Assembly: GCA_026706025.1 (NCBI GenBank)
Contig: JAPOZO010000063.1
Coordinates: 124,001 to 188,000 of the forward strand
Direction: 5' to 3'
Source of the DNA: Candidatus Poribacteria bacterium
GTDB lineage: Bacteria; Poribacteria; WGA-4E; WGA-3G
DNA length: 64,000 nucleotides
Each line of letters begins with the position of its first letter. Position 1 is the first letter of the stretch. The translations under genes and the position numbers were made by a program. Below are positions 1-64,000 of the stretch, one piece after another. Under the pieces are notes generated by a model. That model ran no database searches, was not told where the DNA came from, and saw only the letters and a list, made by a program, of their open reading frames with translations.

Positions 1-1834
1 AGTCAAGCGTATTGATGTCCAGGTAGTCGTATCCAAACGCCTTTACTGACCTGTCATAGTTCATGAAGCCGTTGTGTTCCCACTCAATGTCCTGTAATTC
101 AGTATAGATATAGCCACAGATTTTTGGATGGAGTCGGAGTTCATTCGTCAGGTATTTAAAACACCATGAAACATCCTTGTCGCCTGCGCCTGCGGAAATA
201 CCACCATACTCGCTATTAATCAGTGGCGCATCGCTCTGGACGTTGCCACCGGCATAATTGAACGCTGAGCCCGGATATGTTTCTGCCACAACGTTCGCGA
301 TGTGTTCCTTCGCGCGGTCATAGTCATTAATATAAAAATGCCATGAGTTGATGTCCGTTTCCACATGATCGTACAGACACGGTGAATTATCTTCGATCAG
401 GCGGGTTGTATCTAAGGATTTAGCGAGGTGGTACATCTCGCGCACCCATTCCTGTCGATCCGTCATCTCCTTGTACTCGTTACCGCCGAGTCCCCAAGTT
501 TCGTTGAAATTACACCAAGAGATAATCGACGGGTGATTGTAATCACGCGCAATGTTTCCGCGAAGCGTCTCTACAAATCGTGCCTGTGCTTTCTCCGTGT
601 AGGTGCCAAAATTCGGAATATCGCACATGAAGAGAAGCCCTAACTTGTCAGCCCAATAGTAGAGACGCGGTTCATCGACTTTGATATGGAGACGCAAAAA
701 ATTGAATCCGAATTCCTTTGCGCGTTCGACATCCGTACGGATTGCTTCGTCTGTTAGGAACGTGTACACACCTTCCGGGCTAAATGACTGATTAAGGGCA
801 CCAAGGAGATAGATAGGACGGTTGTTAAGGTAGATATACTGGTAGTCTCCACCCGGGGCTTTTGCGATGGAAACCTTTCGCATCCCAAAGTAAGTGAAAA
901 TCCGATCAATAACCGTCCCTTCTGCTACCAATTCCAGCGTAACATCGTAGAGGTTTGGGGTGTCTACATCCCACAAACGCAGCTGCTCAGGGGGGATACT
1001 CACTGTGAATTGCGTCTCATTACTGGAAACCTGCTCAGAACCGCTGAGTTCACCGCAATTCCAGCGTAAGGACAACTCGGTATTCTTTGTGTCTCCATCT
1101 ATATTAACAGCAAAGGTAGCCGTAGCGTTATCAATATCAGGGGTGATATGGCACTGTGTAATGTGTGTCGTACTTCTTGGTTCGAGGTAAACGGTTTGCC
1201 AGATACCACTGGTCCGTACATACCAACCTATCTGTTTACCCGCAAGTTGTTCACCGTGATCTTGTGCATCATAAGCGCGAACAACGATGACCGTAGATTC
1301 CCCTGGCGTAAGTGCATCTGTAATATCAAATTCAAAGGGTAGGTATCCGTTTTCGTGCGTGCCTATTTGGTTTCCATTTACCCAGACGGTTGCTTCCCAA
1401 TCAACAGCACCAAAATTCAAAATAACACGTCTGTCGCCCCAATTTTCAGGGATTGAGACGACTTTACGGTACCAGCCGATTGTATGACGCGGTTCGCCGC
1501 GATAATTGCCTTCACGGTCTAAACCGCCACAGGTAACTTCTTCGGGGTTAAGATATGCGTTTTTGCTCAGGTAGTTTACGTTGTCTGCTTGTTCTTCCGC
1601 TCCCCATGCTGCAAGGCTTTCCCAAGGATAGGGGACCTGTATTTGCATTGTCCATGGAGAATCATCAGTCGATTCTGATGAATACCATTGGTTTTGCTCG
1701 CCAATATCATCTGGATCAAATGCGAATTCCCATGTGCCGTTGAGGCAGATCCAGTCGATTCCTTCTGATGTCCCGCGTTGGAAATCCGGACGCGGGTATT
1801 CCGGGCGCGGTGTGTCTGTATTGTTCCCTCTCAT
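1..1834 (-). CDS. Glycoside hydrolase family 2 enzyme (beta-galactosidase/glucuronidase type), 3' end outside window
   Basis: The frame stays open from an ATG at 1834 to the left edge (611 codons), so the C-terminus is missing. Seen: an N-terminal jelly-roll sugar-binding stretch (WVNGNQIGTHENGYLPFEFD), an Ig-like middle, then a TIM barrel with the GH2 signature NHPSIISWCNFNETWG, whose Glu is the expected acid/base, and INSEYGG, whose Glu is the expected nucleophile. The start follows an AAGGAA ribosome site. There is no signal peptide, so the product is probably cytoplasmic or exported by an unseen route. Family knowledge: GH2 retaining enzymes cleave beta-galactosides, glucuronides or mannosides; the substrate cannot be told from sequence alone. 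No other glycosidase gene is adjacent. Confidence 0.9.
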   Translation of the reverse strand, partial: MRGNNTDTPRPEYPRPDFQRGTSEGIDWICLNGTWEFAFDPDDIGEQNQWYSSESTDDSPWTMQIQVPYPWESLAAWGAEEQADNVNYLSKNAYLNPEEVTCGGLDREGNYRGEPRHTIGWYRKVVSIPENWGDRRVILNFGAVDWEATVWVNGNQIGTHENGYLPFEFDITDALTPGESTVIVVRAYDAQDHGEQLAGKQIGWYVRTSGIWQTVYLEPRSTTHITQCHITPDIDNATATFAVNIDGDTKNTELSLRWNCGELSGSEQVSSNETQFTVSIPPEQLRLWDVDTPNLYDVTLELVAEGTVIDRIFTYFGMRKVSIAKAPGGDYQYIYLNNRPIYLLGALNQSFSPEGVYTFLTDEAIRTDVERAKEFGFNFLRLHIKVDEPRLYYWADKLGLLFMCDIPNFGTYTEKAQARFVETLRGNIARDYNHPSIISWCNFNETWGLGGNEYKEMTDRQEWVREMYHLAKSLDTTRLIEDNSPCLYDHVETDINSWHFYINDYDRAKEHIANVVAETYPGSAFNYAGGNVQSDAPLINSEYGGISAGAGDKDVSWCFKYLTNELRLHPKICGYIYTELQDIEWEHNGFMNYDRSVKAFGYDYLDINTLD

Positions 1835-1916
1835 GTTTTTCCTTTTTTTATAGTTTTCAGTTTTGACCAACAACTCGCGCCTTAGCAAAAGTATCTGTAG
1901 AGGAGTTGTTGGTCAA

Positions 1917-2040
1917 GGTTATCGGTTATCAGTTAAGAAGCGGTTTGTAATAATCTACCCAAACTTGGAGGACTCCAAGGCATCGTGAATTGTCACAAAA
2001 AACGCCTTGACTAACAACTGATGACTGACAATCAATATAT
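1917..2040. repeat. Degenerate heptamer repeat block (GTTATCAGTTATC type), inverted arms
   Basis: Runs built from variants of GTTATC(A/G) and CAGTTA on the left, and from the complement (ACTGATGACTGACAATC) on the right, form a loose palindrome. The same family recurs near 25735, 27838, 29213, 45905 and 59855, always between genes. It lies just upstream of the GH2 gene, in the 480-base gap before the activator gene. Confidence 0.75.
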
Positions 2041-2107
2041 CATAAATTTGTTTTTTAATCAATAACTCTGCACCTTTTCCATTGAAAACTGTGTCTTTAA
2101 TTATAAC

Positions 2108-2214
2108 AGGACTTACGCAATACTTTAAAAATGTGTTGCACTCTTCTGTTATGACGAATATTAAACCTTCTGAATTGAAATGTCTTTAATCGTTGTCAAT
2201 AATGCGTAAGTCCT
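2108..2214. mobile_element. MITE-like element with perfect 12-bp terminal inverted repeats
   Basis: AGGACTTACGCA at 2108-2119 is exactly matched in inverse by TGCGTAAGTCCT at 2203-2214, enclosing an AT-rich, non-coding 83 bp. Such ends with no gene are typical of miniature inverted-repeat elements mobilised in trans. A target-site duplication is not clear. A decayed relative lies at 6675-6768. Confidence 0.7.
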
Positions 2215-2318
2215 ATCTAATTCTTTCACCGAAAAATCTTGCGCAACGAAACGAAAAATACATACCTTCTTTTATATAAGCCAAAGATATCCATATTGAA
2301 CGGATGAAAGCGGAGATC

Positions 2319-3299
2319 ATGATGCGATATACCAAACTTGAAACGAACCATTTCTTTGGCGAAATCATCGGCAAAACCGAAAAAATGCAGCACGTATTCA
2401 CCCAGATTCAAACAGCGGCAGCAGCGGATATTAGCGTCCTGATTCAAGGCGAAACCGGGACCGGCAAAGAACTGATCGCAAAATTGATACACGATAGTAG
2501 TCGTGGGAAAGAAGGACCCTTCGTTGCCATCAATTGTGCTGCAATACCAACCGAATTGATTGAAGGTGAGTTGTTTGGCAATGAACCCGGGGCTTTCACC
2601 GGCGCAATCGCGCGGCGGATCGGATACTTTGAACAAGCGGACACCGGGACACTTTTTCTTGATGAAATTGGGGATATGCCACTCATTTTGCAAGCGAAGC
2701 TGCTGCGTGTCCTACAAGAACGAGAATTTCAAAGGCTCGGTGGCACAAGCACCATCGCCATTGACATCCGGGTTCTGGCTGCTACGAATCAGGGTTTAGA
2801 AGATGCTATCAAAGAAGGATATTTCCGTGAGGATTTGTACCATCGCCTCGCGGCATTCCCTATCACGGTTCCGTCTCTGAGAGATCGGCGCGAAGATATT
2901 CCTATCTTGGCAGATCACTTCCTGAAAAAATATGCCGCAGCCGCCGAAAAACCCATTCGCGACATTTCTACTGATGCCTTACAAATGTTGATGCAGCATG
3001 ACTTTCCCGGTAACGTGCGCGAACTGGAAAACACCATTGAGAGGGCAGTTTTATATGAGACAACGGACCTACTGCAACCCCAAAGCCTCCTTTTACATCA
3101 GACGCAAGAGCGTTCACAATCCGCTGCAAGCAGCCCGACGGGTGCCACTACTATTCTTCCGCTTGACGAAGTTGAACGAAGAGCCATCGTCCACGCACTC
3201 AAAGTGACGGACAATAATGTCCCTGCTGCAGCACAGGCGTTGGGCATCGGCAGATCCACGCTTTATCGGAAATTGAAGGAATATAACCTGCCAGAGTAA
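2319..3299 (+). CDS. Sigma-54-dependent transcriptional activator without receiver domain (cassette copy 1)
   Basis: This is an NtrC-family enhancer-binding protein reduced to AAA+ plus a Fis-type HTH. Seen: Walker A GETGTGKEL, the sigma-54 contact loop GAFTGA, Walker B LFLDEIGD, arginine-finger region FREDLYHRL, and a C-terminal HTH (VPAAAQALGIGRSTLYRKL). Only about 20 residues precede the AAA+ domain, so no phosphorylation or ligand domain is present, as in PspF; its control must lie elsewhere. I chose ATG 2319 over 2304 because it aligns with the start of the paralogue at 6993 and has a CGGAG site upstream. Dyad operators, a sigma-54 promoter and a small-RNA-like unit follow directly. The gene is a recent duplicate of 6993-7958 and is almost identical to it. 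Confidence 0.93.
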   Translation: MMRYTKLETNHFFGEIIGKTEKMQHVFTQIQTAAAADISVLIQGETGTGKELIAKLIHDSSRGKEGPFVAINCAAIPTELIEGELFGNEPGAFTGAIARRIGYFEQADTGTLFLDEIGDMPLILQAKLLRVLQEREFQRLGGTSTIAIDIRVLAATNQGLEDAIKEGYFREDLYHRLAAFPITVPSLRDRREDIPILADHFLKKYAAAAEKPIRDISTDALQMLMQHDFPGNVRELENTIERAVLYETTDLLQPQSLLLHQTQERSQSAASSPTGATTILPLDEVERRAIVHALKVTDNNVPAAAQALGIGRSTLYRKLKEYNLPE

Positions 3300-3302
3300 A
3301 AT

Positions 3303-3341
3303 GTTGTCTCAATATGGGACAGTATCCCATATTGAGACAAC
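3303..3341. promoter_or_regulatory. Paired dyad sites, likely activator-binding enhancer (copy 1)
   Basis: Two perfect 17-bp arms, GTTGTCTCAATATGGGA and its inverse, are separated by 5 bases. Each arm is itself a near-dyad of the form TGTCTCA-N3-TGGGACA. The site starts three bases after the activator stop codon and lies about 180-220 bp upstream of the sigma-54 promoter, the usual place for an enhancer. It could also fold as an RNA hairpin, but it has no T-tract. Confidence 0.65.
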
Positions 3342-3393
3342 ACGCCGGAACCCGTGTTATCAAAGGCTTGGTCCCCGATATGCCTCCCAAACT

Positions 3394-3410
3394 TGTCTCA
3401 TTTTGGGACA
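3394..3410. promoter_or_regulatory. Third TGTCTCA-N3-TGGGACA dyad (copy 1)
   Basis: TGTCTCATTTTGGGACA repeats the dyad of the sites at 3303-3341 with a different 3-base centre. It sits about 110 bp upstream of the sigma-54 promoter. Repetition of the dyad with a variable spacer is what operator sites show, and a chance hairpin would not. Confidence 0.6.
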
Positions 3411-3521
3411 ATTGACGAAAAACAACTTTAAGCGATCCGATCACATCGTGTACAGCCTGGATTCCCCGTACCGCCTTGACTGGTAAAGGTATAATAGGGC
3501 TGGATATCACAATTTCACCGA

Positions 3522-3537
3522 TTGGCACGGTTTTTGC
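3522..3537 (+). promoter_or_regulatory. Sigma-54 promoter (-24/-12), copy 1
   Basis: TTGGCACGGTTTTTGC matches the consensus TGGCACG-N4-TTGC, with GG and GC exactly 10 bases apart. The predicted start is near 3549. It is the natural target of the activator encoded just upstream. Confidence 0.85.
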
Positions 3538-3548
3538 TTAAGTAGTGA

Positions 3549-3661
3549 GGTGTAAGCCAAATCCCTTAGATGTTGGTTGCGTCTTACACGAAGTATCGCG
3601 GGATTTTGGCGTTGCATCGCAGACGGCTCCAACAAGCGTGGCCCTTTGCGATTCGACTTTT
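3549..3661 (+). ncRNA. Predicted sigma-54-driven small RNA (copy 1)
   Basis: The unit starts at the predicted sigma-54 transcription start and has a 5' hairpin (GTGTAAG 3550-3556 with CTTACAC 3583-3589). It ends in a GC-rich hairpin (TCGCA/TGCGA around 3617-3651) followed by CTTTT. The terminator is weaker than in copy 2 because of base changes. No convincing ORF with a ribosome site lies in it. The function is unknown; transcription is inferred from the promoter only. Confidence 0.5.
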
Positions 3662-3665
3662 GGAT

Positions 3666-3694
3666 TTGACAATAACGCCGGAATGTGCTATTCT
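3666..3694 (+). promoter_or_regulatory. Sigma-70 promoter of the structured leader, copy 1
   Basis: TTGACA, a 17-bp spacer and TATTCT. It is conserved base for base in its boxes and spacing in copy 2 (8330-8358) and in architecture at 37974-38002. Confidence 0.8.
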
Positions 3695-3732
3695 TATGTC
3701 GATTCTTGTTGTTGTCATAAATATTCTACAAT

Positions 3733-3942
3733 TGGCAGACTTTCTTTTTTATCCTTTGGAGAAACCCGGACACAAAAGCGTCTCTCCAAAATCCGATCCA
3801 TGCGAGGTAGGTATTGTAAGTACCTACGCCGCGAAGCACTGCCATATCAGTTTTTTAGTCAAGTATGACAGCACTGGTCTCTATTGTATCATAGATGCAG
3901 GTATAATTGGAAACCAGCACGCTATAACAGAGGAAGATTGCC
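3733..3942 (+). ncRNA. Structured leader RNA, copy A (candidate riboswitch or cis-regulatory RNA)
   Basis: A closing stem (TGGCA near 3733 with TTGCC 3938-3942) encloses three hairpins. P2 pairs GTAGGTA with TACCTAC. P3 pairs AGCACTGCCATA with TATGACAGCACT and is imperfect. P4 pairs CTGGTCTCTATT with AATTGGAAACCAG. The same layout recurs at 8398 and 38008 with changed but still pairing stems. Downstream, GCAATC (about 3976) could pair with GATTGC of the closing stem before the ribosome site of gene 4008, suggesting a switch. No known class was recognised. Confidence 0.6.
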
Positions 3943-4007
3943 CCAGAACGCAACACACTTTTTTGCTTTCCCTATGCAATCCCTCTTTTCAAAACAGGAG
4001 AATAACT

Positions 4008-4577
4008 GTGCAAAGAATCAGTTCCAAAACATTACTCACTGTAGCTCTGCTACTGATGAGCAGTTTCATTTTAGCTGTCACCATACTCCCGAATGCTATT
4101 GGTGAACCCAAGATTGAGGAAATGAAGCCTACTGGTCCCGCAGAAAATGTCATAAAAAATGTGACAATAGATGTAGATAACTTTGATGCATCCGCTTACA
4201 TCTCAGCGGAACGTCTTGATGGGAATGGTAATGTGATAGGGTTTGTAGAGGCATCTGTGAGTGCCTATAAAAGCAATGATGATATCGTCTATTATTCCGC
4301 CTCAGCATATAGTAGTGTCCAAGGCTGCGACGAAAATCAGATGCCGAATAGTGCTCGGGCCAATGCATGGGTTAAGGTTCCTGGGAACCCCCGCGCTCAT
4401 GACCAGGGGGGGACTGGCGATTCTTGGATAAATTCGTGTGACCCAAGCTATCAGAGCGCATACGATAGCAACAACCAAAATTTAAATGAAGCTGGTAATG
4501 AGCGTTTAATGGCGGCGGCAGGACTGCAGATCCATGGCCCTCGCCTCGGTGTTAAAATTATAATATCAGGGGTCTAA
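4008..4577 (+). CDS. Secreted protein of unknown function, cassette cargo 1a
   Basis: 189 residues from a GTG start with AGGAG seven bases upstream. The frame is open far upstream to 3570, but that part lies in the leader RNA and is rejected. Seen: a signal peptide (RISSKTLLTVALLLMSSFIL) and a mature domain rich in Ser/Ala/Tyr/Asn (VEASVSAYKSNDDIVYYSAS) that looks like beta-strand repeats with two Cys (QGCDE, NSCDP). It overlaps the next gene by one base (TAATG), so the two are co-translated. I do not recognise a family. Being first behind the structured leader suggests it is a main output of the cassette. Confidence 0.75.
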   Translation: MQRISSKTLLTVALLLMSSFILAVTILPNAIGEPKIEEMKPTGPAENVIKNVTIDVDNFDASAYISAERLDGNGNVIGFVEASVSAYKSNDDIVYYSASAYSSVQGCDENQMPNSARANAWVKVPGNPRAHDQGGTGDSWINSCDPSYQSAYDSNNQNLNEAGNERLMAAAGLQIHGPRLGVKIIISGV

Positions 4578-5035
4578 TGTATTACATCCGTATCCTCTGT
4601 TTTTTAATAATACCCCTGTGTGTCTCACAAACAGGGTGTCAACAGGATGGGGACACGTCCTCCCCATCCTCCACCGGTGCCCTGAAAAAGTCAAAACAAC
4701 AGCCTTCTGTAGAGGTCACTGCAGGCGGAAAAGTCTGGAAGATTGATCCTAATCTTTCCTATCAAGCGACTGGCGTTTGGACAAACCCGAACCCACGACC
4801 GCTTACATCCGTGGAAGCAGCTCGCCTTAAGGAAATTCAAGTTGAGAGAGACGCACTTCAGGCGCGGCTTGATGCACTCGACATCGAATGGGGGGCTTTA
4901 CTTCGTATTGACCAGCTACAGATCAAAACCCGTTATAGTTTTGGCAAACCCCCGCACAGGGGCACTGGCAAAATTATAAACTTAGGCGAGTTCCCGATGG
5001 AAATAGAGGACCCACCGCACCACTCCCCAGAGTAA
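4577..5035 (+). CDS. Small lipoprotein of unknown function, cassette cargo 1b
   Basis: 152 residues with an N-terminal hydrophobic stretch ending in a lipobox-like VSQTGC, so it is probably lipid-anchored. A Ser/Thr/Lys-rich linker is followed by a short helical region (VEAARLKEIQVERDALQARL) that may form a coiled coil. The tail is Pro-rich. It starts one base inside the stop of the preceding secreted gene and is followed 30 bp later by a propeller protein gene, so the three form an operon. No family recognised. Confidence 0.7.
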   Translation: MYYIRILCFLIIPLCVSQTGCQQDGDTSSPSSTGALKKSKQQPSVEVTAGGKVWKIDPNLSYQATGVWTNPNPRPLTSVEAARLKEIQVERDALQARLDALDIEWGALLRIDQLQIKTRYSFGKPPHRGTGKIINLGEFPMEIEDPPHHSPE

Positions 5036-5065
5036 CCACAGCTTTATTCACAAGGGACACACTTC

Positions 5066-6049
5066 ATGAAACACTTTTTGTATATCTTACTCAGCTTGAA
5101 TTTCTGGGTTGTATTTTTGTTACCCCACACGACCGATGCCCAACTCACCGGTGAAGTTATCTTTAGACACTCTGAATTTTCTAACGAACTCTGGGTGACC
5201 AATGTGGAATCCCCGCGCACCCCGCGTAGGATTTTAAAACACATCAATTCTATTTACGGGCTATCTGTCCAAAAAAATGGGAACTTTCTCGTCTTCCTTG
5301 CTGACGGAATCGGTCATACAACAGGCGTTTATCTTCTTGATAGAATGCAGCGGCGGCCAGAAGCACGTAACCTCACACATCATCATTTTGAAGAAGTTTT
5401 AGATGTATCCATCTCCGCGCAAGGTGATGTTGCCCTCACAAACATGTTGAGTGACCCCCCGGAGGACCGCGGGCTCTTTCTCATTGAAAAAAAAGAACTT
5501 AAACATTGGCAACCAGAAGTCAAACTATTAAAACGAGGCGAAGTTTTTTCCGTTGATTGGTCCCCAGACGGCACTCAGATTGCCTACGAGAACAACAACG
5601 GTATATTTCTGTTCAATCTGTTGACTCGAAAGACGGTACGCCTGCGTTCCCGTAGAGGCGAATATTTCCCTACTTTTTCACCCAATGGGAAATACCTCGC
5701 TTTCGTTCGCAAAAAGCCAAACGTGGCTGATCAAATAAGTGTCATCTCTCTTGTGACCCTGCAGACCGTGAAAACCATAGTACCAGAAGCCCACACATAT
5801 ATCATAGGTTTCAACTGGTCCCCAGACGGACAGTACATCATTTACACAACCCCGGGCGGCGGAAAGTTGAAAAAATTATATCACAATTGGGCGGTATCGC
5901 TCTCCGGCGGTGCCCATCAAAAACTTTTGGACATCTCTAAGAAGGGTGTGTTCATTTTTGATTGGACCAGCGCGGTATATGCCGTTGACGCTACCCACAA
6001 GTTGACTATACTCTGGGGACAACTCAAACAGCAGAACGAAAACCGTTAG
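5066..6049 (+). CDS. Secreted TolB/WD40-like beta-propeller protein with WGQLK tail
   Basis: 327 residues with a signal peptide (LYILLSLNFWVVFLL...DAQ) and repeated propeller blades carrying WSPDG or SPNGKY motifs (SVDWSPDGTQIAY, PTFSPNGKYLAF, NWSPDGQYIIY). Such propellers usually bind proteins or glycans in the periplasm or outside the cell. The last 15 residues (KLTILWGQLKQ) match the tail of the unrelated LamG protein encoded at 19938-20696 (KLAVTWGQLKE), which hints at a shared sorting or anchoring signal. It is the last gene of the operon behind the copy 1 cassette; a strong hairpin follows at 6156. Confidence 0.85.
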   Translation: MKHFLYILLSLNFWVVFLLPHTTDAQLTGEVIFRHSEFSNELWVTNVESPRTPRRILKHINSIYGLSVQKNGNFLVFLADGIGHTTGVYLLDRMQRRPEARNLTHHHFEEVLDVSISAQGDVALTNMLSDPPEDRGLFLIEKKELKHWQPEVKLLKRGEVFSVDWSPDGTQIAYENNNGIFLFNLLTRKTVRLRSRRGEYFPTFSPNGKYLAFVRKKPNVADQISVISLVTLQTVKTIVPEAHTYIIGFNWSPDGQYIIYTTPGGGKLKKLYHNWAVSLSGGAHQKLLDISKKGVFIFDWTSAVYAVDATHKLTILWGQLKQQNENR

Positions 6050-6155
6050 AAGATTAATCAGTCTTCCTTGTTTTCACCCCAGTGGTTTCTTTTATCACTT
6101 GTTGACATGGTCTCTCCGTCATTTGGGTTATGATTCCCTTTTAACCTTCGCGACA

Positions 6156-6204
6156 AAGAAGCCCACTGATGTCTTGAAACACATCGGTGGGCTTCTTGCT
6201 TTCC
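6156..6204 (+). terminator. Rho-independent-like terminator after the copy 1 operon
   Basis: AAGAAGCCCACTGATGT pairs with ACATCGGTGGGCTTCTT across a short loop, with one wobble, followed by a T-rich but interrupted tail. It ends the 4008-6049 operon. Confidence 0.75.
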
Positions 6205-6992
6205 ATTGAGTAACACAAGAGAAGTCGCACGAAAGCAAAGAAGTTTGGGGGTATTTGAAATCGAATCTCCACGTCTCCGCTATGAGTCTCGAAAGCAGAG
6301 AAGGCGCGTATACGAGTCTGGGTATAAAAGTCATGAGTTATCTCATGTTGCTACAAGTCAGTATTTCACAACGACGCACATTCATCAAATACAACTTCAA
6401 CTCACCGGAGAAAAACAGATTCTCATAGAGTTCATGGCGAATTTTCATAAACCTACCCCTAAAGAACCTTGATAATTAGTGCTTTAGGAAAACTTTTGAG
6501 AAATATCAGTTAATCAAAAATGTATTTGTCGGATGACCAAAAATCAGTGAACAAGAACACACAATTCACCCATTATTATATCTAATATCTATTTTATGCA
6601 ACCTTTCGTCCTAACATACGCGTTACAGTAATATGAGGACTCTATTTTTTGTTTCGCATTACATGAAATACAATAGAGCTGACGCAAACTTAGTACAAGA
6701 TGATAGATTTTTGACTTTTAAATAAATCCCACTTATCAGGATGATTTTAGGGGAAATGCGTAAGTCCTATAATATCAAATCTGAAAAATAAATTCGCATT
6801 TAAGAGATTTTGGAATTCATAGCAAGGCGAATGTCTGAGGCGCAATAAGGCAGGGCGCATTTAGGCGGGTACGTCTCAAAATTGTGCGACTACTAACCGG
6901 TTTTTTATTAACCAGAAGCCGTTACTCAGAAATGGTATGAGTTACCGCGACATGTCAAAAGGTGTTCATATCCAGCAGATGAAAAGGAGATT
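6205..6992. other. Non-coding 790-bp gap with decayed repeats
   Basis: No frame here has both a ribosome site and protein-like composition; a TTG-started 88-codon frame at 6206 is basic and low in structure. The gap contains the decayed MITE at 6675-6768 and AT-rich stretches. It separates the two cassette copies. Confidence 0.6.
6675..6768. mobile_element. Decayed MITE relative of 2108-2214
   Basis: The right end TGCGTAAGTCCT is identical to that of the 2108-2214 element. The left end (AGAGCTGACGCA) keeps only part of AGGACTTACGCA. Size is similar (94 bp). The two lie upstream of the two activator gene copies, at somewhat different distances. Confidence 0.5.
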
Positions 6993-7958
6993 ATGGCATT
7001 ACGAACCGAACTTGAGACGAACCATTCTTTTGGCAAAATCATCGGCAAAACCGAAAAAATGCAGCACGTATTCACCCAGATTCAAACGGCGGCAGCAGGA
7101 GCTATTAGCGTCCTGATTCAAGGCGAAACCGGGACCGGGAAAGAATTGATCGCAAAATCAATACACGATAACAGTCCTCGGAAAGAAGGACCCTTCGTTG
7201 CCATCAATTGTGCTGCAATACCAACCGAATTGATTGAAGGTGAGTTGTTTGGCAATGAACCCGGGGCTTTCACCGGCGCAATCGCGTGGCGGATCGGATA
7301 CTTTGAACAAGCGGACACTGGGACACTTTTTCTTGATGAAATTGGGGATATGCCACTCATTTTGCAAGTGAAGTTGCTGCGCGTCCTACAAGAACGGGAA
7401 TTTCAGAGACTTGGTGGTACAAGAACCATCTCCATTGACATCCGGGTTCTGGCTGCTACGAATCGGGATTTAGAGGATACTATCAGAGATGGATATTTCC
7501 GTGAGGATTTGTACCATCGCCTCGCGGCATTCCCTATCGCGGTTCCGCCTCTAAGAGATCGGCGCGAAGATATTCCTATCTTGGCACAGCACTTCGTAAA
7601 AAAATATGCCGCAGCTGCCGAAAAACCCATTCGCGACATTTCTGCTAATGCCTTACAAATGTTGATGCAGCATGACTTTCCCGGTAACGTGCGCGAACTG
7701 GAAAACACCATTGAGAGGGCAGTTTTATATGAGACAACGGACCTACTGCAACCCCAAAGCCTCCTTTTACATCAGACGCAGGAGCGTTCACAATCCGCTG
7801 CAAGCAGCCCGACGGGTGACACTACTATTCTTCCGCTTGACGAAATCGTCCACGCACTCAAAGTGACGGACAATAATGTCCCCGCTGCAGCACAGGCGTT
7901 GGGCATCGGCAGATCCACACTTTATCGGAAATTGAAGGAATATAACCTGCCACAGTAA
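6993..7958 (+). CDS. Sigma-54-dependent transcriptional activator without receiver domain (cassette copy 2)
   Basis: 321 residues, a near-identical paralogue of 2319-3299. All AAA+ motifs are kept: GETGTGKEL, GAFTGA, LFLDEIGD and FREDLYHRL. The C-terminal Fis-type HTH is unchanged, so both copies should read the same DNA sites. A 15-bp deletion relative to copy 1 removes VERRA just before the HTH (LPLDE then IVHALK), which may shorten the linker helix. ATG 6993 has AAGGAG just upstream. Differences are scattered substitutions, consistent with a duplication followed by drift under selection. The dyad sites and sigma-54 promoter follow as in copy 1. Confidence 0.93.
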   Translation: MALRTELETNHSFGKIIGKTEKMQHVFTQIQTAAAGAISVLIQGETGTGKELIAKSIHDNSPRKEGPFVAINCAAIPTELIEGELFGNEPGAFTGAIAWRIGYFEQADTGTLFLDEIGDMPLILQVKLLRVLQEREFQRLGGTRTISIDIRVLAATNRDLEDTIRDGYFREDLYHRLAAFPIAVPPLRDRREDIPILAQHFVKKYAAAAEKPIRDISANALQMLMQHDFPGNVRELENTIERAVLYETTDLLQPQSLLLHQTQERSQSAASSPTGDTTILPLDEIVHALKVTDNNVPAAAQALGIGRSTLYRKLKEYNLPQ

Positions 7959-7961
7959 AAT

Positions 7962-8000
7962 GTTGTCTCAATATGGGACAGTATCCCATATTGAGACAAC
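7962..8000. promoter_or_regulatory. Paired dyad sites, likely activator-binding enhancer (copy 2)
   Basis: The same 17-bp arms (GTTGTCTCAATATGGGA and its inverse) and 5-base centre as at 3303-3341, with no substitution, although the flanks have diverged. It begins directly after the activator stop codon. Confidence 0.65.
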
Positions 8001-8052
8001 ACGTCGGAACCCGTGTTATCAAAGGCTTGGTCCCCGATATGCCTCCCAAACT

Positions 8053-8069
8053 TGTCTCATTTTGGGATA
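8053..8069. promoter_or_regulatory. Third dyad site, one base decayed (copy 2)
   Basis: TGTCTCATTTTGGGATA differs from the copy 1 site only in the last half-site (GGGATA instead of GGGACA). It may bind more weakly. Confidence 0.5.
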
Positions 8070-8181
8070 ATTGACGAAAAACAACTTTAAGCGATCCGAT
8101 CACATCGTGTACAGCCTGGATCCCGCGTACCGCCTTGACGGACAAGGTATAATAGGGCAATGATAAGAACGTTTTCACCGA

Positions 8182-8197
8182 TTGGCACGGTTCTTGC
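8182..8197 (+). promoter_or_regulatory. Sigma-54 promoter (-24/-12), copy 2
   Basis: TTGGCACGGTTCTTGC, with GG and GC 10 bases apart. The one change from copy 1 falls in the non-critical spacer. Predicted start near 8209. Confidence 0.85.
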
Positions 8198-8208
8198 TTA
8201 AGTTATTA

Positions 8209-8326
8209 GTGAAGTGTAAGCCAAATCCTTAGATATTAGTTGTGTCTTACACAAGGTATTGAGGCATTTTGGTGTTGCATCGCAGACTGTTCCAACAGAC
8301 GTGGTCTCTCGCGATGCGACTTTTTT
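8209..8326 (+). ncRNA. Predicted sigma-54-driven small RNA with terminator (copy 2)
   Basis: A 5' hairpin (GTGTAAG 8214-8220 with CTTACAC 8246-8252) opens the unit. A single-stranded middle follows. The end is a strong terminator: GCATCGCAGAC (8277-8287) pairs with GTCT and GCGATGC (8304-8317), then TTTTTT at 8321-8326. The length of about 118 nt and the lack of a credible ORF fit a small regulatory RNA. A separate sigma-70 promoter starts four bases after the T-run. The arrangement (activator gene, sigma-54 promoter, short terminated RNA) resembles luxO-qrr by organisation only. Confidence 0.6.
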
Positions 8327-8329
8327 CGT

Positions 8330-8358
8330 TTGACAATAACGCTGGAACGTGCTATTCT
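8330..8358 (+). promoter_or_regulatory. Sigma-70 promoter of the structured leader, copy 2
   Basis: TTGACA, 17-bp spacer, TATTCT; same boxes as at 3666-3694. Confidence 0.8.
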
Positions 8359-8397
8359 TAGGCATGTTTCCTACTGTTGTCATAAATATTTTTGTAA

Positions 8398-8602
8398 ATG
8401 GCAGCCTCCAAAAGTTTTAGAGGTGCGTCACCGGTGCGCCACCACCAAGCGATGCGGCACTGCCATAATCGGGCTATGACAGTGCTAACTTAATTGTAGC
8501 ACAAAACATCCATGTCTTGGCAACTTTTAAGTTAGCACCTTATACAGAATACAGAGGATTGCCACAGAACGCAAAATACCTTCTATCCGTATCAGGCAAT
8601 CC
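8398..8602 (+). ncRNA. Structured leader RNA, copy B (candidate riboswitch or cis-regulatory RNA)
   Basis: The closing stem pairs TGGCA (8399-8403) with TTGCCA (8539-8544). P2 is a GGTGCG/GCGCC-type hairpin near 8422-8443. P3 pairs GCACTG..CATA with TATG..CAGTGC (8457-8484). P4 pairs GCTAACTTAA with TTAAGTTAGC perfectly, although its sequence differs wholly from copies A and C. The 3' strand GGATTGCC (8536-8543) is also perfectly complementary to GGCAATCC (8595-8602), which lies 8 bases before the AGGAG of the next gene: two mutually exclusive pairings, as expected of a switch. Confidence 0.65.
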
Positions 8603-8623
8603 GAAAATAAAGGAGAAAATCGA

Positions 8624-8974
8624 ATAAAAAAGTCTTTGTCTCAAATCATTGCCATTGCCTGCATCCTCACTATAGGGTTCATCGGGCTCTTTTCACAAGT
8701 GAAAAGCACAGAGGCTAACCCCAGCCATAGATCGCAAACGCATCAACTCGTTACTTGTTTAAAAAAAGAGGTACTGGGGGGTTTGCCTTTTTATAACATT
8801 TGTGACAGTTGGACAGAGTCCTTAGATCCTGTAGATGTTTACCCCGATCCACACGAAATCGATGCCCATGGCAGGCACGTTCACGGACCTCACGGTTTTA
8901 AGAAAAATCAACATGTCTACGACAATGTTACCATGACGGTGACTGGTTGTAGTGATTGCGATGAGGATGATTAA
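8624..8974 (+). CDS. Small secreted His/Asp-rich protein with apparent ATA start, cassette cargo 2a
   Basis: A signal peptide of the form KKSLSQIIAIACILTIGFIG is complete only if translation starts at ATA 8624, which lies 8 bases after a good AGGAG. The first conventional start is TTG 8636, which has no ribosome site at a proper distance and would lose the KKS charges. Either a rare AUA start is used or the ATG has mutated. The mature protein (about 90 residues) has a Cys pair (TCLKK, NICDS), a His/Asp cluster (DPHEIDAHGRHVHGPHGF) and an acidic CSDCDEDD end, suggesting metal binding. It sits directly behind leader copy B. No family recognised. Confidence 0.65.
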   Translation: MKKSLSQIIAIACILTIGFIGLFSQVKSTEANPSHRSQTHQLVTCLKKEVLGGLPFYNICDSWTESLDPVDVYPDPHEIDAHGRHVHGPHGFKKNQHVYDNVTMTVTGCSDCDEDD

Positions 8975-9031
8975 GTCGCCTGGTGGATGTTTTTCTCCAA
9001 AACATCCACACAGTCCAATAGGAGCCGTAAC

Positions 9032-9682
9032 ATGAGAAAACTTATGATAGGGGCTATCCTCTCTGTCACCTTTGCTTGTGGATGTTTTTTCTACGCGAAG
9101 TGGGATACACAAAGAGTTGCCGACAGCGTGCCCGAATCACCCATTGTAGAACAACAAACTGTTGACGCACATCCACATGAGCATCCACATGAGACCCCCG
9201 TACCGGAAACCCCGCCCGCAAAAACCAGCGTGTTTGTACCTAAAACTATTATCGTAGAAAATTCGGTTTCCACACCCCCAAAGCCTGAAGATAGCACAAC
9301 GCAAGTAGACGCGGCGGAACAGACCGAGGATGTGAAAGAAAACGGTGCAGCGTGGCAAACCGATGATGCACACGAACATAAAACCACCCGAAGTCCATTT
9401 GCCCGAGAACTTCCAGATATCAGTGAAATGGATCCAGATGAACTGGCCGATATGCTACTTGTCGGGCTACTAAAACGTTTTGGTGACATCCCCGAGGTTC
9501 ACACATTTATGGAATTAGAGCGAAAGAGGCTCAAGAACCAGCCGTGGTCCTTGGATGAACGCATTGATTTTACGCGAGCTCAGTATCATCTGTGGCCAGA
9601 TCCAAGAACCAAGGAAACCCTGGAGATTTTCTTGGAGAAAAGAGCCGCCGAGTATCCAAGAGGCACTAAAATCGTGAGGTGA
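9032..9682 (+). CDS. Membrane-anchored extracytoplasmic protein with FGDIPEV motif, cassette cargo 2b
   Basis: 216 residues. ATG 9032 has AGGAG 7 bases upstream; the frame is open to 8987 but without a ribosome site. One N-terminal hydrophobic segment (LMIGAILSVTFACGCFF) acts as anchor or uncleaved signal. A disordered Pro/Glu/His linker (DAHPHEHPHETPVPETPP) leads to a C-terminal helical domain, LLKRFGDIPEVHTFMELERK. This domain is shared with the next gene (KKFGDIPEVRTYMRLQQK), so the two are paralogous. Function unknown; the shared domain plus anchor suggests proteins that act together at the envelope. Confidence 0.75.
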   Translation: MRKLMIGAILSVTFACGCFFYAKWDTQRVADSVPESPIVEQQTVDAHPHEHPHETPVPETPPAKTSVFVPKTIIVENSVSTPPKPEDSTTQVDAAEQTEDVKENGAAWQTDDAHEHKTTRSPFARELPDISEMDPDELADMLLVGLLKRFGDIPEVHTFMELERKRLKNQPWSLDERIDFTRAQYHLWPDPRTKETLEIFLEKRAAEYPRGTKIVR

Positions 9683-9687
9683 ACACA

Positions 9688-10311
9688 ATGAAAACTTTGA
9701 ACGCTTTACTCGTTTGTTTTATGGTCGTAACTGTGCTATCGGGTTGCAGCGCGAGGCACGCCAACGCGCCCTTCCCCAACACACCAACGGCTCACGATCA
9801 ACAGGATCCCCCAGAGCCCTTCGTACTCGTGAACCCAATGCGGGATGATCCAGACAATCCCAGTCCACACAATCCGCTGATTAAGAAGTTCGGGGATATT
9901 CCGGAAGTCCGCACGTATATGCGGCTGCAGCAAAAATTCTACACGGGGACCGGAATGACCATTGATGAGGCAATAGAACTCTACACTGCAGAAGCCCATC
10001 TCTACCCCTCAGATGCCACAAAAGCAAAATTAAAAAGGTGGGAAAAGGACAGAGAGCGATACATAAAAGAGGGGATACCATTAGGTGAAACCCCTGTATT
10101 GAGGTACGCCGGGAGCACTTCACATTTTTATCACCGAGGCCCCAGTGGCTACTACAACGTCAGAACGCTGCCAGATGGCACGCGAATCATAAATGATTGG
10201 AGCCTCCCCGGAGGGAAAGCCGTCATCCCAGCAAAAGAAACATCAAAATCAGAAAGTGCTGCTGCCGATGCTCATGATCAAAATTCAGTTTCCACCGAAG
10301 ATGAGGAGTGA
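9688..10311 (+). CDS. Lipoprotein with FGDIPEV motif, cassette cargo 2c
   Basis: 207 residues from ATG 9688, preceded by GAGGTG at six bases; an upstream in-frame GTG (9679) overlaps the previous stop and is less likely. Lipobox VLSGC predicts lipid anchoring after a short signal peptide. A Pro/Asp-rich linker is followed by the helical domain KKFGDIPEVRTYMRLQQK seen in the previous protein, then a region ending in YNVRTLPDGTRIINDWSLP and an acidic Ser/Ala tail. It is co-transcribed with its neighbours and precedes the STT3-like gene by 12 bp. No family recognised. Confidence 0.75.
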   Translation: MKTLNALLVCFMVVTVLSGCSARHANAPFPNTPTAHDQQDPPEPFVLVNPMRDDPDNPSPHNPLIKKFGDIPEVRTYMRLQQKFYTGTGMTIDEAIELYTAEAHLYPSDATKAKLKRWEKDRERYIKEGIPLGETPVLRYAGSTSHFYHRGPSGYYNVRTLPDGTRIINDWSLPGGKAVIPAKETSKSESAAADAHDQNSVSTEDEE

Positions 10312-10323
10312 TCGCTCGCGATA

Positions 10324-12720
10324 ATGCTCAACCGCTCAATGCTACTCAAATCGGTTCTCCTCGGTGGTTTTCTCTGTGTTGTCTTCTGGATTCGTGTTCA
10401 GAGTGTCGGCGCAATACCAGAAGGGCATTTCACAGGCGTTGACGCTTATCTCTACTATTTTCAGGCACAACAGATCTCGGATCAGGGGACATTACCCGCC
10501 CGCGATATGCACCGGTGGCTGCCCCTCGGTAGGGATAACGAGCAACTCCTCAACCTCTACAGTTATACCCTTGCATACACTCACAAAACTGTGGCGTGGC
10601 TATACCCTTCTGTCACACTTTATGATGTTACCGTCTACATGCCTGTGGTCTGCTTTTGTATCGGGATCGGCGCGCTCTGTCTCTATCTCACTTGCTCCTT
10701 CGGGCTGCTCACTGCGAGTCTCGTCGGTGTGCTTTTGGCAACGCTCCCGGGGGCCATCAATAGAAGCACTGCTGGCTTCGGCGACCGAGATGCCTACTGT
10801 CTGATGCTCGGTCTCCTTGCCGTTGTGACCTATCTTGTCTCTTTCCAAGCAGGAACACCCCGCAAACGGCTGATTTGGACGATTGTGAGTGGCTTTCTTG
10901 TCTTTCTGGGCGGTATGAGTTGGGAAGGTTTCGGTGTCTTCCTGAGTGTGATTATGGTTGTGGAGCTGTGGCGATTCCTCTCTTCCGAAAGCGAAAACAA
11001 CTTCGGCCTCTATCTGCTGTGGGTGTGCTGCTTTGTTCCAACACTCTATCTTGCCTCACCGGGCTATCGGAACGGCTACGGTTTTGCCGAACACCTCTTT
11101 GCGTTTGTGCTTGTCCCACCCGTTGTGCTTTTAGGCATACGCGCCCTTCGGTACCTGTTGCTGTCAAAAGTAGAAAAACTCCGCCCGCATGCCCGCACCC
11201 TTGCGCTCGGAGTGATGGTGGCAACCGTGTGCCTTGCAATCGGGTATGTTTTGATACAACGAAACACCTTCGCAGAAACGACCGTGCCGTTGAGTCAAAC
11301 CCCCTTGATGCAAAGCATTGGTGAACTCGTACACACAGATTCAAACTATTGGAGAATGCTCTACGGATATATCTTTGTATTAGGCATCATGGGACTCATG
11401 ACGACAGCCATGCACCAGTGGAAAAACTATGGTGCCCACCTGATCCTGCCGCTTACGCTTTTTACATTAACCACCTTTTTTAGAGAATACCCTGATAGCT
11501 GGTGCGGGACACAGAATACCAATATCCTCTTTTTCATTGCTATCGCTGCAACTGTGATGACGATCATGTTTATGGCTTGGCGGCGTGACTTCCGTCCGAA
11601 AAATGAACTTGCTTCTGTAGCCGCCATTGCATGGTTTCTGATTTGGACAGCCCTCTCGCGTGATGCAGAACGATATTCCATCTTTACCAGCCCTGTCCTC
11701 GCTTTCTTTACCGCGGAACTCATACAATTCTGTAGCGCGAAACTCTGTAACGTGAAACTGATCCAAAAACTCAGCGGACGGATACCACAGCGGGTCCTGA
11801 AAACAAGCTTGGCACTCGCAATGCTTGCAGTTCTTATATGGATCCCTTCTCCATTCGGATACGCCCAGAAAATCCGGCATGCGACACATGTGCGCAGAAG
11901 CATGCCGATAAACAGCACCGTTGCTGAAACTTTTCAGTGGATGAAAGCAGAACTCTCACACTCGGCTGTCGTCGCTACGGACTGGATACACGGTAGCCAA
12001 CTCAACGTCCTTGGCGGTGTCAAAACGATTACGGACCAGGACACTTTCATACAGCATTGGATCCATCTTTATTACCGATACCTCTTCTGTGGACAATCTG
12101 AAAAAGAATTCCTTCAATTCCTAAAAAGCCACGGGGCAACCCACTTGATGTTAACTGAAGTCGACATCGTTGCGGATGCACTCACCTATTCTGTTATTGG
12201 AAGTCCATCCGAACACGACAAGCACTTTGAAATCATTGTACTCCGAGACCCAATATACGAAAAAGGAAATATCTTTCTATTTCCTGAAAAAGCAACACCC
12301 TTTTTCGGGAACATCCAGATTGATATGCATCCAGAAAACAACACAGCAACCACCGCTATACTTGTCCGCAAAAAAGGGATAGCGACGACTCTCCCTTACG
12401 TCGCTTTTGAGAATAAAAAACGCACCACCTCCGAAAATCAAGACGGGTCAAAAACAGGAGGCATCCTCCTCTATTTTGATGAGTCTCAGAAGTTCCAAAA
12501 AGGCTATTATGTCCCGCCCATCGCATGGGAGAACGTCGCGATCCGCCTGTTCCTACGAGGCATCCCAAGTGACGCGTTTAAGCTTGTTTACGAAACTCAA
12601 AAAACTGGCGGAACGCCTGTCAAAGTTTGGGAAATACACTACCCTCCCGACATCCAACCGGATCTAAAATACCTCAAAACCGGTTTCTCTGAAATAGACG
12701 AGGATTTACAACTGCAATAA
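10324..12720 (+). CDS. STT3/PglB-like oligosaccharyltransferase
   Basis: 798 residues: about 13 hydrophobic segments, then a soluble C-terminal domain from about residue 530. Family features: the first acidic loop HFTGVDAYLYYFQAQQ, and INRSTAGFGDRDAYCLML, which matches the second acidic motif (R-S-x-x-G-x-x-D). The segment VVATDWIHGSQLNVLGG lies where the WWDYG acceptor-sensing motif belongs but is strongly degenerate. STT3-type enzymes transfer a lipid-linked glycan to Asn of secreted proteins, facing outside the cytoplasm. It lies in one operon with three small secreted proteins, which may be substrates (inference), and 2 bp before a CDP-alcohol phosphotransferase fragment. Bacterial STT3 outside Epsilonproteobacteria is uncommon but known. 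Confidence 0.75.
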   Translation: MLNRSMLLKSVLLGGFLCVVFWIRVQSVGAIPEGHFTGVDAYLYYFQAQQISDQGTLPARDMHRWLPLGRDNEQLLNLYSYTLAYTHKTVAWLYPSVTLYDVTVYMPVVCFCIGIGALCLYLTCSFGLLTASLVGVLLATLPGAINRSTAGFGDRDAYCLMLGLLAVVTYLVSFQAGTPRKRLIWTIVSGFLVFLGGMSWEGFGVFLSVIMVVELWRFLSSESENNFGLYLLWVCCFVPTLYLASPGYRNGYGFAEHLFAFVLVPPVVLLGIRALRYLLLSKVEKLRPHARTLALGVMVATVCLAIGYVLIQRNTFAETTVPLSQTPLMQSIGELVHTDSNYWRMLYGYIFVLGIMGLMTTAMHQWKNYGAHLILPLTLFTLTTFFREYPDSWCGTQNTNILFFIAIAATVMTIMFMAWRRDFRPKNELASVAAIAWFLIWTALSRDAERYSIFTSPVLAFFTAELIQFCSAKLCNVKLIQKLSGRIPQRVLKTSLALAMLAVLIWIPSPFGYAQKIRHATHVRRSMPINSTVAETFQWMKAELSHSAVVATDWIHGSQLNVLGGVKTITDQDTFIQHWIHLYYRYLFCGQSEKEFLQFLKSHGATHLMLTEVDIVADALTYSVIGSPSEHDKHFEIIVLRDPIYEKGNIFLFPEKATPFFGNIQIDMHPENNTATTAILVRKKGIATTLPYVAFENKKRTTSENQDGSKTGGILLYFDESQKFQKGYYVPPIAWENVAIRLFLRGIPSDAFKLVYETQKTGGTPVKVWEIHYPPDIQPDLKYLKTGFSEIDEDLQLQ

Positions 12721-12722
12721 AC

Positions 12723-12998
12723 ATGCTCGCAAACACGATCACAATCGCTTGCCCAGTCTTAACCTTTGCCGTTATGGCCCTCTTTGGACATCAGCGCGCC
12801 CTATCCATCGCCTTGATTTTCACCATCGCCCTCATCTTTGCACTCGATGCCGTTGATGGCTACATCGCCCGCAAACGCAACAAAACCTCTAAACTCGGTG
12901 AAATCCTGGACACCCTCGCTGACAGAATTGAGGAAGGCAACATGTCAAAACTCACGATCTCCGAACCTCCTCTTAAGCAACAATCTGCTAACGGTTAA
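12723..12998 (+). pseudogene. CDP-alcohol phosphatidyltransferase, C-terminally truncated
   Basis: 91 codons. The full catalytic signature is present: D-A-V-D-G-Y-I-A-R followed by x8-G-x3-D-x3-D (DAVDGYIARKRNK then GEILDTLAD). The family normally runs to 170-240 residues with several more membrane helices; here it stops after an unrelated polar tail (EEGNMSKLTISEPP). The break falls near 12930. Enzymes of this family make phospholipid head groups. Without the remaining helices activity is doubtful, so I call it a remnant. The truncation point is about 120 bp from the 3' end of the opposite-strand SprA-like gene, suggesting a rearrangement here. Confidence 0.7.
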
Positions 12999-13047
12999 AT
13001 GTTGGTGGTTGGTGGCTATTTTGTTTGCGGTTGGTTGTTCTGCGCGA

Positions 13048-16000
13048 TTACTGAATTTCGCCGCGGATGGTGAGTGCGCTTGCGACTGAAAGGAAGTCTC
13101 TACCTTCTTCGACTCTGTCGTGGTGGTAGCTGAGACCGAGGTGGAAGTTTGCTGTAATATGCGTGCTGATTTTGTAACCGACGCGCAGTGTCGTCTCGTA
13201 ACGCTCGGAACGTTCCTCACGGTTCGCACCGAAATTTTCCCTGCGAATCGCCCAAGAGAGGGTATTCGTCAGTTCCAAGTCGTGTTTAAGTGGGATTCTG
13301 CCGAAAAACGGAAACCGTATACCGTTTTCTGTGCGATACCGATAGTCAATACTAAGATTTGGTGTTACGATCAAAGCCTTACTCTGTATGCCGCTCCGTT
13401 GTTGGTCTCGGAGTGTCGTGCGTATACCCAATGCTGTCCGCGTTTCTTTACCCCATGTGTGTATCCAGCTGAGTGATGGCGTGTGTGCCGTGCTATCGCT
13501 AAGCGTCGTTTCCAGTGTTGAATTGTCTCGTTTTGTGAAACTATAGCGCAGTTGAAAACTGGAGGCTTCTTGTGCCTTCAGTTTTAAATCGGCTTCGTAG
13601 GACTCGGCGTGCGACGTGTACGTGCTCCCTAAACTTTTCCGGAAACTTTCAGACGTGCTGAAATTTGTTCCTAAGGATGCCCAACTCCACGGGTCTACCG
13701 AGCCGCGAACTGTGTAACGATTACTGCGCCGGGAATTCGTCCGTTCCTTTGCGTCATCCGCAAGCGACCAAATTTCTAAGGCAGACAACCCGGATGCAAG
13801 CTGCCGATACGATTCGGTAGCCGTAAAATTGGCATTCGTGCTAATCGTGAAACTTTTCAGAATTCTATGCAAGATACCATCTTGTGCTGCTTGATCGCGA
13901 GTAGAACTCGCTCCTACACTATTTCCTGTCTCACCTTTATCGCGTTCAATCCAGGTGCCGCGGTTTTCTTCTAATTCTTGGATCTGCGTCTCGTCAATAC
14001 CACTTTCTCGCAACTGCTCAATTGTTTCAGGGTTTCCTTCGTTACTTGGCAAGGATAGGGAATCGGGGTTAGAAACCCCTCCTACTGAAGAGGGTGATGT
14101 GCTGTCTTGGGGGCCATCTGTAGGGTTCTCAGGGTTTGGCGTTTTTTCAGGATTCAAAAACCAGCTGAACCACTTTTGAACGCGGAGGTTCATGCCGAGG
14201 CTGACATTACCGTTAAGGGATGCGTTTTTTTGTTCTCTGAACCAATTCTCACGAAAACTCATACGGCTTGTTACAGTCGGACGCATGCCGAGCAAATCTC
14301 GATTCAATCGTGGTGTCAGGGAGAGTCGATGCTCCCGTTCAGCGATTGAGAAATCTTGTTCAGGAGTTTCCTCAGGTGCTTCCGGTTCTGTCGTTACACC
14401 ACTTGTAAGGGGTGTTCTATAGTTCTGATCTTCACGTCTCTCAAGTGTCCGACGGACATCGTAACTTGGGTTCAAACTGAATATGTTTGTTGGGCTGATG
14501 TTGAATGCTATTGTGCCACTATCGGTTTTTTCGTCTCTATTTCTGCCGTAACCATAACTATAGTAGGATGTTGAAGTTGAGGTGGTATCGGTTGCCGTTT
14601 CTGGTTTAGCGAGCACATCTTCGTGGCGATACTGTACGTTAACACCGAGTTTTGATCCGAGTTCATATCGGAAACTGCCAGTGTAGAGGTGACTAATTTG
14701 CGTGCCTTGACGCTCGTTCCAAAAGTCTTGATAGTTATATGCGAAGCCGAGATTTGGGTACGGATTTCGATTGAATCGGACAGAGAAATCTCGGGTACGG
14801 GTCTCACTTTTCCCGCTCTGGAAACTGCTGTAACTACCACGCACGCTTTCAGTTTCAGTGTCTTGTTGTCGGATACCGTACCGGATCGGCAGCCACGGGA
14901 AAATGGTGACATCTGCATCAACGTTGTAGTCGTTGTTTGTGGTGCTATACCCGCGTGAAGAGAGCCGTTGTCTGCCAATTTGACCGGCACCGCTTTCAAA
15001 GTCTTTATCTTGACTTGCGTAACCGCCACGCAACTTCATGATATTGCCGAGTGACATTGACATATTACCGCGACGCGCCCAGCCAGCACGTACAAGTGGA
15101 TCACCCAAGTGAATCTCATTCACCCAGATGTCACCGCTGATTTCACGACCTGTATCGTTGCGGATACCGAGCAGGATACCACCAATATTTTTGATAGAGA
15201 GCCGTGTGTTGTTTCTACCTCTGATTGTGAAACCATCTGGGTGTCCATCTGGGGCATCGTCTACGCTTTCGGGGTTGGTGGTAGGCACGGGTTCTCCAAT
15301 TTCTGTTTCTACGCCAACCGGAACACTTGAAACATGCGCATCCAGATCAGGGTAAGCATTTCTACGCAGGTCCCGTAGATCAATTTCAATTAACTTCCAA
15401 CCTTCAAAGTCAACAGGTACTGTGTATTCATAATAATCTGTTAGGTTCTCGAAAACGTTAATATCTTCTTCCTCTGCCTGGTTAACAAACGGATCCGAGC
15501 TATAAAATGAGCTGCGATAGCCGGTACGAACGGTCGGTGCGAGTTGCAAAACGAAGGTTGTATCGCTTTTGTCGCCATAGAGCCAAAAGCGCAATGTGTC
15601 GTGCTTACTGAAATCTTGACCATCGCTTTGGGTTACGCCTTTCAGTTGTTTGGAGGTAACACCGTAAGAACCAGGAAACAGGTAATATTCAAGGCTCAGC
15701 GTCTGTTCGCGTTGCTGTTGTGTTTGGAAACCCAGCGAGGTTGCTGTAAATGGGTGTAACTTCTTGAAGAGTTCATTATCTTCAATATCGAGATACGCGC
15801 TCTGATACGCATCGTAACTGAAATTATCCTTTGTACCGACGATAAACTTTTCGATTGTATCTTCCACAATTGTACTCGTTGAAAGTGTTTCGCCTGTAAG
15901 TCCAGCCTCTGGAGTTGTCTGTTGGGTTGAGCGAGTTATGATACCTTGTTGCCATTTATTTCCAACAATCTCGATTGATGCCCACTGCAGCGTACCTTTC

Positions 16001-19000
16001 GCACTCCCTGGAGCGTTTTTGCTCAACCAAAGTCGGAGGTGTTGCACAAAAACGAGGCTCGGCACCCGAGAACCTGTCGGCGTGAATTTAGAGAGTGGGA
16101 TACTGAGAAACATCCAACCGTTAGCATTTTTACTTTTTACCCATTCATTCGGGATCTCGTTCAACGGGATTGAGATTTCAAAATAGGCGTTTATAGTGTC
16201 AAGCACGCCGTCACCGTTCAGGTCTTCGCTGTCCAAAATCTGGTTACCGCTACCGACAGATGTTCCTTTGAGGTGGCCATCGTAATTCCATCCTATGTCT
16301 TCCCCAGTATCGAGGGCACCGTTCCCGCGATAACGGTCTACATCTGATAGATTCTCTAAATCCAAATCCAAGGCATCGATACTGCCATCACCGTTTGTGT
16401 CTGTGAGTGTGTTTGGAAGGTCTTCGCTATCCAAGCGTTGGTCGTCATCTGTGTCTTCATTTACTACGCCAAGGTTCAAGTGTAGCGTCACATTATCATC
16501 GCCTTGAACGCGCATCCAGATTTCAACGAAGCTACGTTCGGAATAGTCAACCCCCGAAGCTGAGACACCATTTGAGAAGCCGCCCCATTCTGCCACTACA
16601 TCTGTAAAATCATAGCCGAGTTCCATGATAAGACGTTCTTCGGTAGAGAGCGAGAGCGGCTGAATTGAAGATGCGGGTACATCTCGATTTCGCATATAGT
16701 TTCCAACTGCTTCCGACTCGTTTTTGTCTTTAAGGGCGACTTTAAAAATAACTCTGTTCTCACTTGTCGGTAGAATATTATAAACATCACCAGGTCCGGG
16801 GGTATCCTCCGAGATATAGGGAATGCTACTCTGTTTCCAGTTATATTTCAGCGTCGGCACCGTGGTTGATTCCTTCGCTCCTTCCATGCTATCAATGAGT
16901 GCGACACCGATGCTGTTCGGGTTGTTGTGTGAATAAGCCGCTTCTCCACTGAAGTCGAGCGAAAGTGGGATGTTTCTCACGTTAATAAACGGTAGTAGAT
17001 TGAAGACCCCGGCCATATTGAATGCTCTTCCGAAACTTGTGTTTATGTTGAATGCTTGCAAACGGTTTGGAACGCCGTTTACATCTGGTATTTCTGCCGG
17101 TTTTTGCCCGGTATTCAGAATATAGCCTGTTGAAAGCATAAACCCTTTTTGGAAGACAGGGTTAAAATAATTCATGCCACCGCCGTAGCCGCCGTAATAG
17201 CTTGCACCTCTCCGCGACCTACCGCCCAGACTGCCGAAACTCCCATAACCACCACCGAAACCGCCGCCGAAACCGCTACCGAAACCACCACCAAAGCCGC
17301 TCCTGCCTAAACCGCCAAGACCGCCTCTCCGGCCCGCCAATGACTCACCGAATGCATCCGTTGTTCCATCACCGAGCCGACTTGAATCCATTGATTGGAT
17401 ACCACCGAGGCGATCGAATCTATCTTCGAGGCTCTGTTCTCTCTCCGATTTAGGTTTCGGTTTGTGTGTGTACTCTAACCAAATACCCGCTACCGCTTGT
17501 TGTGACGAACCGCCAAAAGGGGTCTTTTCAAATTCCACAACGATTTCATCAAATTCATCGAGTTGTCTGAAGAATCGGATGGTACCGACTTCATAGAGCA
17601 TCATATAGTCCGTGTCCCGCGTCAGAAGTTGACCGTTTAATCGAACCGTCTCGCTGTTGGGAATCACAAACAACCCAACATTGTATGTTTCTGATTGGTA
17701 TGTATAATCTGCTATAAGCGTGTAGATTTGGGCATCTGTCCGTACACCTTCGAGGTAAATGGCAGTGTTGTTAAGCGCGTCTCGGTAGGCGTAATATGGG
17801 TGGTTCGGGTCTATTATTTCAAAAGGGTTTGTCCATGGGAAACGCAGTAAACCTCTGTCGTAGTCTATGAATTGGGCATCAACGTTGCCGTCCCCATTTT
17901 GATCCAAACCGAAGATTTCAATATAAGGGACGAGCCCCTGATTCGTCTGGAAAGTTTCGTTCTGTCCTTGTCGGCGGATCGTCAGTTGGAAGTCGCGTGG
18001 GTTGATATTTCGGCTGCCGAGTTGGTAAACATGCGTCGCCTCCGTGCCACGAAACCCTTTTTCCTTCAGCACGATGTAGCCGGTCTCTTCTCCCTCTTCG
18101 TCAATCGTACCATCACCATTTTCATCAACAAAGACGCTGCCCGGTTTACCAATCGTACCGCCGCCGCTGCCGGTGTACTCATAAGCAACGACGATAGTAT
18201 AGTTTGCAGAGATCGGGGAGAGAAATTCTATCTCACCGGTATCGTAGTCGATATTATAGTCCTGTCCAGCGAATTGTGGGTTAAAATAACCTTGACTCGT
18301 TCGTTTACCGCCCTGATTGTTGCCAACAACGCCGTCGTCGATGTAAATTTCTTCACTTCCGTGTTTGATGGGTAGGTAGCCTTCGTGTAGTAAATCGTCT
18401 TCGCCTTTGTGGATGTAGTAGTACCGGTTTTTGACGTAGTTGGTGTCTGGGATCTGGATCCCCGGCGGTCCGTAGCCGTATCCGCCCCCAGCACGCCGAG
18501 ATTGTCCCCGGAAAGTACGTACCTCGCGTATCCCTTTGCTGCGAGAACCGAAAGCGGTCAGGCGCGTATTTTTCCATTCAAAGACACCCTCAAGTCCGAA
18601 CAGATTTCGGTTGATGTTCAAAAAACGGGTGTTCGGCAGATTGAGCGTGATGTCACCGAACGAGATCGTTTTTATAATGTCTTCCGGTTTACCTTCATAC
18701 CATATTTTAATTTTCTGTTCCTTTGTACCGCCAAGACCGTATCCACCACCATAGCCGCCGCCATATCCACCGCCATAGCCACCGCCCCCAAAGCCACTTC
18801 CACCAGCACTATAATCCACGGCGATATGTGTGCGTTGCCCGACGCGACCGTGTAGCCCAAATTGTTGTATCTGACGCAGATTAAAGCCTGTTGCGCGCGG
18901 GATACCACGGCTGCCGTATCCGCCGCCCCCAAAGCTGCTGCCATAGCCGCTGCCGTATCCACTTCCGTAGCTGCTGTATCCGCCACCGCCATAGCCAGAA

Positions 19001-19701
19001 CCGTATCCGCCGCCCCCAAAGCTGCTGCCATAGCCAAAGTCTTCGTAACCGTAAGACGAAGTAAGTCCCAAGTCAAGCCCTGATGAATAGCTGCCGTAAC
19101 CGCCGCCGTAACCGTATCCACCGTATCGGTTCAGATCGCCTTCACCGAAATAGTGCGTCTTGTTTGCCTCTACAGTTACAGATTGTAAGCCAGTTATTCG
19201 GAGATTGGAATCCATCGGCAGGGCGATACCTTTTTCGTCGCGTTTCGGTTTCGGTTTCCAATCATAGAGTTTACCGAGGTCTGTCAATTCGGGGGGATTC
19301 CGCCATCTGCGGAGGCTATCCAGATAGGGTTGGATGCGTCTGCCTTCTTCGTCTTTCTTGGGTTGTGCCTTTTCGTCTTGCCAGATGAAATGCTTTGGAA
19401 CATGATCGGTATCGAAAGGGTTACGGTTAAACAACCCAAACTCACTGCCGTTTCTTTCTTTCGCTGATGTTTCAGGTTCGTCTGGATCAGGAACAGTAAC
19501 GCTACTACTGGGTGTTGTGGTTTCTGCTTGTGTTTCGTCGTTTTCTTCAGCAATACGACTTATAGCAACATCAGACGTTACAGAAAGGACAGTAATAAGG
19601 ATAAGCCCAATTTTGAAAAGCAGCCCCAGGTATCTTAAAAAGTGGTGAACTGCCAATTTAGGTAATGGATTTTTCTGCACGTGTATTCTCGTTTGTAGCA
19701 T
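13048..19701 (-). CDS. SprA/Sov-like giant outer-membrane protein (type IX secretion translocon family)
   Basis: 2217 residues with a signal-anchor-like N-terminus (FLRYLGLLFKIGLILITVLS). A SprA-type hallmark is visible at about residues 330-380: KIWYEGKPEDIIKTISFGD then LPNTRFLNINRNLFGLEG, close to the YEG-x-x-D-E-I-I / LFGIK pattern of SprA. The C-terminal third is a run of alternating beta-strands typical of an outer-membrane barrel. Oddities: two Gly/Tyr-rich tracts (about 190-340 and 820-890) and several Ca-loop motifs DxNGDGxxD (DENGDGTID, DQNGDGNVD, DTNGDGSID, DLNGDGVLD). SprA forms the type IX secretion pore in Bacteroidota. A bare barrel or alginate-export function cannot be excluded. 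No other T9SS gene is in the window. Confidence 0.7.
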   Translation of the reverse strand: MLQTRIHVQKNPLPKLAVHHFLRYLGLLFKIGLILITVLSVTSDVAISRIAEENDETQAETTTPSSSVTVPDPDEPETSAKERNGSEFGLFNRNPFDTDHVPKHFIWQDEKAQPKKDEEGRRIQPYLDSLRRWRNPPELTDLGKLYDWKPKPKRDEKGIALPMDSNLRITGLQSVTVEANKTHYFGEGDLNRYGGYGYGGGYGSYSSGLDLGLTSSYGYEDFGYGSSFGGGGYGSGYGGGGYSSYGSGYGSGYGSSFGGGGYGSRGIPRATGFNLRQIQQFGLHGRVGQRTHIAVDYSAGGSGFGGGGYGGGYGGGYGGGYGLGGTKEQKIKIWYEGKPEDIIKTISFGDITLNLPNTRFLNINRNLFGLEGVFEWKNTRLTAFGSRSKGIREVRTFRGQSRRAGGGYGYGPPGIQIPDTNYVKNRYYYIHKGEDDLLHEGYLPIKHGSEEIYIDDGVVGNNQGGKRTSQGYFNPQFAGQDYNIDYDTGEIEFLSPISANYTIVVAYEYTGSGGGTIGKPGSVFVDENGDGTIDEEGEETGYIVLKEKGFRGTEATHVYQLGSRNINPRDFQLTIRRQGQNETFQTNQGLVPYIEIFGLDQNGDGNVDAQFIDYDRGLLRFPWTNPFEIIDPNHPYYAYRDALNNTAIYLEGVRTDAQIYTLIADYTYQSETYNVGLFVIPNSETVRLNGQLLTRDTDYMMLYEVGTIRFFRQLDEFDEIVVEFEKTPFGGSSQQAVAGIWLEYTHKPKPKSEREQSLEDRFDRLGGIQSMDSSRLGDGTTDAFGESLAGRRGGLGGLGRSGFGGGFGSGFGGGFGGGYGSFGSLGGRSRRGASYYGGYGGGMNYFNPVFQKGFMLSTGYILNTGQKPAEIPDVNGVPNRLQAFNINTSFGRAFNMAGVFNLLPFINVRNIPLSLDFSGEAAYSHNNPNSIGVALIDSMEGAKESTTVPTLKYNWKQSSIPYISEDTPGPGDVYNILPTSENRVIFKVALKDKNESEAVGNYMRNRDVPASSIQPLSLSTEERLIMELGYDFTDVVAEWGGFSNGVSASGVDYSERSFVEIWMRVQGDDNVTLHLNLGVVNEDTDDDQRLDSEDLPNTLTDTNGDGSIDALDLDLENLSDVDRYRGNGALDTGEDIGWNYDGHLKGTSVGSGNQILDSEDLNGDGVLDTINAYFEISIPLNEIPNEWVKSKNANGWMFLSIPLSKFTPTGSRVPSLVFVQHLRLWLSKNAPGSAKGTLQWASIEIVGNKWQQGIITRSTQQTTPEAGLTGETLSTSTIVEDTIEKFIVGTKDNFSYDAYQSAYLDIEDNELFKKLHPFTATSLGFQTQQQREQTLSLEYYLFPGSYGVTSKQLKGVTQSDGQDFSKHDTLRFWLYGDKSDTTFVLQLAPTVRTGYRSSFYSSDPFVNQAEEEDINVFENLTDYYEYTVPVDFEGWKLIEIDLRDLRRNAYPDLDAHVSSVPVGVETEIGEPVPTTNPESVDDAPDGHPDGFTIRGRNNTRLSIKNIGGILLGIRNDTGREISGDIWVNEIHLGDPLVRAGWARRGNMSMSLGNIMKLRGGYASQDKDFESGAGQIGRQRLSSRGYSTTNNDYNVDADVTIFPWLPIRYGIRQQDTETESVRGSYSSFQSGKSETRTRDFSVRFNRNPYPNLGFAYNYQDFWNERQGTQISHLYTGSFRYELGSKLGVNVQYRHEDVLAKPETATDTTSTSTSYYSYGYGRNRDEKTDSGTIAFNISPTNIFSLNPSYDVRRTLERREDQNYRTPLTSGVTTEPEAPEETPEQDFSIAEREHRLSLTPRLNRDLLGMRPTVTSRMSFRENWFREQKNASLNGNVSLGMNLRVQKWFSWFLNPEKTPNPENPTDGPQDSTSPSSVGGVSNPDSLSLPSNEGNPETIEQLRESGIDETQIQELEENRGTWIERDKGETGNSVGASSTRDQAAQDGILHRILKSFTISTNANFTATESYRQLASGLSALEIWSLADDAKERTNSRRSNRYTVRGSVDPWSWASLGTNFSTSESFRKSLGSTYTSHAESYEADLKLKAQEASSFQLRYSFTKRDNSTLETTLSDSTAHTPSLSWIHTWGKETRTALGIRTTLRDQQRSGIQSKALIVTPNLSIDYRYRTENGIRFPFFGRIPLKHDLELTNTLSWAIRRENFGANREERSERYETTLRVGYKISTHITANFHLGLSYHHDRVEEGRDFLSVASALTIRGEIQ

Positions 19702-19720
19702 AGGAAACCGTTAGTTTCCT
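19702..19720. promoter_or_regulatory. Hairpin directly before the SprA-like start codon
   Basis: AGGAAAC-CGTTA-GTTTCCT is a perfect 7-bp stem ending at the base before the ATG at 19701 on the minus strand. The only ribosome-site-like sequence (AGGAAAC) lies inside the stem, so folding could hide it. Confidence 0.45.
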
Positions 19721-19937
19721 GTGCCGAGTTTCGTTATTTTTCAGCAATTTTTGTGGCGGGTGAACGCGTCCAAAGAATCCCTTGACCTTGAAAACGCGCC
19801 CGAATTGTCTAATCTACTAAAAATGCCCCAATTAACTCGCGTTTCGTCGGCACGGTGTATCACCCGCGATTCGGAATCTTGACTTGAAACGAGAAATTGG
19901 GACATTATGTTTACATGAATTTTGCAACGCCACTATA

Positions 19938-20696
19938 TTATTTGTCGCTCTCTTTGAGTTGGCCCCATGTTACCGCTAACTTCTCTGAAGCCTCTACCGC
20001 TTGGAATTGCTTTGTAAGCCCTTCCATCACCTCAGCGATCTCGTCCTCGTCTAAAGCTACATTGTAGACAGCAACTTCATCGATGATGCCTCTCAACGGT
20101 CCGTTTTTCCCATCAGGGCCCTGCGCGCCGATTATAAATGGCGCGTTGTTCGTTGCCGGTTTGCCCGCGGCACCGCGTGGATTAAATTGCTCGCCATCAA
20201 CGTAAGGGATCAGATTCTTTTCGTCGTACACACCAGCGACAAAGTGCCACTTCCCATCAGTGACCTCTTTACTACCTACCTGTAGGTCTTGTGCGCCGCC
20301 AGGGAGCGTGAACCCGAAAGTCATCACGCCGGGGCGAATCCACATCGTATAGTTTCGATCGGGCCACGCCTCTTTGCCAAGGATAATTTGGTATGGATCA
20401 ACGATCTTAGGGACTTTTATCCACGCGGTCATTGTCCACTGCTTAAGGTTCATAACATCCGCATGCGGTACGCGTACATGACCACCGTCGAATTCAAGGG
20501 CGTTGTCAAATTTTCCATCAGACCACGCGACCTCACCGACGATTTCACCATGATGCCCGTTACCTGATACATCTTTAACGATTTCGCCAACTCCTTCATC
20601 AAAGAGCCAGACCCCTATTGCGTCGGCACTGGCACTGATAATCCCAAAGTAACAGAAAATGCTCATAAAAAGCATTAAAACAGTTATCTTTTTCAT
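19938..20696 (-). CDS. Secreted LamG-like (concanavalin-fold) protein with WGQLK tail
   Basis: 252 residues. Signal peptide KITVLMLFMSIFCYFGIISASADA. One LamG/laminin-G-like jelly roll fills the rest: VWLFDEGVGEIVKDVSGNGH at the start, ALEFDGGHVRVP, MTAWIKVP, WHFVAGVYDEKN and IIDEVAVYNVALDEDEI near the end. This is the standard order for this fold. It is a likely glycan- or protein-binding module on the cell surface. The tail KLAVTWGQLKE is shared with the propeller protein at 5066-6049. It stands alone, downstream of and on the same strand as nothing obvious; the SprA-like gene starts 237 bp away in the same direction. Confidence 0.88.
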   Translation of the reverse strand: MKKITVLMLFMSIFCYFGIISASADAIGVWLFDEGVGEIVKDVSGNGHHGEIVGEVAWSDGKFDNALEFDGGHVRVPHADVMNLKQWTMTAWIKVPKIVDPYQIILGKEAWPDRNYTMWIRPGVMTFGFTLPGGAQDLQVGSKEVTDGKWHFVAGVYDEKNLIPYVDGEQFNPRGAAGKPATNNAPFIIGAQGPDGKNGPLRGIIDEVAVYNVALDEDEIAEVMEGLTKQFQAVEASEKLAVTWGQLKESDK

Positions 20697-20779
20697 GTTC
20701 AGTATCCCTCCGCATATAAAAATAATCTTTTCCTTTCTATTTTATCAGATTTGGTATGAAGTTGCACACGTTTTTTCTC

Positions 20780-20809
20780 TTGACACCGCCTATACCTCTA
20801 AGGTAAGAT
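20780..20809 (+). promoter_or_regulatory. Sigma-70 promoter for the Gfo/Idh/MocA gene
   Basis: TTGACA, 18-bp spacer, TAAGAT, 31 bp before the start codon at 20841. Confidence 0.6.
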
Positions 20810-20840
20810 GATAGATATTTCAGATTAGGATATCCAAATA

Positions 20841-21878
20841 ATGCCAAAATATCGGAGTGCTATCATCGGCTGTGGCGGTAGAGCCTACGGTCACGCAAAT
20901 GCCTATCGACACGTTTCGCGAGGCGAATTGGTCGCCTGTGCGAACCGATCAAATGTTGCCCGACGCGAAAAATTTGCTGAGACTTTCGGGATTACCGGCT
21001 ATGCAAACGCCGAGGAGATGCTCCGAACAGAGAAACCCGATCTTGTTCACCTTATTACCATGCCGGACCAGTGGCGTGAGCTTATGCCGATGGTATCAGA
21101 ATTTGGTGTGCCAGCGTGTCTCGTTGAAAAGCCAATAGCCTGCGGTGTTGAAGATTGGCGTTTGCTGTGCGAATTGGAAGCACAGACCGCCACAAAGTTC
21201 GGTGTTGGAAAACAATACCGCTGGCACCCTGGACTTATCAGGTGCCGAGAGGTAGTGCAGCGTGGTGAATTAGGAAAAATTTATCTTTTAGATTTCTCCT
21301 GCGGTATGAACCTCTCTGCCCAAGGCACGCATATCATTGATTGGGCGATGTCCCTGAATGGTGATTCCCCAATCGTCCGCGTCTTCGGCACTGTGAGTGG
21401 TGCGGAGTCGCTTGACAGTACCTATCCAGCCCCCGATACATCATCGTGCCAAGTCCTGTTTGAAAATGGTGTCTACGGGTCCTGGAACACCGGTTTTATA
21501 TCCCCGCGGGTAATGGACGACGATGCCATCTACAAACACTGTCGCGTTGCCGCCTATGGTAAAAACGGGCACGTGTGCTTTGAGGAATTCAGTGGATGGG
21601 AAATCTTTACCAATGCAAAAATGGAAAACCATCGAACAACGCCTGATGAGTGGCGTGAGAACAACGACCTTGCACAAGCACGTCTAACAGAGGCGATGTT
21701 TGACTGGATTGAGGATGATGCCCGTCCAGTCGAAACGAATCTTAAACTCGCATTACACCAGTTCAATGCCGTTTTGGGCATCTATGCAAGTGCGATCTCT
21801 CACGAACCGATTGACATCCCTTTTGACCCTCCTATAGACCTTGATTCACGGATTCGTGAGGTGTTGTCGCGTTCCTGA
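20841..21878 (+). CDS. Gfo/Idh/MocA family oxidoreductase
   Basis: 345 residues. The N-terminal Rossmann fold begins AIIGCGGRAYGHANAY (GxGxxG-like). CLVEKPIACGVEDW carries the conserved EKP Lys, and KQYRWHPGLIRCRE plus GTHIIDWAMSLNGD provide the substrate-side His (H-x-x-D). These enzymes oxidise or reduce sugars and inositols with NAD(P). No signal peptide is present, so it is cytoplasmic. It is followed by an epimerase and two polyol-type dehydrogenases on the same strand, so a sugar or polyol catabolic role is likely. The exact substrate cannot be read from the sequence. Confidence 0.9.
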   Translation: MPKYRSAIIGCGGRAYGHANAYRHVSRGELVACANRSNVARREKFAETFGITGYANAEEMLRTEKPDLVHLITMPDQWRELMPMVSEFGVPACLVEKPIACGVEDWRLLCELEAQTATKFGVGKQYRWHPGLIRCREVVQRGELGKIYLLDFSCGMNLSAQGTHIIDWAMSLNGDSPIVRVFGTVSGAESLDSTYPAPDTSSCQVLFENGVYGSWNTGFISPRVMDDDAIYKHCRVAAYGKNGHVCFEEFSGWEIFTNAKMENHRTTPDEWRENNDLAQARLTEAMFDWIEDDARPVETNLKLALHQFNAVLGIYASAISHEPIDIPFDPPIDLDSRIREVLSRS

Positions 21879-21895
21879 CCCGCCCATGCCAAAAT

Positions 21896-21924
21896 TTGAC
21901 AAATTCATCATTTTATGCTATACT
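21896..21924 (+). promoter_or_regulatory. Sigma-70 promoter for the epimerase gene
   Basis: TTGACA, 17-bp spacer, TATACT, 58 bp before the TTG start at 21982. Confidence 0.7.
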
Positions 21925-21981
21925 ATTAAAGATTTTATGTTAGAATAAGCATGGGAATTTTGACACTACGGAAGTGCTATC

Positions 21982-22698
21982 TTGTCCACGCCAAATACGG
22001 CATCTTCAGAGCCACACATCCACATCGCGCCATCGATGATGTGCGCGGATTTATGCAACTTGGAAGCCGATGTTCGGGAATTAGAAGTTGCGGGCATTGA
22101 TATGCTCCATTTCGACTTGATGGACGCGCATTTCGTTCCGAATATGCCGATTGGGCTTGCCTTAATTGAACAATTGCGTCCAAAAACAGGCTGTGCTTTT
22201 GACATTCACCTCATGGTGGAAAACAACGATTTCTTTGTGGATGCAGTCGCAGAGATTGGCGTTCAACAGGTAGCCGTCCACGTTGAATCGGCGACACATC
22301 TTGATAGAACGTTGTCTCTTATTCAAGCGCACGGCATCAAGGCAGGCGCAGCACTCAATCCAGCAACACCACTCTCTGCCTTGGACTATGTTCTTGATCG
22401 CCTTGATTTCGTGCTGATTATGACGGTAAATCCGGGGTTTGCGGGGCAGAAGGTGGTCCCAGCGACGCTCCGAAAGATCGCGGAATGTCGCACTTTTTTG
22501 GATGCGAATGCTGTTGACCTACCAATTGAAGTTGATGGTAACGTGAGTTTTGAAAATATCCCGAGAATGGTATCTGCAGGCGCGGATATCTTGGTCGGTG
22601 GCACGAGTAGCGTTTTCCAGAAATCCGGTTCACGGCTTGGCAATGTTCAGCGAATTCAGCAGGCTATTACGCTCGGACTCGGAAATAGAAAAAACTGA
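21982..22698 (+). CDS. rpe: Ribulose-phosphate 3-epimerase family protein
   Basis: 238 residues. The TTG start has GGAAG seven bases upstream. Catalytic and metal-binding landmarks of the TIM-barrel epimerase are all present: APSMMCAD (Ser), HFDLMDAHFVPN (His and Asp), DIHLMV (His), VNPGFAGQ (phosphate loop) and IEVDGNV (Asp). MDAHFVPN replaces the more usual MDGHFVPN. It interconverts ribulose-5-P and xylulose-5-P; an allulose-6-P epimerase role is possible, given the neighbouring sugar and polyol dehydrogenases. It has its own promoter, so it need not be co-regulated with the oxidoreductase before it. Confidence 0.88.
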   Translation: MSTPNTASSEPHIHIAPSMMCADLCNLEADVRELEVAGIDMLHFDLMDAHFVPNMPIGLALIEQLRPKTGCAFDIHLMVENNDFFVDAVAEIGVQQVAVHVESATHLDRTLSLIQAHGIKAGAALNPATPLSALDYVLDRLDFVLIMTVNPGFAGQKVVPATLRKIAECRTFLDANAVDLPIEVDGNVSFENIPRMVSAGADILVGGTSSVFQKSGSRLGNVQRIQQAITLGLGNRKN

Positions 22699-22730
22699 CA
22701 ACTATTAAAATAATGGAAGTTGCCACCTAT

Positions 22731-22806
22731 TTATCTACATAGCACTCCTACGGAGTGCGGCGGCTTAAATATGCTGTTTCTATAGACATAACACCCCTAC
22801 GGGGTG
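22731..22806. repeat. Two small REP-like hairpins
   Basis: CACTCC-TAC-GGAGTG (22743-22757) and CACCCC-TAC-GGGGTG (22792-22806) share the TAC loop and a preceding CTA(C/T)A..CATA(G/A) context. The stems differ by compensating changes. They sit between the epimerase and dehydrogenase genes. Confidence 0.65.
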
Positions 22807-22872
22807 AAGAAAGTGTCGGAAAAACCGCGTTACAATGCTCAAAATCCGTTGGTAGCAACTTGGGTTAAAATA

Positions 22873-23919
22873 ATGGAAGCACTTGTCCTTCACGGCGTTG
22901 GAGATTTACGATTAGAGCAGATTCCGGTGCCACCTCTCGCTGAAGGTAAGGTCCGCGTCCGAATTGGGTTTTGTGGTGTCTGCGGTTCCGATATTCCGAG
23001 AATTTTCGTCAAAGGCACTTATAGTTTTCCAACGGTTTGTGGACACGAATTCGCTGGTATCGTTGATGCTTGTGGCCCGGGGGTTGACAATTTTGCCCCG
23101 GGTGATCCTGTCGTTGTATTTCCGTTGCTTTGGTGCGGCACCTGTGCAGCATGTGAACAGGGTAAGTATGTCCAATGCCACGACTATGACTATCTCGGTT
23201 CGCGAAGCGATGGCGCATTTGCTGAATATGTCGTCGCGCCGAAAGAAAATCTGATCGCTGTTCCACCGGGTGTGACTTTAGAGGAAGCATCGATGACAGA
23301 ACCCGCTGCAGTCGCACTACACGCAATCTGCCGTGCGAATACACCGCTTGCTGGAAAGACAGTTGCTGTCTTCGGTGCGGGACCTATCGGATTAATGACA
23401 GCGCAGTGGGCAAGAATCATGGGCGCGACAACAGTGTTTCTCTTTGATATTGTTGCGGATAAACTGGAGCTGGCGAGGCAACTCGGATTTGACAAAGTAT
23501 TTAGCACTACAACCGAGGCACCGGTTGAGATTGTAAACGCACATACTGATGGAAAGGGTGCGCACGTTTGTATTGAGGCTGCGGGGGTTCCCGCTACCTA
23601 TAACGATGCCCTCGGGAGTGTCGGACGCGGCGGTAGCGTCGTTTTGCTCGGTAATCCTGTTACAGATGTAACGCTTCCAGTAGTGCTTATATCGCAGTTA
23701 ATGCGGCGTGAAGTGAACATTTTTGGGACATGGAATTCTGATTATAGTGCCGCAGGTAACGACGACGATTGGCGTACTGTGCTTCAAGCGATGGCTTCTG
23801 GGATGTTAACACTCATGCCACTCATAACACATAAAGTACCATTGGCGGACAGTACACACATATTACATAAGATGCGAGATAAGAGTGAATTCTACGCAAA
23901 AGTTTTGATTCACCCCTGA
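22873..23919 (+). CDS. Zinc-dependent medium-chain dehydrogenase, galactitol-1-phosphate dehydrogenase-like
   Basis: 348 residues from ATG 22873; a GTG at 22804 is in frame but lies in the repeat. Catalytic zinc ligands: GVCGSD and GHEF. Structural zinc Cys cluster: LLWCGTCAACEQGKYVQC. NAD-binding GAGPIGL. The stretch VCGSDIPRIFVKG, GHEFAG and DYDYLGSRSDGAFAEY is very close to E. coli GatD as I remember it, so a galactitol-1-phosphate 5-dehydrogenase-like role is likely. The ribosome site is weak. It is followed by a second, less similar dehydrogenase. Confidence 0.85.
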   Translation: MEALVLHGVGDLRLEQIPVPPLAEGKVRVRIGFCGVCGSDIPRIFVKGTYSFPTVCGHEFAGIVDACGPGVDNFAPGDPVVVFPLLWCGTCAACEQGKYVQCHDYDYLGSRSDGAFAEYVVAPKENLIAVPPGVTLEEASMTEPAAVALHAICRANTPLAGKTVAVFGAGPIGLMTAQWARIMGATTVFLFDIVADKLELARQLGFDKVFSTTTEAPVEIVNAHTDGKGAHVCIEAAGVPATYNDALGSVGRGGSVVLLGNPVTDVTLPVVLISQLMRREVNIFGTWNSDYSAAGNDDDWRTVLQAMASGMLTLMPLITHKVPLADSTHILHKMRDKSEFYAKVLIHP

Positions 23920-24056
23920 AAAACGTAGCCTGAAACGTAGTGGAAGGGTTTTTGCGAACGCTAAAATCCAATGCGAAGAAAGTGTTTCTTCAGATATGCA
24001 CCGAAGAATTTCAAAGTCCAAACCCATTTGCCTTAACCGCAAGGAAAGTTAAAAAT

Positions 24057-25115
24057 ATGAAAGCGGCTATACTTGAAAGTCTTGACAATTTGAGCGTGAA
24101 AGAAGTACCCGAACCCGAAATTGATGATGATGCCGCTTTAATGCGGATCGAAGCTGTTAGTATATGCGGTTCTGATGTCCGCATCCTCCATCACGGTAAT
24201 CCAAGAGTTAAACCCCCCACTATTATTGGACATGAAAACTCCGGTGTCATTGTTAAAACCGGTAAAAACGTAACGCGCGTCAAAGAAGGCGACCGAGTGT
24301 CAATCGGTGCCGATGTCCCGTGTGGGCAGTGCCATTGGTGTCGAGATGGTCTCGGAAACAACTGCGACATCAACTACGCCATCGGTTACCAAATTTCCGG
24401 TGCTTTCGCAGAATATATGAAACTCCCACGCCTCGTTTTGGAAGAAGGACCGGTTACCCCATTCGATGCGACGCTCGGTTTTGATGAGGCTGCCCTCGCC
24501 GAACCGCTCGCTTGTGCTATCAACGGACTTGAGCTTGTTAATATGTCCCTCGGCAAAACTGTGGTTATTATCGGTCTTGGACCGATCGGATGTATGATGA
24601 TTGACCTCGCGCGGATCATGGGTGCCACGAAAGTTATTGGTGTACAACGGAGCAGGCTCCGGATGGAGATCGCAAAGTTCTACGAGGCAGATGCCTACAT
24701 CGCTTCTGAAGAGGAAGATGTCATTGAGAGATGCAAGGAAGAAACAGGTGGCGAGGGACCCGATATCGTCGTTACAACATGCGGTTCGGTTGAGGCACAC
24801 GAACAGGCTATTGAAATGGTGGCACATCGCGGGTATGTCAACCTATTTGGCGGATTGCCAAAGACGATGCGCCCCATGAGCGTTCTCTCTAATATTATTC
24901 ACTATAAAGAGTGTTTTGTTACAGGTTCACATGGATGTGTACCACGTCACCATGAATTGGCGGTCCGTCTCCTTGAAAAGGGGTTAGTCCGTGTAAAACC
25001 GCTTATTACACACCACTTCCCACTCGTTGAGATTGACAAGGCGTTTGAAGCAATGGAATCCCGAATAGGAATGAAGATTATGATACACCCACATCAGGAG
25101 GGTACAGGAGGATAA
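24057..25115 (+). CDS. Zinc-dependent medium-chain dehydrogenase (sorbitol/threonine dehydrogenase-like)
   Basis: 352 residues from ATG 24057, which has AAGGAAAG eight bases upstream; the frame is open from 23940 without a good site. Catalytic zinc motifs SICGSD and GHENSG, structural zinc CGQCHWCRDGLGNNC, and NAD-binding GLGPIGC are intact. It lies between the GatD-like dehydrogenase and apt, and probably oxidises a polyol, sugar alcohol or amino alcohol. Note that the usual HEx of the second zinc motif is HEN rather than HEF or HEG. The substrate is unknown. Confidence 0.85.
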   Translation: MKAAILESLDNLSVKEVPEPEIDDDAALMRIEAVSICGSDVRILHHGNPRVKPPTIIGHENSGVIVKTGKNVTRVKEGDRVSIGADVPCGQCHWCRDGLGNNCDINYAIGYQISGAFAEYMKLPRLVLEEGPVTPFDATLGFDEAALAEPLACAINGLELVNMSLGKTVVIIGLGPIGCMMIDLARIMGATKVIGVQRSRLRMEIAKFYEADAYIASEEEDVIERCKEETGGEGPDIVVTTCGSVEAHEQAIEMVAHRGYVNLFGGLPKTMRPMSVLSNIIHYKECFVTGSHGCVPRHHELAVRLLEKGLVRVKPLITHHFPLVEIDKAFEAMESRIGMKIMIHPHQEGTGG

Positions 25116-25124
25116 ACGGATATA

Positions 25125-25640
25125 ATGCAAGATTTTTCGAGATTTGTTCGAGAAGTGCCAGATTTTCCGAAACCGGGGGTTTTATTTAAAGATATCACGC
25201 CTCTTTTAGGAAATCCAACCGCCTTTCATCGGGTAATTGATGAGTTCGCGCGCCATTATAAATATGAAGCCATTGATGTTGTTGCGGGACCTGAAGCACG
25301 CGGTTTCATTTTTTCAACGGTGCTTGCTTATCGGATCGGTGCTGCTTTTGTTCCTATCCGGAAAAAGGGTAAGCTGCCTTATGAGGCGCACGAAGTTACA
25401 TACGATCTTGAATACGGCAGTGATACGATCGAAATTCATCAAGATGCGTTCCCCAAAGACAGTAGAGTTCTCCTATGCGATGATCTCTTGGCAACTGGTG
25501 GGACACTCGCTGCATCCGTTGAACTTATTGAAAAGCTGGAGGGACACATCGTTGGGATCGCTGTCTTAATTGAGTTATTGGAATTTGAAGGCAGGGAGAA
25601 GATTCCGAACTACGATGTTTTTTCGCTCATGAAATATTAG
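25125..25640 (+). CDS. apt: Adenine phosphoribosyltransferase
   Basis: 171 residues, the usual Apt length. It begins with the family pattern VREVPDFPKPGVLFKDITPL and contains AGPEARGFIF, RKKGKLPYEA and the PRPP-binding loop VLLCDDLLATGGTL. It converts adenine and PRPP to AMP in purine salvage, in the cytoplasm. It begins 9 bp after the dehydrogenase stop; AGGAGG lies 13 bases before the ATG, rather far, and overlaps the previous stop region. It is followed by tRNA-Arg. Confidence 0.95.
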   Translation: MQDFSRFVREVPDFPKPGVLFKDITPLLGNPTAFHRVIDEFARHYKYEAIDVVAGPEARGFIFSTVLAYRIGAAFVPIRKKGKLPYEAHEVTYDLEYGSDTIEIHQDAFPKDSRVLLCDDLLATGGTLAASVELIEKLEGHIVGIAVLIELLEFEGREKIPNYDVFSLMKY

Positions 25641-25651
25641 GCTTACCACAT

Positions 25652-25724
25652 GCGCCTGTAGCTCAGGGGACAGAGCAGTGGTTTCCTAAACCACGTGTCG
25701 GGGGTTCGATTCCTCCCAGGCGCG
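25652..25724 (+). tRNA. tRNA-Arg (anticodon CCT)
   Basis: Full cloverleaf: acceptor GCGCCTG with CAGGCGC, D-arm AGCTCAGGGGACAGAGC, anticodon stem GTGGT-ttCCTaa-ACCAC, T-arm GGGGG-TTCGATT-CCTCC (one G-T pair), discriminator G. CCA is not encoded. It decodes AGG. It begins 12 bp after apt. Confidence 0.93.
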
Positions 25725-25734
25725 TTTGAAAGGG

Positions 25735-25855
25735 TTATCAGTCATCAGTTATCGGTTATCGGTTAAAAGGTTTTCTAATAAAGCCTCTTTTAACTGATGA
25801 CTGACAACTGACAACTGATAACCAATTTTAACTGATAATTGATAATCATTCTAAT
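25735..25855. repeat. Large palindrome of heptamer repeats before secD
   Basis: The left arm is built from CAGTTATCGGTTATCGG units and the right arm from their complement (ACTGACAACTGACAACTGA). The arms are close enough to extrude or fold as a long hairpin of about 40 bp per side. It belongs to the same family as 1917, 27838 and 29213. Confidence 0.8.
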
Positions 25856-25872
25856 GTTTAGGAGTAACTTGG

Positions 25873-27819
25873 ATGTACAGATTCAATATCTGGAAAATAG
25901 TTTTAATCATCGGGGTGTTGCTAATCTCTGCGTTATACCTCATCCCGACCCCGGATAGTTTCTACAATCCACTATACGGGAATTTACCACTTTGGATGCA
26001 GGAAAAACTTCCAGCTTTTGAAGTCACTGAAGATAAAGGTTTTAAGGTGAGTCTCACAGAGGTTGAATACCCCGAAGGCATCAGTTTTCAGGATACGACG
26101 AGTGAATTAATGGATGTCTTTCGGGTCCATTTAGGAAAACTTGGGTTTGAGCATGGATTTGATTATGAATTTGATACGACTGAATCACACGAATTTTATG
26201 TTCGGCTCATCTCGGAGAACGCTCGTGAAGCACCAAGCGCGACGCTTGACAATTTACATCTATACGGGAGTCTCCCAGGCGTTATCCGACGACTCATACC
26301 TGACAACCGATTGAAGTTGGGATTAGATCTCAAAGGTGGGGTCCATCTTGTACTTGAAGTGGATTTGGAGACTTCCAAAACTGAGCTGTTCCGTCAACAC
26401 GCGCTCTCTATCCCTGAGCAACTTCGCGCAGAGGAAGTTTTGTGTCGTGAAGTTAAACGGGTAGCCGGACAAGACGCACTTGATGTGTTTGTCGGTATCC
26501 CTTCACGACTCCGATCGGATACGAATCAAAAAACACAATACTTGGAAAAGGCGCAGCAGCTTCTTAACGAAATCGAATTTTTTGAGGATGCACAGGTAAA
26601 TAACGAAACAGAAACACAATCCATATATCAGTTGAGACTCAGCCGAAGTGGGATTGAAAAATATAGTGAGCAGGCGATTGAACAGGTCCTTATCGTCTTA
26701 CGAAATCGCGTGGATGCTTTTGGCGTTTCTGAACCCTCTATCCGACGAGAGGCGAATCACCCAAGAATCATCGTTGAGCTTCCGGGTGCTGAGGACTCTT
26801 CAAAACCGCTACAGATCGTTAGAGAGATGGGGCGGCTCGAATTTAAACTCGTCAGAAAATCGCCTGCTGGTGGAAATTTCTGGAGCGGGACTGCCGATAC
26901 ACCGCCACCCGATGATATTCCAGAGGATAGTGAAGTGCGCTATCATCGCGAAACCGGCAGCTGGTATGTTTTGGAAAGTCCTGTACTCCTAACCGGAGAC
27001 CGGATTACCGATGCGTTTCCCACCACAGGCAGAACCACTTTTGACATTGTCGTTTCATTGAGTTTTGATGGTGCCGGGAGACGGACGTTTGCGAAAGTCA
27101 CAGGCGACCATATCGGCGAGCATCTGGCGATTCTCCTTGATGGAAAAGTTCAATCTGCACCCGTTATTCAAGACCAGATCATCGGAAACGCTGTTATTCA
27201 AGGCAGTTTCACTTATGAAGAGGCAAGTTACCTTTCCAATATTTTGAAAGCAGGGGCGTTTCCTGTTGGTGTCCAAATTGCAGAAGAGCGTACCGTCGGT
27301 CCCACCCTCGGTCAAGAATCTATTGACAACGGCATTCGCGCTGCGCTTATCGGTTTGGGTATAGTCCTGATTTTCATGATAATCTACTATCGCCTCTCTG
27401 GGTTAGTTGCTATTGTCGCGCTCGTTTTTAATATGGTGATTCTTCTCGGTGCTTTGGCAGGCTTCGGGGCGGCATTGACGCTTCCCGGTATCGCTGGACT
27501 TGTACTCACAATCGGGATAGCTGTTGACGCGAATGTCCTCATCTTTGAGCGAATTCGCGAGGAATTACGGACCAATAAAGCCGTCTGGGCAGCTATCACA
27601 AGCGGCTATCAGCGCGCATTTATAACAATTTTAGATGCTAACCTTACCACATTCTTTACCGCACTTGTCCTCTATCATTTTGGTACAGGTCCGATTAAAG
27701 GGTTCGCGGTAACGCTCGGTATCGGTATCCTCGCGAGTATGTTCACGGCGATCGTCGTTACACGCGAGATTTATGGCTTAACAGTTGGGAACCGAGACGT
27801 GCAGCAACTCAGCATTTAA
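25873..27819 (+). CDS. secD: Protein translocase subunit SecD
   Basis: 648 residues. N-terminal membrane helix (IVLIIGVLLISALYLIP), a large periplasmic part with the family signature LGLDLKGGVHLVLEVD, then a C-terminal bundle of five membrane helices ending with GIAVDANVLIFERIREE and DANLTTFFTALVLYHFGTG. TAGGAG before the ATG. SecD and SecF use the proton or sodium gradient to pull exported proteins across the inner membrane. It is longer than the 600-residue type common elsewhere, through a longer periplasmic region. secF follows after a repeat-filled gap of about 200 bp, rather than in the usual tight arrangement. Confidence 0.95.
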   Translation: MYRFNIWKIVLIIGVLLISALYLIPTPDSFYNPLYGNLPLWMQEKLPAFEVTEDKGFKVSLTEVEYPEGISFQDTTSELMDVFRVHLGKLGFEHGFDYEFDTTESHEFYVRLISENAREAPSATLDNLHLYGSLPGVIRRLIPDNRLKLGLDLKGGVHLVLEVDLETSKTELFRQHALSIPEQLRAEEVLCREVKRVAGQDALDVFVGIPSRLRSDTNQKTQYLEKAQQLLNEIEFFEDAQVNNETETQSIYQLRLSRSGIEKYSEQAIEQVLIVLRNRVDAFGVSEPSIRREANHPRIIVELPGAEDSSKPLQIVREMGRLEFKLVRKSPAGGNFWSGTADTPPPDDIPEDSEVRYHRETGSWYVLESPVLLTGDRITDAFPTTGRTTFDIVVSLSFDGAGRRTFAKVTGDHIGEHLAILLDGKVQSAPVIQDQIIGNAVIQGSFTYEEASYLSNILKAGAFPVGVQIAEERTVGPTLGQESIDNGIRAALIGLGIVLIFMIIYYRLSGLVAIVALVFNMVILLGALAGFGAALTLPGIAGLVLTIGIAVDANVLIFERIREELRTNKAVWAAITSGYQRAFITILDANLTTFFTALVLYHFGTGPIKGFAVTLGIGILASMFTAIVVTREIYGLTVGNRDVQQLSI

Positions 27820-27837
27820 TGGCTGTCAGAAGAATAG

Positions 27838-28018
27838 TTATCAGCAGTCAGTTGTCAGTCGTCAGTCACTTGCTTGGGGCGGATAAGACCTTTCCAACGG
27901 CCACACGTCCTACTAAAAACTGATAACTGATGACTCTGACATGGAGGAATGGTTGTCGAATGAATGGTTCTCGGTTATCAGTTTAACTGACGACTGACAA
28001 CCGAAAGCTGACAACAAT
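27838..28018. repeat. Heptamer repeat block between secD and secF
   Basis: Units such as CAGTCAGTTGTCAGTCGTCAG and their complements (ACTGATAACTGATGACT, ACTGACGACTGACAACC) in two inverted sets. It reaches to within 10 bases of the secF start and so may affect translation coupling. Confidence 0.75.
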
Positions 28019-28025
28019 TAAAAAA

Positions 28026-29201
28026 TTGGAACTACTTAGAAATACAAACTTTGATTTTATTAGCAAACACCGCACTGGCTTTGTATTCTCAGCAGTGCTC
28101 ATCGTTATTGGTTTGGTTTTCCTCGGCATCCACCAAGGTCCTAACTTTGGAATTGATTTTCGCGGTGGTGTTAAAATCCAAGCCAAGTTTAACAGAGTTG
28201 TCACAGAATCTGAGCTGCAAGCCAAACTCACTGAAATCGGTTACGAGCGTGCCTCGATCCAAATAGATGCAGGCAAAAACGAGGCCTCTATCGCTCTGGG
28301 ACATCGCCCCGAATTTCAGCAACAACTCATTAATATCCCAATTATGGCGGACCCGGGGGATGCAACCGCTACCAGCCTTCAGGTAAGTAAGACCGCTGAA
28401 AAAGCACATCTATTAGCAGAGGGCGATACCGTCCAACTCATTGATGGCACTTCGCAGCAGCGCAACGAGATTATCGCACGGGAAGACACGGCAGACGGCG
28501 ACGCAATTAACTTAACCTTCGCAAACCCTATCGGAATTGACTTGAGTGAGAATGCCACTGTCCAAATCCAAGCGAGTGTCGGTAGAATCCTCACAGATGC
28601 ACTTCTTGAAGGTAACTTTCAGGCACCTGGGGGTTGGCAAGCACTTGCTGGTGGGGTCAATGTCTCTGAGGTCGGTCCGAGTGTCGGGCGCGACCTTAAA
28701 TGGGCTGCGCTCTGGTCTGTGCTCTGGTCGATTGTCATTTTGTTGGTTTATATCTCTTGGCGATTTGAGTTCCCGTTCGCTATCGGCGCGATAGCCGCGC
28801 TCGTCCACGATGTACTAATCACCTTAGGGGTCTTTGCTATTTTATCAAAAGAGATTAACCTGCCCACCGTAGCGGCGTTCCTCACAATTATCGGATATTC
28901 GCTCAACGACACAATTGTCGTGTTCGACCGAATTCGAGAAAACTCACAATCCTTACGCGGAACGGACTACGTTACGGTCATTAACCGGAGTATCAACCAA
29001 TCGCTGAGTCGGACGGTTATCACATCCGTGACAACTCTCTTTGTTGTTTTGGTCATTTTTATCCTCTCCAGTACCGGTGAGGAAATTAACACCTTCGCCT
29101 TAGCACTTATCGTCGGTGTATTGATAGGCACCTACTCCTCGGTCTTCATCGCAAGTCCGATTTTGTATCTCTGGAATCGAGGACAGCAACCCGCGTCATA
29201 G
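28026..29201 (+). CDS. secF: Protein translocase subunit SecF
   Basis: 391 residues from TTG 28026; no clear ribosome site precedes it because the repeat block ends there. Family motifs: FGIDFRGGVKIQ in the first periplasmic part and AFLTIIGYSLNDTIVVFDRI in the membrane bundle. An insert at about residues 110-190 (VQLIDGTSQQRNEII, ATVQIQAS) makes the periplasmic domain longer than in typical SecF. It works with SecD in the Sec accessory complex. Confidence 0.94.
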   Translation: MELLRNTNFDFISKHRTGFVFSAVLIVIGLVFLGIHQGPNFGIDFRGGVKIQAKFNRVVTESELQAKLTEIGYERASIQIDAGKNEASIALGHRPEFQQQLINIPIMADPGDATATSLQVSKTAEKAHLLAEGDTVQLIDGTSQQRNEIIAREDTADGDAINLTFANPIGIDLSENATVQIQASVGRILTDALLEGNFQAPGGWQALAGGVNVSEVGPSVGRDLKWAALWSVLWSIVILLVYISWRFEFPFAIGAIAALVHDVLITLGVFAILSKEINLPTVAAFLTIIGYSLNDTIVVFDRIRENSQSLRGTDYVTVINRSINQSLSRTVITSVTTLFVVLVIFILSSTGEEINTFALALIVGVLIGTYSSVFIASPILYLWNRGQQPAS

Positions 29202-29212
29202 CAAGAATGGCT

Positions 29213-29300
29213 ATCGGCTTTCAGCCATCAGTTAAGAGGTTTTTGAGTAAGTCATAAGTTTTTTCGCTGACTGCTATCGGCTGATGGCTGATTGCTGTTA
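29213..29300. repeat. Inverted repeat block after secF
   Basis: GGCTATCGGCTTTCAGCCATCAG-type sequence on the left and CTGACTGCTATCGGCTGATGG on the right; a GC-shifted variant of the heptamer family. Confidence 0.65.
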
Positions 29301-29314
29301 AGAGCGTTTTTCTC

Positions 29315-30073
29315 ATGAGAATATTGATTTTAAGTCCTTACACAACTGGGCAAAAACAGAAGCCCGAGAATCCGCTCCGAGGTGAGGATTGTACGCCACC
29401 TGAACGTCTTGAGGCGCGAATCAAGGAATTGTGTGGTTACAATGCGGAGGGGTGGTATAGCGAAAACAGAGACTACAGTGCACCCGCTGGAGAGATGTTT
29501 TCGGGTCCCATGAATACGCAATTACGGGCAGGGTTAAAACAGATTCGGGAACATACTCAATACGGTGAGACAATCCTTGATCTGTATTTTCCGTGGTATT
29601 TTTGCCGCGTTGATGGGCAAAAGCGTCCGGTTAACGAGAAAGACATTATCGTTCCTTTTGATACCGCCCCACTTCACGAACTTGAGGTTTTAGAATACAA
29701 TGAGAGCGGTGTCCCTGAGCGGACCGCGGATTTAGTTGACGGTTACGATCTCGTCTTTTCGCTATTGCGGCAAGACGATATTCAATCCCTGCAACGCGTT
29801 TTTGAGGTGGAACGGGCGACAACGCTAATTTTCTTGCTTCCGAAAAGTCACAAACAGGTCGTTAATGAAGACTTGCCGAATCTCCATGTTGTTGAAACTG
29901 GCAGCGATTTGCAGAAAAGCCTTCGCACCACAAATTGGGCTATGAAGGGTGTTGTGCTAAGAAGATTATGTGAAGCGGCATGTCGCGACGGTTTCCACGT
30001 CTTTGAGCAAGTCAAACAAGACCCCCAGCAGTTAATCGAAATCGCACGTAGTACCGAATCTGAAAAAAAATAG
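29315..30073 (+). CDS. Protein of unknown function, possibly YaaA/DUF6884-like
   Basis: 252 residues, no signal peptide, so probably cytoplasmic. It begins RILILSPYTTGQKQKPENPL and has PAGEMFSGPMNTQLRAGL and DIIVPFDTAPLHE. This order (a first strand ending in SP, a P-A-x-x-M-x-S/T-G helix, then a P-[YF]-D loop) resembles YaaA/DUF6884 proteins, which include a peroxide-stress protein and base-binding enzymes. The match is loose. It sits between secF and a sigma-54 activator, 19 bp before the latter, so it probably shares an mRNA with it. Function not assigned. Confidence 0.6.
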   Translation: MRILILSPYTTGQKQKPENPLRGEDCTPPERLEARIKELCGYNAEGWYSENRDYSAPAGEMFSGPMNTQLRAGLKQIREHTQYGETILDLYFPWYFCRVDGQKRPVNEKDIIVPFDTAPLHELEVLEYNESGVPERTADLVDGYDLVFSLLRQDDIQSLQRVFEVERATTLIFLLPKSHKQVVNEDLPNLHVVETGSDLQKSLRTTNWAMKGVVLRRLCEAACRDGFHVFEQVKQDPQQLIEIARSTESEKK

Positions 30074-30092
30074 TAATCCGTGTGGTGAATAA

Positions 30093-31511
30093 ATGAATCT
30101 TCCAACACCGGTTATCAGCGATAATTCACAACACATCATCGGTGAATCCGCACCGATGCAGGTTGTTTTGCGTCAAGTCGCTCAGGTCGCGCCGACGAAA
30201 GCGACTGTCCTCATTACAGGTGAAACGGGTGTCGGAAAAGATGTCATCGCACAGGCTATTCATGAAGGTAGCCCGCGTAAAAATAGACCCTTCAAAGCAG
30301 TCAATTGCGGTGCATTTTACCAAGACCTCCTGCAGAGTGAACTCTTCGGACATGAAAAAGGTGCTTTCACCGGCGCAACAAATCAAAGACGCGGCGTGTT
30401 TGAACAGGCAGATGGCGGGACGCTTTTTTTGGACGAAGTCGCGGAAATGTCGCCCGAAGTGCAAGTGAAATTTCTGCGCGTCTTAGAGACACAGGAATTC
30501 AACCGGCTCGGTGGTGAAAGAAATATTAAAGTCAATGTCCGAATTATCGCTGCTACAAATGTCAATCTTACAACATCGGTAAGGGAGAGAAAGTTTAGAC
30601 AGGATCTCTACTACCGCCTCAATCTCTTTCGCATCCAGATCCCGCCACTCCGCGACCGTCGTGAGGACATTCCACTTTTCGTCTCCGCGTTCATCCCTGA
30701 ATTAAGCGCAGAACACGGTAAACCGATTACCAGTATAACGTCGGACGCACTGAATTATCTCCAGAATGCTGATTGGTACGGCAACGTGCGTGAGCTTAGA
30801 AATGCCATAGAAACGGCTATTATCTCAGCCACCACCGAAGAACTGCAACTGAAAGATTTCCCGATGGATCCTGAATCCCAACAGGTTTCCTTAGTGCCTG
30901 TGCAAACCTCTGGCACGCAGCTCGTTGACGCAACCACCACCGAGACAGACTTACTTGATGAACCAGGAGGAGTTTTGCAGGTTGTTGATACCCCTGCTGG
31001 TGCAATCGCGACGGGAAATATAGCCATTTACAAGACAATTCTCGGACTTATCCTCTCGGCAATCCGTTTATTGGAACCAGCTGCCACAGCCGGTAATGAA
31101 GTGCCGTTCCTCATTCCAGATGAAGATACCAGTTGGATGCAAATTAGCGACACGGATGACGCAGCGGATGTCCTCAAAAAAGCGTTGGAAATCCTTTCAA
31201 CGATCGCCAAAACGCTTGAGCATCGAGCGCAAGAAGGCGTTTTACCGATTGCTGCACCCATAGGACAGCGAGGCGGTTCACAGGGTGAATATCTGCCTGT
31301 GCTTGATGAAGAAGATGTCATCGGTAGGGTCGGTATGACAATGGCGGAAATTGAAAGGGCAGCGATCCAAAAGACGCTCGCAGAAGCAGAGGGTAATAAA
31401 ACAGAAGCGGCGAAAATTCTCGACATCGGCGTACGAACCTTACACCGAAAGTTAGACGCTTACAAGCAGGAAGCCAATAACAATTCGGATGATAGTTTTA
31501 ATCAGGAATAA
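30093..31511 (+). CDS. Sigma-54-dependent activator with unusual insert before the HTH
   Basis: 472 residues. AAA+ motifs: GETGVGKDV, GAFTGA, LFLDEVAEM, FRQDLYYRL and the R-finger region RDRREDIP. There is no receiver domain: only about 10 residues precede the GESAPM start. Between the AAA+ end (about 245) and the Fis-type HTH at the C-terminus (NKTEAAKILDIGVRTLHRKL) lies an unusual region of about 170 residues containing a predicted helical domain (TGNIAIYKTILGLILSAIRL, DAADVLKKALEILSTIAKT). In other activators this linker is short. It is only distantly similar to the two cassette activators. Targets unknown. Confidence 0.9.
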   Translation: MNLPTPVISDNSQHIIGESAPMQVVLRQVAQVAPTKATVLITGETGVGKDVIAQAIHEGSPRKNRPFKAVNCGAFYQDLLQSELFGHEKGAFTGATNQRRGVFEQADGGTLFLDEVAEMSPEVQVKFLRVLETQEFNRLGGERNIKVNVRIIAATNVNLTTSVRERKFRQDLYYRLNLFRIQIPPLRDRREDIPLFVSAFIPELSAEHGKPITSITSDALNYLQNADWYGNVRELRNAIETAIISATTEELQLKDFPMDPESQQVSLVPVQTSGTQLVDATTTETDLLDEPGGVLQVVDTPAGAIATGNIAIYKTILGLILSAIRLLEPAATAGNEVPFLIPDEDTSWMQISDTDDAADVLKKALEILSTIAKTLEHRAQEGVLPIAAPIGQRGGSQGEYLPVLDEEDVIGRVGMTMAEIERAAIQKTLAEAEGNKTEAAKILDIGVRTLHRKLDAYKQEANNNSDDSFNQE

Positions 31512-31538
31512 CGTTTACGAGAACGCTTATCAAATCTT

Positions 31539-31576
31539 CCCATTTCAGTGGAATGTAGGTGGGTTTTTATTTTTTC
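31539..31576 (+). terminator. Terminator after the activator gene
   Basis: CCCATTTC pairs loosely with GAATGtaggTGGG, followed by TTTTTATTTTTT. It lies 28 bp after the stop. Confidence 0.6.
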
Positions 31577-31646
31577 CTTGACAAAATATGTTAGGACGAT
31601 TTAGTTTTAAGGATTTGTTGTGTTTCAGGTCTTTTTTTAAAGATCC

Positions 31647-31668
31647 GGTGCGGTTAGGAAACCGCACC
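31647..31668. repeat. GGTGCGGTT hairpin repeat, copy 1
   Basis: GGTGCGGTT-AGGA-AACCGCACC, a perfect 9-bp stem followed by TAC. The same sequence occurs at 42327-42348, and a split form at 50299-50343. Confidence 0.75.
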
Positions 31669-31751
31669 TACCAGGGAATCGCGTGAGTCCTAATTCTAAA
31701 ATGATCGGGGAACCTTCGTTACCAACCGTATATCAGTCGCACTTTACAAAT

Positions 31752-33020
31752 TTAATTCTCGGAGCGGAGTGCGTCAATAGGTGAAAGTTGCGCTGCCCGA
31801 ATTGCAGGATAGACCCCGAAACCCACGCCCATGACAATTGAAAAGGTAACAGAAATCAGTATCCACCGTAAGGATAATACGACGGGCCATGCATCCACAA
31901 CTAACACAATCCGCACCGCAAGCCGTGACAGCGCGTGTGCCGCACCCCAACCGCCTACAATGCCAAGCAGCCCACCACACAAACAGAGACAGATTGATTC
32001 TGTCAAAAATTGATAAAAAATGTGAATCCGTTTCGCACCCACCGATTTCCGTAAACCTATCTCCCGCGTCTTTTCGCCGACAGAGACGAGACAGATATTC
32101 ATGATGCCGATGCCGCTGACGAACAGCGAGAAACCCGCAATACTACCCAAAGTAATCTTTATCACCTTTTGGATGTGATCCAATCGCCGAAATGTCAGTT
32201 TCGGGATATAGTAAGTAATAAAGTTATCCTGCCCGCGGTGTCTTTTACGCAGGATACTCTTACCACAAGCAATGACACTGTTAACATTGGCATCTTTTTG
32301 AAAAAAGACAATCATGTATTCAACGTAGCGAATGCCTGTAAGCCGTTGTTGATAGGTCGTCAATGGAACACAGACAGCATCATCCAAGCAATACTCCCAA
32401 GTGAGACTACGTCCCTTGGGTTTCATCACACCCACGACGCGCATCCGTACTGGCTTTTGTCGCCAATAACGATAATACCGGACCTTTACTTCTTGTCCGA
32501 CCGGGGATACTTCGCCAAACAACTCAATAGCAATGTCGGCTCCCAAAACGCAGACCTGCGCTGCAGTCTCTATATCGTTTTCGGTGAGAAATCTGCCAGT
32601 TTGTAGTTTCCAGTTCATGCCGCGGGCATAGTCTGCAGTCGCAGCTTCTATGAGTGCCAGGGCTTGGTTTCCAGTTCGGCTGCTAACAAAATTTTCAAAG
32701 GATTCATGATTCGGCAAGACATATAAGACCTCGGGGCATTCTGCCTCAATAGCATAGGCATCCTCAAGCGTGTATCGTTCAGTGGTTCGCCGGAGTCGTC
32801 CGCGTTTGAAAATAGATGTCCGCGTATAGAATGTAAACTGATTTGCCCCGCCAAGTTTTTCAATGTCTTCGACGAGGATTCTTTTCGCACCATCGCCAAT
32901 AGCGACCATGCATAACACACCCGCAACCCCGATGAAAATGCCGAGAATGGACAATCCTGCACGGAGTCTATTTTGCGTGAGTGGTTGTACACCCGCGATG
33001 ATCGCATCACGAAATTTCAT
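31752..33020 (-). CDS. ABC transporter permease, MacB/FtsX type
   Basis: 422 residues. An N-terminal helix (RLSILGIFIGVAGVLCMVAI) is followed by a large periplasmic MacB-type core, then three helices (SIAGFSLFVSGIGIMNICLV, then ICLCLCGGLLGIVGGWGAA, and VTFSIVMGVGFGVYPAIRAA) with the coupling helix VGEKTREIGLRKSVGAKR that contacts the ATPase. Such permeases export lipoproteins, peptides or antibiotics. No ATPase gene is adjacent, so it must use one encoded elsewhere. Its start overlaps the stop of the upstream sigma factor gene by four bases (ATGA), so the two are translationally coupled. Confidence 0.9.
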   Translation of the reverse strand: MKFRDAIIAGVQPLTQNRLRAGLSILGIFIGVAGVLCMVAIGDGAKRILVEDIEKLGGANQFTFYTRTSIFKRGRLRRTTERYTLEDAYAIEAECPEVLYVLPNHESFENFVSSRTGNQALALIEAATADYARGMNWKLQTGRFLTENDIETAAQVCVLGADIAIELFGEVSPVGQEVKVRYYRYWRQKPVRMRVVGVMKPKGRSLTWEYCLDDAVCVPLTTYQQRLTGIRYVEYMIVFFQKDANVNSVIACGKSILRKRHRGQDNFITYYIPKLTFRRLDHIQKVIKITLGSIAGFSLFVSGIGIMNICLVSVGEKTREIGLRKSVGAKRIHIFYQFLTESICLCLCGGLLGIVGGWGAAHALSRLAVRIVLVVDAWPVVLSLRWILISVTFSIVMGVGFGVYPAIRAAQLSPIDALRSEN

Positions 33021-34729
33021 TTCTGCCCGAGTGCTTTTAGGAACTCTTGATCATCTTTTACATCCGAAAATTCAGGGGTCTCAAGGAAATTCGAGTAGTA
33101 CATATCTCGGTTAGGGTTTAGCACATAATCTTGAGTCGCCTTTAAATGGTGTAAAGTCTTCTCTCTGTCCTTCTCAGAAGCCCAAACACTTACTGCAAGA
33201 AAGAAGTGGGTATCAGCGTCGTAGCGGATCAAATCAATGGCAATTTGTAGGAAATGTCTCGCCTCGCTATACTTCTTTGACCGTAACAGGCAATAACCGA
33301 CATCGTGGGCAGCCCATGTAAGGTCGCTGATATTTACAGAATGACCGGCATCTCGTTTTGCCATCTCGCCTTCAATAAACACGCTTACTTCCGTAAGTGC
33401 CTGATCGAAACGTTCCCAATCTTCCTGTTTGCTATACACCAGAAGTCGATTCGTTCTCACAGCCAACCAGAACCGAAAATAATGCTCCCAATCCGGTTCG
33501 CCGTTAGCATCTTCCAACTTTTCCATGCCAAGAAGCGTTTCATCTAACCGGTCGTAGGCGCGTAAGATTTCTGATCCGATTTGCAAGAAATCGCAACGTG
33601 CGTAGCGACTCAATTCAGGGTTCTCTAAGCGTTCAGAGGCTTCCTCATAAATCTGAAACCACTCATCAACACGCCCTTCCGCTTTCCAACATTCAATATG
33701 ACTTAAACTACCAACAGTCTCCAGCACATCTTCATCTGACAAATGCTCGCATGCCCAACGATAAAGCCGAACCTGTTCTTCAACAGCTTCCTTGTTCCAC
33801 CGAAGCCGGGCAAGGTTACCGCTGAGTTGCCGGTGCGACCAGAAACGCTCCTTATTGTCTGAAGCGACGTTCAGATACCTACGGTGCAGGGAGACGCTTT
33901 TTTCCATTCCGATTTTGCCTATATACTCGTATATCTCATCGGCGAGATGTGCCAAGTCAGGTGTGATTTCGCCTTTAAGCGCATCTTCAACTTGGTTGTG
34001 TGCTTCCTTAAGAATATCCTCGCCTGATGTCGGGTCGGATTTTGCCTGTGCTATGAATGAATCAAACTTGCTGCGTATGCTTTCCAACTGACGCATAATG
34101 TTCTCCTTCAGATTTTCTGATAGTTGTACATCATCAAGGACTTCTTGAACCAAGAGTTCTTGATCTCCCTGTAGACGCTTTCGCGCGCGGTGGAGTCGAC
34201 TCGCAATTGTGTTTACCGACACTCCCAAGAATTTGCTGATCTCTTTCGTGGTCATTTCGTCGAGATAATAGAGCATCACGACAGTGCGTTCACTCTCTGG
34301 CAGCTTTTCCAAAATTTTTTTCACAAGCGCATGAGAATGCTCGGTACTCGCTGTTCTCGATTGTTCCGATGCATGATGTGTGTAAGAAGACCGCTCAATT
34401 TCTTCCGAACGTGTATCCTCCAGCGATTGCATCACAAACTTTTGCTCTCGCATCCACTTCTGCTTTCGCATCCAATCAATACAAAGCCGATTCGCGATGA
34501 CATAGAGCCACCCGGCAAATTGATTCGGATCTTTAAGGGTCGAAAGTTTTTTATATGCCTGAAAGAAGGCATCTTGCATAATGTCTTCAGCGTAGTGATA
34601 ATCGCCGATCTTCCGCCATACAAGAGTATGAACGCTCTTTTGGTACTTTTCGACCAAGATGCCAAACGCAGCATCGTCACCTGATAAAATTTTTCGAACC
34701 AGTTGAACATCGTCTTCTTTTTTTTCCAC
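33017..34729 (-). CDS. ECF-type RNA polymerase sigma factor with long C-terminal extension
   Basis: 570 residues. GTG 34729 was chosen over ATG 34789 because AGGAGGAAG lies six bases before it and because the aligned sigma factor at 52062 starts there. Region 2 (ILVEKYQKSVHTLVWRKIGD, FQAYKKL, FAGWLYVIANRLCIDWMRKQ) and region 4 (ERTVVMLYYLDEMTTKEISK, VNTIASRLHRARKRL) are intact over residues 1-190. The remaining 380 residues are helical, with repeats that look TPR-like (ARLRWNKEAVEEQVRLYRWA, YCLLRSKKYSEARHFLQIA). Such tails are known in ECF groups where they sense or replace the anti-sigma factor. It is coupled to the MacB-type permease gene by an ATGA overlap. Confidence 0.88.
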   Translation of the reverse strand: MEKKEDDVQLVRKILSGDDAAFGILVEKYQKSVHTLVWRKIGDYHYAEDIMQDAFFQAYKKLSTLKDPNQFAGWLYVIANRLCIDWMRKQKWMREQKFVMQSLEDTRSEEIERSSYTHHASEQSRTASTEHSHALVKKILEKLPESERTVVMLYYLDEMTTKEISKFLGVSVNTIASRLHRARKRLQGDQELLVQEVLDDVQLSENLKENIMRQLESIRSKFDSFIAQAKSDPTSGEDILKEAHNQVEDALKGEITPDLAHLADEIYEYIGKIGMEKSVSLHRRYLNVASDNKERFWSHRQLSGNLARLRWNKEAVEEQVRLYRWACEHLSDEDVLETVGSLSHIECWKAEGRVDEWFQIYEEASERLENPELSRYARCDFLQIGSEILRAYDRLDETLLGMEKLEDANGEPDWEHYFRFWLAVRTNRLLVYSKQEDWERFDQALTEVSVFIEGEMAKRDAGHSVNISDLTWAAHDVGYCLLRSKKYSEARHFLQIAIDLIRYDADTHFFLAVSVWASEKDREKTLHHLKATQDYVLNPNRDMYYSNFLETPEFSDVKDDQEFLKALGQK

Positions 34730-34990
34730 GAAACTTCCTCCTGATAAACAGATTGGATCGTGTTTGCATTCGCCAACAGGCTTAATCAAATACCGAGTTT
34801 TGTAAAATTAACACAGGTGATTCGTTTGTAACTCACACCCTCTATTATTAAAGACGAAATTTTGTGCACAAATCTTGCATCTTGGGAAAAAAAATGAAGA
34901 AACCTTCTTTGAAGTTGGAAAATTCTCAGGCGTTCAGCGATTTGATCCGACACGCTTGCTGGATTTGTAAACCGAGCGCACTCTAAACAC

Positions 34991-35125
34991 GTTTATGAAT
35001 GTAAGATTGGAGAGGCTGCCTAAATTCTTGGTGTTAATTCTCAAACGCTCCGCCGTCGGGAGGAAAGCGGTGAGATAGAACCAGCTAAAGGGGTACCAAA
35101 AGGCACTCGCCTCTACACGCATTAG
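34991..35125 (+). pseudogene. Remnant of a MerR-like/IS607-type HTH protein
   Basis: One frame reads KIGEAA, stop, ILGVNSQTLRRREESGEIEP, AKGVPKGTRLYTH. This is a clear HTH-17/MerR-like DNA-binding helix pair in which the expected AAA (Lys) codon is TAA. The recombinase part and the 5' end are gone. Such domains begin IS607-type transposases and excisionases. It lies in a 770-bp gap with no other gene. Confidence 0.6.
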
Positions 35126-35269
35126 GCATCGCCTTGATGGGCAACAACTATACATCCTATTTCAAACGTGAGTTTGAAAATAAAGACTGAAACTCCCGTA
35201 GCTTGGGTTGAGCGGTAAAAGACCAAGAACCCACCCGTTGATACAGAAGTAGCCGATTTTCAACGACCC

Positions 35270-35440
35270 GTTTTTGTAGATACAAATAGCGAAACCCAAC
35301 ACCCGAAACGCTGTGGATGTGAGAATACGTTGGGTTTCACTCGGTTTTCGGTGATTTCAGGTTTCTTGATGAACTCAAAAGTCATCTGCTCTATGCCATT
35401 TTTAGTAGATCTCCGTTCAACCCAACCTACAAAATTCAAA
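35270..35440. repeat. Imperfect inverted repeat (GTTGGGTTTC ... AACCCAACCTAC)
   Basis: A short hairpin GAAACCCAAC..GTTGGGTTTC (35290-35340) lies beside a longer element ending in AACCCAACCTAC at about 35419. The whole has the look of a MITE. No intact gene lies here; a 65-codon minus frame has no ribosome site. The rest of 34730-35497 is AT-rich and featureless apart from the HTH remnant at 34991. Confidence 0.5.
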
Positions 35441-35497
35441 TCTTTTATCAAACTCACGTTATTTCAAACAATCCCTGCTTGATAAAAGGAGTACCAA

Positions 35498-37687
35498 ATG
35501 AATATTAAACTCTTTTTTTTCTTGTTGATTCTGTTTCCTGCTGTCACTTTAACCTGCTTTCTACAGAACGGTGTAGCGCAAGATTACACGCAAATACGTT
35601 TACCTGATGGTGCCACAGCGCGGTTGGGTAAGGGAACTTTATCTGACGTAGTATATTCGCCGGATGGCACGCGTTTGGCGATCGCTGGGAATCTGGGTAT
35701 CTGGATATACGATGTGCAAAGTGGTGGTGAAATCAAGTTAATCGCTGGACGGTGGGGGAGTATCCGTAGTGTATCATTTTCTCCGGATGGTCAAACGCTG
35801 GCAGCAAGTGAAAGCTGGCACCGCACTATCTATTTATGGGATGCAGAGACGGGCGCGGTCAAGAAGACAATCACTGAAGATGCCGATGTCGCCTTCAGCA
35901 GTTTCGCCTTCAGCATGTCGTTTTCACCGGATGGTGAGACGTTGGCAAGCGGTGGCTGGTACGGCACCATCTATTTGTGGGATGTGAACACGGGCGAGGT
36001 CAAGCGGACAATCACTGAACGTGCAAGTAACGTCTTCACTGTCTTTAGCGTGTCGTTTTCACCGGATGGTCGGACGCTGGCAAGTGGAATCCGAGACGGG
36101 AGCATCGGGTTGTGGGATGTAGCTACTGGCACGCGCAAGCACACCCTTACTGGACATACAGATGTTGTTCATAGTGTATCATTTTCACCGGATAGTGAGA
36201 CGTTGGCAAGTAAAAGTTGGGACAACACTATCCGATTGTGGGATGTAGCCACTGGCACGCGCAAGCACAGCTTTGCTGGAACTTTGGGTCTCACCCATAG
36301 CGTATCGTTTTCCCCTGATAGTGAGACGTTGGCAAGCGGGAGCTGGGACAACACCATCGGGTTATGGGATGTGAACACAGGCACGCTCAAGAAGACAATC
36401 ATTGGACATTCGGGTACTGTCCATAGTGTATCGTTTTCCCCTGATGGTGAGACGTTGGTAAGCGGGAGCTGGGACAGAACTGTCCGTTTATGGAATGTGA
36501 ACACAGGCACGCTCAAGAAGACAATCACGGGGTATTCAAATTCTGTCCATGACGTATCGTTTTCTCCGGATGGTCAGATGTTGGCAAGTGGAGACAGTAG
36601 TGGGATCATCCGTTTGTGGGATGTGAATACATTCTTACCCAAGCACACCCTTATTAGCTCATCCAAGCACACCGTTGCTGGTTGGAATGATGTCCATAGT
36701 GTATCGTTTTCTCCGGATGGTCAGATGTTGGCAAGTGGAGACATTAGGGGAGTCATCTGTTTGTGGGATGTAGCCACTGGCACGCTCAAGGATACACTCA
36801 CTGGACATTGGGATTCTGTCTATAGCGTATCATTTTCTCCCGATGGTCAGACATTGGCAAGCGGCAGCTGGGACAACACCATCCGGTTGTGGGATGTAGA
36901 CACAGGTGAATTCAAACGCATCTTCATTAATTCGGATGTAGACACAGGTGAATTCAAGCGCACCTTCACTAATCATGAAGAGAGAGTCCATGATGTATCT
37001 TTTAGTCCGGATGGTCAGACGTTGGCAGGTGGTGGCTGGGACAACACCATCCGGTTGTGGGATGTGGATACTGGCGCGCTCAAGCACACGCTTAAGTACA
37101 CTCGCGGGAGCATAACCAGTCAGTATTCAGATTCTGTCTATAGTGTATCGTTTTCACCGGATGGTCAGACACTGGCAAGTGGAAGCACGGACACTATCAT
37201 CTGTTTGTGGGATGTGGACACTGGCACGCTCAAGCACACCCTTGGTCAGGCGTATGCTCCGCATTGGAGTGATGTCTATAAGGTGGCATTTAGTCCCGAT
37301 GGTGAGACGTTGGCAAGTGGGAGTCGGGACAACACCATCCGTTTGTGGGATGTTAGTGCTGGTACGCTCAAACACACCTTTAGACATCAGGGTGATGTCC
37401 ATAGCGTAGCATTTTCACCGGATGGTCAGACAGTGGTAAGCGGAGGCACGGATACTATCTATATGTGGGATACTTCAACATTCGTACCGAGTACCGAAGT
37501 ACTCACAGTAAACATCAATACAGTAGATGTTAATGGTGACGGAGTCGTCAACGTCCAAGATCTCGTGCATGTCGCGGCACGTATGGGTCAAGACGTTCCG
37601 GTAGGCGGAGATCCCGCAGATGTCAACGGTGATGGTGTTATTAACATCCAAGATTTGGTGCAAGTTGCAAATGCTATCGGCGATTAG
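35498..37687 (+). CDS. Secreted WD40-repeat protein with dockerin-like C-terminus
   Basis: 729 residues. Signal peptide IKLFFFLLILFPAVTLTCFL. About 14 WD40 blades of the form VHSVSFSPDGETLASGSWDN-TIxLWDVxTG suggest two seven-bladed propellers. The last 60 residues hold two Ca-binding dockerin-type repeats, VDVNGDGVVNVQDLVHVAAR and ADVNGDGVINIQDLVQVANA. Dockerins bind cohesins to assemble surface complexes; here the tail may simply anchor or be recognised by an outer-membrane secretion system. AAAGGAG precedes the ATG. The blades are near-identical in DNA, indicating recent tandem expansion or gene conversion. No cohesin gene lies in the window. Confidence 0.9.
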   Translation: MNIKLFFFLLILFPAVTLTCFLQNGVAQDYTQIRLPDGATARLGKGTLSDVVYSPDGTRLAIAGNLGIWIYDVQSGGEIKLIAGRWGSIRSVSFSPDGQTLAASESWHRTIYLWDAETGAVKKTITEDADVAFSSFAFSMSFSPDGETLASGGWYGTIYLWDVNTGEVKRTITERASNVFTVFSVSFSPDGRTLASGIRDGSIGLWDVATGTRKHTLTGHTDVVHSVSFSPDSETLASKSWDNTIRLWDVATGTRKHSFAGTLGLTHSVSFSPDSETLASGSWDNTIGLWDVNTGTLKKTIIGHSGTVHSVSFSPDGETLVSGSWDRTVRLWNVNTGTLKKTITGYSNSVHDVSFSPDGQMLASGDSSGIIRLWDVNTFLPKHTLISSSKHTVAGWNDVHSVSFSPDGQMLASGDIRGVICLWDVATGTLKDTLTGHWDSVYSVSFSPDGQTLASGSWDNTIRLWDVDTGEFKRIFINSDVDTGEFKRTFTNHEERVHDVSFSPDGQTLAGGGWDNTIRLWDVDTGALKHTLKYTRGSITSQYSDSVYSVSFSPDGQTLASGSTDTIICLWDVDTGTLKHTLGQAYAPHWSDVYKVAFSPDGETLASGSRDNTIRLWDVSAGTLKHTFRHQGDVHSVAFSPDGQTVVSGGTDTIYMWDTSTFVPSTEVLTVNINTVDVNGDGVVNVQDLVHVAARMGQDVPVGGDPADVNGDGVINIQDLVQVANAIGD

Positions 37688-37973
37688 TCCAGAAACGTAC
37701 TTGACGAAAGCAGTCAAGAAACAAATCCATCTTTTTTTAACTTTTTCTGATAGGTATCCTATCCTTGCCTGCGAAAAACAATCAGCCGACCGGAGGCAGA
37801 TCGTGAACTGTCCAAGATGTCAAGCAGCAAACTTCATCTTTTCCCTGTTAAACAACATACAGAAAACGATTTCCGAGAAGGATGAACTCTCTGATTTTTG
37901 TTATTCATTAGCACCGCCGAGAAGCACATATTTTGTAAAAATTGACCTTTTTTGTGTCGTAAAATATTTTTAA

Positions 37974-38002
37974 TTGACATTTTTTGGCGTTTTTTCTACA
38001 AT
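37974..38002 (+). promoter_or_regulatory. Sigma-70 promoter of the third structured leader
   Basis: TTGACA, 17-bp spacer, TACAAT. Predicted start at about 38009, one base into the leader fold. Confidence 0.75.
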
Positions 38003-38007
38003 AAAAG

Positions 38008-38170
38008 ATGGCAGTTACATTTTCGTTAGTGCGCCGCAGGTGTTACCGCACCCGCGACGCTTAGCACTGCCATAGGTCAGGTATGACAGCGCTGGTTTCT
38101 ATTGTATCAGATAACACGATTTGTGTGTCATCTATAAATGGAGACCAGCACCTATATGGAAAGATTGCCA
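38008..38170 (+). ncRNA. Structured leader RNA, copy C
   Basis: Same fold as copies A and B. The closing stem pairs ATGGCA (38008) with TTGCCA (38165-38170). P2 is a strong GC hairpin (GCGCCGC-AGGTG with CACC-CGCGACGC). P3 pairs AGCACTGCCATA with TATGACAGCGCT. P4 pairs GCTGGTTTCTATT with AATGGAGACCAGC, with two G-U pairs. A following hairpin reuses GATT (GATT..TCAC with GTGA..AATC). There is no sigma-54 cassette here. The next gene is the GMC oxidoreductase 306 bp downstream; between them lies no credible ORF. Confidence 0.6.
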
Positions 38171-38475
38171 TCACTCTGAAACGCGGTGACGAATCCTTGT
38201 CGTCTCCGTTTCTCTTGCATAAGCACTCCCCGTATAGAGAAACACTGACCCCAAAACACGTATATCAAGCAGTTTTGAGATTTTATATGTTCGGGTGTTG
38301 TCATGCTCTCACTTATGAGATGCAGGCATCCGTAGGTAACGCGTTGCCTAATAATATCTCTTTATTAACTGCAGATGATGATTTTGAAGTAATCATTTCT
38401 TTGTGGAGGCACGTTTGGAAGTCGTGCTTTCTCTAAATATACGAGGAATCAGAACGGTTATAGCGTAGATACCAA

Positions 38476-40121
<1,646 letters not shown>

Positions 40122-40189
40122 TGGTACCAACTGCTCACTCTTTTTTATTAATGAGTGATTATAGACTTTAGAGGAATTTATCAAGAATC

Positions 40190-42262
40190 TTACCATTGGT
40201 TCGCTGCCGCCATCTTCCAACCCGTTACATCCGCCTTGATGTCCCCGCCGATGCTGTAAAGGCAGATGCCAACATCTTTCGGCTTATGCAGTTGGCTCTG
40301 TACGACTGCCTGACGTTCATTGATAAAAACCTCCACGAGTGCTCTGTCGATGAATATCCGTAAATTCAAATCTTCCTCGGTTTTCAACTCGAACGGCGCA
40401 ATGCCATAAGGTTGGGAACTACCGTACAGTTTTGCCGCTTCATTGCCATCACCTATCGAAATCGTCTTCTCGTCGGCTGAGTAGAAGATCTCCATCCCGT
40501 TCTGATTGGCTTTGTCGCAGAACACTTTTACACCATAGTCTTTCGCTTCGGTAGGCTTGATTGTGACATTCAGTTCAACCGTATCGCCTGAGATTTTCTT
40601 CAGCCTGTAGTCCTCGCCGTTTTTGACCGTAATGTCCTTCTCAACCGTTTCGTTGTAACGCAGACACTCAAGCTCACGAACCGGTTTAATACGTACAATC
40701 CCGTCATCAGGCAGGCTCAACTCCCAAGGCAATGAGAATATACAGCTCCATAAGGTGTTGCCAAGGTTAACCTGTATATTGGTAATGACGACTCTGCGCC
40801 CGTCTGGTGTGAGGAAGGTTTTGGGTGCCCAATAGATCGGTATGCCGCGATAATTGTTGGTCCAACTCATCTTGGTATGAAACTCGGGTGTGAACTTGTT
40901 ATCCTTCCATTCACCGAGATAGTACCGCGCCCCCCAGCTATGGCTGATAAGTAGCATCATATGTTTGTTGCCAAGTTTGAAGAAATCGGTGCAGGAGTGA
41001 TCGTGTTGCTCAAGTCCCGGCAACTCTTTCGTCATAAATTCACCGAGAAATTCCCACTTCTTAAAGTCTTTGGAGCGCATCAGTGTCGTCCGTTTATACC
41101 ATGCCCCCAATCCCGGTCGGGTATCCTCCATAGGGTGATCGCCCGAAAATATGTAGTAGTAATCTCCCTCAACCCAAGCCGTCGGATCCCAGAATACCCA
41201 ATAATCGGCATCTCGCGCCTCTTGCGGCACCTCAATCTCAATCGGTTTAGACCAGTCCTCCAGATGCTCATCCGAAGCCTCGACATAAGTCGGACGACCG
41301 CCAAATATGCCGACAAAGATGACTTTCTTGCCGTCTTTAGTGATAATCGTACCACCTGTACCACAACCGCCGCTGCCCAAAGCACAGTCGCCGCGCCGCC
41401 GCCAGTGAACAAGATCGGTACTCGTGAAGTGACCAAAAGCGTGCTCATCGCCTTTGCACATATAGCCGAAATGATACTGACCTTTCCAGTAGATCATGAA
41501 ATTCGGATCGGTCGAATAGTTCCTTTCGTTATCGCCTTCGGAATTAACCAAGTGGTATGTCGGGCGACTCGGGTCATGCATCAGTCGTTGGCGAAAATCA
41601 CGAGCGATCCGGACAGCTTCGTTGTCGAGGGTAAACATGTGTCTGTCGTCTCGATCGAAAACAATGTACGCGTCTTCATCGTTCTGTTTTATCGCTGCCA
41701 TGTTTCTAAACTCAGGAAATTTTCCAGCACGATCTACCCACCAACCGTCTTTCGAGAAATCATACCAGCTGAACGGTTGAGTTGCGGAGGGTGCGTTCGG
41801 TCTCAGTTCCTTAATCTGCGCTTGCGTCAAAGCCTGAGCATAAATCCGTACGTCCTTGACTTTTCCTTTGAATGATGTGGCGTAGTTCGGATTTAGATTG
41901 ACTGAGCCAATTACGAGTTGTAGATAGGGGTTGTTCAGAAAATCGAATGGCTCTTTGATGGTATAGTTGGCGTACACTTCCCCATCGCGGTAAATGGTGA
42001 CCGAGTTGTCCTTGTAAACAGCTGCCATCATCATGAATTGCCCGAGTACAATTTCCTGTTCTGGATTTTGCGCGAGTTGTTCTGGGTTTTGCGTGCGAGT
42101 GTTATCATCACTGGCGGTGGACCACTTCCTTGGAGTATCCTGCCCAAAAGCGAGTGCGTCATACTTCTCAGCCGCCTGTACAGTAATCACGCTGCAGTGC
42201 TTTGGAGCGTCCTCATCAAAGCAGAACCAGCTGACGAGGGTCTTGTCCGTCGTCGTGGACAT
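40190..42262 (-). CDS. GH32-like fructosidase family protein with N-terminal LamG-like part
   Basis: 690 residues. Residues 1-160 resemble a LamG/concanavalin fold (VYKDNSVTIYRDGEVYANYT, VKDVRIYAQALTQAQIKEL). The rest has the five-bladed GH32 plan: RPTYHLVNSE and STDPNFMIYWKGQYHFGYM (with the nucleophile Asp of NDPN kept as TDPN), WVFWDPTAW (transition-state Asp), and the C-terminal sandwich IFIDRALVEVFINERQAVV. The acid/base position, usually E-C-P-D, reads SCTDFF, so the general acid Glu appears replaced by Ser. It may be a binding protein or have altered chemistry. No signal peptide. Confidence 0.85.
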   Translation of the reverse strand: MSTTTDKTLVSWFCFDEDAPKHCSVITVQAAEKYDALAFGQDTPRKWSTASDDNTRTQNPEQLAQNPEQEIVLGQFMMMAAVYKDNSVTIYRDGEVYANYTIKEPFDFLNNPYLQLVIGSVNLNPNYATSFKGKVKDVRIYAQALTQAQIKELRPNAPSATQPFSWYDFSKDGWWVDRAGKFPEFRNMAAIKQNDEDAYIVFDRDDRHMFTLDNEAVRIARDFRQRLMHDPSRPTYHLVNSEGDNERNYSTDPNFMIYWKGQYHFGYMCKGDEHAFGHFTSTDLVHWRRRGDCALGSGGCGTGGTIITKDGKKVIFVGIFGGRPTYVEASDEHLEDWSKPIEIEVPQEARDADYWVFWDPTAWVEGDYYYIFSGDHPMEDTRPGLGAWYKRTTLMRSKDFKKWEFLGEFMTKELPGLEQHDHSCTDFFKLGNKHMMLLISHSWGARYYLGEWKDNKFTPEFHTKMSWTNNYRGIPIYWAPKTFLTPDGRRVVITNIQVNLGNTLWSCIFSLPWELSLPDDGIVRIKPVRELECLRYNETVEKDITVKNGEDYRLKKISGDTVELNVTIKPTEAKDYGVKVFCDKANQNGMEIFYSADEKTISIGDGNEAAKLYGSSQPYGIAPFELKTEEDLNLRIFIDRALVEVFINERQAVVQSQLHKPKDVGICLYSIGGDIKADVTGWKMAAANQW

Positions 42263-42326
42263 AAGTACCTACCTTTCAGTTTTATGTCTTATAGTAGATT
42301 CTGTAATTATTTATCCACTCAACATC

Positions 42327-42348
42327 GGTGCGGTTAGGAAACCGCACC
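42327..42348. repeat. GGTGCGGTT hairpin repeat, copy 2
   Basis: Identical 22-base hairpin to 31647-31668, again followed by TAC, in the gap between the GH32-like and Uma2 genes. Confidence 0.75.
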
Positions 42349-42372
42349 TACGGGACTTTAGAGCGGGGTCTA

Positions 42373-42963
42373 TCAGATAAATAGGTCACCAATCCTGCAC
42401 TGAAACCCTTCAATAACGTTGCCGCCATCAAGGATGTCGTCTCCATGCAGAATGGTGATGTCTTCAGGGGACCGGTACACTTCTACAGTTTCTCGACGCG
42501 GATTCACAACCCACACCATCGCACACCCGGCATTTAACCATTCGTCTACCTTTTCTGCGACTTCAGTGTAGGTATCGCCTGGAGAGATGACTTCAACCGC
42601 AAGATCGGGTGCTCCTTCCCAATAGCCCTTTGAAATACCCCGTTCATCAATTATGGCTTGGCGAACAAACGCAGCATCTGGCGCACGCACAGTGTCTGGA
42701 TTTTGGGCAATCTTAAATCCCGTTTCAGCACCACAAACGTAGCCTAATTTATGCTTTTCAACGTGCGCGTCAAGATGTCTTCCAATTTTAGCCGCTCGGA
42801 TCCCGTGTTCAAATCCAGCAGGTGGCATTCTACGTATGACCCCTTTCACCAATTCATACCGATACCCATCATCAGGTTGTTTCCACAGATCCTCAGCTGT
42901 TAAAAGTGTGTGTTGCGCTGATGGCAATTTGGGTCTTGGTTGATTCTGTTGTGTTTCTGCCAT
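42373..42963 (-). CDS. Uma2-family (DUF820) restriction-endonuclease-fold protein
   Basis: 196 residues from ATG 42963, with AAGGAAG upstream; a TTG at 42999 is in frame but weaker. Family features: YRYELVKGVIRRMPPAGFEH at the start, then the PD-(D/E)XK-like core VRAPDAAFV, PDLAVEVISPGDTYTEV (Asp and Glu-x-Ile) and KVDEWLNAGCAMVWVVNPRR. Uma2 proteins are frequent, multi-copy and of unsettled role in cyanobacteria and Planctomycetes-like genomes. Placed next to a repeat, without a partner gene. Function not settled. Confidence 0.9.
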   Translation of the reverse strand: MAETQQNQPRPKLPSAQHTLLTAEDLWKQPDDGYRYELVKGVIRRMPPAGFEHGIRAAKIGRHLDAHVEKHKLGYVCGAETGFKIAQNPDTVRAPDAAFVRQAIIDERGISKGYWEGAPDLAVEVISPGDTYTEVAEKVDEWLNAGCAMVWVVNPRRETVEVYRSPEDITILHGDDILDGGNVIEGFQCRIGDLFI

Positions 42964-43112
42964 TTTGTCTTCCTTATTTTGTCGTTCTGAAGTCAACAAG
43001 GTTGGTATTCATCGGTTTCTGTGTCAAACAATTTTAGTCCATTTGACATTGCTTTGGCAAGCGAAAAATTCACTGAAACCGCTCAAGTATCAGCACTTAC
43101 CAAAGCATAGAC

Positions 43113-45821
43113 CTACATATCTTCTGATATCGCGCTATAATAGATCGCATTGAAGAGCAACTTAAAAGTGCCATAAGACTGACCGCGATGCTGCGGTTTA
43201 AAACCGAACAGGATCACGCGTCCGTTGCCCAATAGTGTTTCCAAAAGTGCTACCTTCTGACGAATCCGTTTTTCACCTTCAAGCCACCCACTCATCAATG
43301 GATTGAATTCGGGGTACGTCGCCACGGCTTCTGAATCGCCGCGAACACCGTCAAAAACAGGTCCCGATTTAAAAAAGATTGCCATCTCGCTGTCTAATCC
43401 GTATCCAATCGGATGCCTTGTGTCTATCCGAACGCGCAGTAATGAACCCGGGCAGAAAAACGCGTCTTCGTTCGGCTGATTATTTTTCTCTACGACATTA
43501 ACGATACCCTTTTCACCAAGTCCAAAGTATTTCAAAGGCAGTTCCGTCGCACGATTCAAACAAATAAGCGTCCCGCCGTCGGCCACGAACGTCCGCAAAT
43601 TCGCCAACCCTTCAGTCCCGATGCCACCGGTATATTCCGGTGGTAATTTTCCAGCTGAATGTCCATTGAGAATACCCGAAGCACCCAGATCCGGCAAAAT
43701 GATAGCATCGTACCGCCTTGCCAAATTACCCGCTCGGATTTCTGCATTCGTGAGACTATTGTAGTTGAACCCGTGTGTATCCAAAACCCAGCGCGTCCAC
43801 CCTTCGTCCATGTTCGCTGTCCACGGTTTGTAGAGACCAAGGCGCGGCGCGTCCACTCTGGAAAATATACGACCGAGATTTTCTTCGTCAATAGATGCAT
43901 CGGCGTGGATGTGGATGCCGTATTCCGATGCGAGTGCATTCAACTCCGCAATTTGCTGTAGTGGCGGTTCCACTGTCTTGATCAGGATAGCCCCGCGAGG
44001 CAGCGTTTTGCCAGCAAGTTCTACATCCCGTCGCGCCGAATAAAGTTTATATTTAGGACTGTCGTCGCCGAATCTCGCGTTGAACAGATGGTTGAGGAAA
44101 AGTGCCTCAGCGTTCGTTCGATTTTCAAATAGGTAACTTGTCGGTTCAGGTGTACCATCCAACGTGCCTTCCATCGTTGGAAGCATCGGCAGCTGTGCTA
44201 AATCCGCCTCGAACGGATGCACAACCGCGATCGTCCGCACCCCCATCTGTAATGGTAGCGTCCAACCTGCAATATCATAAGGTCGTTCGGGCGGTGATTC
44301 GGGGGATGGACGGCGTTCTGGATAGCGTTGCACCTCAAGCAGATCCTTCGCATGTGCCCGAAACGGTTGAGACATCAACACAACGTATGTATCCGCGGGA
44401 TATTCTACACCGTCAGCGGTAAACGGGGCGTTTGCCTGATGAATCTGTACGCCGCCGCGTTTCAGAATATCCAACATCTTGAGTGCTGTGTGAATGTCGC
44501 GTTGTTCAGTCGGGATGAGGAACGCCCGCGGGGGTTCATCCTGCCCTTTTGCGATTGCATTGAGTCCCATCTTATAAAAGTTTGTTTTCAGCGTTACCCG
44601 ATGCTCGGCGACGAAATTGAGGATTGAGAATGCCGCCGCCTTCTCGTAGTCGACAATATTGCGCAATCGCCACCAGCCACCGGGCCACGGTTCTGGGAAA
44701 TTCGTGCGAAGTGCATATTGATCAAGTCCTCGCCGGTAGCCTTTTAAGGTGTGATGGGGTTGGAAAATCGGTGTTGCGATTTCCACTCGCGCCGCTTCCG
44801 TCAAGATGCCTACCATGTTATGGCGATACGGTACTGTCCGAAATCCGCCGTGCCACCATGTATCATAGACGGCGCTTGAAAGTACGCCTGTGAACCCGTC
44901 GCTCGTCAAGTCAAAGGCGAGTTGTGCACCAATGAGCGAAAGCGTCCGCTGTAGAAGCGGCGGGATATTTGGATTAACCGGCTCAAAATAGGGTGGTATC
45001 ACAAATCGAGGACCGCGATAACTCATCTCATGCACATCGTAAACGACTTCAGGAAACCATTCTTCATAAAGCACTCGTGTCAGCAGCTGTGTTTCTATCT
45101 GTGTCAACATAAACCAGTCGCGGTTGTTATCGTGTCCTGTATATTTATGATATAACCACGGGATTTCCGACCCTTCGTGTGGCGTGCCGACGGTGCGGTT
45201 ATACCAATCCACTACGATGTTTAACCCGTCGGGATTTGCGGAAGGGATGAGCAGAATTATCACATTTTCAAGGATCTCTTTGATTCGCGGGGTCTCGGCT
45301 GTTGCGAATTGATGTGCAAGCTCCATTGACATCTGCGAGGAGGCGATCTCTGTGGAATGGAGGTTGCAATTAATCAGTACAACTGCTTTACCTTCTTGCG
45401 CGAGTGCGTCGAGTTCGACACTACGTTTGGTCGGAATCGCTAATTCTCTCTGAATCTGCTGATAACGCGCCAAGTTCTCCAAGTTTTCCGGTGTGGAAAT
45501 CAGCAGCATCAGAAGAGCATTGCCCTCGGTTGTTTTTCCGAGTTCTTCCACCAAAACCCGATCTGAATTTGCTGCGACATGGCGCATGTAATCGGAAACA
45601 GTTTTCCAACCTGCCACTTGATAATCCGAACCGACCTGAAATCCGAGGACCTCTTCTGGTGCCATCAGCTGCGCGGATGTTGGTCCTTGTAGCAAAACCG
45701 TGCAAATGAGCAACACACCGAGTATATTCCATAACTTTGTCGCTCTAATTTCCTGAAAATCTGCTTTCCGTTGGCGAGATAGCGATACAGAATTGACACA
45801 ATGAGAACGAAAAAAAATCAT
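43113..45821 (-). CDS. Secreted M14-family zinc carboxypeptidase-like protein
   Basis: 902 residues. The hydrophobic signal lies at about residues 30-48 (LWNILGVLLICTVLLQG), so the start at 45821 gives a long leader; a later start near residue 28 is possible. Zinc and catalytic motifs: LINCNLHSTEIASSQM (HxxE), IPSANPDGLN, GHDNNRDWFMLTQIETQ, and VVYDVHEMSYRG (third zinc His). The long C-terminal part is unassigned, with a possible GATase-like fold (DAIILPDLGASGIL, FVADGGTLICLN). It trims peptides or modified peptides in the periplasm or outside. No obvious operon partner. Confidence 0.88.
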   Translation of the reverse strand: MIFFRSHCVNSVSLSRQRKADFQEIRATKLWNILGVLLICTVLLQGPTSAQLMAPEEVLGFQVGSDYQVAGWKTVSDYMRHVAANSDRVLVEELGKTTEGNALLMLLISTPENLENLARYQQIQRELAIPTKRSVELDALAQEGKAVVLINCNLHSTEIASSQMSMELAHQFATAETPRIKEILENVIILLIPSANPDGLNIVVDWYNRTVGTPHEGSEIPWLYHKYTGHDNNRDWFMLTQIETQLLTRVLYEEWFPEVVYDVHEMSYRGPRFVIPPYFEPVNPNIPPLLQRTLSLIGAQLAFDLTSDGFTGVLSSAVYDTWWHGGFRTVPYRHNMVGILTEAARVEIATPIFQPHHTLKGYRRGLDQYALRTNFPEPWPGGWWRLRNIVDYEKAAAFSILNFVAEHRVTLKTNFYKMGLNAIAKGQDEPPRAFLIPTEQRDIHTALKMLDILKRGGVQIHQANAPFTADGVEYPADTYVVLMSQPFRAHAKDLLEVQRYPERRPSPESPPERPYDIAGWTLPLQMGVRTIAVVHPFEADLAQLPMLPTMEGTLDGTPEPTSYLFENRTNAEALFLNHLFNARFGDDSPKYKLYSARRDVELAGKTLPRGAILIKTVEPPLQQIAELNALASEYGIHIHADASIDEENLGRIFSRVDAPRLGLYKPWTANMDEGWTRWVLDTHGFNYNSLTNAEIRAGNLARRYDAIILPDLGASGILNGHSAGKLPPEYTGGIGTEGLANLRTFVADGGTLICLNRATELPLKYFGLGEKGIVNVVEKNNQPNEDAFFCPGSLLRVRIDTRHPIGYGLDSEMAIFFKSGPVFDGVRGDSEAVATYPEFNPLMSGWLEGEKRIRQKVALLETLLGNGRVILFGFKPQHRGQSYGTFKLLFNAIYYSAISEDM

Positions 45822-45904
45822 GAGAAAATTCCTTCCTATAGGCGCGAGTTACAGAGTTTTTTTAATCTTTAGTATAATCAAAACTCGCGCGCATGTCAAC
45901 CTTA

Positions 45905-45960
45905 TTCAATTAATTGGCAACGGACTGCTGATCACTGACAACCTATAATCGCTGATTGAC
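45905..45960. repeat. Short heptamer-type repeat (decayed)
   Basis: ACTGCTGATCACTGACAACC and GATTGACCGCTG, remnants of the heptamer family in the 315-bp gap before the HEAT lipoprotein gene. The rest of the gap holds the promoter at 45988. Confidence 0.5.
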
Positions 45961-45987
45961 CGCTGCTGTAGAAATCGAAATCTACAC

Positions 45988-46016
45988 TTGACTTTTTTAG
46001 GATTTTGTGGTATTGT
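45988..46016 (+). promoter_or_regulatory. Sigma-70 promoter for the first HEAT lipoprotein
   Basis: TTGACT, 17-bp spacer, TATTGT; about 120 bp before the start at 46137, leaving a leader. Confidence 0.6.
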
Positions 46017-46136
46017 TATAGGGGAATATTTCAAAGCCACAATTTAACCTGACGCGCAGTTACACGTGTGGATTAAAAAGCGCAATTCATATTCAGAGTA
46101 TCCATACTACAAAAATCAGGAGGAGAGCAGATCACA

Positions 46137-47336
46137 ATGAAAAGGTTTGTAATTATTCCGATCGTTGTTCTGTTGCTCGCGAGTTTAGGGTGTGAAACAA
46201 AACAGAAGGGACCGAGCAACTTAACAGTAGGCAAAAGTAAATTGATTGACAGCGGGAACGCCTTAGAAGCTGTTATACATCTCGAAAAGGCAGAAGAGGA
46301 AGAGGTCAATAAACTCGAACCTCGCTCGCTACTTCTTATCGCTTATTCATACGGACTTTCCACTGGGGATGCCAATGCGGGTGGTGATGAAGCCAAGTTC
46401 AAAAATCAACGGGAGCAACGGATTGAACAATTGACAGAGGCTGAGATGAAACACATCCTGCAGGTACTCAGTAAACCTTCACAGGTACGGAAAGCAGGCT
46501 TACAAGCACTCGTCGACAAGGGACATGACGCAGGTGTCTTAATTCTCGACAGTCTTGCCAAGGGGAGGTATCCCTCACTTCACGCCGATTTTACACAGAT
46601 GTTGGTTGATATGGGACCTATTGGATTAGACCTCACTTTGGCCAGACTGACTGATGAGACGACCTCATCCGCTCTCAAAGGTAAATTGGTTCAGGTATTG
46701 GCTGGCATCGGCGACGCGAAAGCTGTGGACGCATTAAAATCCGTTCAGTCGGAAACAACCACGGCGCCTGGACTCAGGATGGAAATTAACACCACGCTCT
46801 ATCAGCTCGGGGAGGAATCCTATAAAAGAGACATCATCGCTGGTATCAGTCATAGTGATGTTGCGGTGCGCCGTGCCGCCGCGAAAGCGATGGTAAATAT
46901 CAAGGGGATATCGCCGAAAACGCTCATCGCAGGGTTAAAAGACGAGGACTCCGAAGTTGTCACATCGCTTGTAGAGGCACTCGCAGTCCATAGGGATGCA
47001 GCTGCTACCGATGAACTTATGAATATCATCACTGGTGAATTGAACAAAGACCCGAAGCAGGCAGCGATTAATACGCTTGACGTTTATGGGCAGAACAAAC
47101 TCGCCAGAGGTCTTGCAAAACGCGCCACTATGTTACTTATTGGCGGAACGGTTAGCGATCCAGACAACCGCTATTATCTCGTGCAGCTGCTACGGAGAGA
47201 GCCGTTTAAAAAACAGATTAAAGCCTTAAAGACGATCGAAGATCTTGGGTCCAAGCTTCATGAGTACCACGACAAGAAGGAGCAAGAGGATCTCGTCAGA
47301 ATTCCACTTGCCCAACTCCTTAATGAAGTTCAGTGA
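46137..47336 (+). CDS. HEAT-repeat lipoprotein (tandem paralogue 1)
   Basis: 399 residues. Signal and lipobox LLLASLGC. The front part is helical (GKSKLIDSGNALEAVIHLEK) and could be TPR-like; the middle has HEAT repeats (VQVLAGIGDAKAVDALKSVQ, HSDVAVRRAAAKAMVNI, DEDSEVVTSLVEALAVHRDA). HEAT solenoids bind proteins; the lipid anchor places it on the membrane facing the periplasm or outside. Its paralogue follows at 47806. AGGAGG lies before ATG. Role unknown. Confidence 0.88.
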   Translation: MKRFVIIPIVVLLLASLGCETKQKGPSNLTVGKSKLIDSGNALEAVIHLEKAEEEEVNKLEPRSLLLIAYSYGLSTGDANAGGDEAKFKNQREQRIEQLTEAEMKHILQVLSKPSQVRKAGLQALVDKGHDAGVLILDSLAKGRYPSLHADFTQMLVDMGPIGLDLTLARLTDETTSSALKGKLVQVLAGIGDAKAVDALKSVQSETTTAPGLRMEINTTLYQLGEESYKRDIIAGISHSDVAVRRAAAKAMVNIKGISPKTLIAGLKDEDSEVVTSLVEALAVHRDAAATDELMNIITGELNKDPKQAAINTLDVYGQNKLARGLAKRATMLLIGGTVSDPDNRYYLVQLLRREPFKKQIKALKTIEDLGSKLHEYHDKKEQEDLVRIPLAQLLNEVQ

Positions 47337-47508
47337 TCTAAATTCGCCTTGTTATAGGATGGCATCTTCCGTAGAAGGGCGTTCTGTTTTCCGTTTGCCG
47401 CGCGTGTTATATAAATTAAATTCGGTATTTGGGAGTCGGTTTCCACAGCAGCATGAACTGTGATTCGGTAGGAAAATTGAACCGCTTTGTGAGTTGTGCC
47501 TTAAATTG

Positions 47509-47537
47509 TTGACATAAAAGTGTATTTATTTTAGAAT
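47509..47537 (+). promoter_or_regulatory. Sigma-70 promoter before the second HEAT lipoprotein
   Basis: TTGACA, 17-bp spacer, TAGAAT. The predicted start, near 47544, is 262 bp before the gene at 47806. Confidence 0.7.
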
Positions 47538-47543
47538 ATTCCT

Positions 47544-47680
47544 TACATCAGTACTTATCCCGATCTGTAACGACTATTCGGTAGATGTGCAAATATAAAC
47601 GCGATATGGAGAACCTGCAAGTTTTATCCTAAATTTGATGCCACAAGCCCAACGAAAGGGTATTCGGTTGGCTCTTTTTT
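47544..47680 (+). ncRNA. Attenuator leader or short RNA ending in a terminator
   Basis: From the predicted promoter start to a terminator hairpin (AGCCCAAC 47646-47653 with GGTTGGCT 47666-47673, then TTTTTT 47675-47680). No ORF with a ribosome site lies inside. Either a free RNA of about 137 nt or a transcription-attenuated 5' leader of the HEAT lipoprotein at 47806. Confidence 0.5.
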
Positions 47681-47805
47681 ATCTGCTTATAGGTTGAGCA
47701 GTTGAATAATGCGCGCCCTTCATTATCTTCATGACGCATGGACGCGATACGCATCACGGACGGGTGAGTCTAATTGAGATTTCAGGAGGAAAAGAAAAAC
47801 GGAAC

Positions 47806-48996
47806 ATGAAGAAAACTTTGATGATATTACTGCTTATAGGGGTTGTGAGCATCGGTTGTCAGGAACAGGTCATCACCCAGCTTGAAGTCGGCAGGAGTAA
47901 GTTATTAGACGCAGGGCTCACGCTGGAAGCCGTTGGGCACCTTGAACGTGCGGAACAGGAGGAGCAAAACAAGGTTGAACCGCGTGCACTCTTGGTTATT
48001 GCCTACAGTAACGCGCTTTCATCCGGTGCTGCGAGGGTCCACAAAGTGGATGCCAGGTACAAAACTGAGCGGGACCGACGCATTGGTGAATTGGGTGAAT
48101 ATGAGATGAAGAAGATCCTGCAAATCCTTGATGAACGCCATAGGATACAGAAGGATGCTATACAAATCCTTGTTGATAAGGGCGCACCCGCCGTACCTTT
48201 CATTTTGGAAGACCTTATTAAAAACCGGTATCGCCATGTCCACGGCGACTTCATTCATATCTTGCAGGAAATCGGCAGTCCAGGTATTAACGACATCCTG
48301 GCGGCAGCTGGTGATAGCAACACACCATCTGCTGTGAAGATTCAACTCGTCCGTATCGTAGGAGATATAGGGGACGCATCCGCCAGCGCGGGATTAAAAA
48401 CACTCCAAAATTCAACTACGAATGAAGGGTTGAAGATGGAAATTAACACCGCACTCTATCTGCTTGGCGATGAAGGCTCCGAACAAAAAATCATCGAGGG
48501 ATTGACTGATAGTAACGTGGATGTCCGACGGGCCGCCGCCAAATCTATGATATTCCTCAAAGAACACCCCACGACTAAGATGATTGATGCACTTGAAGAT
48601 TCTGATAATGCCGTACGTACAGATATTGCTATAGCATTGCGGGAATATCCTGACGCAGGTGCCGTTAACAATCTCGTCGCAATTCTGACCAATGGCTCAG
48701 GTCCCGATACTAAACAAGCCGCTATTGACACCTTGAACCACTATGCAGAAAAAGGACTTGCTGATGGCTTGGCTGCACGTTTGATCCAATTATTAACGGA
48801 TACCGAAATCATCGACCACGAAGATAGGCTTCGCATCGTGCAACTGCTTAAGAAACCTACCCTAATTAAGCAGGTTGAAGAGGCGGACCAGTACGACAAT
48901 CTACCGCATAAGATTTATCTGTTCTACGAGGAGAAGGAAACCAACGATATGGTGAGGGACGAACTCAATCAACTGCTCCTTGTCCTTGAAGAATAG
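47806..48996 (+). CDS. HEAT-repeat lipoprotein (tandem paralogue 2)
   Basis: 396 residues from ATG 47806; an in-frame ATG at 47731 has no signal-like N-terminus. Lipobox VVSIGC. Like its neighbour it has a helical N-terminal block (GRSKLLDAGLTLEAVGHLER) and HEAT repeats (GDIGDASASAGLKTL, DSNVDVRRAAAKSMIFLKEH, DSDNAVRTDIAIALREYPD). Alignment by eye is continuous with 46137-47336 over the whole length, so the two arose by tandem duplication and have diverged well. AGGAGGA lies 15 bases upstream, far for a ribosome site. Function unknown. Confidence 0.87.
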   Translation: MKKTLMILLLIGVVSIGCQEQVITQLEVGRSKLLDAGLTLEAVGHLERAEQEEQNKVEPRALLVIAYSNALSSGAARVHKVDARYKTERDRRIGELGEYEMKKILQILDERHRIQKDAIQILVDKGAPAVPFILEDLIKNRYRHVHGDFIHILQEIGSPGINDILAAAGDSNTPSAVKIQLVRIVGDIGDASASAGLKTLQNSTTNEGLKMEINTALYLLGDEGSEQKIIEGLTDSNVDVRRAAAKSMIFLKEHPTTKMIDALEDSDNAVRTDIAIALREYPDAGAVNNLVAILTNGSGPDTKQAAIDTLNHYAEKGLADGLAARLIQLLTDTEIIDHEDRLRIVQLLKKPTLIKQVEEADQYDNLPHKIYLFYEEKETNDMVRDELNQLLLVLEE

Positions 48997-49107
48997 GTAA
49001 CTGGGATGTAAAATTGGCGAGTGCCGAAGTGTCCAACGCTGGTGAGTGATTGTGTACAGTCAAATGCTAAAACTCTCTGACCGAATAGTGGAAGGTGATT
49101 AACGGCT

Positions 49108-50274
49108 ATGCAGAATTATCCCGTCGACATCAAGATTATCAAAATTGAGCAGGTTACCGTCGAGATTGACCAACCCGCAATCGGTTGCAACTCTGGTGCG
49201 AAAGAGATAAAACAGCCCGGCCCGAATGGAAAGTGGCATGAGCGCCTTATCCGTATCTATACCAACGATGGGACGCTCGGATGGGGGGTTGGCAATTGGG
49301 CAGCAGCGTCCGCTAAAGATGCCGAAGCCGTACTTAATCGAAATCCGTTTGACCTCTTGAACCCTGAAGATGGGGTTGTTGAAGAATTTCGCGGGCTTGA
49401 AAATGCACTCTGGGATATTATCGGCAAAATTCTCGATAAACCTGCCTATCAACTCATGGGCAGTGATGTTAATTCAAATGGATTACCTGCTTACGACAGC
49501 ACTATCTACTTCAACGATCTCCTCTACGAGACCAAAGCCGAAGGTCTCAAACGGATTGAAGACGATGTTAAGAGCAGCCTCGCTAACGGGTTTACCGCAT
49601 GCAAGATGAAAATCGGGCGGGGTAACCACCTCATGGAACGTTCAGCGGGTTTACAACGCGATATTGAGCTTGTCCAACTTGCACGTAGCACAGCAGGTGA
49701 AGATTTCAATATCCTCGTCGATGCAAACAACGCATATACCTATGACGAGGTCATTACCTTCCTCAATGAAACCAGCAATTGCGATGTCTTTTGGATCGAG
49801 GAGATGTTTGAAGAAGACGTTGAATTGTACCGCAACCTGAAAGCCTTCATCCAAGACAAGGGATTGAAAACCTTCATTGCCGATGGCGAAACCCGAACGC
49901 GTGAACCGCTTGAATTCTATGATCCGTTCTTTGAAGCGGGTGTTATTGATGTCATCCAGCACGATATGAAGGGACTCGGCGTTACTGGATGGCGGCGACT
50001 TGCGGATATGGCAGCTGCGCACGATGTCCAATGTGCACCGCATAACTGGGGTTCTCTGCTCGGTTTCTTCCTCAGTCTCCAATTCGCAAAAACCATCCCC
50101 CATTTCCTCTATGGCGAAGTCGCAACCCTCACCAGCGATGTAATTGATACCTCTGGCTACACCTTCACCGGTGGCACGTTCACAGTCCCGGATACTCCTG
50201 GACTCGGACTGGAACTCAATGAAGATGTCTACGATGACCGCTACGCCGGAAAGGAAGATTGGCAGATCTCCTAA
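49108..50274 (+). CDS. Enolase-superfamily enzyme (mandelate racemase/muconate lactonizing type)
   Basis: 388 residues. TIM-barrel active-site plan: GFTACKMKIGRG (the KxK pair), NILVDANNAYT (metal Asp), VFWIEEMFEED (metal Glu), IADGETRT (third Glu region) and CAPHNWGSL (catalytic His with N). It probably dehydrates or racemises an acid sugar or similar alpha-proton acid. Substrate unknown. It is encoded singly, 112 bp after the HEAT lipoprotein. No signal peptide. Confidence 0.88.
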   Translation: MQNYPVDIKIIKIEQVTVEIDQPAIGCNSGAKEIKQPGPNGKWHERLIRIYTNDGTLGWGVGNWAAASAKDAEAVLNRNPFDLLNPEDGVVEEFRGLENALWDIIGKILDKPAYQLMGSDVNSNGLPAYDSTIYFNDLLYETKAEGLKRIEDDVKSSLANGFTACKMKIGRGNHLMERSAGLQRDIELVQLARSTAGEDFNILVDANNAYTYDEVITFLNETSNCDVFWIEEMFEEDVELYRNLKAFIQDKGLKTFIADGETRTREPLEFYDPFFEAGVIDVIQHDMKGLGVTGWRRLADMAAAHDVQCAPHNWGSLLGFFLSLQFAKTIPHFLYGEVATLTSDVIDTSGYTFTGGTFTVPDTPGLGLELNEDVYDDRYAGKEDWQIS

Positions 50275-50617
50275 CGCTTAACTGTTCCAATTAAAGTCGG
50301 TGCGGTTTCCTAGAAGAAACACCCCAGCAAAAACACCGCACCATAGGTGTCAATTTTTAGATTGAAAATTTCCTGATCAACGCGCCAGGCTTCCTCTCGA
50401 TTTTGCTTCGGCATCCTCCACCTCCATTTTTTCATGTTCTGCAAGCATTCCGGTCAAAAATTCGTCTTTAACGTCTAAGGGTATCATGCCAGCGCAAGTG
50501 GATATGATCCTTGTTATGTATTACGATTTGAAATGCGGGACGTGGACAACGTTTTCCTGAGGATATTGACGACGAGGTTGTTATTGCAAACGACCCCATC
50601 GGAATGGAGGCTTTGTT
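50275..50617. other. Gap with a third GGTGCGGT inverted repeat and a possible decayed small gene pair
   Basis: GGTGCGGT (50299) and ACCGCACC (to 50343) form a split hairpin. On the minus strand two short overlapping frames (36 and 35 codons) read MIPLDVKDEFLTGMLAEHEK... and MPKQNREEAWRVDQEIFNLK..., with an internal overlap. They look protein-like but are too short to name; they may be relics of a small two-gene unit. Confidence 0.35.
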
Positions 50618-52048
50618 ATGTTAATTACTCTAATTCAGAAAGAGATGATGCATCATCTGCTGAGTGCTCGGTTTATAGCATTGCTTCTGATGTGTGTATT
50701 GCTCATCCCACTCAACTTCCATATCAATTACCATCGTTATCTCCAACGCCAAGTTGACTATCAAGAAACCGTCAAAGACGAAAACAATAAGGACCCAGCG
50801 GAGCAGCCCTGGCTACGGAAACAGCGAATAGATCCGAATCTTGAAGTTTCCAAATTGATTCTGAAGCCGACACCTTTAAGCGTGTTTGGGATGGGCTTAG
50901 AAGCTGCGCTACCGAGTTATCTCGGTATGACGCGCAACGGCATACAGCGCGGGGAAGCGGCGCTGTCTACCGCGCCAATCGCCTTTCTTTTAGGGCATCT
51001 TGATTTTGTGTTCGTTGTGAGTGCCGTCTTTAGTCTGCTCGCGCTCTTGTTTACCTTTGATGCCGTTACGGGAGAAAGAGAAGCAGGCACACTTCGGATA
51101 ACCCTCGCCAACGCCCTTCCGCGCGATATCTTTTTGTGGAGCAAACTCATCGGTGGATATCTTGTGTTCATCGTTCCGTTCTTAGTTTCATTAATCATCG
51201 GCTTACTCGTGTTGGTCTGGCAAGGGTTTCCATTGGCTGAACCGGACATCTTTCCGCGTGTGCTCTACCTCATGGGCATCTCGCTGCTCTATATTGCGGT
51301 CTTTTTTGCAATCGGTGCTGTGATCTCGATTTATTTTGACAGTTCCAAGACTGCACTCATTGTCGCCTTTACCGTTTGGGTGTTCGCTGTTCTGATCTTA
51401 CCACGAGTTGGGTTTCTTGCAGCACAAACCCTCGCACCGACTTCAACAGCGGAGAGCGTCTATAGGGAAAAGACAGCGGGGCGAGCAGAATTGCATGCCA
51501 CTCTCGAAACGGAAAGAAACAAAATCATGGGTAAAATGGTACAGGAATCTAAGCAGGGAGAGGCAACGACCGGCTTCTTTAGATTAGATGAAGCGTTTGT
51601 CGCCAAAATGAATGCGAAGATGCTCCCGCTTGAAGAGACGGCGCGGTTAAAATACCGAGACCTCGCAACAGAACTCGACAGGCGTTATGAACAAGAAAGA
51701 AAATGGCAGGATAAAATCGGCATAAACTTTTCCCGGATCACGCCGACAGCCTCCTTCATTTTTCTGGCAACGGATGCCACACAAACCGGTCAGGTCAAAA
51801 GAAATACGTATTTTCAAACGGGCACTCGCTATTATGAGGTGCTGGATGCAGAAATGTTCAGCAAAATGTCAGACGCTGCTCTCATCGAAACAGCAGAAAT
51901 CCCGTCCCCGCCGGCTCCGCCGCCGCTGACGGCATTGACTTTGGGAGAGATGCTCCAGCACGCTGCTCTGGATTTACTATTGCTCTGCTTTTTCACAGGT
52001 GGGTTCACAAGTATAGCGTTCCTAAAATTCTTCAGGTCGGATATTTGA
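50618..52048 (+). CDS. ABC-2-type transporter permease
   Basis: 476 residues. First helix ARFIALLLMCVLLIPLNF, a long periplasmic loop, then five helices (FVVSAVFSLLALLFTFD, LIGGYLVFIVPFLVSLIIG, VLYLMGISLLYIAVFFAIGA, ALIVAFTVWVFAVLILPRVG and LLLLCFFTGGFTSIAFLKFF). DAVTGEREAGTLRITLANALPR is the conserved cytoplasmic loop of this class. The large loop at about 270-420 is acidic and helical. GGAGG precedes ATG. No ATPase gene is adjacent. The next gene, 13 bp on, is an ECF sigma factor, echoing the pairing at 31752-34729. Confidence 0.87.
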   Translation: MLITLIQKEMMHHLLSARFIALLLMCVLLIPLNFHINYHRYLQRQVDYQETVKDENNKDPAEQPWLRKQRIDPNLEVSKLILKPTPLSVFGMGLEAALPSYLGMTRNGIQRGEAALSTAPIAFLLGHLDFVFVVSAVFSLLALLFTFDAVTGEREAGTLRITLANALPRDIFLWSKLIGGYLVFIVPFLVSLIIGLLVLVWQGFPLAEPDIFPRVLYLMGISLLYIAVFFAIGAVISIYFDSSKTALIVAFTVWVFAVLILPRVGFLAAQTLAPTSTAESVYREKTAGRAELHATLETERNKIMGKMVQESKQGEATTGFFRLDEAFVAKMNAKMLPLEETARLKYRDLATELDRRYEQERKWQDKIGINFSRITPTASFIFLATDATQTGQVKRNTYFQTGTRYYEVLDAEMFSKMSDAALIETAEIPSPPAPPPLTALTLGEMLQHAALDLLLLCFFTGGFTSIAFLKFFRSDI

Positions 52049-52061
52049 GAGGAGTATCCCG

Positions 52062-52868
52062 ATGGAAAAAGATGACGTTCAACTTATTCATGATATTTTA
52101 GCGGGCGACCACACCGCATTTACCACATTGGTTGAAAAATACCAAAAAAGCGTTCACGCCTTGGCGTGGCAGAAGATCGGTGATTTTCACCATGCTCAAG
52201 AGATCACACAAGACACCTTCCTCCAAGCATATCAGAACCTTTCTACACTCAGGAATCCTAATGTTTTTGCGGGATGGCTCTATGTGATCGCCAATCGGCT
52301 TTGCATTGATTGGCTACGAAAGCAAAAACCTGAGATGCAATCCTTGGAGGACCCACGTATAGAAAATATTGTAGAGAAACTCTCTTATACGCGTTATATG
52401 TCGGAACAGCGGGAAACAGAAACTGCTGAGCATTATTATGAAATTGTTAAACAACTCCTCGAAAGACTTCCGGAAAAGGAACGCACCGTCGTCACGCTCC
52501 ACTACCTTGATGAAATGACGACTAAAGAGATTGGCAACTTTTTGGGGGTATCGGTGAACACAATTCATAGTTGGCTCTACCGGGCACGTGAACGCTTACG
52601 CGAACACTTACAAGGAGAAGAATTTCACATGACACAAGAAGGTAAAAGCGAACTGGATCAATCGACTGAAGAATTAATTCTAAAAGAATTTGTGCCTAAG
52701 ATGCTCGGCACCATAGAAACAAAGATTCACGCCGAACTTCAAGGGCAACTCGGAAAAAGTATTCCCGATACACAAATGCTCGAACAAGTGTTGGAAAAGA
52801 TGATGGGTGATATTAAGGAAAAAATACTGGCACAACTCGGAAAAGAATTCCCAAAGATAAAGATGTAA
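52062..52868 (+). CDS. ECF-type RNA polymerase sigma factor with short C-terminal extension
   Basis: 268 residues. Region 2: TTLVEKYQKSVHALAWQKIG, FLQAYQNLSTLRNP, FAGWLYVIANRLCIDWLRKQ; region 4: ERTVVTLHYLDEMTTKEIGN, VNTIHSWLYRARERL. Residues 190-268 form a hydrophilic helical tail. It is close to the N-terminal part of the larger sigma factor at 33017-34729, which shares the first nine residues and the loop sequences, so both belong to one ECF group. GAGGAG precedes the ATG, with the ABC-2 permease gene just upstream. No anti-sigma gene is seen. Confidence 0.9.
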   Translation: MEKDDVQLIHDILAGDHTAFTTLVEKYQKSVHALAWQKIGDFHHAQEITQDTFLQAYQNLSTLRNPNVFAGWLYVIANRLCIDWLRKQKPEMQSLEDPRIENIVEKLSYTRYMSEQRETETAEHYYEIVKQLLERLPEKERTVVTLHYLDEMTTKEIGNFLGVSVNTIHSWLYRARERLREHLQGEEFHMTQEGKSELDQSTEELILKEFVPKMLGTIETKIHAELQGQLGKSIPDTQMLEQVLEKMMGDIKEKILAQLGKEFPKIKM

Positions 52869-52930
52869 GAGAGACAGGGGATACTGAGCTAATTGTCGGT
52901 GTTGATGTCGCCGTTTGGACAAAAAACGAA

Positions 52931-53130
52931 AACTAAATAGCCCTGGAAGTGCCTCCAGGGTGATTTAGTTCTCCCTTTTGTAGCGCAAACTTTCCAGTTT
53001 GCGACCCATACACGCACAAACTAAAAGTTTATGCTACAAGGGTTCCCGTGTCTGGGCGACAAAGGTTCGTGCTGAAAATGGGGGCCATACGCGAAAACTA
53101 AATCGTCCTGGAAGTGCCCCAAATTTTGCC
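52931..53130. repeat. Cluster of palindromic non-coding elements
   Basis: AACTAAAT(agccctgg..ccaggg)ATTTAGTT (52931-52970) is a near-perfect hairpin, and its left half recurs near 53094. TTGTAGC (52978) and GCTACAA (53033) bracket a second inverted element containing CGCAAACT. A related TTGTAGC-like sequence appears at about 59985-60050 (GCACAAACTAACAGTT .. GCTACAA). These are MITE-like. No gene lies in 52869-53214; the mnmA promoter is at 53130. Confidence 0.6.
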
Positions 53131-53158
53131 TGACAAATCGGCTATTATGTGGTATAAT
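53130..53158 (+). promoter_or_regulatory. Sigma-70 promoter for mnmA
   Basis: CTGACA, 17-bp spacer, TATAAT; 57 bp before the start codon at 53215. Confidence 0.7.
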
Positions 53159-53214
53159 TAAGTAAAATTGGTAAGCGTGTTTACGCCAGATTTCTAACTT
53201 AACTGAGTAGTCCT

Positions 53215-54315
53215 ATGAAAAAAATTCTCGTTGCAATGAGCGGAGGTGTAGACAGCTCCGTCACTGCTGCCATGATGGTTGACGCAGGCTATGATGTCAC
53301 AGGCATCACCATGCGCCTCGGCGCGCCTGATACTATTGAGGTAGACCCAGAGCGTCCGAACTGCTGTTCGCTTGAAGGCATTGAGGATGCACGCCGCGTC
53401 GCCACGCAACTCGGTATCCCTTTCTACGGCGTGAATTACGAGGACGCTTTCCGCGAGCAGATTATTGACTACTTTGTGGAAGAATACCTCGTCGGCAGAA
53501 CCCCCAGCCCTTGTATGGTATGTAACCGAGAACTCAAGTTTGGTAGACTGCTTGATCTCGCCAAAACATTGGCGTGCGATGCCATCGCCACTGGACATTA
53601 TGCTCGCGTTGAGCAGGATCCAGAAACTGGACGCTACCTCTTACGCAAAGCACTTGATGTGAGCAAAGATCAGTCGTATTTCCTCGCCGCGCTGACGCAG
53701 GAACAGTTGCAATGTGCGATGATGCCGCTCGGTGAATACACGAAATCCGAAGTACGAGACCTTGCCCGAAAGTACCAATTGCGCACCGCTGAAAAAATCG
53801 AGAGCCAAGAACTCTGCTTTGTCGCTGACACTAATTATAGACGTTTCCTCCAACATAGAGTCCCTGAGAAAATTGAGGGCGGCGATATTGTGGATGGGAA
53901 AGGCAATGTTCTTGGTAAACATGATGGTGTCGCGTTTTATACCGTCGGACAGCGGCGAGGGTTAGGTATAGCCGTCGGCAAACCCCTCTATGTGACACAG
54001 CTCAATGCAACAGAAAATACCGTTGTTGTCGGTGACTCCGATGCCCTCCTTGAGGACACGATGCACGTTGAGCGTATCAACCTTATTGCCATTGAGAAGT
54101 TAACGGAACCGATCCGTGCGCACGTCAAAATCCGATCCCGTGATGACGGCGGTCCAGCGACCATCACGCCTATCAGCGATACCGAGGCGGTCGTGAAATT
54201 TGACGAACCACGCCGTGCTATCACCCCCGGACAAGCCACTGTCTTTTACAATGGCGAATACGTCCTCGGCGGTGGTTGGATTGTGGACCCTCGCGACACC
54301 ACTGTGGAACGGTAA
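53215..54315 (+). CDS. mnmA: tRNA-specific 2-thiouridylase MnmA
   Basis: 366 residues. ATP-pyrophosphatase P-loop AMSGGVDSSVTAAMM, first catalytic Cys in TPSPCMVCNRELKFGRLL, second Cys in SQELCFVADTNYRRFL, and TGHYARVE. C-terminal PUA-like and barrel parts (ITPGQATVFYNGEYVLGGGWI) are complete. It thiolates U34 of tRNA Lys, Glu and Gln. Length normal. A few bases downstream come a small membrane protein gene and miaA, another tRNA-modifying enzyme, so the region is a tRNA-modification cluster. Confidence 0.96.
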   Translation: MKKILVAMSGGVDSSVTAAMMVDAGYDVTGITMRLGAPDTIEVDPERPNCCSLEGIEDARRVATQLGIPFYGVNYEDAFREQIIDYFVEEYLVGRTPSPCMVCNRELKFGRLLDLAKTLACDAIATGHYARVEQDPETGRYLLRKALDVSKDQSYFLAALTQEQLQCAMMPLGEYTKSEVRDLARKYQLRTAEKIESQELCFVADTNYRRFLQHRVPEKIEGGDIVDGKGNVLGKHDGVAFYTVGQRRGLGIAVGKPLYVTQLNATENTVVVGDSDALLEDTMHVERINLIAIEKLTEPIRAHVKIRSRDDGGPATITPISDTEAVVKFDEPRRAITPGQATVFYNGEYVLGGGWIVDPRDTTVER

Positions 54316-54334
54316 CCCGAATACGGATTCCCAA

Positions 54335-54847
54335 ATGCAAACTACATTTACACCCGAAAACTTCAGAAAGGCGTTTAAACCGTATCTGGTAAGATGGGGT
54401 GTTGTTTACACAATTTTAATTTCCCTCGTAATTATCATTACTGTCTGTATTATCATACCCAATTGGGGATTCTCACAGTGGCTTGTCTCCCTGTTTATGG
54501 ACGCAGGTGCTATGTTTGATGGTAGAACGATAAGTTATAGTATATTTGCCATAGGGGTAAACCTCGCTAATATTATCGGTGTCGGTATGAATGTGGCTGG
54601 CGTTTTTGTTATTGGCATTAACGTTTGTGGGATTGTTGCCATCGGTGGAAATGCGGTTGGCATTATCGCCATTGGCGGAAATGCATTTGGCGTTGTTGCT
54701 GTTGGTTACAATGCATTTGGTATCTATGTACTCTCTTATTCACAGAGAAGCAGGGGCAAATACCTGTTCGCACCGCATCGACAGGACCCCAAAGCTGTTG
54801 CCTTCTTTACACGTTGGTTCCCCAAGTTGGGAGCGGTAGCATCCTGA
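54335..54847 (+). CDS. Small membrane protein with Gly-Asn repeats
   Basis: 170 residues from ATG 54335 (the frame is open from 54200 inside mnmA). One clear helix (WGVVYTILISLVIIITVCIII), then a hydrophobic region of hexapeptide-like repeats: NVCGIVAIGGN, AVGIIAIGGN, AFGVVAVGYN, AFGIYVL. Such repeats may form a beta-solenoid or a glycine-zipper membrane stack. The C-terminus is basic and cytoplasmic. Stop and miaA start are 3 bp apart. I recognise no family. Confidence 0.75.
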   Translation: MQTTFTPENFRKAFKPYLVRWGVVYTILISLVIIITVCIIIPNWGFSQWLVSLFMDAGAMFDGRTISYSIFAIGVNLANIIGVGMNVAGVFVIGINVCGIVAIGGNAVGIIAIGGNAFGVVAVGYNAFGIYVLSYSQRSRGKYLFAPHRQDPKAVAFFTRWFPKLGAVAS

Positions 54848-54849
54848 AA

Positions 54850-55773
54850 ATGAAAGCCGGACTCCTCTGCCTCCTCGGTCCCACAGCAGTCGGCAAAACA
54901 GAGATAGCCATTCAACTTGCACAACGCCTTAACGCCGAAATCGTTTCTGTCGATTCCCGACAAATCTATCGGCAGATGGACATCGGCACTGCCAAACCTA
55001 CCCCTGAAGAACGGCAGACGGCACCGCATCATCTGATAGACTGTGTGGACGTTTCCCAACCCTTCTCCGTTGCAGACTATCAATCCCTTGCAGACACAGC
55101 GATCGCCGACATCCAAAATAGAGGGAAACGAGTGCTGCTCGTCGGTGGTGCAGGGCTCTACTTTCGTGCAGTTGTTGACGGTTTGTTTGAAGGCCCCGAT
55201 GCTGATATTGCCCTTCGAGAACGACTTGAGCAAGAGGCAGCACAACGCGGAGTTGATGTCCTCCACGGAAGACTCCGTGCATGCGATCCAGCGTCTGCGG
55301 AACGGATTCATCCGAATAACGTCGTCCGTGTTATCCGTGCCTTGGAAGTCTATGAATTGACAGGCACGCCTATGTCTGAACACCAGCAACAGTGGGATCA
55401 AGGGAGCCAGCGGTATCCGTTTATCGCCTTCTGCCTGACGATGCCGCGCGCGCTGCTCTATCAGCGTATCGGACAACGCGTGGACGTGATGCTTGCGAAT
55501 GGATTGATTGCCGAAGTGGAATCTCTGTTAGCAGCGGGTTATGCGCGTGATACCCTCGCGCTCCGAAGTTTTGGTTACAGAGAGTTAATCGCGTATCTTG
55601 ATGGAGAATGTACATATCTGGAAGCGGTCGAGCAGTTGAAGCAGAACACCCGTCGCTTCGCCAAACGGCAGTTAACGTGGTTCCGTAAGGATACCCGTCT
55701 TGAGTGGGTGGATCGAAACTCGAAACCAGATATTGTCGCGTACCTGTTAGAGAAAATTGGGGGTATAGAGTAG
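54850..55773 (+). CDS. miaA: tRNA dimethylallyltransferase MiaA
   Basis: 307 residues from ATG 54850; the frame is open upstream to 54625 but only as the shadow of the previous gene. P-loop LLGPTAVGKTEIAIQL, VDSRQIYRQMDIGTAKP, HHLIDCVD, LLVGGAGLYFRAVVDGL and NTRRFAKRQLTWFRKD are diagnostic. It prenylates A37 of tRNAs that read UNN codons. Start lies 3 bp after the preceding stop, so translation is probably coupled. Confidence 0.95.
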   Translation: MKAGLLCLLGPTAVGKTEIAIQLAQRLNAEIVSVDSRQIYRQMDIGTAKPTPEERQTAPHHLIDCVDVSQPFSVADYQSLADTAIADIQNRGKRVLLVGGAGLYFRAVVDGLFEGPDADIALRERLEQEAAQRGVDVLHGRLRACDPASAERIHPNNVVRVIRALEVYELTGTPMSEHQQQWDQGSQRYPFIAFCLTMPRALLYQRIGQRVDVMLANGLIAEVESLLAAGYARDTLALRSFGYRELIAYLDGECTYLEAVEQLKQNTRRFAKRQLTWFRKDTRLEWVDRNSKPDIVAYLLEKIGGIE

Positions 55774-55921
55774 GTTACGGTTATTGGTTATTGATGTATT
55801 GGAGACTAAATTCTCTGTTGATTTCATCAGCCGTGTGACAATTCGGAGTTATGTGATTCCTGTGATGCAGGAAGCACCTTCAAGGGTTTAAAATGCTTCC
55901 GAGATGCAGTAAAAAGAGTTT

Positions 55922-58705
55922 TCAATCAATACCGTGTTCCTTGCAATAGTCACGGATGATCGGTAAGAAATCATCAGCGTATTTTTCAATTTTCGCGGGA
56001 CCAATACCACGAATCTGCCCGAACGCTTCTCGCGTTCGTGGGAAATGGGTGACCATTTCTTTTAAGATCTTGTCAGAAAAAATACGGAATGCCCTTACCT
56101 CTTCTTTATCTGCCACAGTTTTGCGTTTATCGCGAAGTTGCTCGAAAAGTTCTAGAGCGTGTGCGTTCAGTTCTGTAGAGGTTGGTGGATCAGTATTCAA
56201 TGCTTCAGTTGAGCGCGCTACCGGCTTCGTTTCATGTTCCTTACAATAGGCACGAATAATAGGCAAAAAGACCTTACCGTATTTTTCGGTTTTTGCGGGG
56301 CCTACACTTGGCATCACTTTGAACGATTCCTCAGATGTCGGAAAGTAGGTCGTCATTGCTTGCAGTGCTTTATCGTGAAAAACCGCATTAGGGTGTACAC
56401 CTTCCGCGTCAGCGATTCTGTCTCGTTCGGTCTGGAGCAATTTGAAGAGTTCGGGATCGTATTCAGTCAGCACTTCAGATGTGAGGTGGTGTACCGATTC
56501 TACCGAAAACCCCCAAAACTGATCGCCTCCATTCAGTACTCCCCATCCATGCTGAGTCACACGGAGGCTGCCGTGTTGGGTATCTCGTGCTAATAATTCT
56601 TGTTGGAGGAATTGATGAGACAAATATCTCCACTGCGTCTTGCTATATTCCATACCGATGCCATACGTAGAGAGTTCATTGTGTCTGTTCTCAAGAATCT
56701 TTTTCCGCTTTGACTCCCGTAATATATCAATGATATACGCTTCCCCGAATAGTTCTTCTGTCCGGACGACACACGAGAGAAATTTTTGTGCGGGTACCGT
56801 CAAGTCAACTCGCTCTATTTCTGATTTACGGCAGTTGTCACACATCCCACAATTCTCCTGATCGTATTCCTCTCCAAAATAAGCTAGCAACACTTTTCGA
56901 CGACACGCTATTGAGGTTGCCCACGAAACCAGGGTGTGTGATCGTTCTTGTCGTCCGCGTTTTTCGGATTCTGCACCTTGATCAATGAAATGATTAATAG
57001 TGTCAACATCACCGTAACTAAATAGCAAGAGACACTCCGCTGGAAGTCCATCGCGACCACTACGTCCGATCTCTTGATAGTAAGATTCAGGTTCCTTCGG
57101 CAATCCAGCGTGTAGCACAAAACGCACGTCCGCCTTATCGATTCCCATACCGAAGGCGATTGTGGCGACTATCACTTGGATTTCGCCATTAATGAAAGCC
57201 TCCTGATTCTGTTTCCGAGTTGTATTATCAAGGTCTGCGTGATACGGACGGACTGGGGTACGTCTGGCAGTTAAATGACGACAGAGCGATTCAACCTGCT
57301 TCTTGGTTTGACAATAGATAATGCCAGATTCACCGCGATGCGTATTAAGAAACGCGAGTGTCTGTTCCAGTAATTCAACTTTCGGTTCAACAGCGATAAA
57401 TAGATTTTCTCGGTCAAAACTGCCTATGAACTCATTTCCGTCGTCAAACTTGAGTAATTTCTTGATGTCGTTTTGAACCCGCGGGGTTGCAGTAGCTGTT
57501 AGGGCAACGCAAACGGCGTTTTTGAATCGTTCGCGAATGGAAACCAACTGTCGGTATTCCTGCCGAAAGTCGTGTCCCCATTCTGAAATGCAATGTGCTT
57601 CATCAATCGCAAGGCAGGCAACATCTGAATCATCAAGCATAACAAGTATTTCAGGGCGAACGAGCGTTTCAGGAGCAAGGTAAAGTAGCTTGATTTCACC
57701 TTGTCTTACCTGTTGCATCGTGGCGACGTATTCTGTGTTCCCAACAGTATGGTTGAGAAACGCTGCACGGATACCACGATTTTGTAGTTGCATTACCTGA
57801 TCCTGCATGAGTGAAATTAGTGGCGAAATAACAACGGTTACACCATCAAACATGAGGGCAGGTAATTGATAACAGAGTGATTTTCCACCACCTGTGGGTA
57901 GGACAATCAACGCATTCTGCCGTTTTAGGATGTGGTTGATGATGGTTTCCTGAAATGGCCGAAACTGTTCATGCCCAAAAATGTTTGTGAGGATCTCTAA
58001 CGGGGTTTGCTTCGGGGTTGGGAGTGACGGCTGTTCCTGCTCTCCGGGCTGTTCTAGTTCTCCTTGTTCTATTTCTTGAGAAAACCAGCCAGATATCTGG
58101 ACATAGTGTCGTTCTTCAGCGTCGGGCTGATCTTTGGGTCTCCACCGATGTGCCAGAGACACGCGCAGGAGCATGCCCGCTGGAATTGTCTCAAGCGGTT
58201 CTTGAAAACCGACAAAGGTGAGCGTGCATCCGCCATTTTCGGTGGGGTAGCGATATCGTATTCGCCTTCCTTCTGTATCACGGGTAAGCGGTTGATCTGG
58301 CCTCCAAAACATAGTGCTGTAAGAGGGGATATCACCATCCACAGCGATGTAGAGCGAACCACTACTTGTGCTTTTCAATAAACCTTCATAGAGTTCACGC
58401 GGATGTCCTGTTTGCGGCGGCATCAGGAGTTCGATAGCACTCACCAAGCTTTTTGTATCTTTTGTTACGTGGAGACGGTGTTTTTCACGAACGATAGTGT
58501 TTTCGTTATGCGGTGGAATAAGTGCAGGTTCTGGGACGGGTTCGGCAGTTATTTCCCAAATATCGCCAACGTTATATTCATTGTTCGCGCCATCGTGGGG
58601 ATCGGCGTTATACGGAATGAGCCGCACGCTTTTTCCTGTCTCTGTAATTGCGCCAATACACGCCCCTTTGTTCATTCGGGTTTTCGCAACAATTAAGACT
58701 CTCAC
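55922..58705 (-). CDS. RecQ-type DNA helicase with extra N-terminal domain and two HRDC domains
   Basis: 927 residues from a GTG start (58705) overlapping the preceding DUF488 stop (GTGA). Residues 1-215 form an extra domain starting VLIVAKTRMNKGACIGAITE, beta-rich and possibly two OB folds; it is not in ordinary RecQ. Then the helicase: FRPFQETIINHIL, Walker A PTGGGKSLCYQLPALM, LAIDEAHCISEWGHDFR, MGIDKADVRFVLHAGLPKE, QEIGRSGRDGLP and the zinc Cys cluster CGMCDNCRK. The C-terminus has two HRDC domains (GVHPNAVFHDKALQAM.., VRAFRIFSDKILKEM..). It unwinds DNA with 3'-5' polarity. Operon context: two DUF488 genes upstream, suggesting a repair or defence unit. Confidence 0.92.
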   Translation of the reverse strand: MRVLIVAKTRMNKGACIGAITETGKSVRLIPYNADPHDGANNEYNVGDIWEITAEPVPEPALIPPHNENTIVREKHRLHVTKDTKSLVSAIELLMPPQTGHPRELYEGLLKSTSSGSLYIAVDGDIPSYSTMFWRPDQPLTRDTEGRRIRYRYPTENGGCTLTFVGFQEPLETIPAGMLLRVSLAHRWRPKDQPDAEERHYVQISGWFSQEIEQGELEQPGEQEQPSLPTPKQTPLEILTNIFGHEQFRPFQETIINHILKRQNALIVLPTGGGKSLCYQLPALMFDGVTVVISPLISLMQDQVMQLQNRGIRAAFLNHTVGNTEYVATMQQVRQGEIKLLYLAPETLVRPEILVMLDDSDVACLAIDEAHCISEWGHDFRQEYRQLVSIRERFKNAVCVALTATATPRVQNDIKKLLKFDDGNEFIGSFDRENLFIAVEPKVELLEQTLAFLNTHRGESGIIYCQTKKQVESLCRHLTARRTPVRPYHADLDNTTRKQNQEAFINGEIQVIVATIAFGMGIDKADVRFVLHAGLPKEPESYYQEIGRSGRDGLPAECLLLFSYGDVDTINHFIDQGAESEKRGRQERSHTLVSWATSIACRRKVLLAYFGEEYDQENCGMCDNCRKSEIERVDLTVPAQKFLSCVVRTEELFGEAYIIDILRESKRKKILENRHNELSTYGIGMEYSKTQWRYLSHQFLQQELLARDTQHGSLRVTQHGWGVLNGGDQFWGFSVESVHHLTSEVLTEYDPELFKLLQTERDRIADAEGVHPNAVFHDKALQAMTTYFPTSEESFKVMPSVGPAKTEKYGKVFLPIIRAYCKEHETKPVARSTEALNTDPPTSTELNAHALELFEQLRDKRKTVADKEEVRAFRIFSDKILKEMVTHFPRTREAFGQIRGIGPAKIEKYADDFLPIIRDYCKEHGID

Positions 58706-59193
58706 GGTAGAATATCCTCGACCTCCAGATTAAATGTTTTCGCCAGTTTATCGGCTACCAAGGAACGGTGGCACGCCTCCGGTGCAGTTTCCACACAAAA
58801 AAGCGCGACAACTTTCGCGTCCGGTCCCAATTCGTCAAGCAGATTTTGTGGTTCAAACGCATCAAGGCATTCGATATGGTAGGCTTCAATAAACGCTTCT
58901 CCAAGTTCAGTCCGTTTGCGTTTAGCCGTTTTTGTGGCTTTATCGGCTGCTGCCTGTTTGTCTCGAACAGTTTGTGTTGGCGCGATATCTTTGCGATAGA
59001 TATATCGGATGCCGAGTTCTGCAAGGCGTGCTTGCAAACGTTTGCTATTGGCAAATGCGTAAGTCGCACCGCGGACACCCCGCCGACTACGGATATCGCA
59101 GAAAGTATCAACACCTGCTTGGCATAAGGCATTAAAAAAAACGGCTTCGTCAAAGCCGTATACACCGATGGTGACAATTTTGATTTTCTTCAT
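58702..59193 (-). CDS. DUF488-family protein (short form)
   Basis: 163 residues from ATG 59193. Family plan: KIVTIGVYGFDEAVFFNALC, VDTFCDIRSRRGVRG, a basic helical linker (DKATKTAKRKRTELG) and the C-terminal FCVETAPEACHRSLVADKL with the conserved CHR. It overlaps the RecQ start by four bases and follows a second DUF488 gene by 11 bp. DUF488 proteins are widespread, of unproven function, and often sit beside DNA-related genes. No signal peptide. Confidence 0.88.
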   Translation of the reverse strand: MKKIKIVTIGVYGFDEAVFFNALCQAGVDTFCDIRSRRGVRGATYAFANSKRLQARLAELGIRYIYRKDIAPTQTVRDKQAAADKATKTAKRKRTELGEAFIEAYHIECLDAFEPQNLLDELGPDAKVVALFCVETAPEACHRSLVADKLAKTFNLEVEDILP

Positions 59194-59204
59194 AGTGGAT
59201 TAAG

Positions 59205-59780
59205 TTACGAGTATTTTTTTCGAGAGTGGAACGTATCTTCACCAAACATTGACAATTGCCCACCTGTCAGACGCTCAACGACTTTTTCTTGTGTCACTGG
59301 CGCGCCGTTTTCGTCGATATGAATGACTGGTATATTCTGCCTTGTGAGTGTCACACCGATAAGTTTACATCGGTGACATTCTTCCGGCTTCCCTTCACTG
59401 CACATCAGCACGACGCTTTGTTGTTGCACGAAAGCGGTGTGCAGGCGTTCAATCCCGCTCTGGTAAAACGCCGTGGCTTTGACTTTTTCGTAGTCAACTT
59501 TCCCATTGATGTAACACGCTTCGTCGTCCGGTCTGCCGCCGAGAGTATCTCCCATGAACACGTAGCGGATACCGTGTCGTTCGAGTTCATTCGCGAGCGG
59601 TGCTTTGGAGAATTCCGGCTTATAGCGAGAATAGGGTGCCGAGCGGACATCAATAAGGTAGTTGATCTCATGCTGGTGTAGCACTTCAATGAGTTCCATT
59701 ATTGATCGGCTGCCATAGCCGATTGTGTAAATTGGAATGGCGGTAGGTGATTTTTCCATAATAGGTAAATGATACCACAT
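59205..59780 (-). CDS. DUF488-family protein (second copy)
   Basis: 191 residues from ATG 59780 (GGTGGA site); TTG 59798 and ATG 59759 are alternatives. Family signs: IYTIGYGSRSIMELIEVLHQ, LIDVRSAPYSRYKPEFSK, YVFMGDTLGGRPDD and VLMCSEGKPEECHRCKLIG with the conserved CHR. It is only distantly similar to the next DUF488 protein, so this is an old pair or an acquired set. First gene of the DUF488-DUF488-RecQ operon. A strong AAAGGAGG lies before an ATG at 59814 in another frame, opening a 42-codon frame that overlaps this start; it may be a leader or a relic of a frameshift. Confidence 0.88.
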   Translation of the reverse strand: MWYHLPIMEKSPTAIPIYTIGYGSRSIMELIEVLHQHEINYLIDVRSAPYSRYKPEFSKAPLANELERHGIRYVFMGDTLGGRPDDEACYINGKVDYEKVKATAFYQSGIERLHTAFVQQQSVVLMCSEGKPEECHRCKLIGVTLTRQNIPVIHIDENGAPVTQEKVVERLTGGQLSMFGEDTFHSRKKYS

Positions 59781-59947
59781 AATTCCACCAAAAAGCAACC
59801 GAATTCTGTTCCATCTATGTCCTCCTTTGCTGGTGAAGTTTCTAATCTCTCCTACTGATAACTGACAACTATCAAAATATCCTTGCCATCTCTATGTAGG
59901 ATTTGCTATATTATAGTAAATCCTATAGTTAATTGGGCACCCTCAAA

Positions 59948-59980
59948 CAGTCTGAATACCTATAACAGGCATTCAGACTG
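59948..59980. repeat. 10-bp perfect inverted repeat
   Basis: CAGTCTGAAT .. ATTCAGACTG around a 13-base loop, with no T-run, in the gap between the divergent DUF488 and GNAT genes. The rest of 59781-60125 holds a TTGTAGC-type element relic and no gene. Confidence 0.55.
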
Positions 59981-60125
59981 GCACAAACTAACAGTTTTGC
60001 GGCGTACTCGCCCAGATGCGACGTGCATCATGCTACAAAGATGTTCATTTATTTGTGGGCTTCACTATAACTTACACGAGAAATAAGTGTTCAGAATGTA
60101 AGCTCCTGCAAACTCATATCCAGTC

Positions 60126-60701
60126 ATGAAAAACTACAGTGTCAGAATGATCCGTGAGAACATGGAGAATATTCCCCAATTCCCTATTCCAAAAGGTTTT
60201 GCGATCCGCAATTACCGTCCCAATGAAGGGCATATCTGGACGCGGATTCAAAAAGCGGCAGAACCCTACATCGACATTGATGATGGACTTTTTGCGCGTG
60301 AGTTTGAACGCGATTTTTTGGCGATGGAGGATCGGAGTTTTTTCCTTACCACGGACACTGGCGAAGAGATCGGCACAATCACGGCGTGGTGGCAACCGGA
60401 TATGGATGGCAAAACTTGGGGACAGATCCATTGGGTGGCAGTTCACCCGGACTATCAAGGGCATGGGTTATCTAAACCGATGATGTCTGTAGCGATGACG
60501 CGCCTGAAGCAGTCCCACGAGTGTTGTTTTCTCGGCACGTCAACTGGACGAATTGCGGCGGTCAAAGTCTACCTTGATTTCGGGTTTATCCCAGACCTTT
60601 CGCGTGAGAATAGTCAAGAGGCTTGGACAGAAGTCGCATCTGTCATAAAACACCCGATTTTGAGAACGTACGGTTTTTTAAGGTCAACTACCCAAGTCTA
60701 A
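60126..60701 (+). CDS. GNAT-family acetyltransferase, 3' end altered by an insertion
   Basis: 191 residues. Front half GFAIRNYRPNEGHIWTRIQK; acetyl-CoA loop IHWVAVHPDYQGHGLSKPMM (R/Q-x-x-G-x-G/A form: Q-G-H-G-L), and KVYLDFGFIPDL. Such enzymes transfer acetyl groups to small molecules or proteins. The last residues (RSTTQV) and the stop TAA at 60699 lie inside the left end of the IsrB element, so the original C-terminus has probably been lost or replaced. It is a stand-alone gene with a weak ribosome site. Confidence 0.87.
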   Translation: MKNYSVRMIRENMENIPQFPIPKGFAIRNYRPNEGHIWTRIQKAAEPYIDIDDGLFAREFERDFLAMEDRSFFLTTDTGEEIGTITAWWQPDMDGKTWGQIHWVAVHPDYQGHGLSKPMMSVAMTRLKQSHECCFLGTSTGRIAAVKVYLDFGFIPDLSRENSQEAWTEVASVIKHPILRTYGFLRSTTQV

Positions 60702-60891
60702 AGACTTGGGCTTGTGCGAAGCGTATACCCAACGTCCACTCCACAAGTTAAACAGTTTTCTACAGTAAAATATCGCGGTATCTCTGTGTGGTAGCACATC
60801 CAACGTTTCGGATACTCCCCTCGTCTGATTCACTTTTGGATACTGCGATCTGGAAGGGGCAACACACAACCCGTAAGGGAGACTACAAACG
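60691..60891 (+). ncRNA. Predicted omega-RNA region upstream of isrB
   Basis: About 200 non-coding bases lie between the left-end hairpin and the isrB start, containing CCAACGT (60730 and 60801) and several pairing stretches (for instance CGCGGTATCTC). In IscB/IsrB elements this region gives the guide-bearing omega-RNA, the guide coming from the DNA just outside the left end, here the end of the GNAT gene. Location is inferred from family knowledge; folding was not computed. Confidence 0.5.
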
Positions 60892-61920
60892 ATGTTTGTT
60901 CCAGTCAAGAGCAAGTCGGGCAAGAAACTTATGCCGACACACCCAAACAAAGCAGGGATGCTTATCAAAAAAGGCTTAGCGACACCTTATTGGTCTAACG
61001 GTATCTTCTGTATTCGGCTTAACTATGAGACTGAAGAAGCATACACGCAAGATATAGTTGTCGGTGTAGACCCCGGCAGTCAGAAGGAAGGTCTCACCGT
61101 CAAATCCGAATCTCATACGTATTTGAATATCCAAGCGGACGCTCATAGCGGTGTCGGCAAGAAAGTTGCCAAGCGTCGTGAACTGCGTCGGAGTAGACGT
61201 TCGCGTAAGTGTCCGAATCGCAGGAACAGAAAGAACCGGAATGCGGGGAAGGCAAAGATACCTGCGGGCACACGGGCGAGATGGGATTGGAAACTCCGGA
61301 TACTGGATTGGCTATCAAAGTTGTATCCCGTCACGCATGTGTGTGTAGAAGACATTAAAGCACGGACAATAGAACGTGCGAAGAAATGGAATCAATCGTT
61401 TAGTCCATTGGAAGTCGGTAAGCAGTGGTTCTATGCGGAAATCCGAAAGCGGTGGCAGTTGCTAACATTACAAGGGTGGGAAACCAAAGAAATACGCGAT
61501 CGGTTAGGACTCAAGAAGTCTTCTGACAAGTTAGCAGAAACCTTTAACGCACATTGCGTAGATTCTTGGTGTCTGGCACATCACACCGTAGGGGGTGTTT
61601 CTATTCCTGAGAATACCGATATATTCTGTATAGCCCCTATCCGCATCAAACGCAGGAGTCTCCATAGAGAACAAGAGGCAAAAGGCAGGCAGCGAGATAG
61701 ATATGGCGGCACTGTGTTAGGAAACGGTCTCGTCAAAAACACATTGATAAAGCACGCCAAATATGGTCTGACACGCCTTGCGGGTGTGAATGCCAAAGGT
61801 TTATTCTCTATCTATACGCTTGAAGGGAAACGCCTGACAACAGGTGCGAAACGAAACGATTTTAGAGTGCTAACACGCCTTAACTTTAACTATAGGAGCG
61901 GGCATTCCTCCCAAACCTAA
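60892..61920 (+). CDS. isrB: IsrB-type RNA-guided nickase (IscB homologue without HNH)
   Basis: 342 residues. Order of domains seen: PLMP-like KLMPTHPNKAGMLIKKGLA; RuvC-I VVGVDPGSQKEGL (Asp); Arg-rich bridge helix RRELRRSRRSRKCPNRRN; RuvC-II HVCVEDIKA (Glu); RuvC-III NAHCVDSWCLAH (Asp); and a C-terminal PI-like part with SLHREQEAKGRQRDRYGGT. Between RuvC-II and RuvC-III are about 80 residues with no HNH motif, so this is IsrB rather than IscB (IscB is 400-500 residues). All RuvC residues are kept, so activity is plausible. AAGGGAG lies before ATG. The product would nick DNA guided by the omega-RNA. Confidence 0.88.
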   Translation: MFVPVKSKSGKKLMPTHPNKAGMLIKKGLATPYWSNGIFCIRLNYETEEAYTQDIVVGVDPGSQKEGLTVKSESHTYLNIQADAHSGVGKKVAKRRELRRSRRSRKCPNRRNRKNRNAGKAKIPAGTRARWDWKLRILDWLSKLYPVTHVCVEDIKARTIERAKKWNQSFSPLEVGKQWFYAEIRKRWQLLTLQGWETKEIRDRLGLKKSSDKLAETFNAHCVDSWCLAHHTVGGVSIPENTDIFCIAPIRIKRRSLHREQEAKGRQRDRYGGTVLGNGLVKNTLIKHAKYGLTRLAGVNAKGLFSIYTLEGKRLTTGAKRNDFRVLTRLNFNYRSGHSSQT

Positions 61921-61948
61921 AGGATTGGGGCTCCTGCCCGAAGATTAG

Positions 61949-64000
61949 ATGAAACACAGATTAATTCTAATATCCTATCTCATTTTAATAGTATTCGGAT
62001 TCATCTTCAAAACACCCGCGCAAGATAGTGAACCTGTGCCGGTCACCGGTATACGCGTGTTGACATTAGAGGCTGTGAATTCAGGCAAGGCAGATTTGTT
62101 CTCAGCACCTTGGAAGTATCACCCGGGTGATAACCGAGAATGGGCAAGCCCAACTTTTGACGATACCGCGTGGAAATCCACGAGTACACTGCTATCTCGA
62201 AAGAAACTCTCCGAAAAGGAGTGGGAGGGTATCGGTTGGTTCAGACTTCATCTGTCTCTTCCTGATGAGCAGCTCTGGAATTTGCCGTTGGCACTCCATG
62301 TGACGTATCAAATGGGTGCGTCTGAAATCTATCTTGACGGGGAGTTGATTTATGAATTCGGGACAGTGGGAACACGGGAGGGAGAAGAAAAACCATATTG
62401 GGAGCGAGATCCACAGGTAATTTTGTTTTCAGGAAAAACTGACCATCTCATCGCGGTTCGGCATTCTAATTTCTCTTCTGATCCGTCGATGCCTGTGCTC
62501 GGTTTCGGTCTTAAACTGACACGGTTAAATTCAAACATTAAATCGCGTGTCGCTATTGTTCACGAAAGCACCACTTTTCAGATGGTGTGGACGGCGATTT
62601 CGGTTTTCATGATGCTGCAGCACCTGTTACTGTTTATCTTTTATCCGCGGGCACGAGAAAACCTCTATTTTGCGATCTCGACAGGGAGTATTGGGGCTTT
62701 TGTTTTTCTTTTTTTCCAACTTGGTCTTTTAACAAATCCAACACAAATTCTGTTTCTACTTCAGTTACTTGCGTGTGTCTATGTACTGATATTTTTGGCG
62801 GGAATGCGATTTCTCTACACGCTCTTTTATCCGAAGTTGCCCAAACTGTCTTGGTTCTTTCTTATCGGTTGGGTTATAACTATCTGTTTGATCTTCCTTC
62901 GTTTTGATACTGTCCCAACGTTCCGGGCAACTACAGTATATATCGAAGTGGCTAATGTCCCAATTCAATTAGAGATAACACTCGCTGGGTTTCTACTCCT
63001 ACAACTGTTAACCGTCCTCACGTTTTTAGAGATGGCGCGTGTGATTATCGTCGCCATCTTCAAGAAGAAAGATGGCGCGTGGATTTTTGGGCTAGGCTCG
63101 CTCATGCCTATTATCCTGCCGTTCATGTTCGATTTTTTCGTCTCATATACAAAATATGATGGAAACATAAGCTGGCAATTTAGTACGCTCGCTATCACCC
63201 TCGCGCCACTTTTCTCAATGTCGGTATATCTTGCTCGTAATTTCTCTCGAACGAGACGGAAACTTGAGACGGAGGCACTTGAGCGTCAGCTTTTGGAAGT
63301 TGAAAACACCCGAAAAACGGAGGAATTGGAAGCAGCGCGTGAACTTCAGTTGTCAATGCTACCGCAAGCTCCACCGCGATTGCCTAACCTTGATGTCGCC
63401 TTTGAGATGCGACCTGCGACAGAGGTCGGTGGCGACTATTATGACTACAATCTCACGGCGGACGATCGGCTCACGATTGCAGTTGGAGATGCTACAGGAC
63501 ACGGCATGAACGCCGGACTTGTCGTTTCCGCTGTTAAAAGTCTTTTCAAAACATCGCCACCGGAGGCAGGGAACTTGGAGACGCTTGAACGAATCTCACA
63601 GGGTGTTAAGAGCATGAACCTGAAACGGTTGTACATGGCAATGACGCTCGCTACACTCAACGGCAACAAACTGACGCTGGCAGGAGCAGGGATGCCGCCT
63701 GCACTCATCTATCGAGCAGAAGAAAACCAAGTTGAGGAGATACTTCTTGAAGGGATACCATTAGGAGGCTTCATCGGAGCTGAGCGAGAAGAAGCATCAT
63801 TGGATCTCCAGGGTGGTGATACGGTTTTGCTTATGAGTGATGGGCTACCAGAGATGTTGAACCCTGAAAACGAGATGTTAGATTATCCAAAAACGAAGGA
63901 ACTGTTTGAAGAGGTAGCAGATCAACCCCCGGATGCTATTATTGATCATCTTTTCAAAGCGAGCGCGTCGTGGGCGGACGGGGAACCGCAGGCGGATGAT
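61949..64000 (+). CDS. 7TM-type membrane receptor with SpoIIE/PP2C phosphatase output, 3' end outside window
   Basis: 684 codons visible, no stop. Signal-like start (LILISYLILIVFGFIF), an extracellular beta-sandwich (ADLFSAPWKYHPGDN, GWFRLHLSLP, SEIYLDGELIYEFG) as in 7TMR-DISM proteins, six or seven helices (residues 210-430), a helical linker (ALERQLLEVENTRKTEELEA), then a PP2C/SpoIIE domain with EVGGDYYDYN, VGDATGHGMNAGLVV and LLMSDGLPEML. Such proteins dephosphorylate anti-anti-sigma factors in response to a ligand. The ATG is 4 bases after the right end of the IsrB element, without a normal ribosome site, so the insertion may have taken its promoter and leader. Confidence 0.88.
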   Translation, partial: MKHRLILISYLILIVFGFIFKTPAQDSEPVPVTGIRVLTLEAVNSGKADLFSAPWKYHPGDNREWASPTFDDTAWKSTSTLLSRKKLSEKEWEGIGWFRLHLSLPDEQLWNLPLALHVTYQMGASEIYLDGELIYEFGTVGTREGEEKPYWERDPQVILFSGKTDHLIAVRHSNFSSDPSMPVLGFGLKLTRLNSNIKSRVAIVHESTTFQMVWTAISVFMMLQHLLLFIFYPRARENLYFAISTGSIGAFVFLFFQLGLLTNPTQILFLLQLLACVYVLIFLAGMRFLYTLFYPKLPKLSWFFLIGWVITICLIFLRFDTVPTFRATTVYIEVANVPIQLEITLAGFLLLQLLTVLTFLEMARVIIVAIFKKKDGAWIFGLGSLMPIILPFMFDFFVSYTKYDGNISWQFSTLAITLAPLFSMSVYLARNFSRTRRKLETEALERQLLEVENTRKTEELEAARELQLSMLPQAPPRLPNLDVAFEMRPATEVGGDYYDYNLTADDRLTIAVGDATGHGMNAGLVVSAVKSLFKTSPPEAGNLETLERISQGVKSMNLKRLYMAMTLATLNGNKLTLAGAGMPPALIYRAEENQVEEILLEGIPLGGFIGAEREEASLDLQGGDTVLLMSDGLPEMLNPENEMLDYPKTKELFEEVADQPPDAIIDHLFKASASWADGEPQADD

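Follow-up and report, generated by a model that had tools for sequence, protein, structure and literature searches.

A predicted sigma-54-driven, terminated transcript beside its activator in Candidatus Poribacteria: the probable end of a switch cassette recombined into a dispersed leader

A sigma-54 promoter that lies beside the gene of its putative activator and leads, without an intervening gene, to a terminator raises the question of what the resulting short RNA would do, and an earlier note had likened this arrangement to luxO-qrr of Vibrio. The locus is the second of two similar units (copies 1 and 2) in the window, i.e., the whole 64,000-nt stretch of DNA that was analysed. The promoter of copy 2 (8182-8197, forward strand, TTGGCACGGTTCTTGC), located correctly in the earlier note and described there as near-perfect, is in fact a perfect -24/-12 element, and it lies beyond chance expectation: its core, TGGCACGN4TTGC, occurs twice in the 64-kb window compared with 0.04 occurrences expected, and two occurrences were found in 1 of 100 shuffles. 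With C8197 taken as position -12, transcription is predicted to start at G8209, and with the end of the six-T run at T8326 the predicted RNA is 118 nt long, as had been estimated. The promoter of copy 1 lies at 3522-3537 (forward strand), with a predicted start at 3549. Within 8209-8326 we saw no reading frame that has a recognisable ribosome site, consistent with the earlier description of this interval as gene-free, and the two mechanical ORFs over the copy 2 element (8240-8479, forward strand, and 8198-8383, reverse strand) were taken as chance. A conserved peptide (MKCKPNP...) read from the leader was considered and rejected, its start codon lying upstream of the predicted transcription start in several loci, its frame being broken in copy 2 and in the related locus L019, and no ribosome site being seen. 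The genome encodes one sigma-54 (RpoN). Overall, conservation gives good support to a predicted short transcript that is sigma-54-driven, intrinsically terminated and encoded beside its activator.

The terminator of copy 2 (8274-8326, forward strand), homologous to that of a dispersed leader termed element B, consists of a hairpin at 8274-8320 followed by T8321-8326, which bears out the six-T terminator described before; that of copy 1 (3611-3661, forward strand) has only TTTT 3' of its stem and was rightly called weaker. Across 16 fused sequences (cassette joined to element B), 91% of the cells of the terminator stem are paired, and for 4 of its 10 outer pairs one or more sequences show a compensatory change of both bases, so that a G+C-rich covarying stem is followed by a T run, as in intrinsic terminators. 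Weak tails (TTTTGG, TTTTCTG) are seen in several of the fused copies. T-run length showed no clear difference between fused and plain copies (P = 0.19), and in a second measure (P = 0.001) the adjacent T of the -35 element is a confounder. Upstream of the terminator lies hairpin A (8220-8273 in copy 2, forward strand), the 5' arm of which comes from the cassette leader and the 3' arm of which is GG(n)ATTTTGG. In the same 16 sequences 92% of its cells are paired with no compensatory changes, and its support is therefore one of consistency rather than covariation. The fold of copy 2 (124 nt) gave z = -2.8, with 2 of 200 shuffles equally good, and that of copy 1 gave z = -1.6. The first hairpin proposed previously, GTGTAAG/CTTACAC, is indeed kept in copy 1 and is 95% paired, but the competing pairing GCCAAAUCC/GGnAUUUUGGC is preferred both in the consensus and in the individual folds of the two copies, and the proposed hairpin is incompatible with hairpin A unless both form a pseudoknot.

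Considering the position of the RNA beside its activator, the domains of the latter bear directly on the comparison with LuxO. The ORFs of copy 2 (6993-7958) and copy 1 (2304-3299), both on the forward strand, encode proteins with the same Pfam domains, namely a sigma-54 AAA+ domain, an AAA lid and a Fis-type helix-turn-helix (HTH), which start at residue ~16-21; no sensor or receiver domain was detected by Pfam. The earlier note was thus correct that the activator has no receiver domain and that its control must differ. LuxO possesses an N-terminal receiver domain and a linker (PMC10162802), both of which are absent here, and the LuxO equivalog score of the activator, 277 bits, is far below the cut-off of 800. 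The architecture resembles that of sensor-less enhancer-binding proteins of the PspF kind, which likewise comprise only AAA+ and HTH domains; the PspF model TIGR02974 aligns over the AAA+ part, whereas its score (263.5 bits) does not reach the cut-off (443.55). It was also observed that five residues of the first HTH helix (VERRA) are absent from the copy 2 activator and present in copy 1, which lacks this deletion, and in the L009 and L010 paralogues; the VERRA-less protein scores 45.9 bits for HTH_8 instead of 56.7.

Between activator and promoter, each copy carries enhancer-like palindromes at fixed positions. In copy 2, a distal pair (7961-8001, TGTTGTCTCAATATGGGACAGTATCCCATATTGAGACAACA) occupies a position equivalent to that in nearly all sister loci, and a proximal palindrome is found at 8053-8069 (TGTCTCATTTTGGGATA), ~128 nt before the promoter; in copy 1, the corresponding sites lie at 3302-3342 and 3394-3410 (TGTCTCATTTTGGGACA). 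The typical unit thus runs from the activator gene through a double palindrome after its stop codon and a single palindrome ~128 nt upstream of the promoter to the promoter itself, a variable gap and a conserved box, GTGTAAGCCAAATCC. The palindrome arms (7961-8069, 3302-3410 and sister loci) co-vary with the recognition helix of the activator in three classes, matched by eye and without statistics: GIGRS with TGTCTCA, GIGRT mainly with TGTTTCA, and GIDR with TGTTGCA, TGTTGTA or TGTCGCA. This suggests dedicated activator-enhancer pairs, which, if right, would be natural material for reading the DNA code of sigma-54 activators. The enhancer type is identical in copies 1 and 2, and either activator could therefore serve both.

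The box is located at 8214-8228 in copy 2 and at 3550-3564 in copy 1 (both on the forward strand), its distance from the promoter being variable. Between loci with and without a terminator the identity of the box is 0.86, whereas the spacer that separates enhancer and promoter reaches 0.77 and the gap 0.32; some of this conservation could stem from a recent spread of the cassette, but the box is still better conserved than the spacer beside it. In this genome the exact box occurs only at the four complete units, of which two lie in the window, one on contig C34 and one on contig C63 at 375 kb. Two decayed cassettes were also observed (C30 and C73; L005/L011 and L006/L012); these retain traces of promoter and enhancers but lack the leader box, and no intact activator was seen in them. 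Across the genus, 20 of 38 genomes contain DNA similar to all or part of the unit. Comparison of 31 sigma-54 promoters from this and sister genomes, which are related rather than independent loci, revealed a terminator in 14 and none in 17. Downstream of many terminator-less promoters, a ribosome site and a gene follow within about 70-250 nt, and at many of these loci the product of the nearby gene has a signal-like N-terminus. Since more than half of the loci are terminator-less and a gene is often close, a role in cis, driving or gating an operon, would be what the cassettes have in common.

At 49 places that lack a sigma-54 promoter, the 3' half of the RNA (hairpin plus terminator) stands by itself, and the interval 8244-8330 likewise matches places of this kind. 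A covariance model of this shared part detected it in 20 of the 38 genomes of the genus and in 26 of the 73 of the order, distributed over 2 of 11 genera. Element B in its plain form, a dispersed leader, opens with a short ORF, which carries a ribosome site and a C5-C18 tract; hairpins and the same terminator come next, then a sigma-70 promoter and finally an operon whose proteins have signal-like N-termini. In two relatives (L043 and L044), at what is apparently the orthologous locus, a plain element B occupies the place of the copy 2 cassette. The terminator and promoter region of copy 2 is 94% and 90% identical to these two B elements over 150-165 nt and scores higher against them than against any fused copy. 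The copy 2 RNA region is thus a chimera. When copy 2, L009 and L125 were compared position by position, each was cassette-like at first and came to resemble the local B element within or close to the terminator hairpin, and as the partners differ each time, the chimera has arisen on three or more occasions, homologous recombination in the hairpin being the simplest explanation.

Junctions in or near a homologous hairpin would also arise if the cassette had simply landed before an old terminator by homologous recombination, leaving a functionless short RNA as a by-product. The weak tails of several fused copies and the two further cassettes (L005 and L006) that have decayed in this genome, with no intact activator seen, would agree with such an origin, whereas the joining of cassette-specific 5' and 3' arms in the well-paired hairpin A and the compensatory changes kept in the terminator stem of fused copies argue against it, and we regard the by-product explanation as quite improbable.

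We favour, with slightly better than even confidence, the reading that a self-contained sigma-54 switch cassette has recombined into element B, that the feature is the transcribed end of this cassette, and that the RNA most likely acts in cis. The cassette would comprise an enhancer-binding protein without a sensor, the enhancer palindromes that belong to it, a -24/-12 promoter and a short leader, and would have recombined into the dispersed leader B, which ends in a terminator, before operons of secreted proteins (a label taken for the operon proteins from their N-termini, not from a signal-peptide program). Once the activator is active and, as we infer, bound to its enhancers, RNA polymerase would initiate near 8209. 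Most copy 2 transcripts would stop at 8326 to yield a two-hairpin RNA of ~118 nt, which should be the main product because the terminator is intact, while the remainder would read into the operon, itself provided with a sigma-70 promoter just 3' of the terminator. The RNA may thus serve in cis as an attenuated leader or an insulator, and at the terminator-less sister loci sigma-54 transcription would run towards the operon. Counting against this reading, the intact T6 of copy 2 and of four relatives would block sigma-54 expression of the operon. If the favoured reading is right, homologous recombination within a terminator is a way for one kind of promoter switch to invade another.

An alternative is that the RNA acts in trans by pairing with distant mRNAs in a Qrr-like manner, made on demand by the adjacent activator. 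In Vibrio, luxO-qrr combines a sigma-54 promoter that has at least two enhancers upstream with a short non-coding RNA (PMC10162802), to which the sigma-54 promoter, upstream enhancer-like sites and predicted short transcript correspond here. The copy 2 unit has its own sigma-54 promoter and a strong terminator, the unit is present in four copies, the leader box and hairpins are conserved, and Hfq is encoded as well (PF17209, 31.0 bits, low-scoring but above the cut-off of 27). Within the element, Rfam returned no family at threshold and only noise at E values up to 10. Moreover, the leader box is also present in terminator-less loci that lead to a gene, and the terminator half is common to, and exchanged with, the local element B, with which local action fits better. 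A trans-acting RNA is therefore possible but unsupported, and we consider it unlikely. What stands of the luxO-qrr comparison is a predicted terminated sigma-54 RNA beside an activator; the receiver-less, low-scoring activator, the terminator half shared with dispersed B elements and the terminator-less majority of sister cassettes do not fit it. A sigma-54 promoter and a terminator beside an activator gene need not mean a Qrr-like small RNA.

The closer published layout is that of cbrB-crcZ in Pseudomonas, where a sigma-54-dependent RNA gene lies immediately downstream of the activator gene (PMC10562864). The relative order is equal here, with the RNA start predicted at 8209, 3' of the activator end at 7958; the differences are that the RNA is a chimera located before an operon and that the cassette is multicopy. 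CbrB belongs to a two-component pair, in which it is the regulator, and crcZ-type RNA carries repeated AANAANAA as its Crc/Hfq motif, none of which was found in 8209-8326 when the sequence was read by eye.

The leader ORF of plain B elements may add to the picture. In 40 loci with a recognisable tract (e.g., L113, L043 and L096), this ORF ends in a C5-C18/poly-proline tract. All 40 have a tract phase in which the frame stops within 25 nt, and 36 of the 40 have one in which it continues past the terminator; at present tract lengths, 28 frames stop within 25 nt, 6 read past the terminator and 6 end between. Open frames were found in 20 of 22 cases compared with 8.6 in shuffles, although the antisense strand also gave 15 of 22 and the codon-position bias was weak. 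Element B resembles a phase-variable attenuator, a likeness that we offer as a lead. In the Pil1 leader of Streptococcus gallolyticus, a leader ORF with a length-variable repeat precedes a terminator, beyond which lie surface-protein genes, and out-of-frame repeat lengths were shown experimentally to cause terminator read-through (PMC3894217). Element B, as predicted from its sequence, shares the short leader ORF, the length-variable tract and the terminator before an operon, and differs in its poly-C tract, further hairpins and the sigma-70 promoter after the terminator; the window copies differ from Pil1 in lacking a leader ORF. On a tentative and rather doubtful extension of this likeness, poly-C slippage of the ORF against the terminator would form a stochastic switch before secreted-protein operons, and a sigma-54 cassette that recombines, bringing its matched activator and enhancers along, would repeatedly replace the leader ORF while keeping the terminator, converting the switch to activator control, with the 118-nt RNA as the hybrid transcript.

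Directly 3' of the terminator, a sigma-70-type promoter (8330-8358, forward strand) reads TTGACA-17-TATTCT with an extended -10, and the TTGA of the -35 and the TA...T of the -10 are invariant among 25 aligned loci. A covarying inverted repeat (8331-8382, forward strand) spans this promoter, centred on the -10, and has equivalents in other loci. Its fold gave z = -4.9, with z values of -3.6 to -4.9 across five loci, and across loci its matched arms formed 7.0 of 9 pairs compared with 6.1 for mismatched arms, the observed value being reached in 0 of 2000 shuffles. Pairing of the terminator loop with the downstream 5' UTR was also considered (5.17 matched compared with 5.01 mismatched; 41 of 300 shuffles) and rejected, its signal being better explained by this inverted repeat. 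The first operon genes (8636-10311, forward strand) are ORFs for a small protein with a signal-like N-terminus (8636-8974), a membrane-anchored protein (9032-9682) and a lipoprotein-like protein (9688-10311), none of which matched a Pfam family. Further along in the same direction, the large protein encoded by 10324-12720 weakly matches archaeal-type STT3 oligosaccharyl transferase (40 bits compared with a cut-off of 450).

Follow-up and report, generated by a model that had tools for sequence, protein, structure and literature searches.

Poribacteria are uncultured sponge symbionts. A stretch of 64,000 nt from a Candidatus Poribacteria MAG (the window) carries what a preliminary description took to be three copies of a structured leader RNA with covarying stems, a candidate new riboswitch. 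Does this repeat encode a real RNA, does that RNA belong to a class already known, and could it act as a switch? Our analysis indicates that it represents a real, apparently undescribed class of cis-regulatory RNA. All window features discussed below lie on the forward strand.

Occurrence and Identity

The copies reported at 3733, 8398, and 38008 (here A, B, and C) are all present, and the closing stem described as TGGCA/TTGCCA is found in each of them as TGGCA/TTGCC(A). The window contains the motif CACTGCCATA-N-TATGACAG three times, and 100 shuffles never produce it. By exact pattern, six copies were found in the source genome. Of 85 genomes from the phylum, 50 contain the pattern, every one of them belonging to the source genome's own taxonomic family. 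The preliminary description had proposed that a covariance model be built and related genomes scanned. A model built on 19 sequences (R1) detects 13 copies in the source genome at E < 1e-7, and a refined model built on 103 sequences (R2) yields approximately 355 matches across 56 genomes of one poribacterial family, a column sum of which opposite-strand shadows could account for a few. With R2, the RNA is carried by 56 of the 59 genomes inside the source genome's family, in up to 18 copies per genome, and by none of the 26 genomes of other poribacterial families.

Occurrence outside the Poribacteria was considered and rejected: a pattern scan matched other phyla and viral contigs, with model scores at the level of chance (best E = 0.013 among 27 non-poribacterial pattern-match genomes under the covariance model). 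A known Rfam family was likewise ruled out as the identity of the RNA. A tRNA was the sole match of Rfam 15 on the whole window, with no family above the gathering threshold for the leader RNA; a permissive search with copy B (E ≤ 10) produced two sRNA hits of 13 bits, both on the opposite strand, and no family for the element; and at E ≤ 1 nothing matched the element at loci of other subtypes. The earlier statement that the RNA could be matched to no known class is borne out by these searches. No riboswitch or structured RNA of Poribacteria was found in the literature searched, although absence there and in Rfam is not proof of novelty.

Fold and Covariation

The RNA comprises a helix, P1, that encloses four hairpins, P2 to P5. 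Three hairpins had been described; there are four because CTGCCATA-N7-TATGACAG forms a hairpin of its own, and the hairpin first called P4 is P5 here. Among 98 distinct copies, 32 of the 39 modelled pairs change on both sides with pairing kept, compared to 17.6 in shuffles, and standard pairs fill 92.9% of the cells over the 39 pairs, compared to 30–47% when the partners are slid by one to three columns. The alignment of these 98 sequences was fitted to the model, which somewhat favours covariation; an unfitted MAFFT alignment already has double changes in 11 of 23 pairs. Both-side changes are found in all five helices, including 9 of 10 pairs in P3, 10 of 11 in P5, and all four modelled pairs in P2, for which a change on both sides had been claimed. 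The broad alignment was run as a refutation test of the covarying stems, and they survived it, with compensating changes in every helix.

The compensated difference claimed for P5 (B, GCTAACTT.../...AAGTTAGC; C, GCTGGTTTC.../...GGAGACCAGC) is real, and it divides the whole family into two subtypes, with a P5 base of GCTGG/CCAGC in type I and GCTAAC/GTTAGC in type II. The P4 stem CATA/TATG becomes CATT/AATG in locus L116 and CAAA/TTTG in L109 and L098. P4 also contains a C.A mismatch in 92 of the 98 copies, a constancy that is partly selection, since the first loci were chosen by an exact pattern containing the mismatch. On the opposite strand this mismatch would be a G.U pair, which raised the idea that the RNA is encoded there. 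The excess of G.U over A.C cells (267 versus 104) shows that the given strand is the RNA strand, and promoters and gene orientation also rule out the opposite one.

Four loci of the source genome (L088, L089, L091, and L092) form a divergent subtype in which P1 and P3 are replaced and a strong GGAGACGG/CCGTCTCC hairpin comes next; AAAAATTGGG and CCCAATTTTT flank at least some of these copies.

The Three Copies in the Window

Copy B (8398–8563) is preceded by a promoter at 8329–8358 ((T)TTGACA at 8329–8335, a 17-nt spacer, and TATTCT at 8353–8358). Its 5' strand, ATGGCAG (8398–8404), can pair either with 8556–8563 to form P1 or with CTGCCAT (8460–8466) to form a competing helix, Q. Between the P1 strands lie P2 (8405–8423), P3 (8425–8455), P4 (8460–8482; CTGcCATA and TATGaCAG, with the conserved C.A mismatch, around the hypervariable 7-nt loop ATCGGGC at 8468–8474), and the long hairpin P5 (8483–8537). 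The 3' strand of P1, GGATTGCC (8556–8563), doubles as a strand of a second competing helix, R, whose downstream partner is GGCAATCC (8595–8602); this 8-nt match is reached by 2 of 100 shuffles and is paired in the minimum-energy fold. A Shine-Dalgarno sequence, AAGGAG (8610–8615), leads to the first gene, which encodes a small exported protein (8636–8974, TTG start as called). The ATG of the homologue at L131 aligns with ATA at 8624, so the copy B gene may start at TTG 8636 or have a weak or altered start. The last gene of the operon (10324–12720) encodes a 798-amino-acid STT3-like glycosyltransferase.

Copy A (3732–3942) has its promoter at 3665–3694 ((T)TTGACA at 3665–3671, a 17-nt spacer, and TATTCT at 3689–3694). 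P1 is formed by TTGGCAG (3732–3738) and 3936–3942, enclosing P3 (3802–3832), P4 (3839–3871, with a 17-nt loop), and P5 (3872–3919). The P2 region holds a large insertion, and the model match (55.9 bits) covers 3775–3942 although the P1 strand begins at 3732. The R partner of the P1 3' strand, GCAATCC (3976–3982, a 6-nt match), is followed by a Shine-Dalgarno sequence, AGGAG (3996–4000), and by a gene for an exported protein with a GTG start at 4008, extending to 4577.

Upstream of copies A and B, approximately 720 bp that include the promoters (3001–3725 and 7675–8390) are 90% identical, and A and B are therefore not independent. Exactly where the leaders begin, the similarity breaks off, and the leaders themselves differ strongly. 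The arrangement suggests duplication of the promoter segments and their fusion to different leader-operon cassettes. An inverted repeat, TTTGACAATAAC...GTTGTCATAA, spans both promoters (3665–3720 and 8329–8385); minimum-energy folds show that its right arm could also pair with TATGACAG of P4.

A duplicated segment that ends at the leader, together with up to 18 copies per genome and the recurrence of type I leaders with the same methyltransferase, would suit a MITE-like mobile or repeated DNA element, with a palindromic, RNA-like hairpin and no regulatory role. We regard this as very improbable, since the helices are kept despite sequence divergence, orientation is biased, promoters stand at fixed distances, and a Shine-Dalgarno sequence is built into P1 in some copies.

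Copy C (38008–38169) scores 120.7 bits. Its promoter, TTGACA-17-TACAAT (37974–38002), ends 5 nt before P1 (38008–38014 with 38163–38169), which encloses P3 (38031–38060), P4 (38067–38089), and P5 (38091–38149). By sequence inspection, CTATATGG (38152–38159) may form a downstream helix with CCGTATAG (38230–38237), spanning 38152–38237, with a type I counterpart in CTATAGGG/CCCTATAG. The next clear gene, for a GMC oxidoreductase (cholesterol-oxidase-like; 38476–39915) with an N-terminal Tat-like motif recognized by eye, begins approximately 310 nt past P1, so that C is not an immediate leader.

Position Relative to Promoters and Genes

The consensus sigma-70 promoter claimed for each copy was recovered in all three, with 10 of 12 consensus positions in A and B, 11 of 12 in C, and 17-nt spacers throughout. 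Across the family, a promoter matching at least 9 of 12 positions lies within 150 nt upstream of 82% of copies, versus 12% of random positions. The end of the -10 box is often 5–12 nt ahead of P1 (5 nt in C) and otherwise about 30–60 nt ahead; transcripts predicted from these promoters would start at P1 or about 30–60 nt before it. The next open reading frame of at least 80 amino acids lies on the same strand as the leader in 57 cases and on the opposite strand in five. Seven copies (at L119, L120, L137 twice, L140 in its second copy, L102, and L141) have the Shine-Dalgarno sequence within the 3' strand of P1 and the start codon a few nucleotides on, as in AAAAGGAGTGCC-taac-ATG opposite the 5'-end GGCAGCTC. 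In the other type II copies, the start codon follows P1 by about 60–100 nt, and in the copies preceding methyltransferase genes by 121–137 nt; in type I and in C, a long additional 3' stretch separates the RNA from the gene. Tandem leaders ahead of one gene, the first scoring weaker, are found at L118 (762–903 and 1001–1163) and L123 (779–923 and 1066–1225).

The promoters, the co-orientation with genes, and the Shine-Dalgarno sequence inside P1 in some copies identify the RNA as a leader. A family of trans-acting small RNA genes, located upstream of other genes by chance, would also account for a strong promoter, a compact fold, and the terminator-like 3' end of type I (CTGTCATTTTT). In its favour, type I, C, and the divergent L088–L092 copies have long conserved 3' parts, often with no gene within 200 nt, and some type I copies precede remnants. 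This origin is nevertheless unlikely, given the strict orientation relative to genes, the Shine-Dalgarno sequence inside P1, the type II copies that reach a gene within about 60–100 nt, and a search for an intrinsic terminator behind copy C that found none.

Competing Helices

The alternative pairing proposed for the 3' closing strand was confirmed in both copies for which it was claimed: GGATTGCC (8556–8563) with GGCAATCC (8595–8602) in B, and GATTGC(C) (3936–3942) with GCAATC(C) (3976–3982) in A. The R partners of A and B sit just upstream of the Shine-Dalgarno sequence, as they do in many other copies. Of the 31 type II copies, 18 have an R match of at least 6 nt, with a compensated change in L103 (GGATTACC/GGTAATCC). 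Type I copies, which are close relatives of one another, instead offer CTGTCA(T) downstream as a partner for the P4 strand TATGACAG (21 of 29).

Helix Q joins the 5' strand (A/T)TGG(C/T)AG to the P4 strand CTGCCA(T/A), and 75 of 103 copies allow at least six of its seven pairs. It is retained where P1 does not use this strand, in the copies with the Shine-Dalgarno sequence in P1 (ATGGTAG). In the divergent L088, L089, and L092, whose P1 has other letters, Q is present in compensated form (TTGGCA/TGCCAA), with one mismatch in L091. Q and P4, which have a strand in common, are mutually exclusive, as are R and P1. Minimum-energy folds contain Q in A, B, and C, and P1 with P4 in L001.

The conservation of these competing helices, along with covariation in some parts of them, makes a two-state switch likely. 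Constrained folding of the two states gave no consistent difference at the Shine-Dalgarno sequence, so that the output of switching is a matter of inference. Of the riboswitch reading first put forward, the structured and covarying leader, the promoter, and the recurrent alternative pairing hold; an effect on the ribosome site did not emerge consistently from folding.

The P4 Loop

The P4 loop is 7 nt long in 80 of 99 copies and 16 nt long in 11. The 80 loops of 7 nt comprise 53 different sequences, around which the P4 stem and its mismatch are nearly invariant, and loop positions 1 and 7 avoid pairing. No complement of the loop was found within its own leader, and no kissing or covarying loop pairs were found across the 98 copies. 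Dimerization through palindromic loops was rejected as well, such loops showing no excess (15 of 53, 12.4 expected).

A possible, less favoured alternative is that the RNA acts in cis as a leader but is read by a protein or a second RNA; a regulator might recognize the constant core (P4 and the P5 loop AATTGTA.CA), or the variable P4 loop might let pairing partners address copies singly. The diversity of loops that have no complement in their own leader, the near invariance of the P4 stem and mismatch, and the great diversity of downstream genes agree with this possibility. The loop variation could be neutral, however, given that the loops of P2 and P3 are variable too, and a ligand switch explains the competing helices equally well.

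Genes Downstream

In the sample, ten type I leaders stand ahead of DNA methyltransferase genes that all belong to one adenine-specific (type III-like) family. Behind the other leaders, 29 of 33 genes within 150 nt encode a hydrophobic N-terminal segment, versus 10 of 25 larger window ORFs (our own count from the gene list), and nearly all of these close genes are thus predicted to encode exported or anchored proteins. Most genes behind leaders match no Pfam family, and they have no obvious metabolic pathway in common.

Leader-led operons often go on to a glycosyltransferase, such as STT3 (PF02516) at L087 and L131 and PMT_2 at L118. Among the best 150 listed homologues of the 798-amino-acid protein of the copy B operon, at least 15 have a same-strand leader 1.2–4.2 kb upstream, compared to 0.36 expected, and none of the 150 has one on the opposite strand. 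For the window protein, neither Pfam nor a PDB search gave a match; its putative assignment to STT3 is based on homologues, which match Pfam STT3, and on a weak NCBIfam match to the archaeal-type enzyme (archaeo_STT3). The family of STT3-like glycosyltransferases is expanded in these genomes, each of which has up to 13 matches.

A Proposed Mechanism

What was found is a conserved, structured 5'-leader RNA with covariation, as expected of a riboswitch. On balance, we consider these RNAs to be a class of cis-acting leaders, most likely of orphan riboswitch type, in which a cue would shift the balance between P1/P4 and Q/R. The cue, probably a small molecule bound at the junction, would stabilize P1 and P4, and in its absence the RNA would fold into Q and R (or into the helices of type I), with a change in expression of the gene. 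In copies with the Shine-Dalgarno sequence in P1, formation of P1 should block or lower translation. Counting against a riboswitch are the lack of a consistent difference at the Shine-Dalgarno sequence in constrained folding, the restriction to one family, which would be atypical of a riboswitch that senses a common metabolite, the absence of an obvious shared pathway among the downstream genes, and the long 3' sequence of type I and C copies. More speculatively, and with rather low confidence, the RNA may be a new riboswitch class that responds to a signal or an envelope precursor and coordinates exported proteins, STT3/PMT glycosylation, and DNA methylation family-wide, the P4 loop serving as an address for each copy.

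The regulon marked by the leader RNA consists of genes for exported proteins, operons for STT3/PMT glycosyltransferases, and DNA methyltransferase genes. The many copies, the subtypes with the Shine-Dalgarno sequence in P1, and the covariance model make an in vitro ligand search practical without culture of the host.

Comparison with Known Systems

The lysine riboswitch (RF00168) is a metabolite riboswitch with a multi-helix junction and kissing loops. The leader RNA resembles it in that P1 closes a multi-hairpin junction, in that a P1 strand is common to a competing downstream helix, and in its leader position; it differs in having no Rfam match, no detected kissing loops, and unrelated genes. 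T-box leaders (RF00230) combine a variable recognition element with competing helices. They too are leaders with a variable element and competing helices, but the RNA described here has no Rfam match and its genes are not aminoacyl-tRNA or amino-acid genes.

Like the c-di-GMP riboswitches (GEMM, RF01051), the leader RNA occurs in many copies per genome ahead of diverse, often exported, products. It differs from them in architecture and in Rfam status, with no RF01051 match in the window or, at E ≤ 10, in copy B; a search of 58 genomes for RF01051 returned nothing, but neither did the control genomes, which makes it uninformative. GGDEF domains (PF00990) were absent from the source genome (6.3 Mb, 96% complete) and detected in 8 of 14 controls, making c-di-GMP unlikely as the ligand.

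Comparative genomics has yielded orphan riboswitch candidates, covarying leader RNAs for which the ligand is still missing (PMC7266159). Compared to these, the poribacterial leader RNA is distinctive in its limitation to one family, its up to 18 copies per genome, and its hypervariable loop of fixed length; in the kind of evidence and in status, it is closely akin to them.
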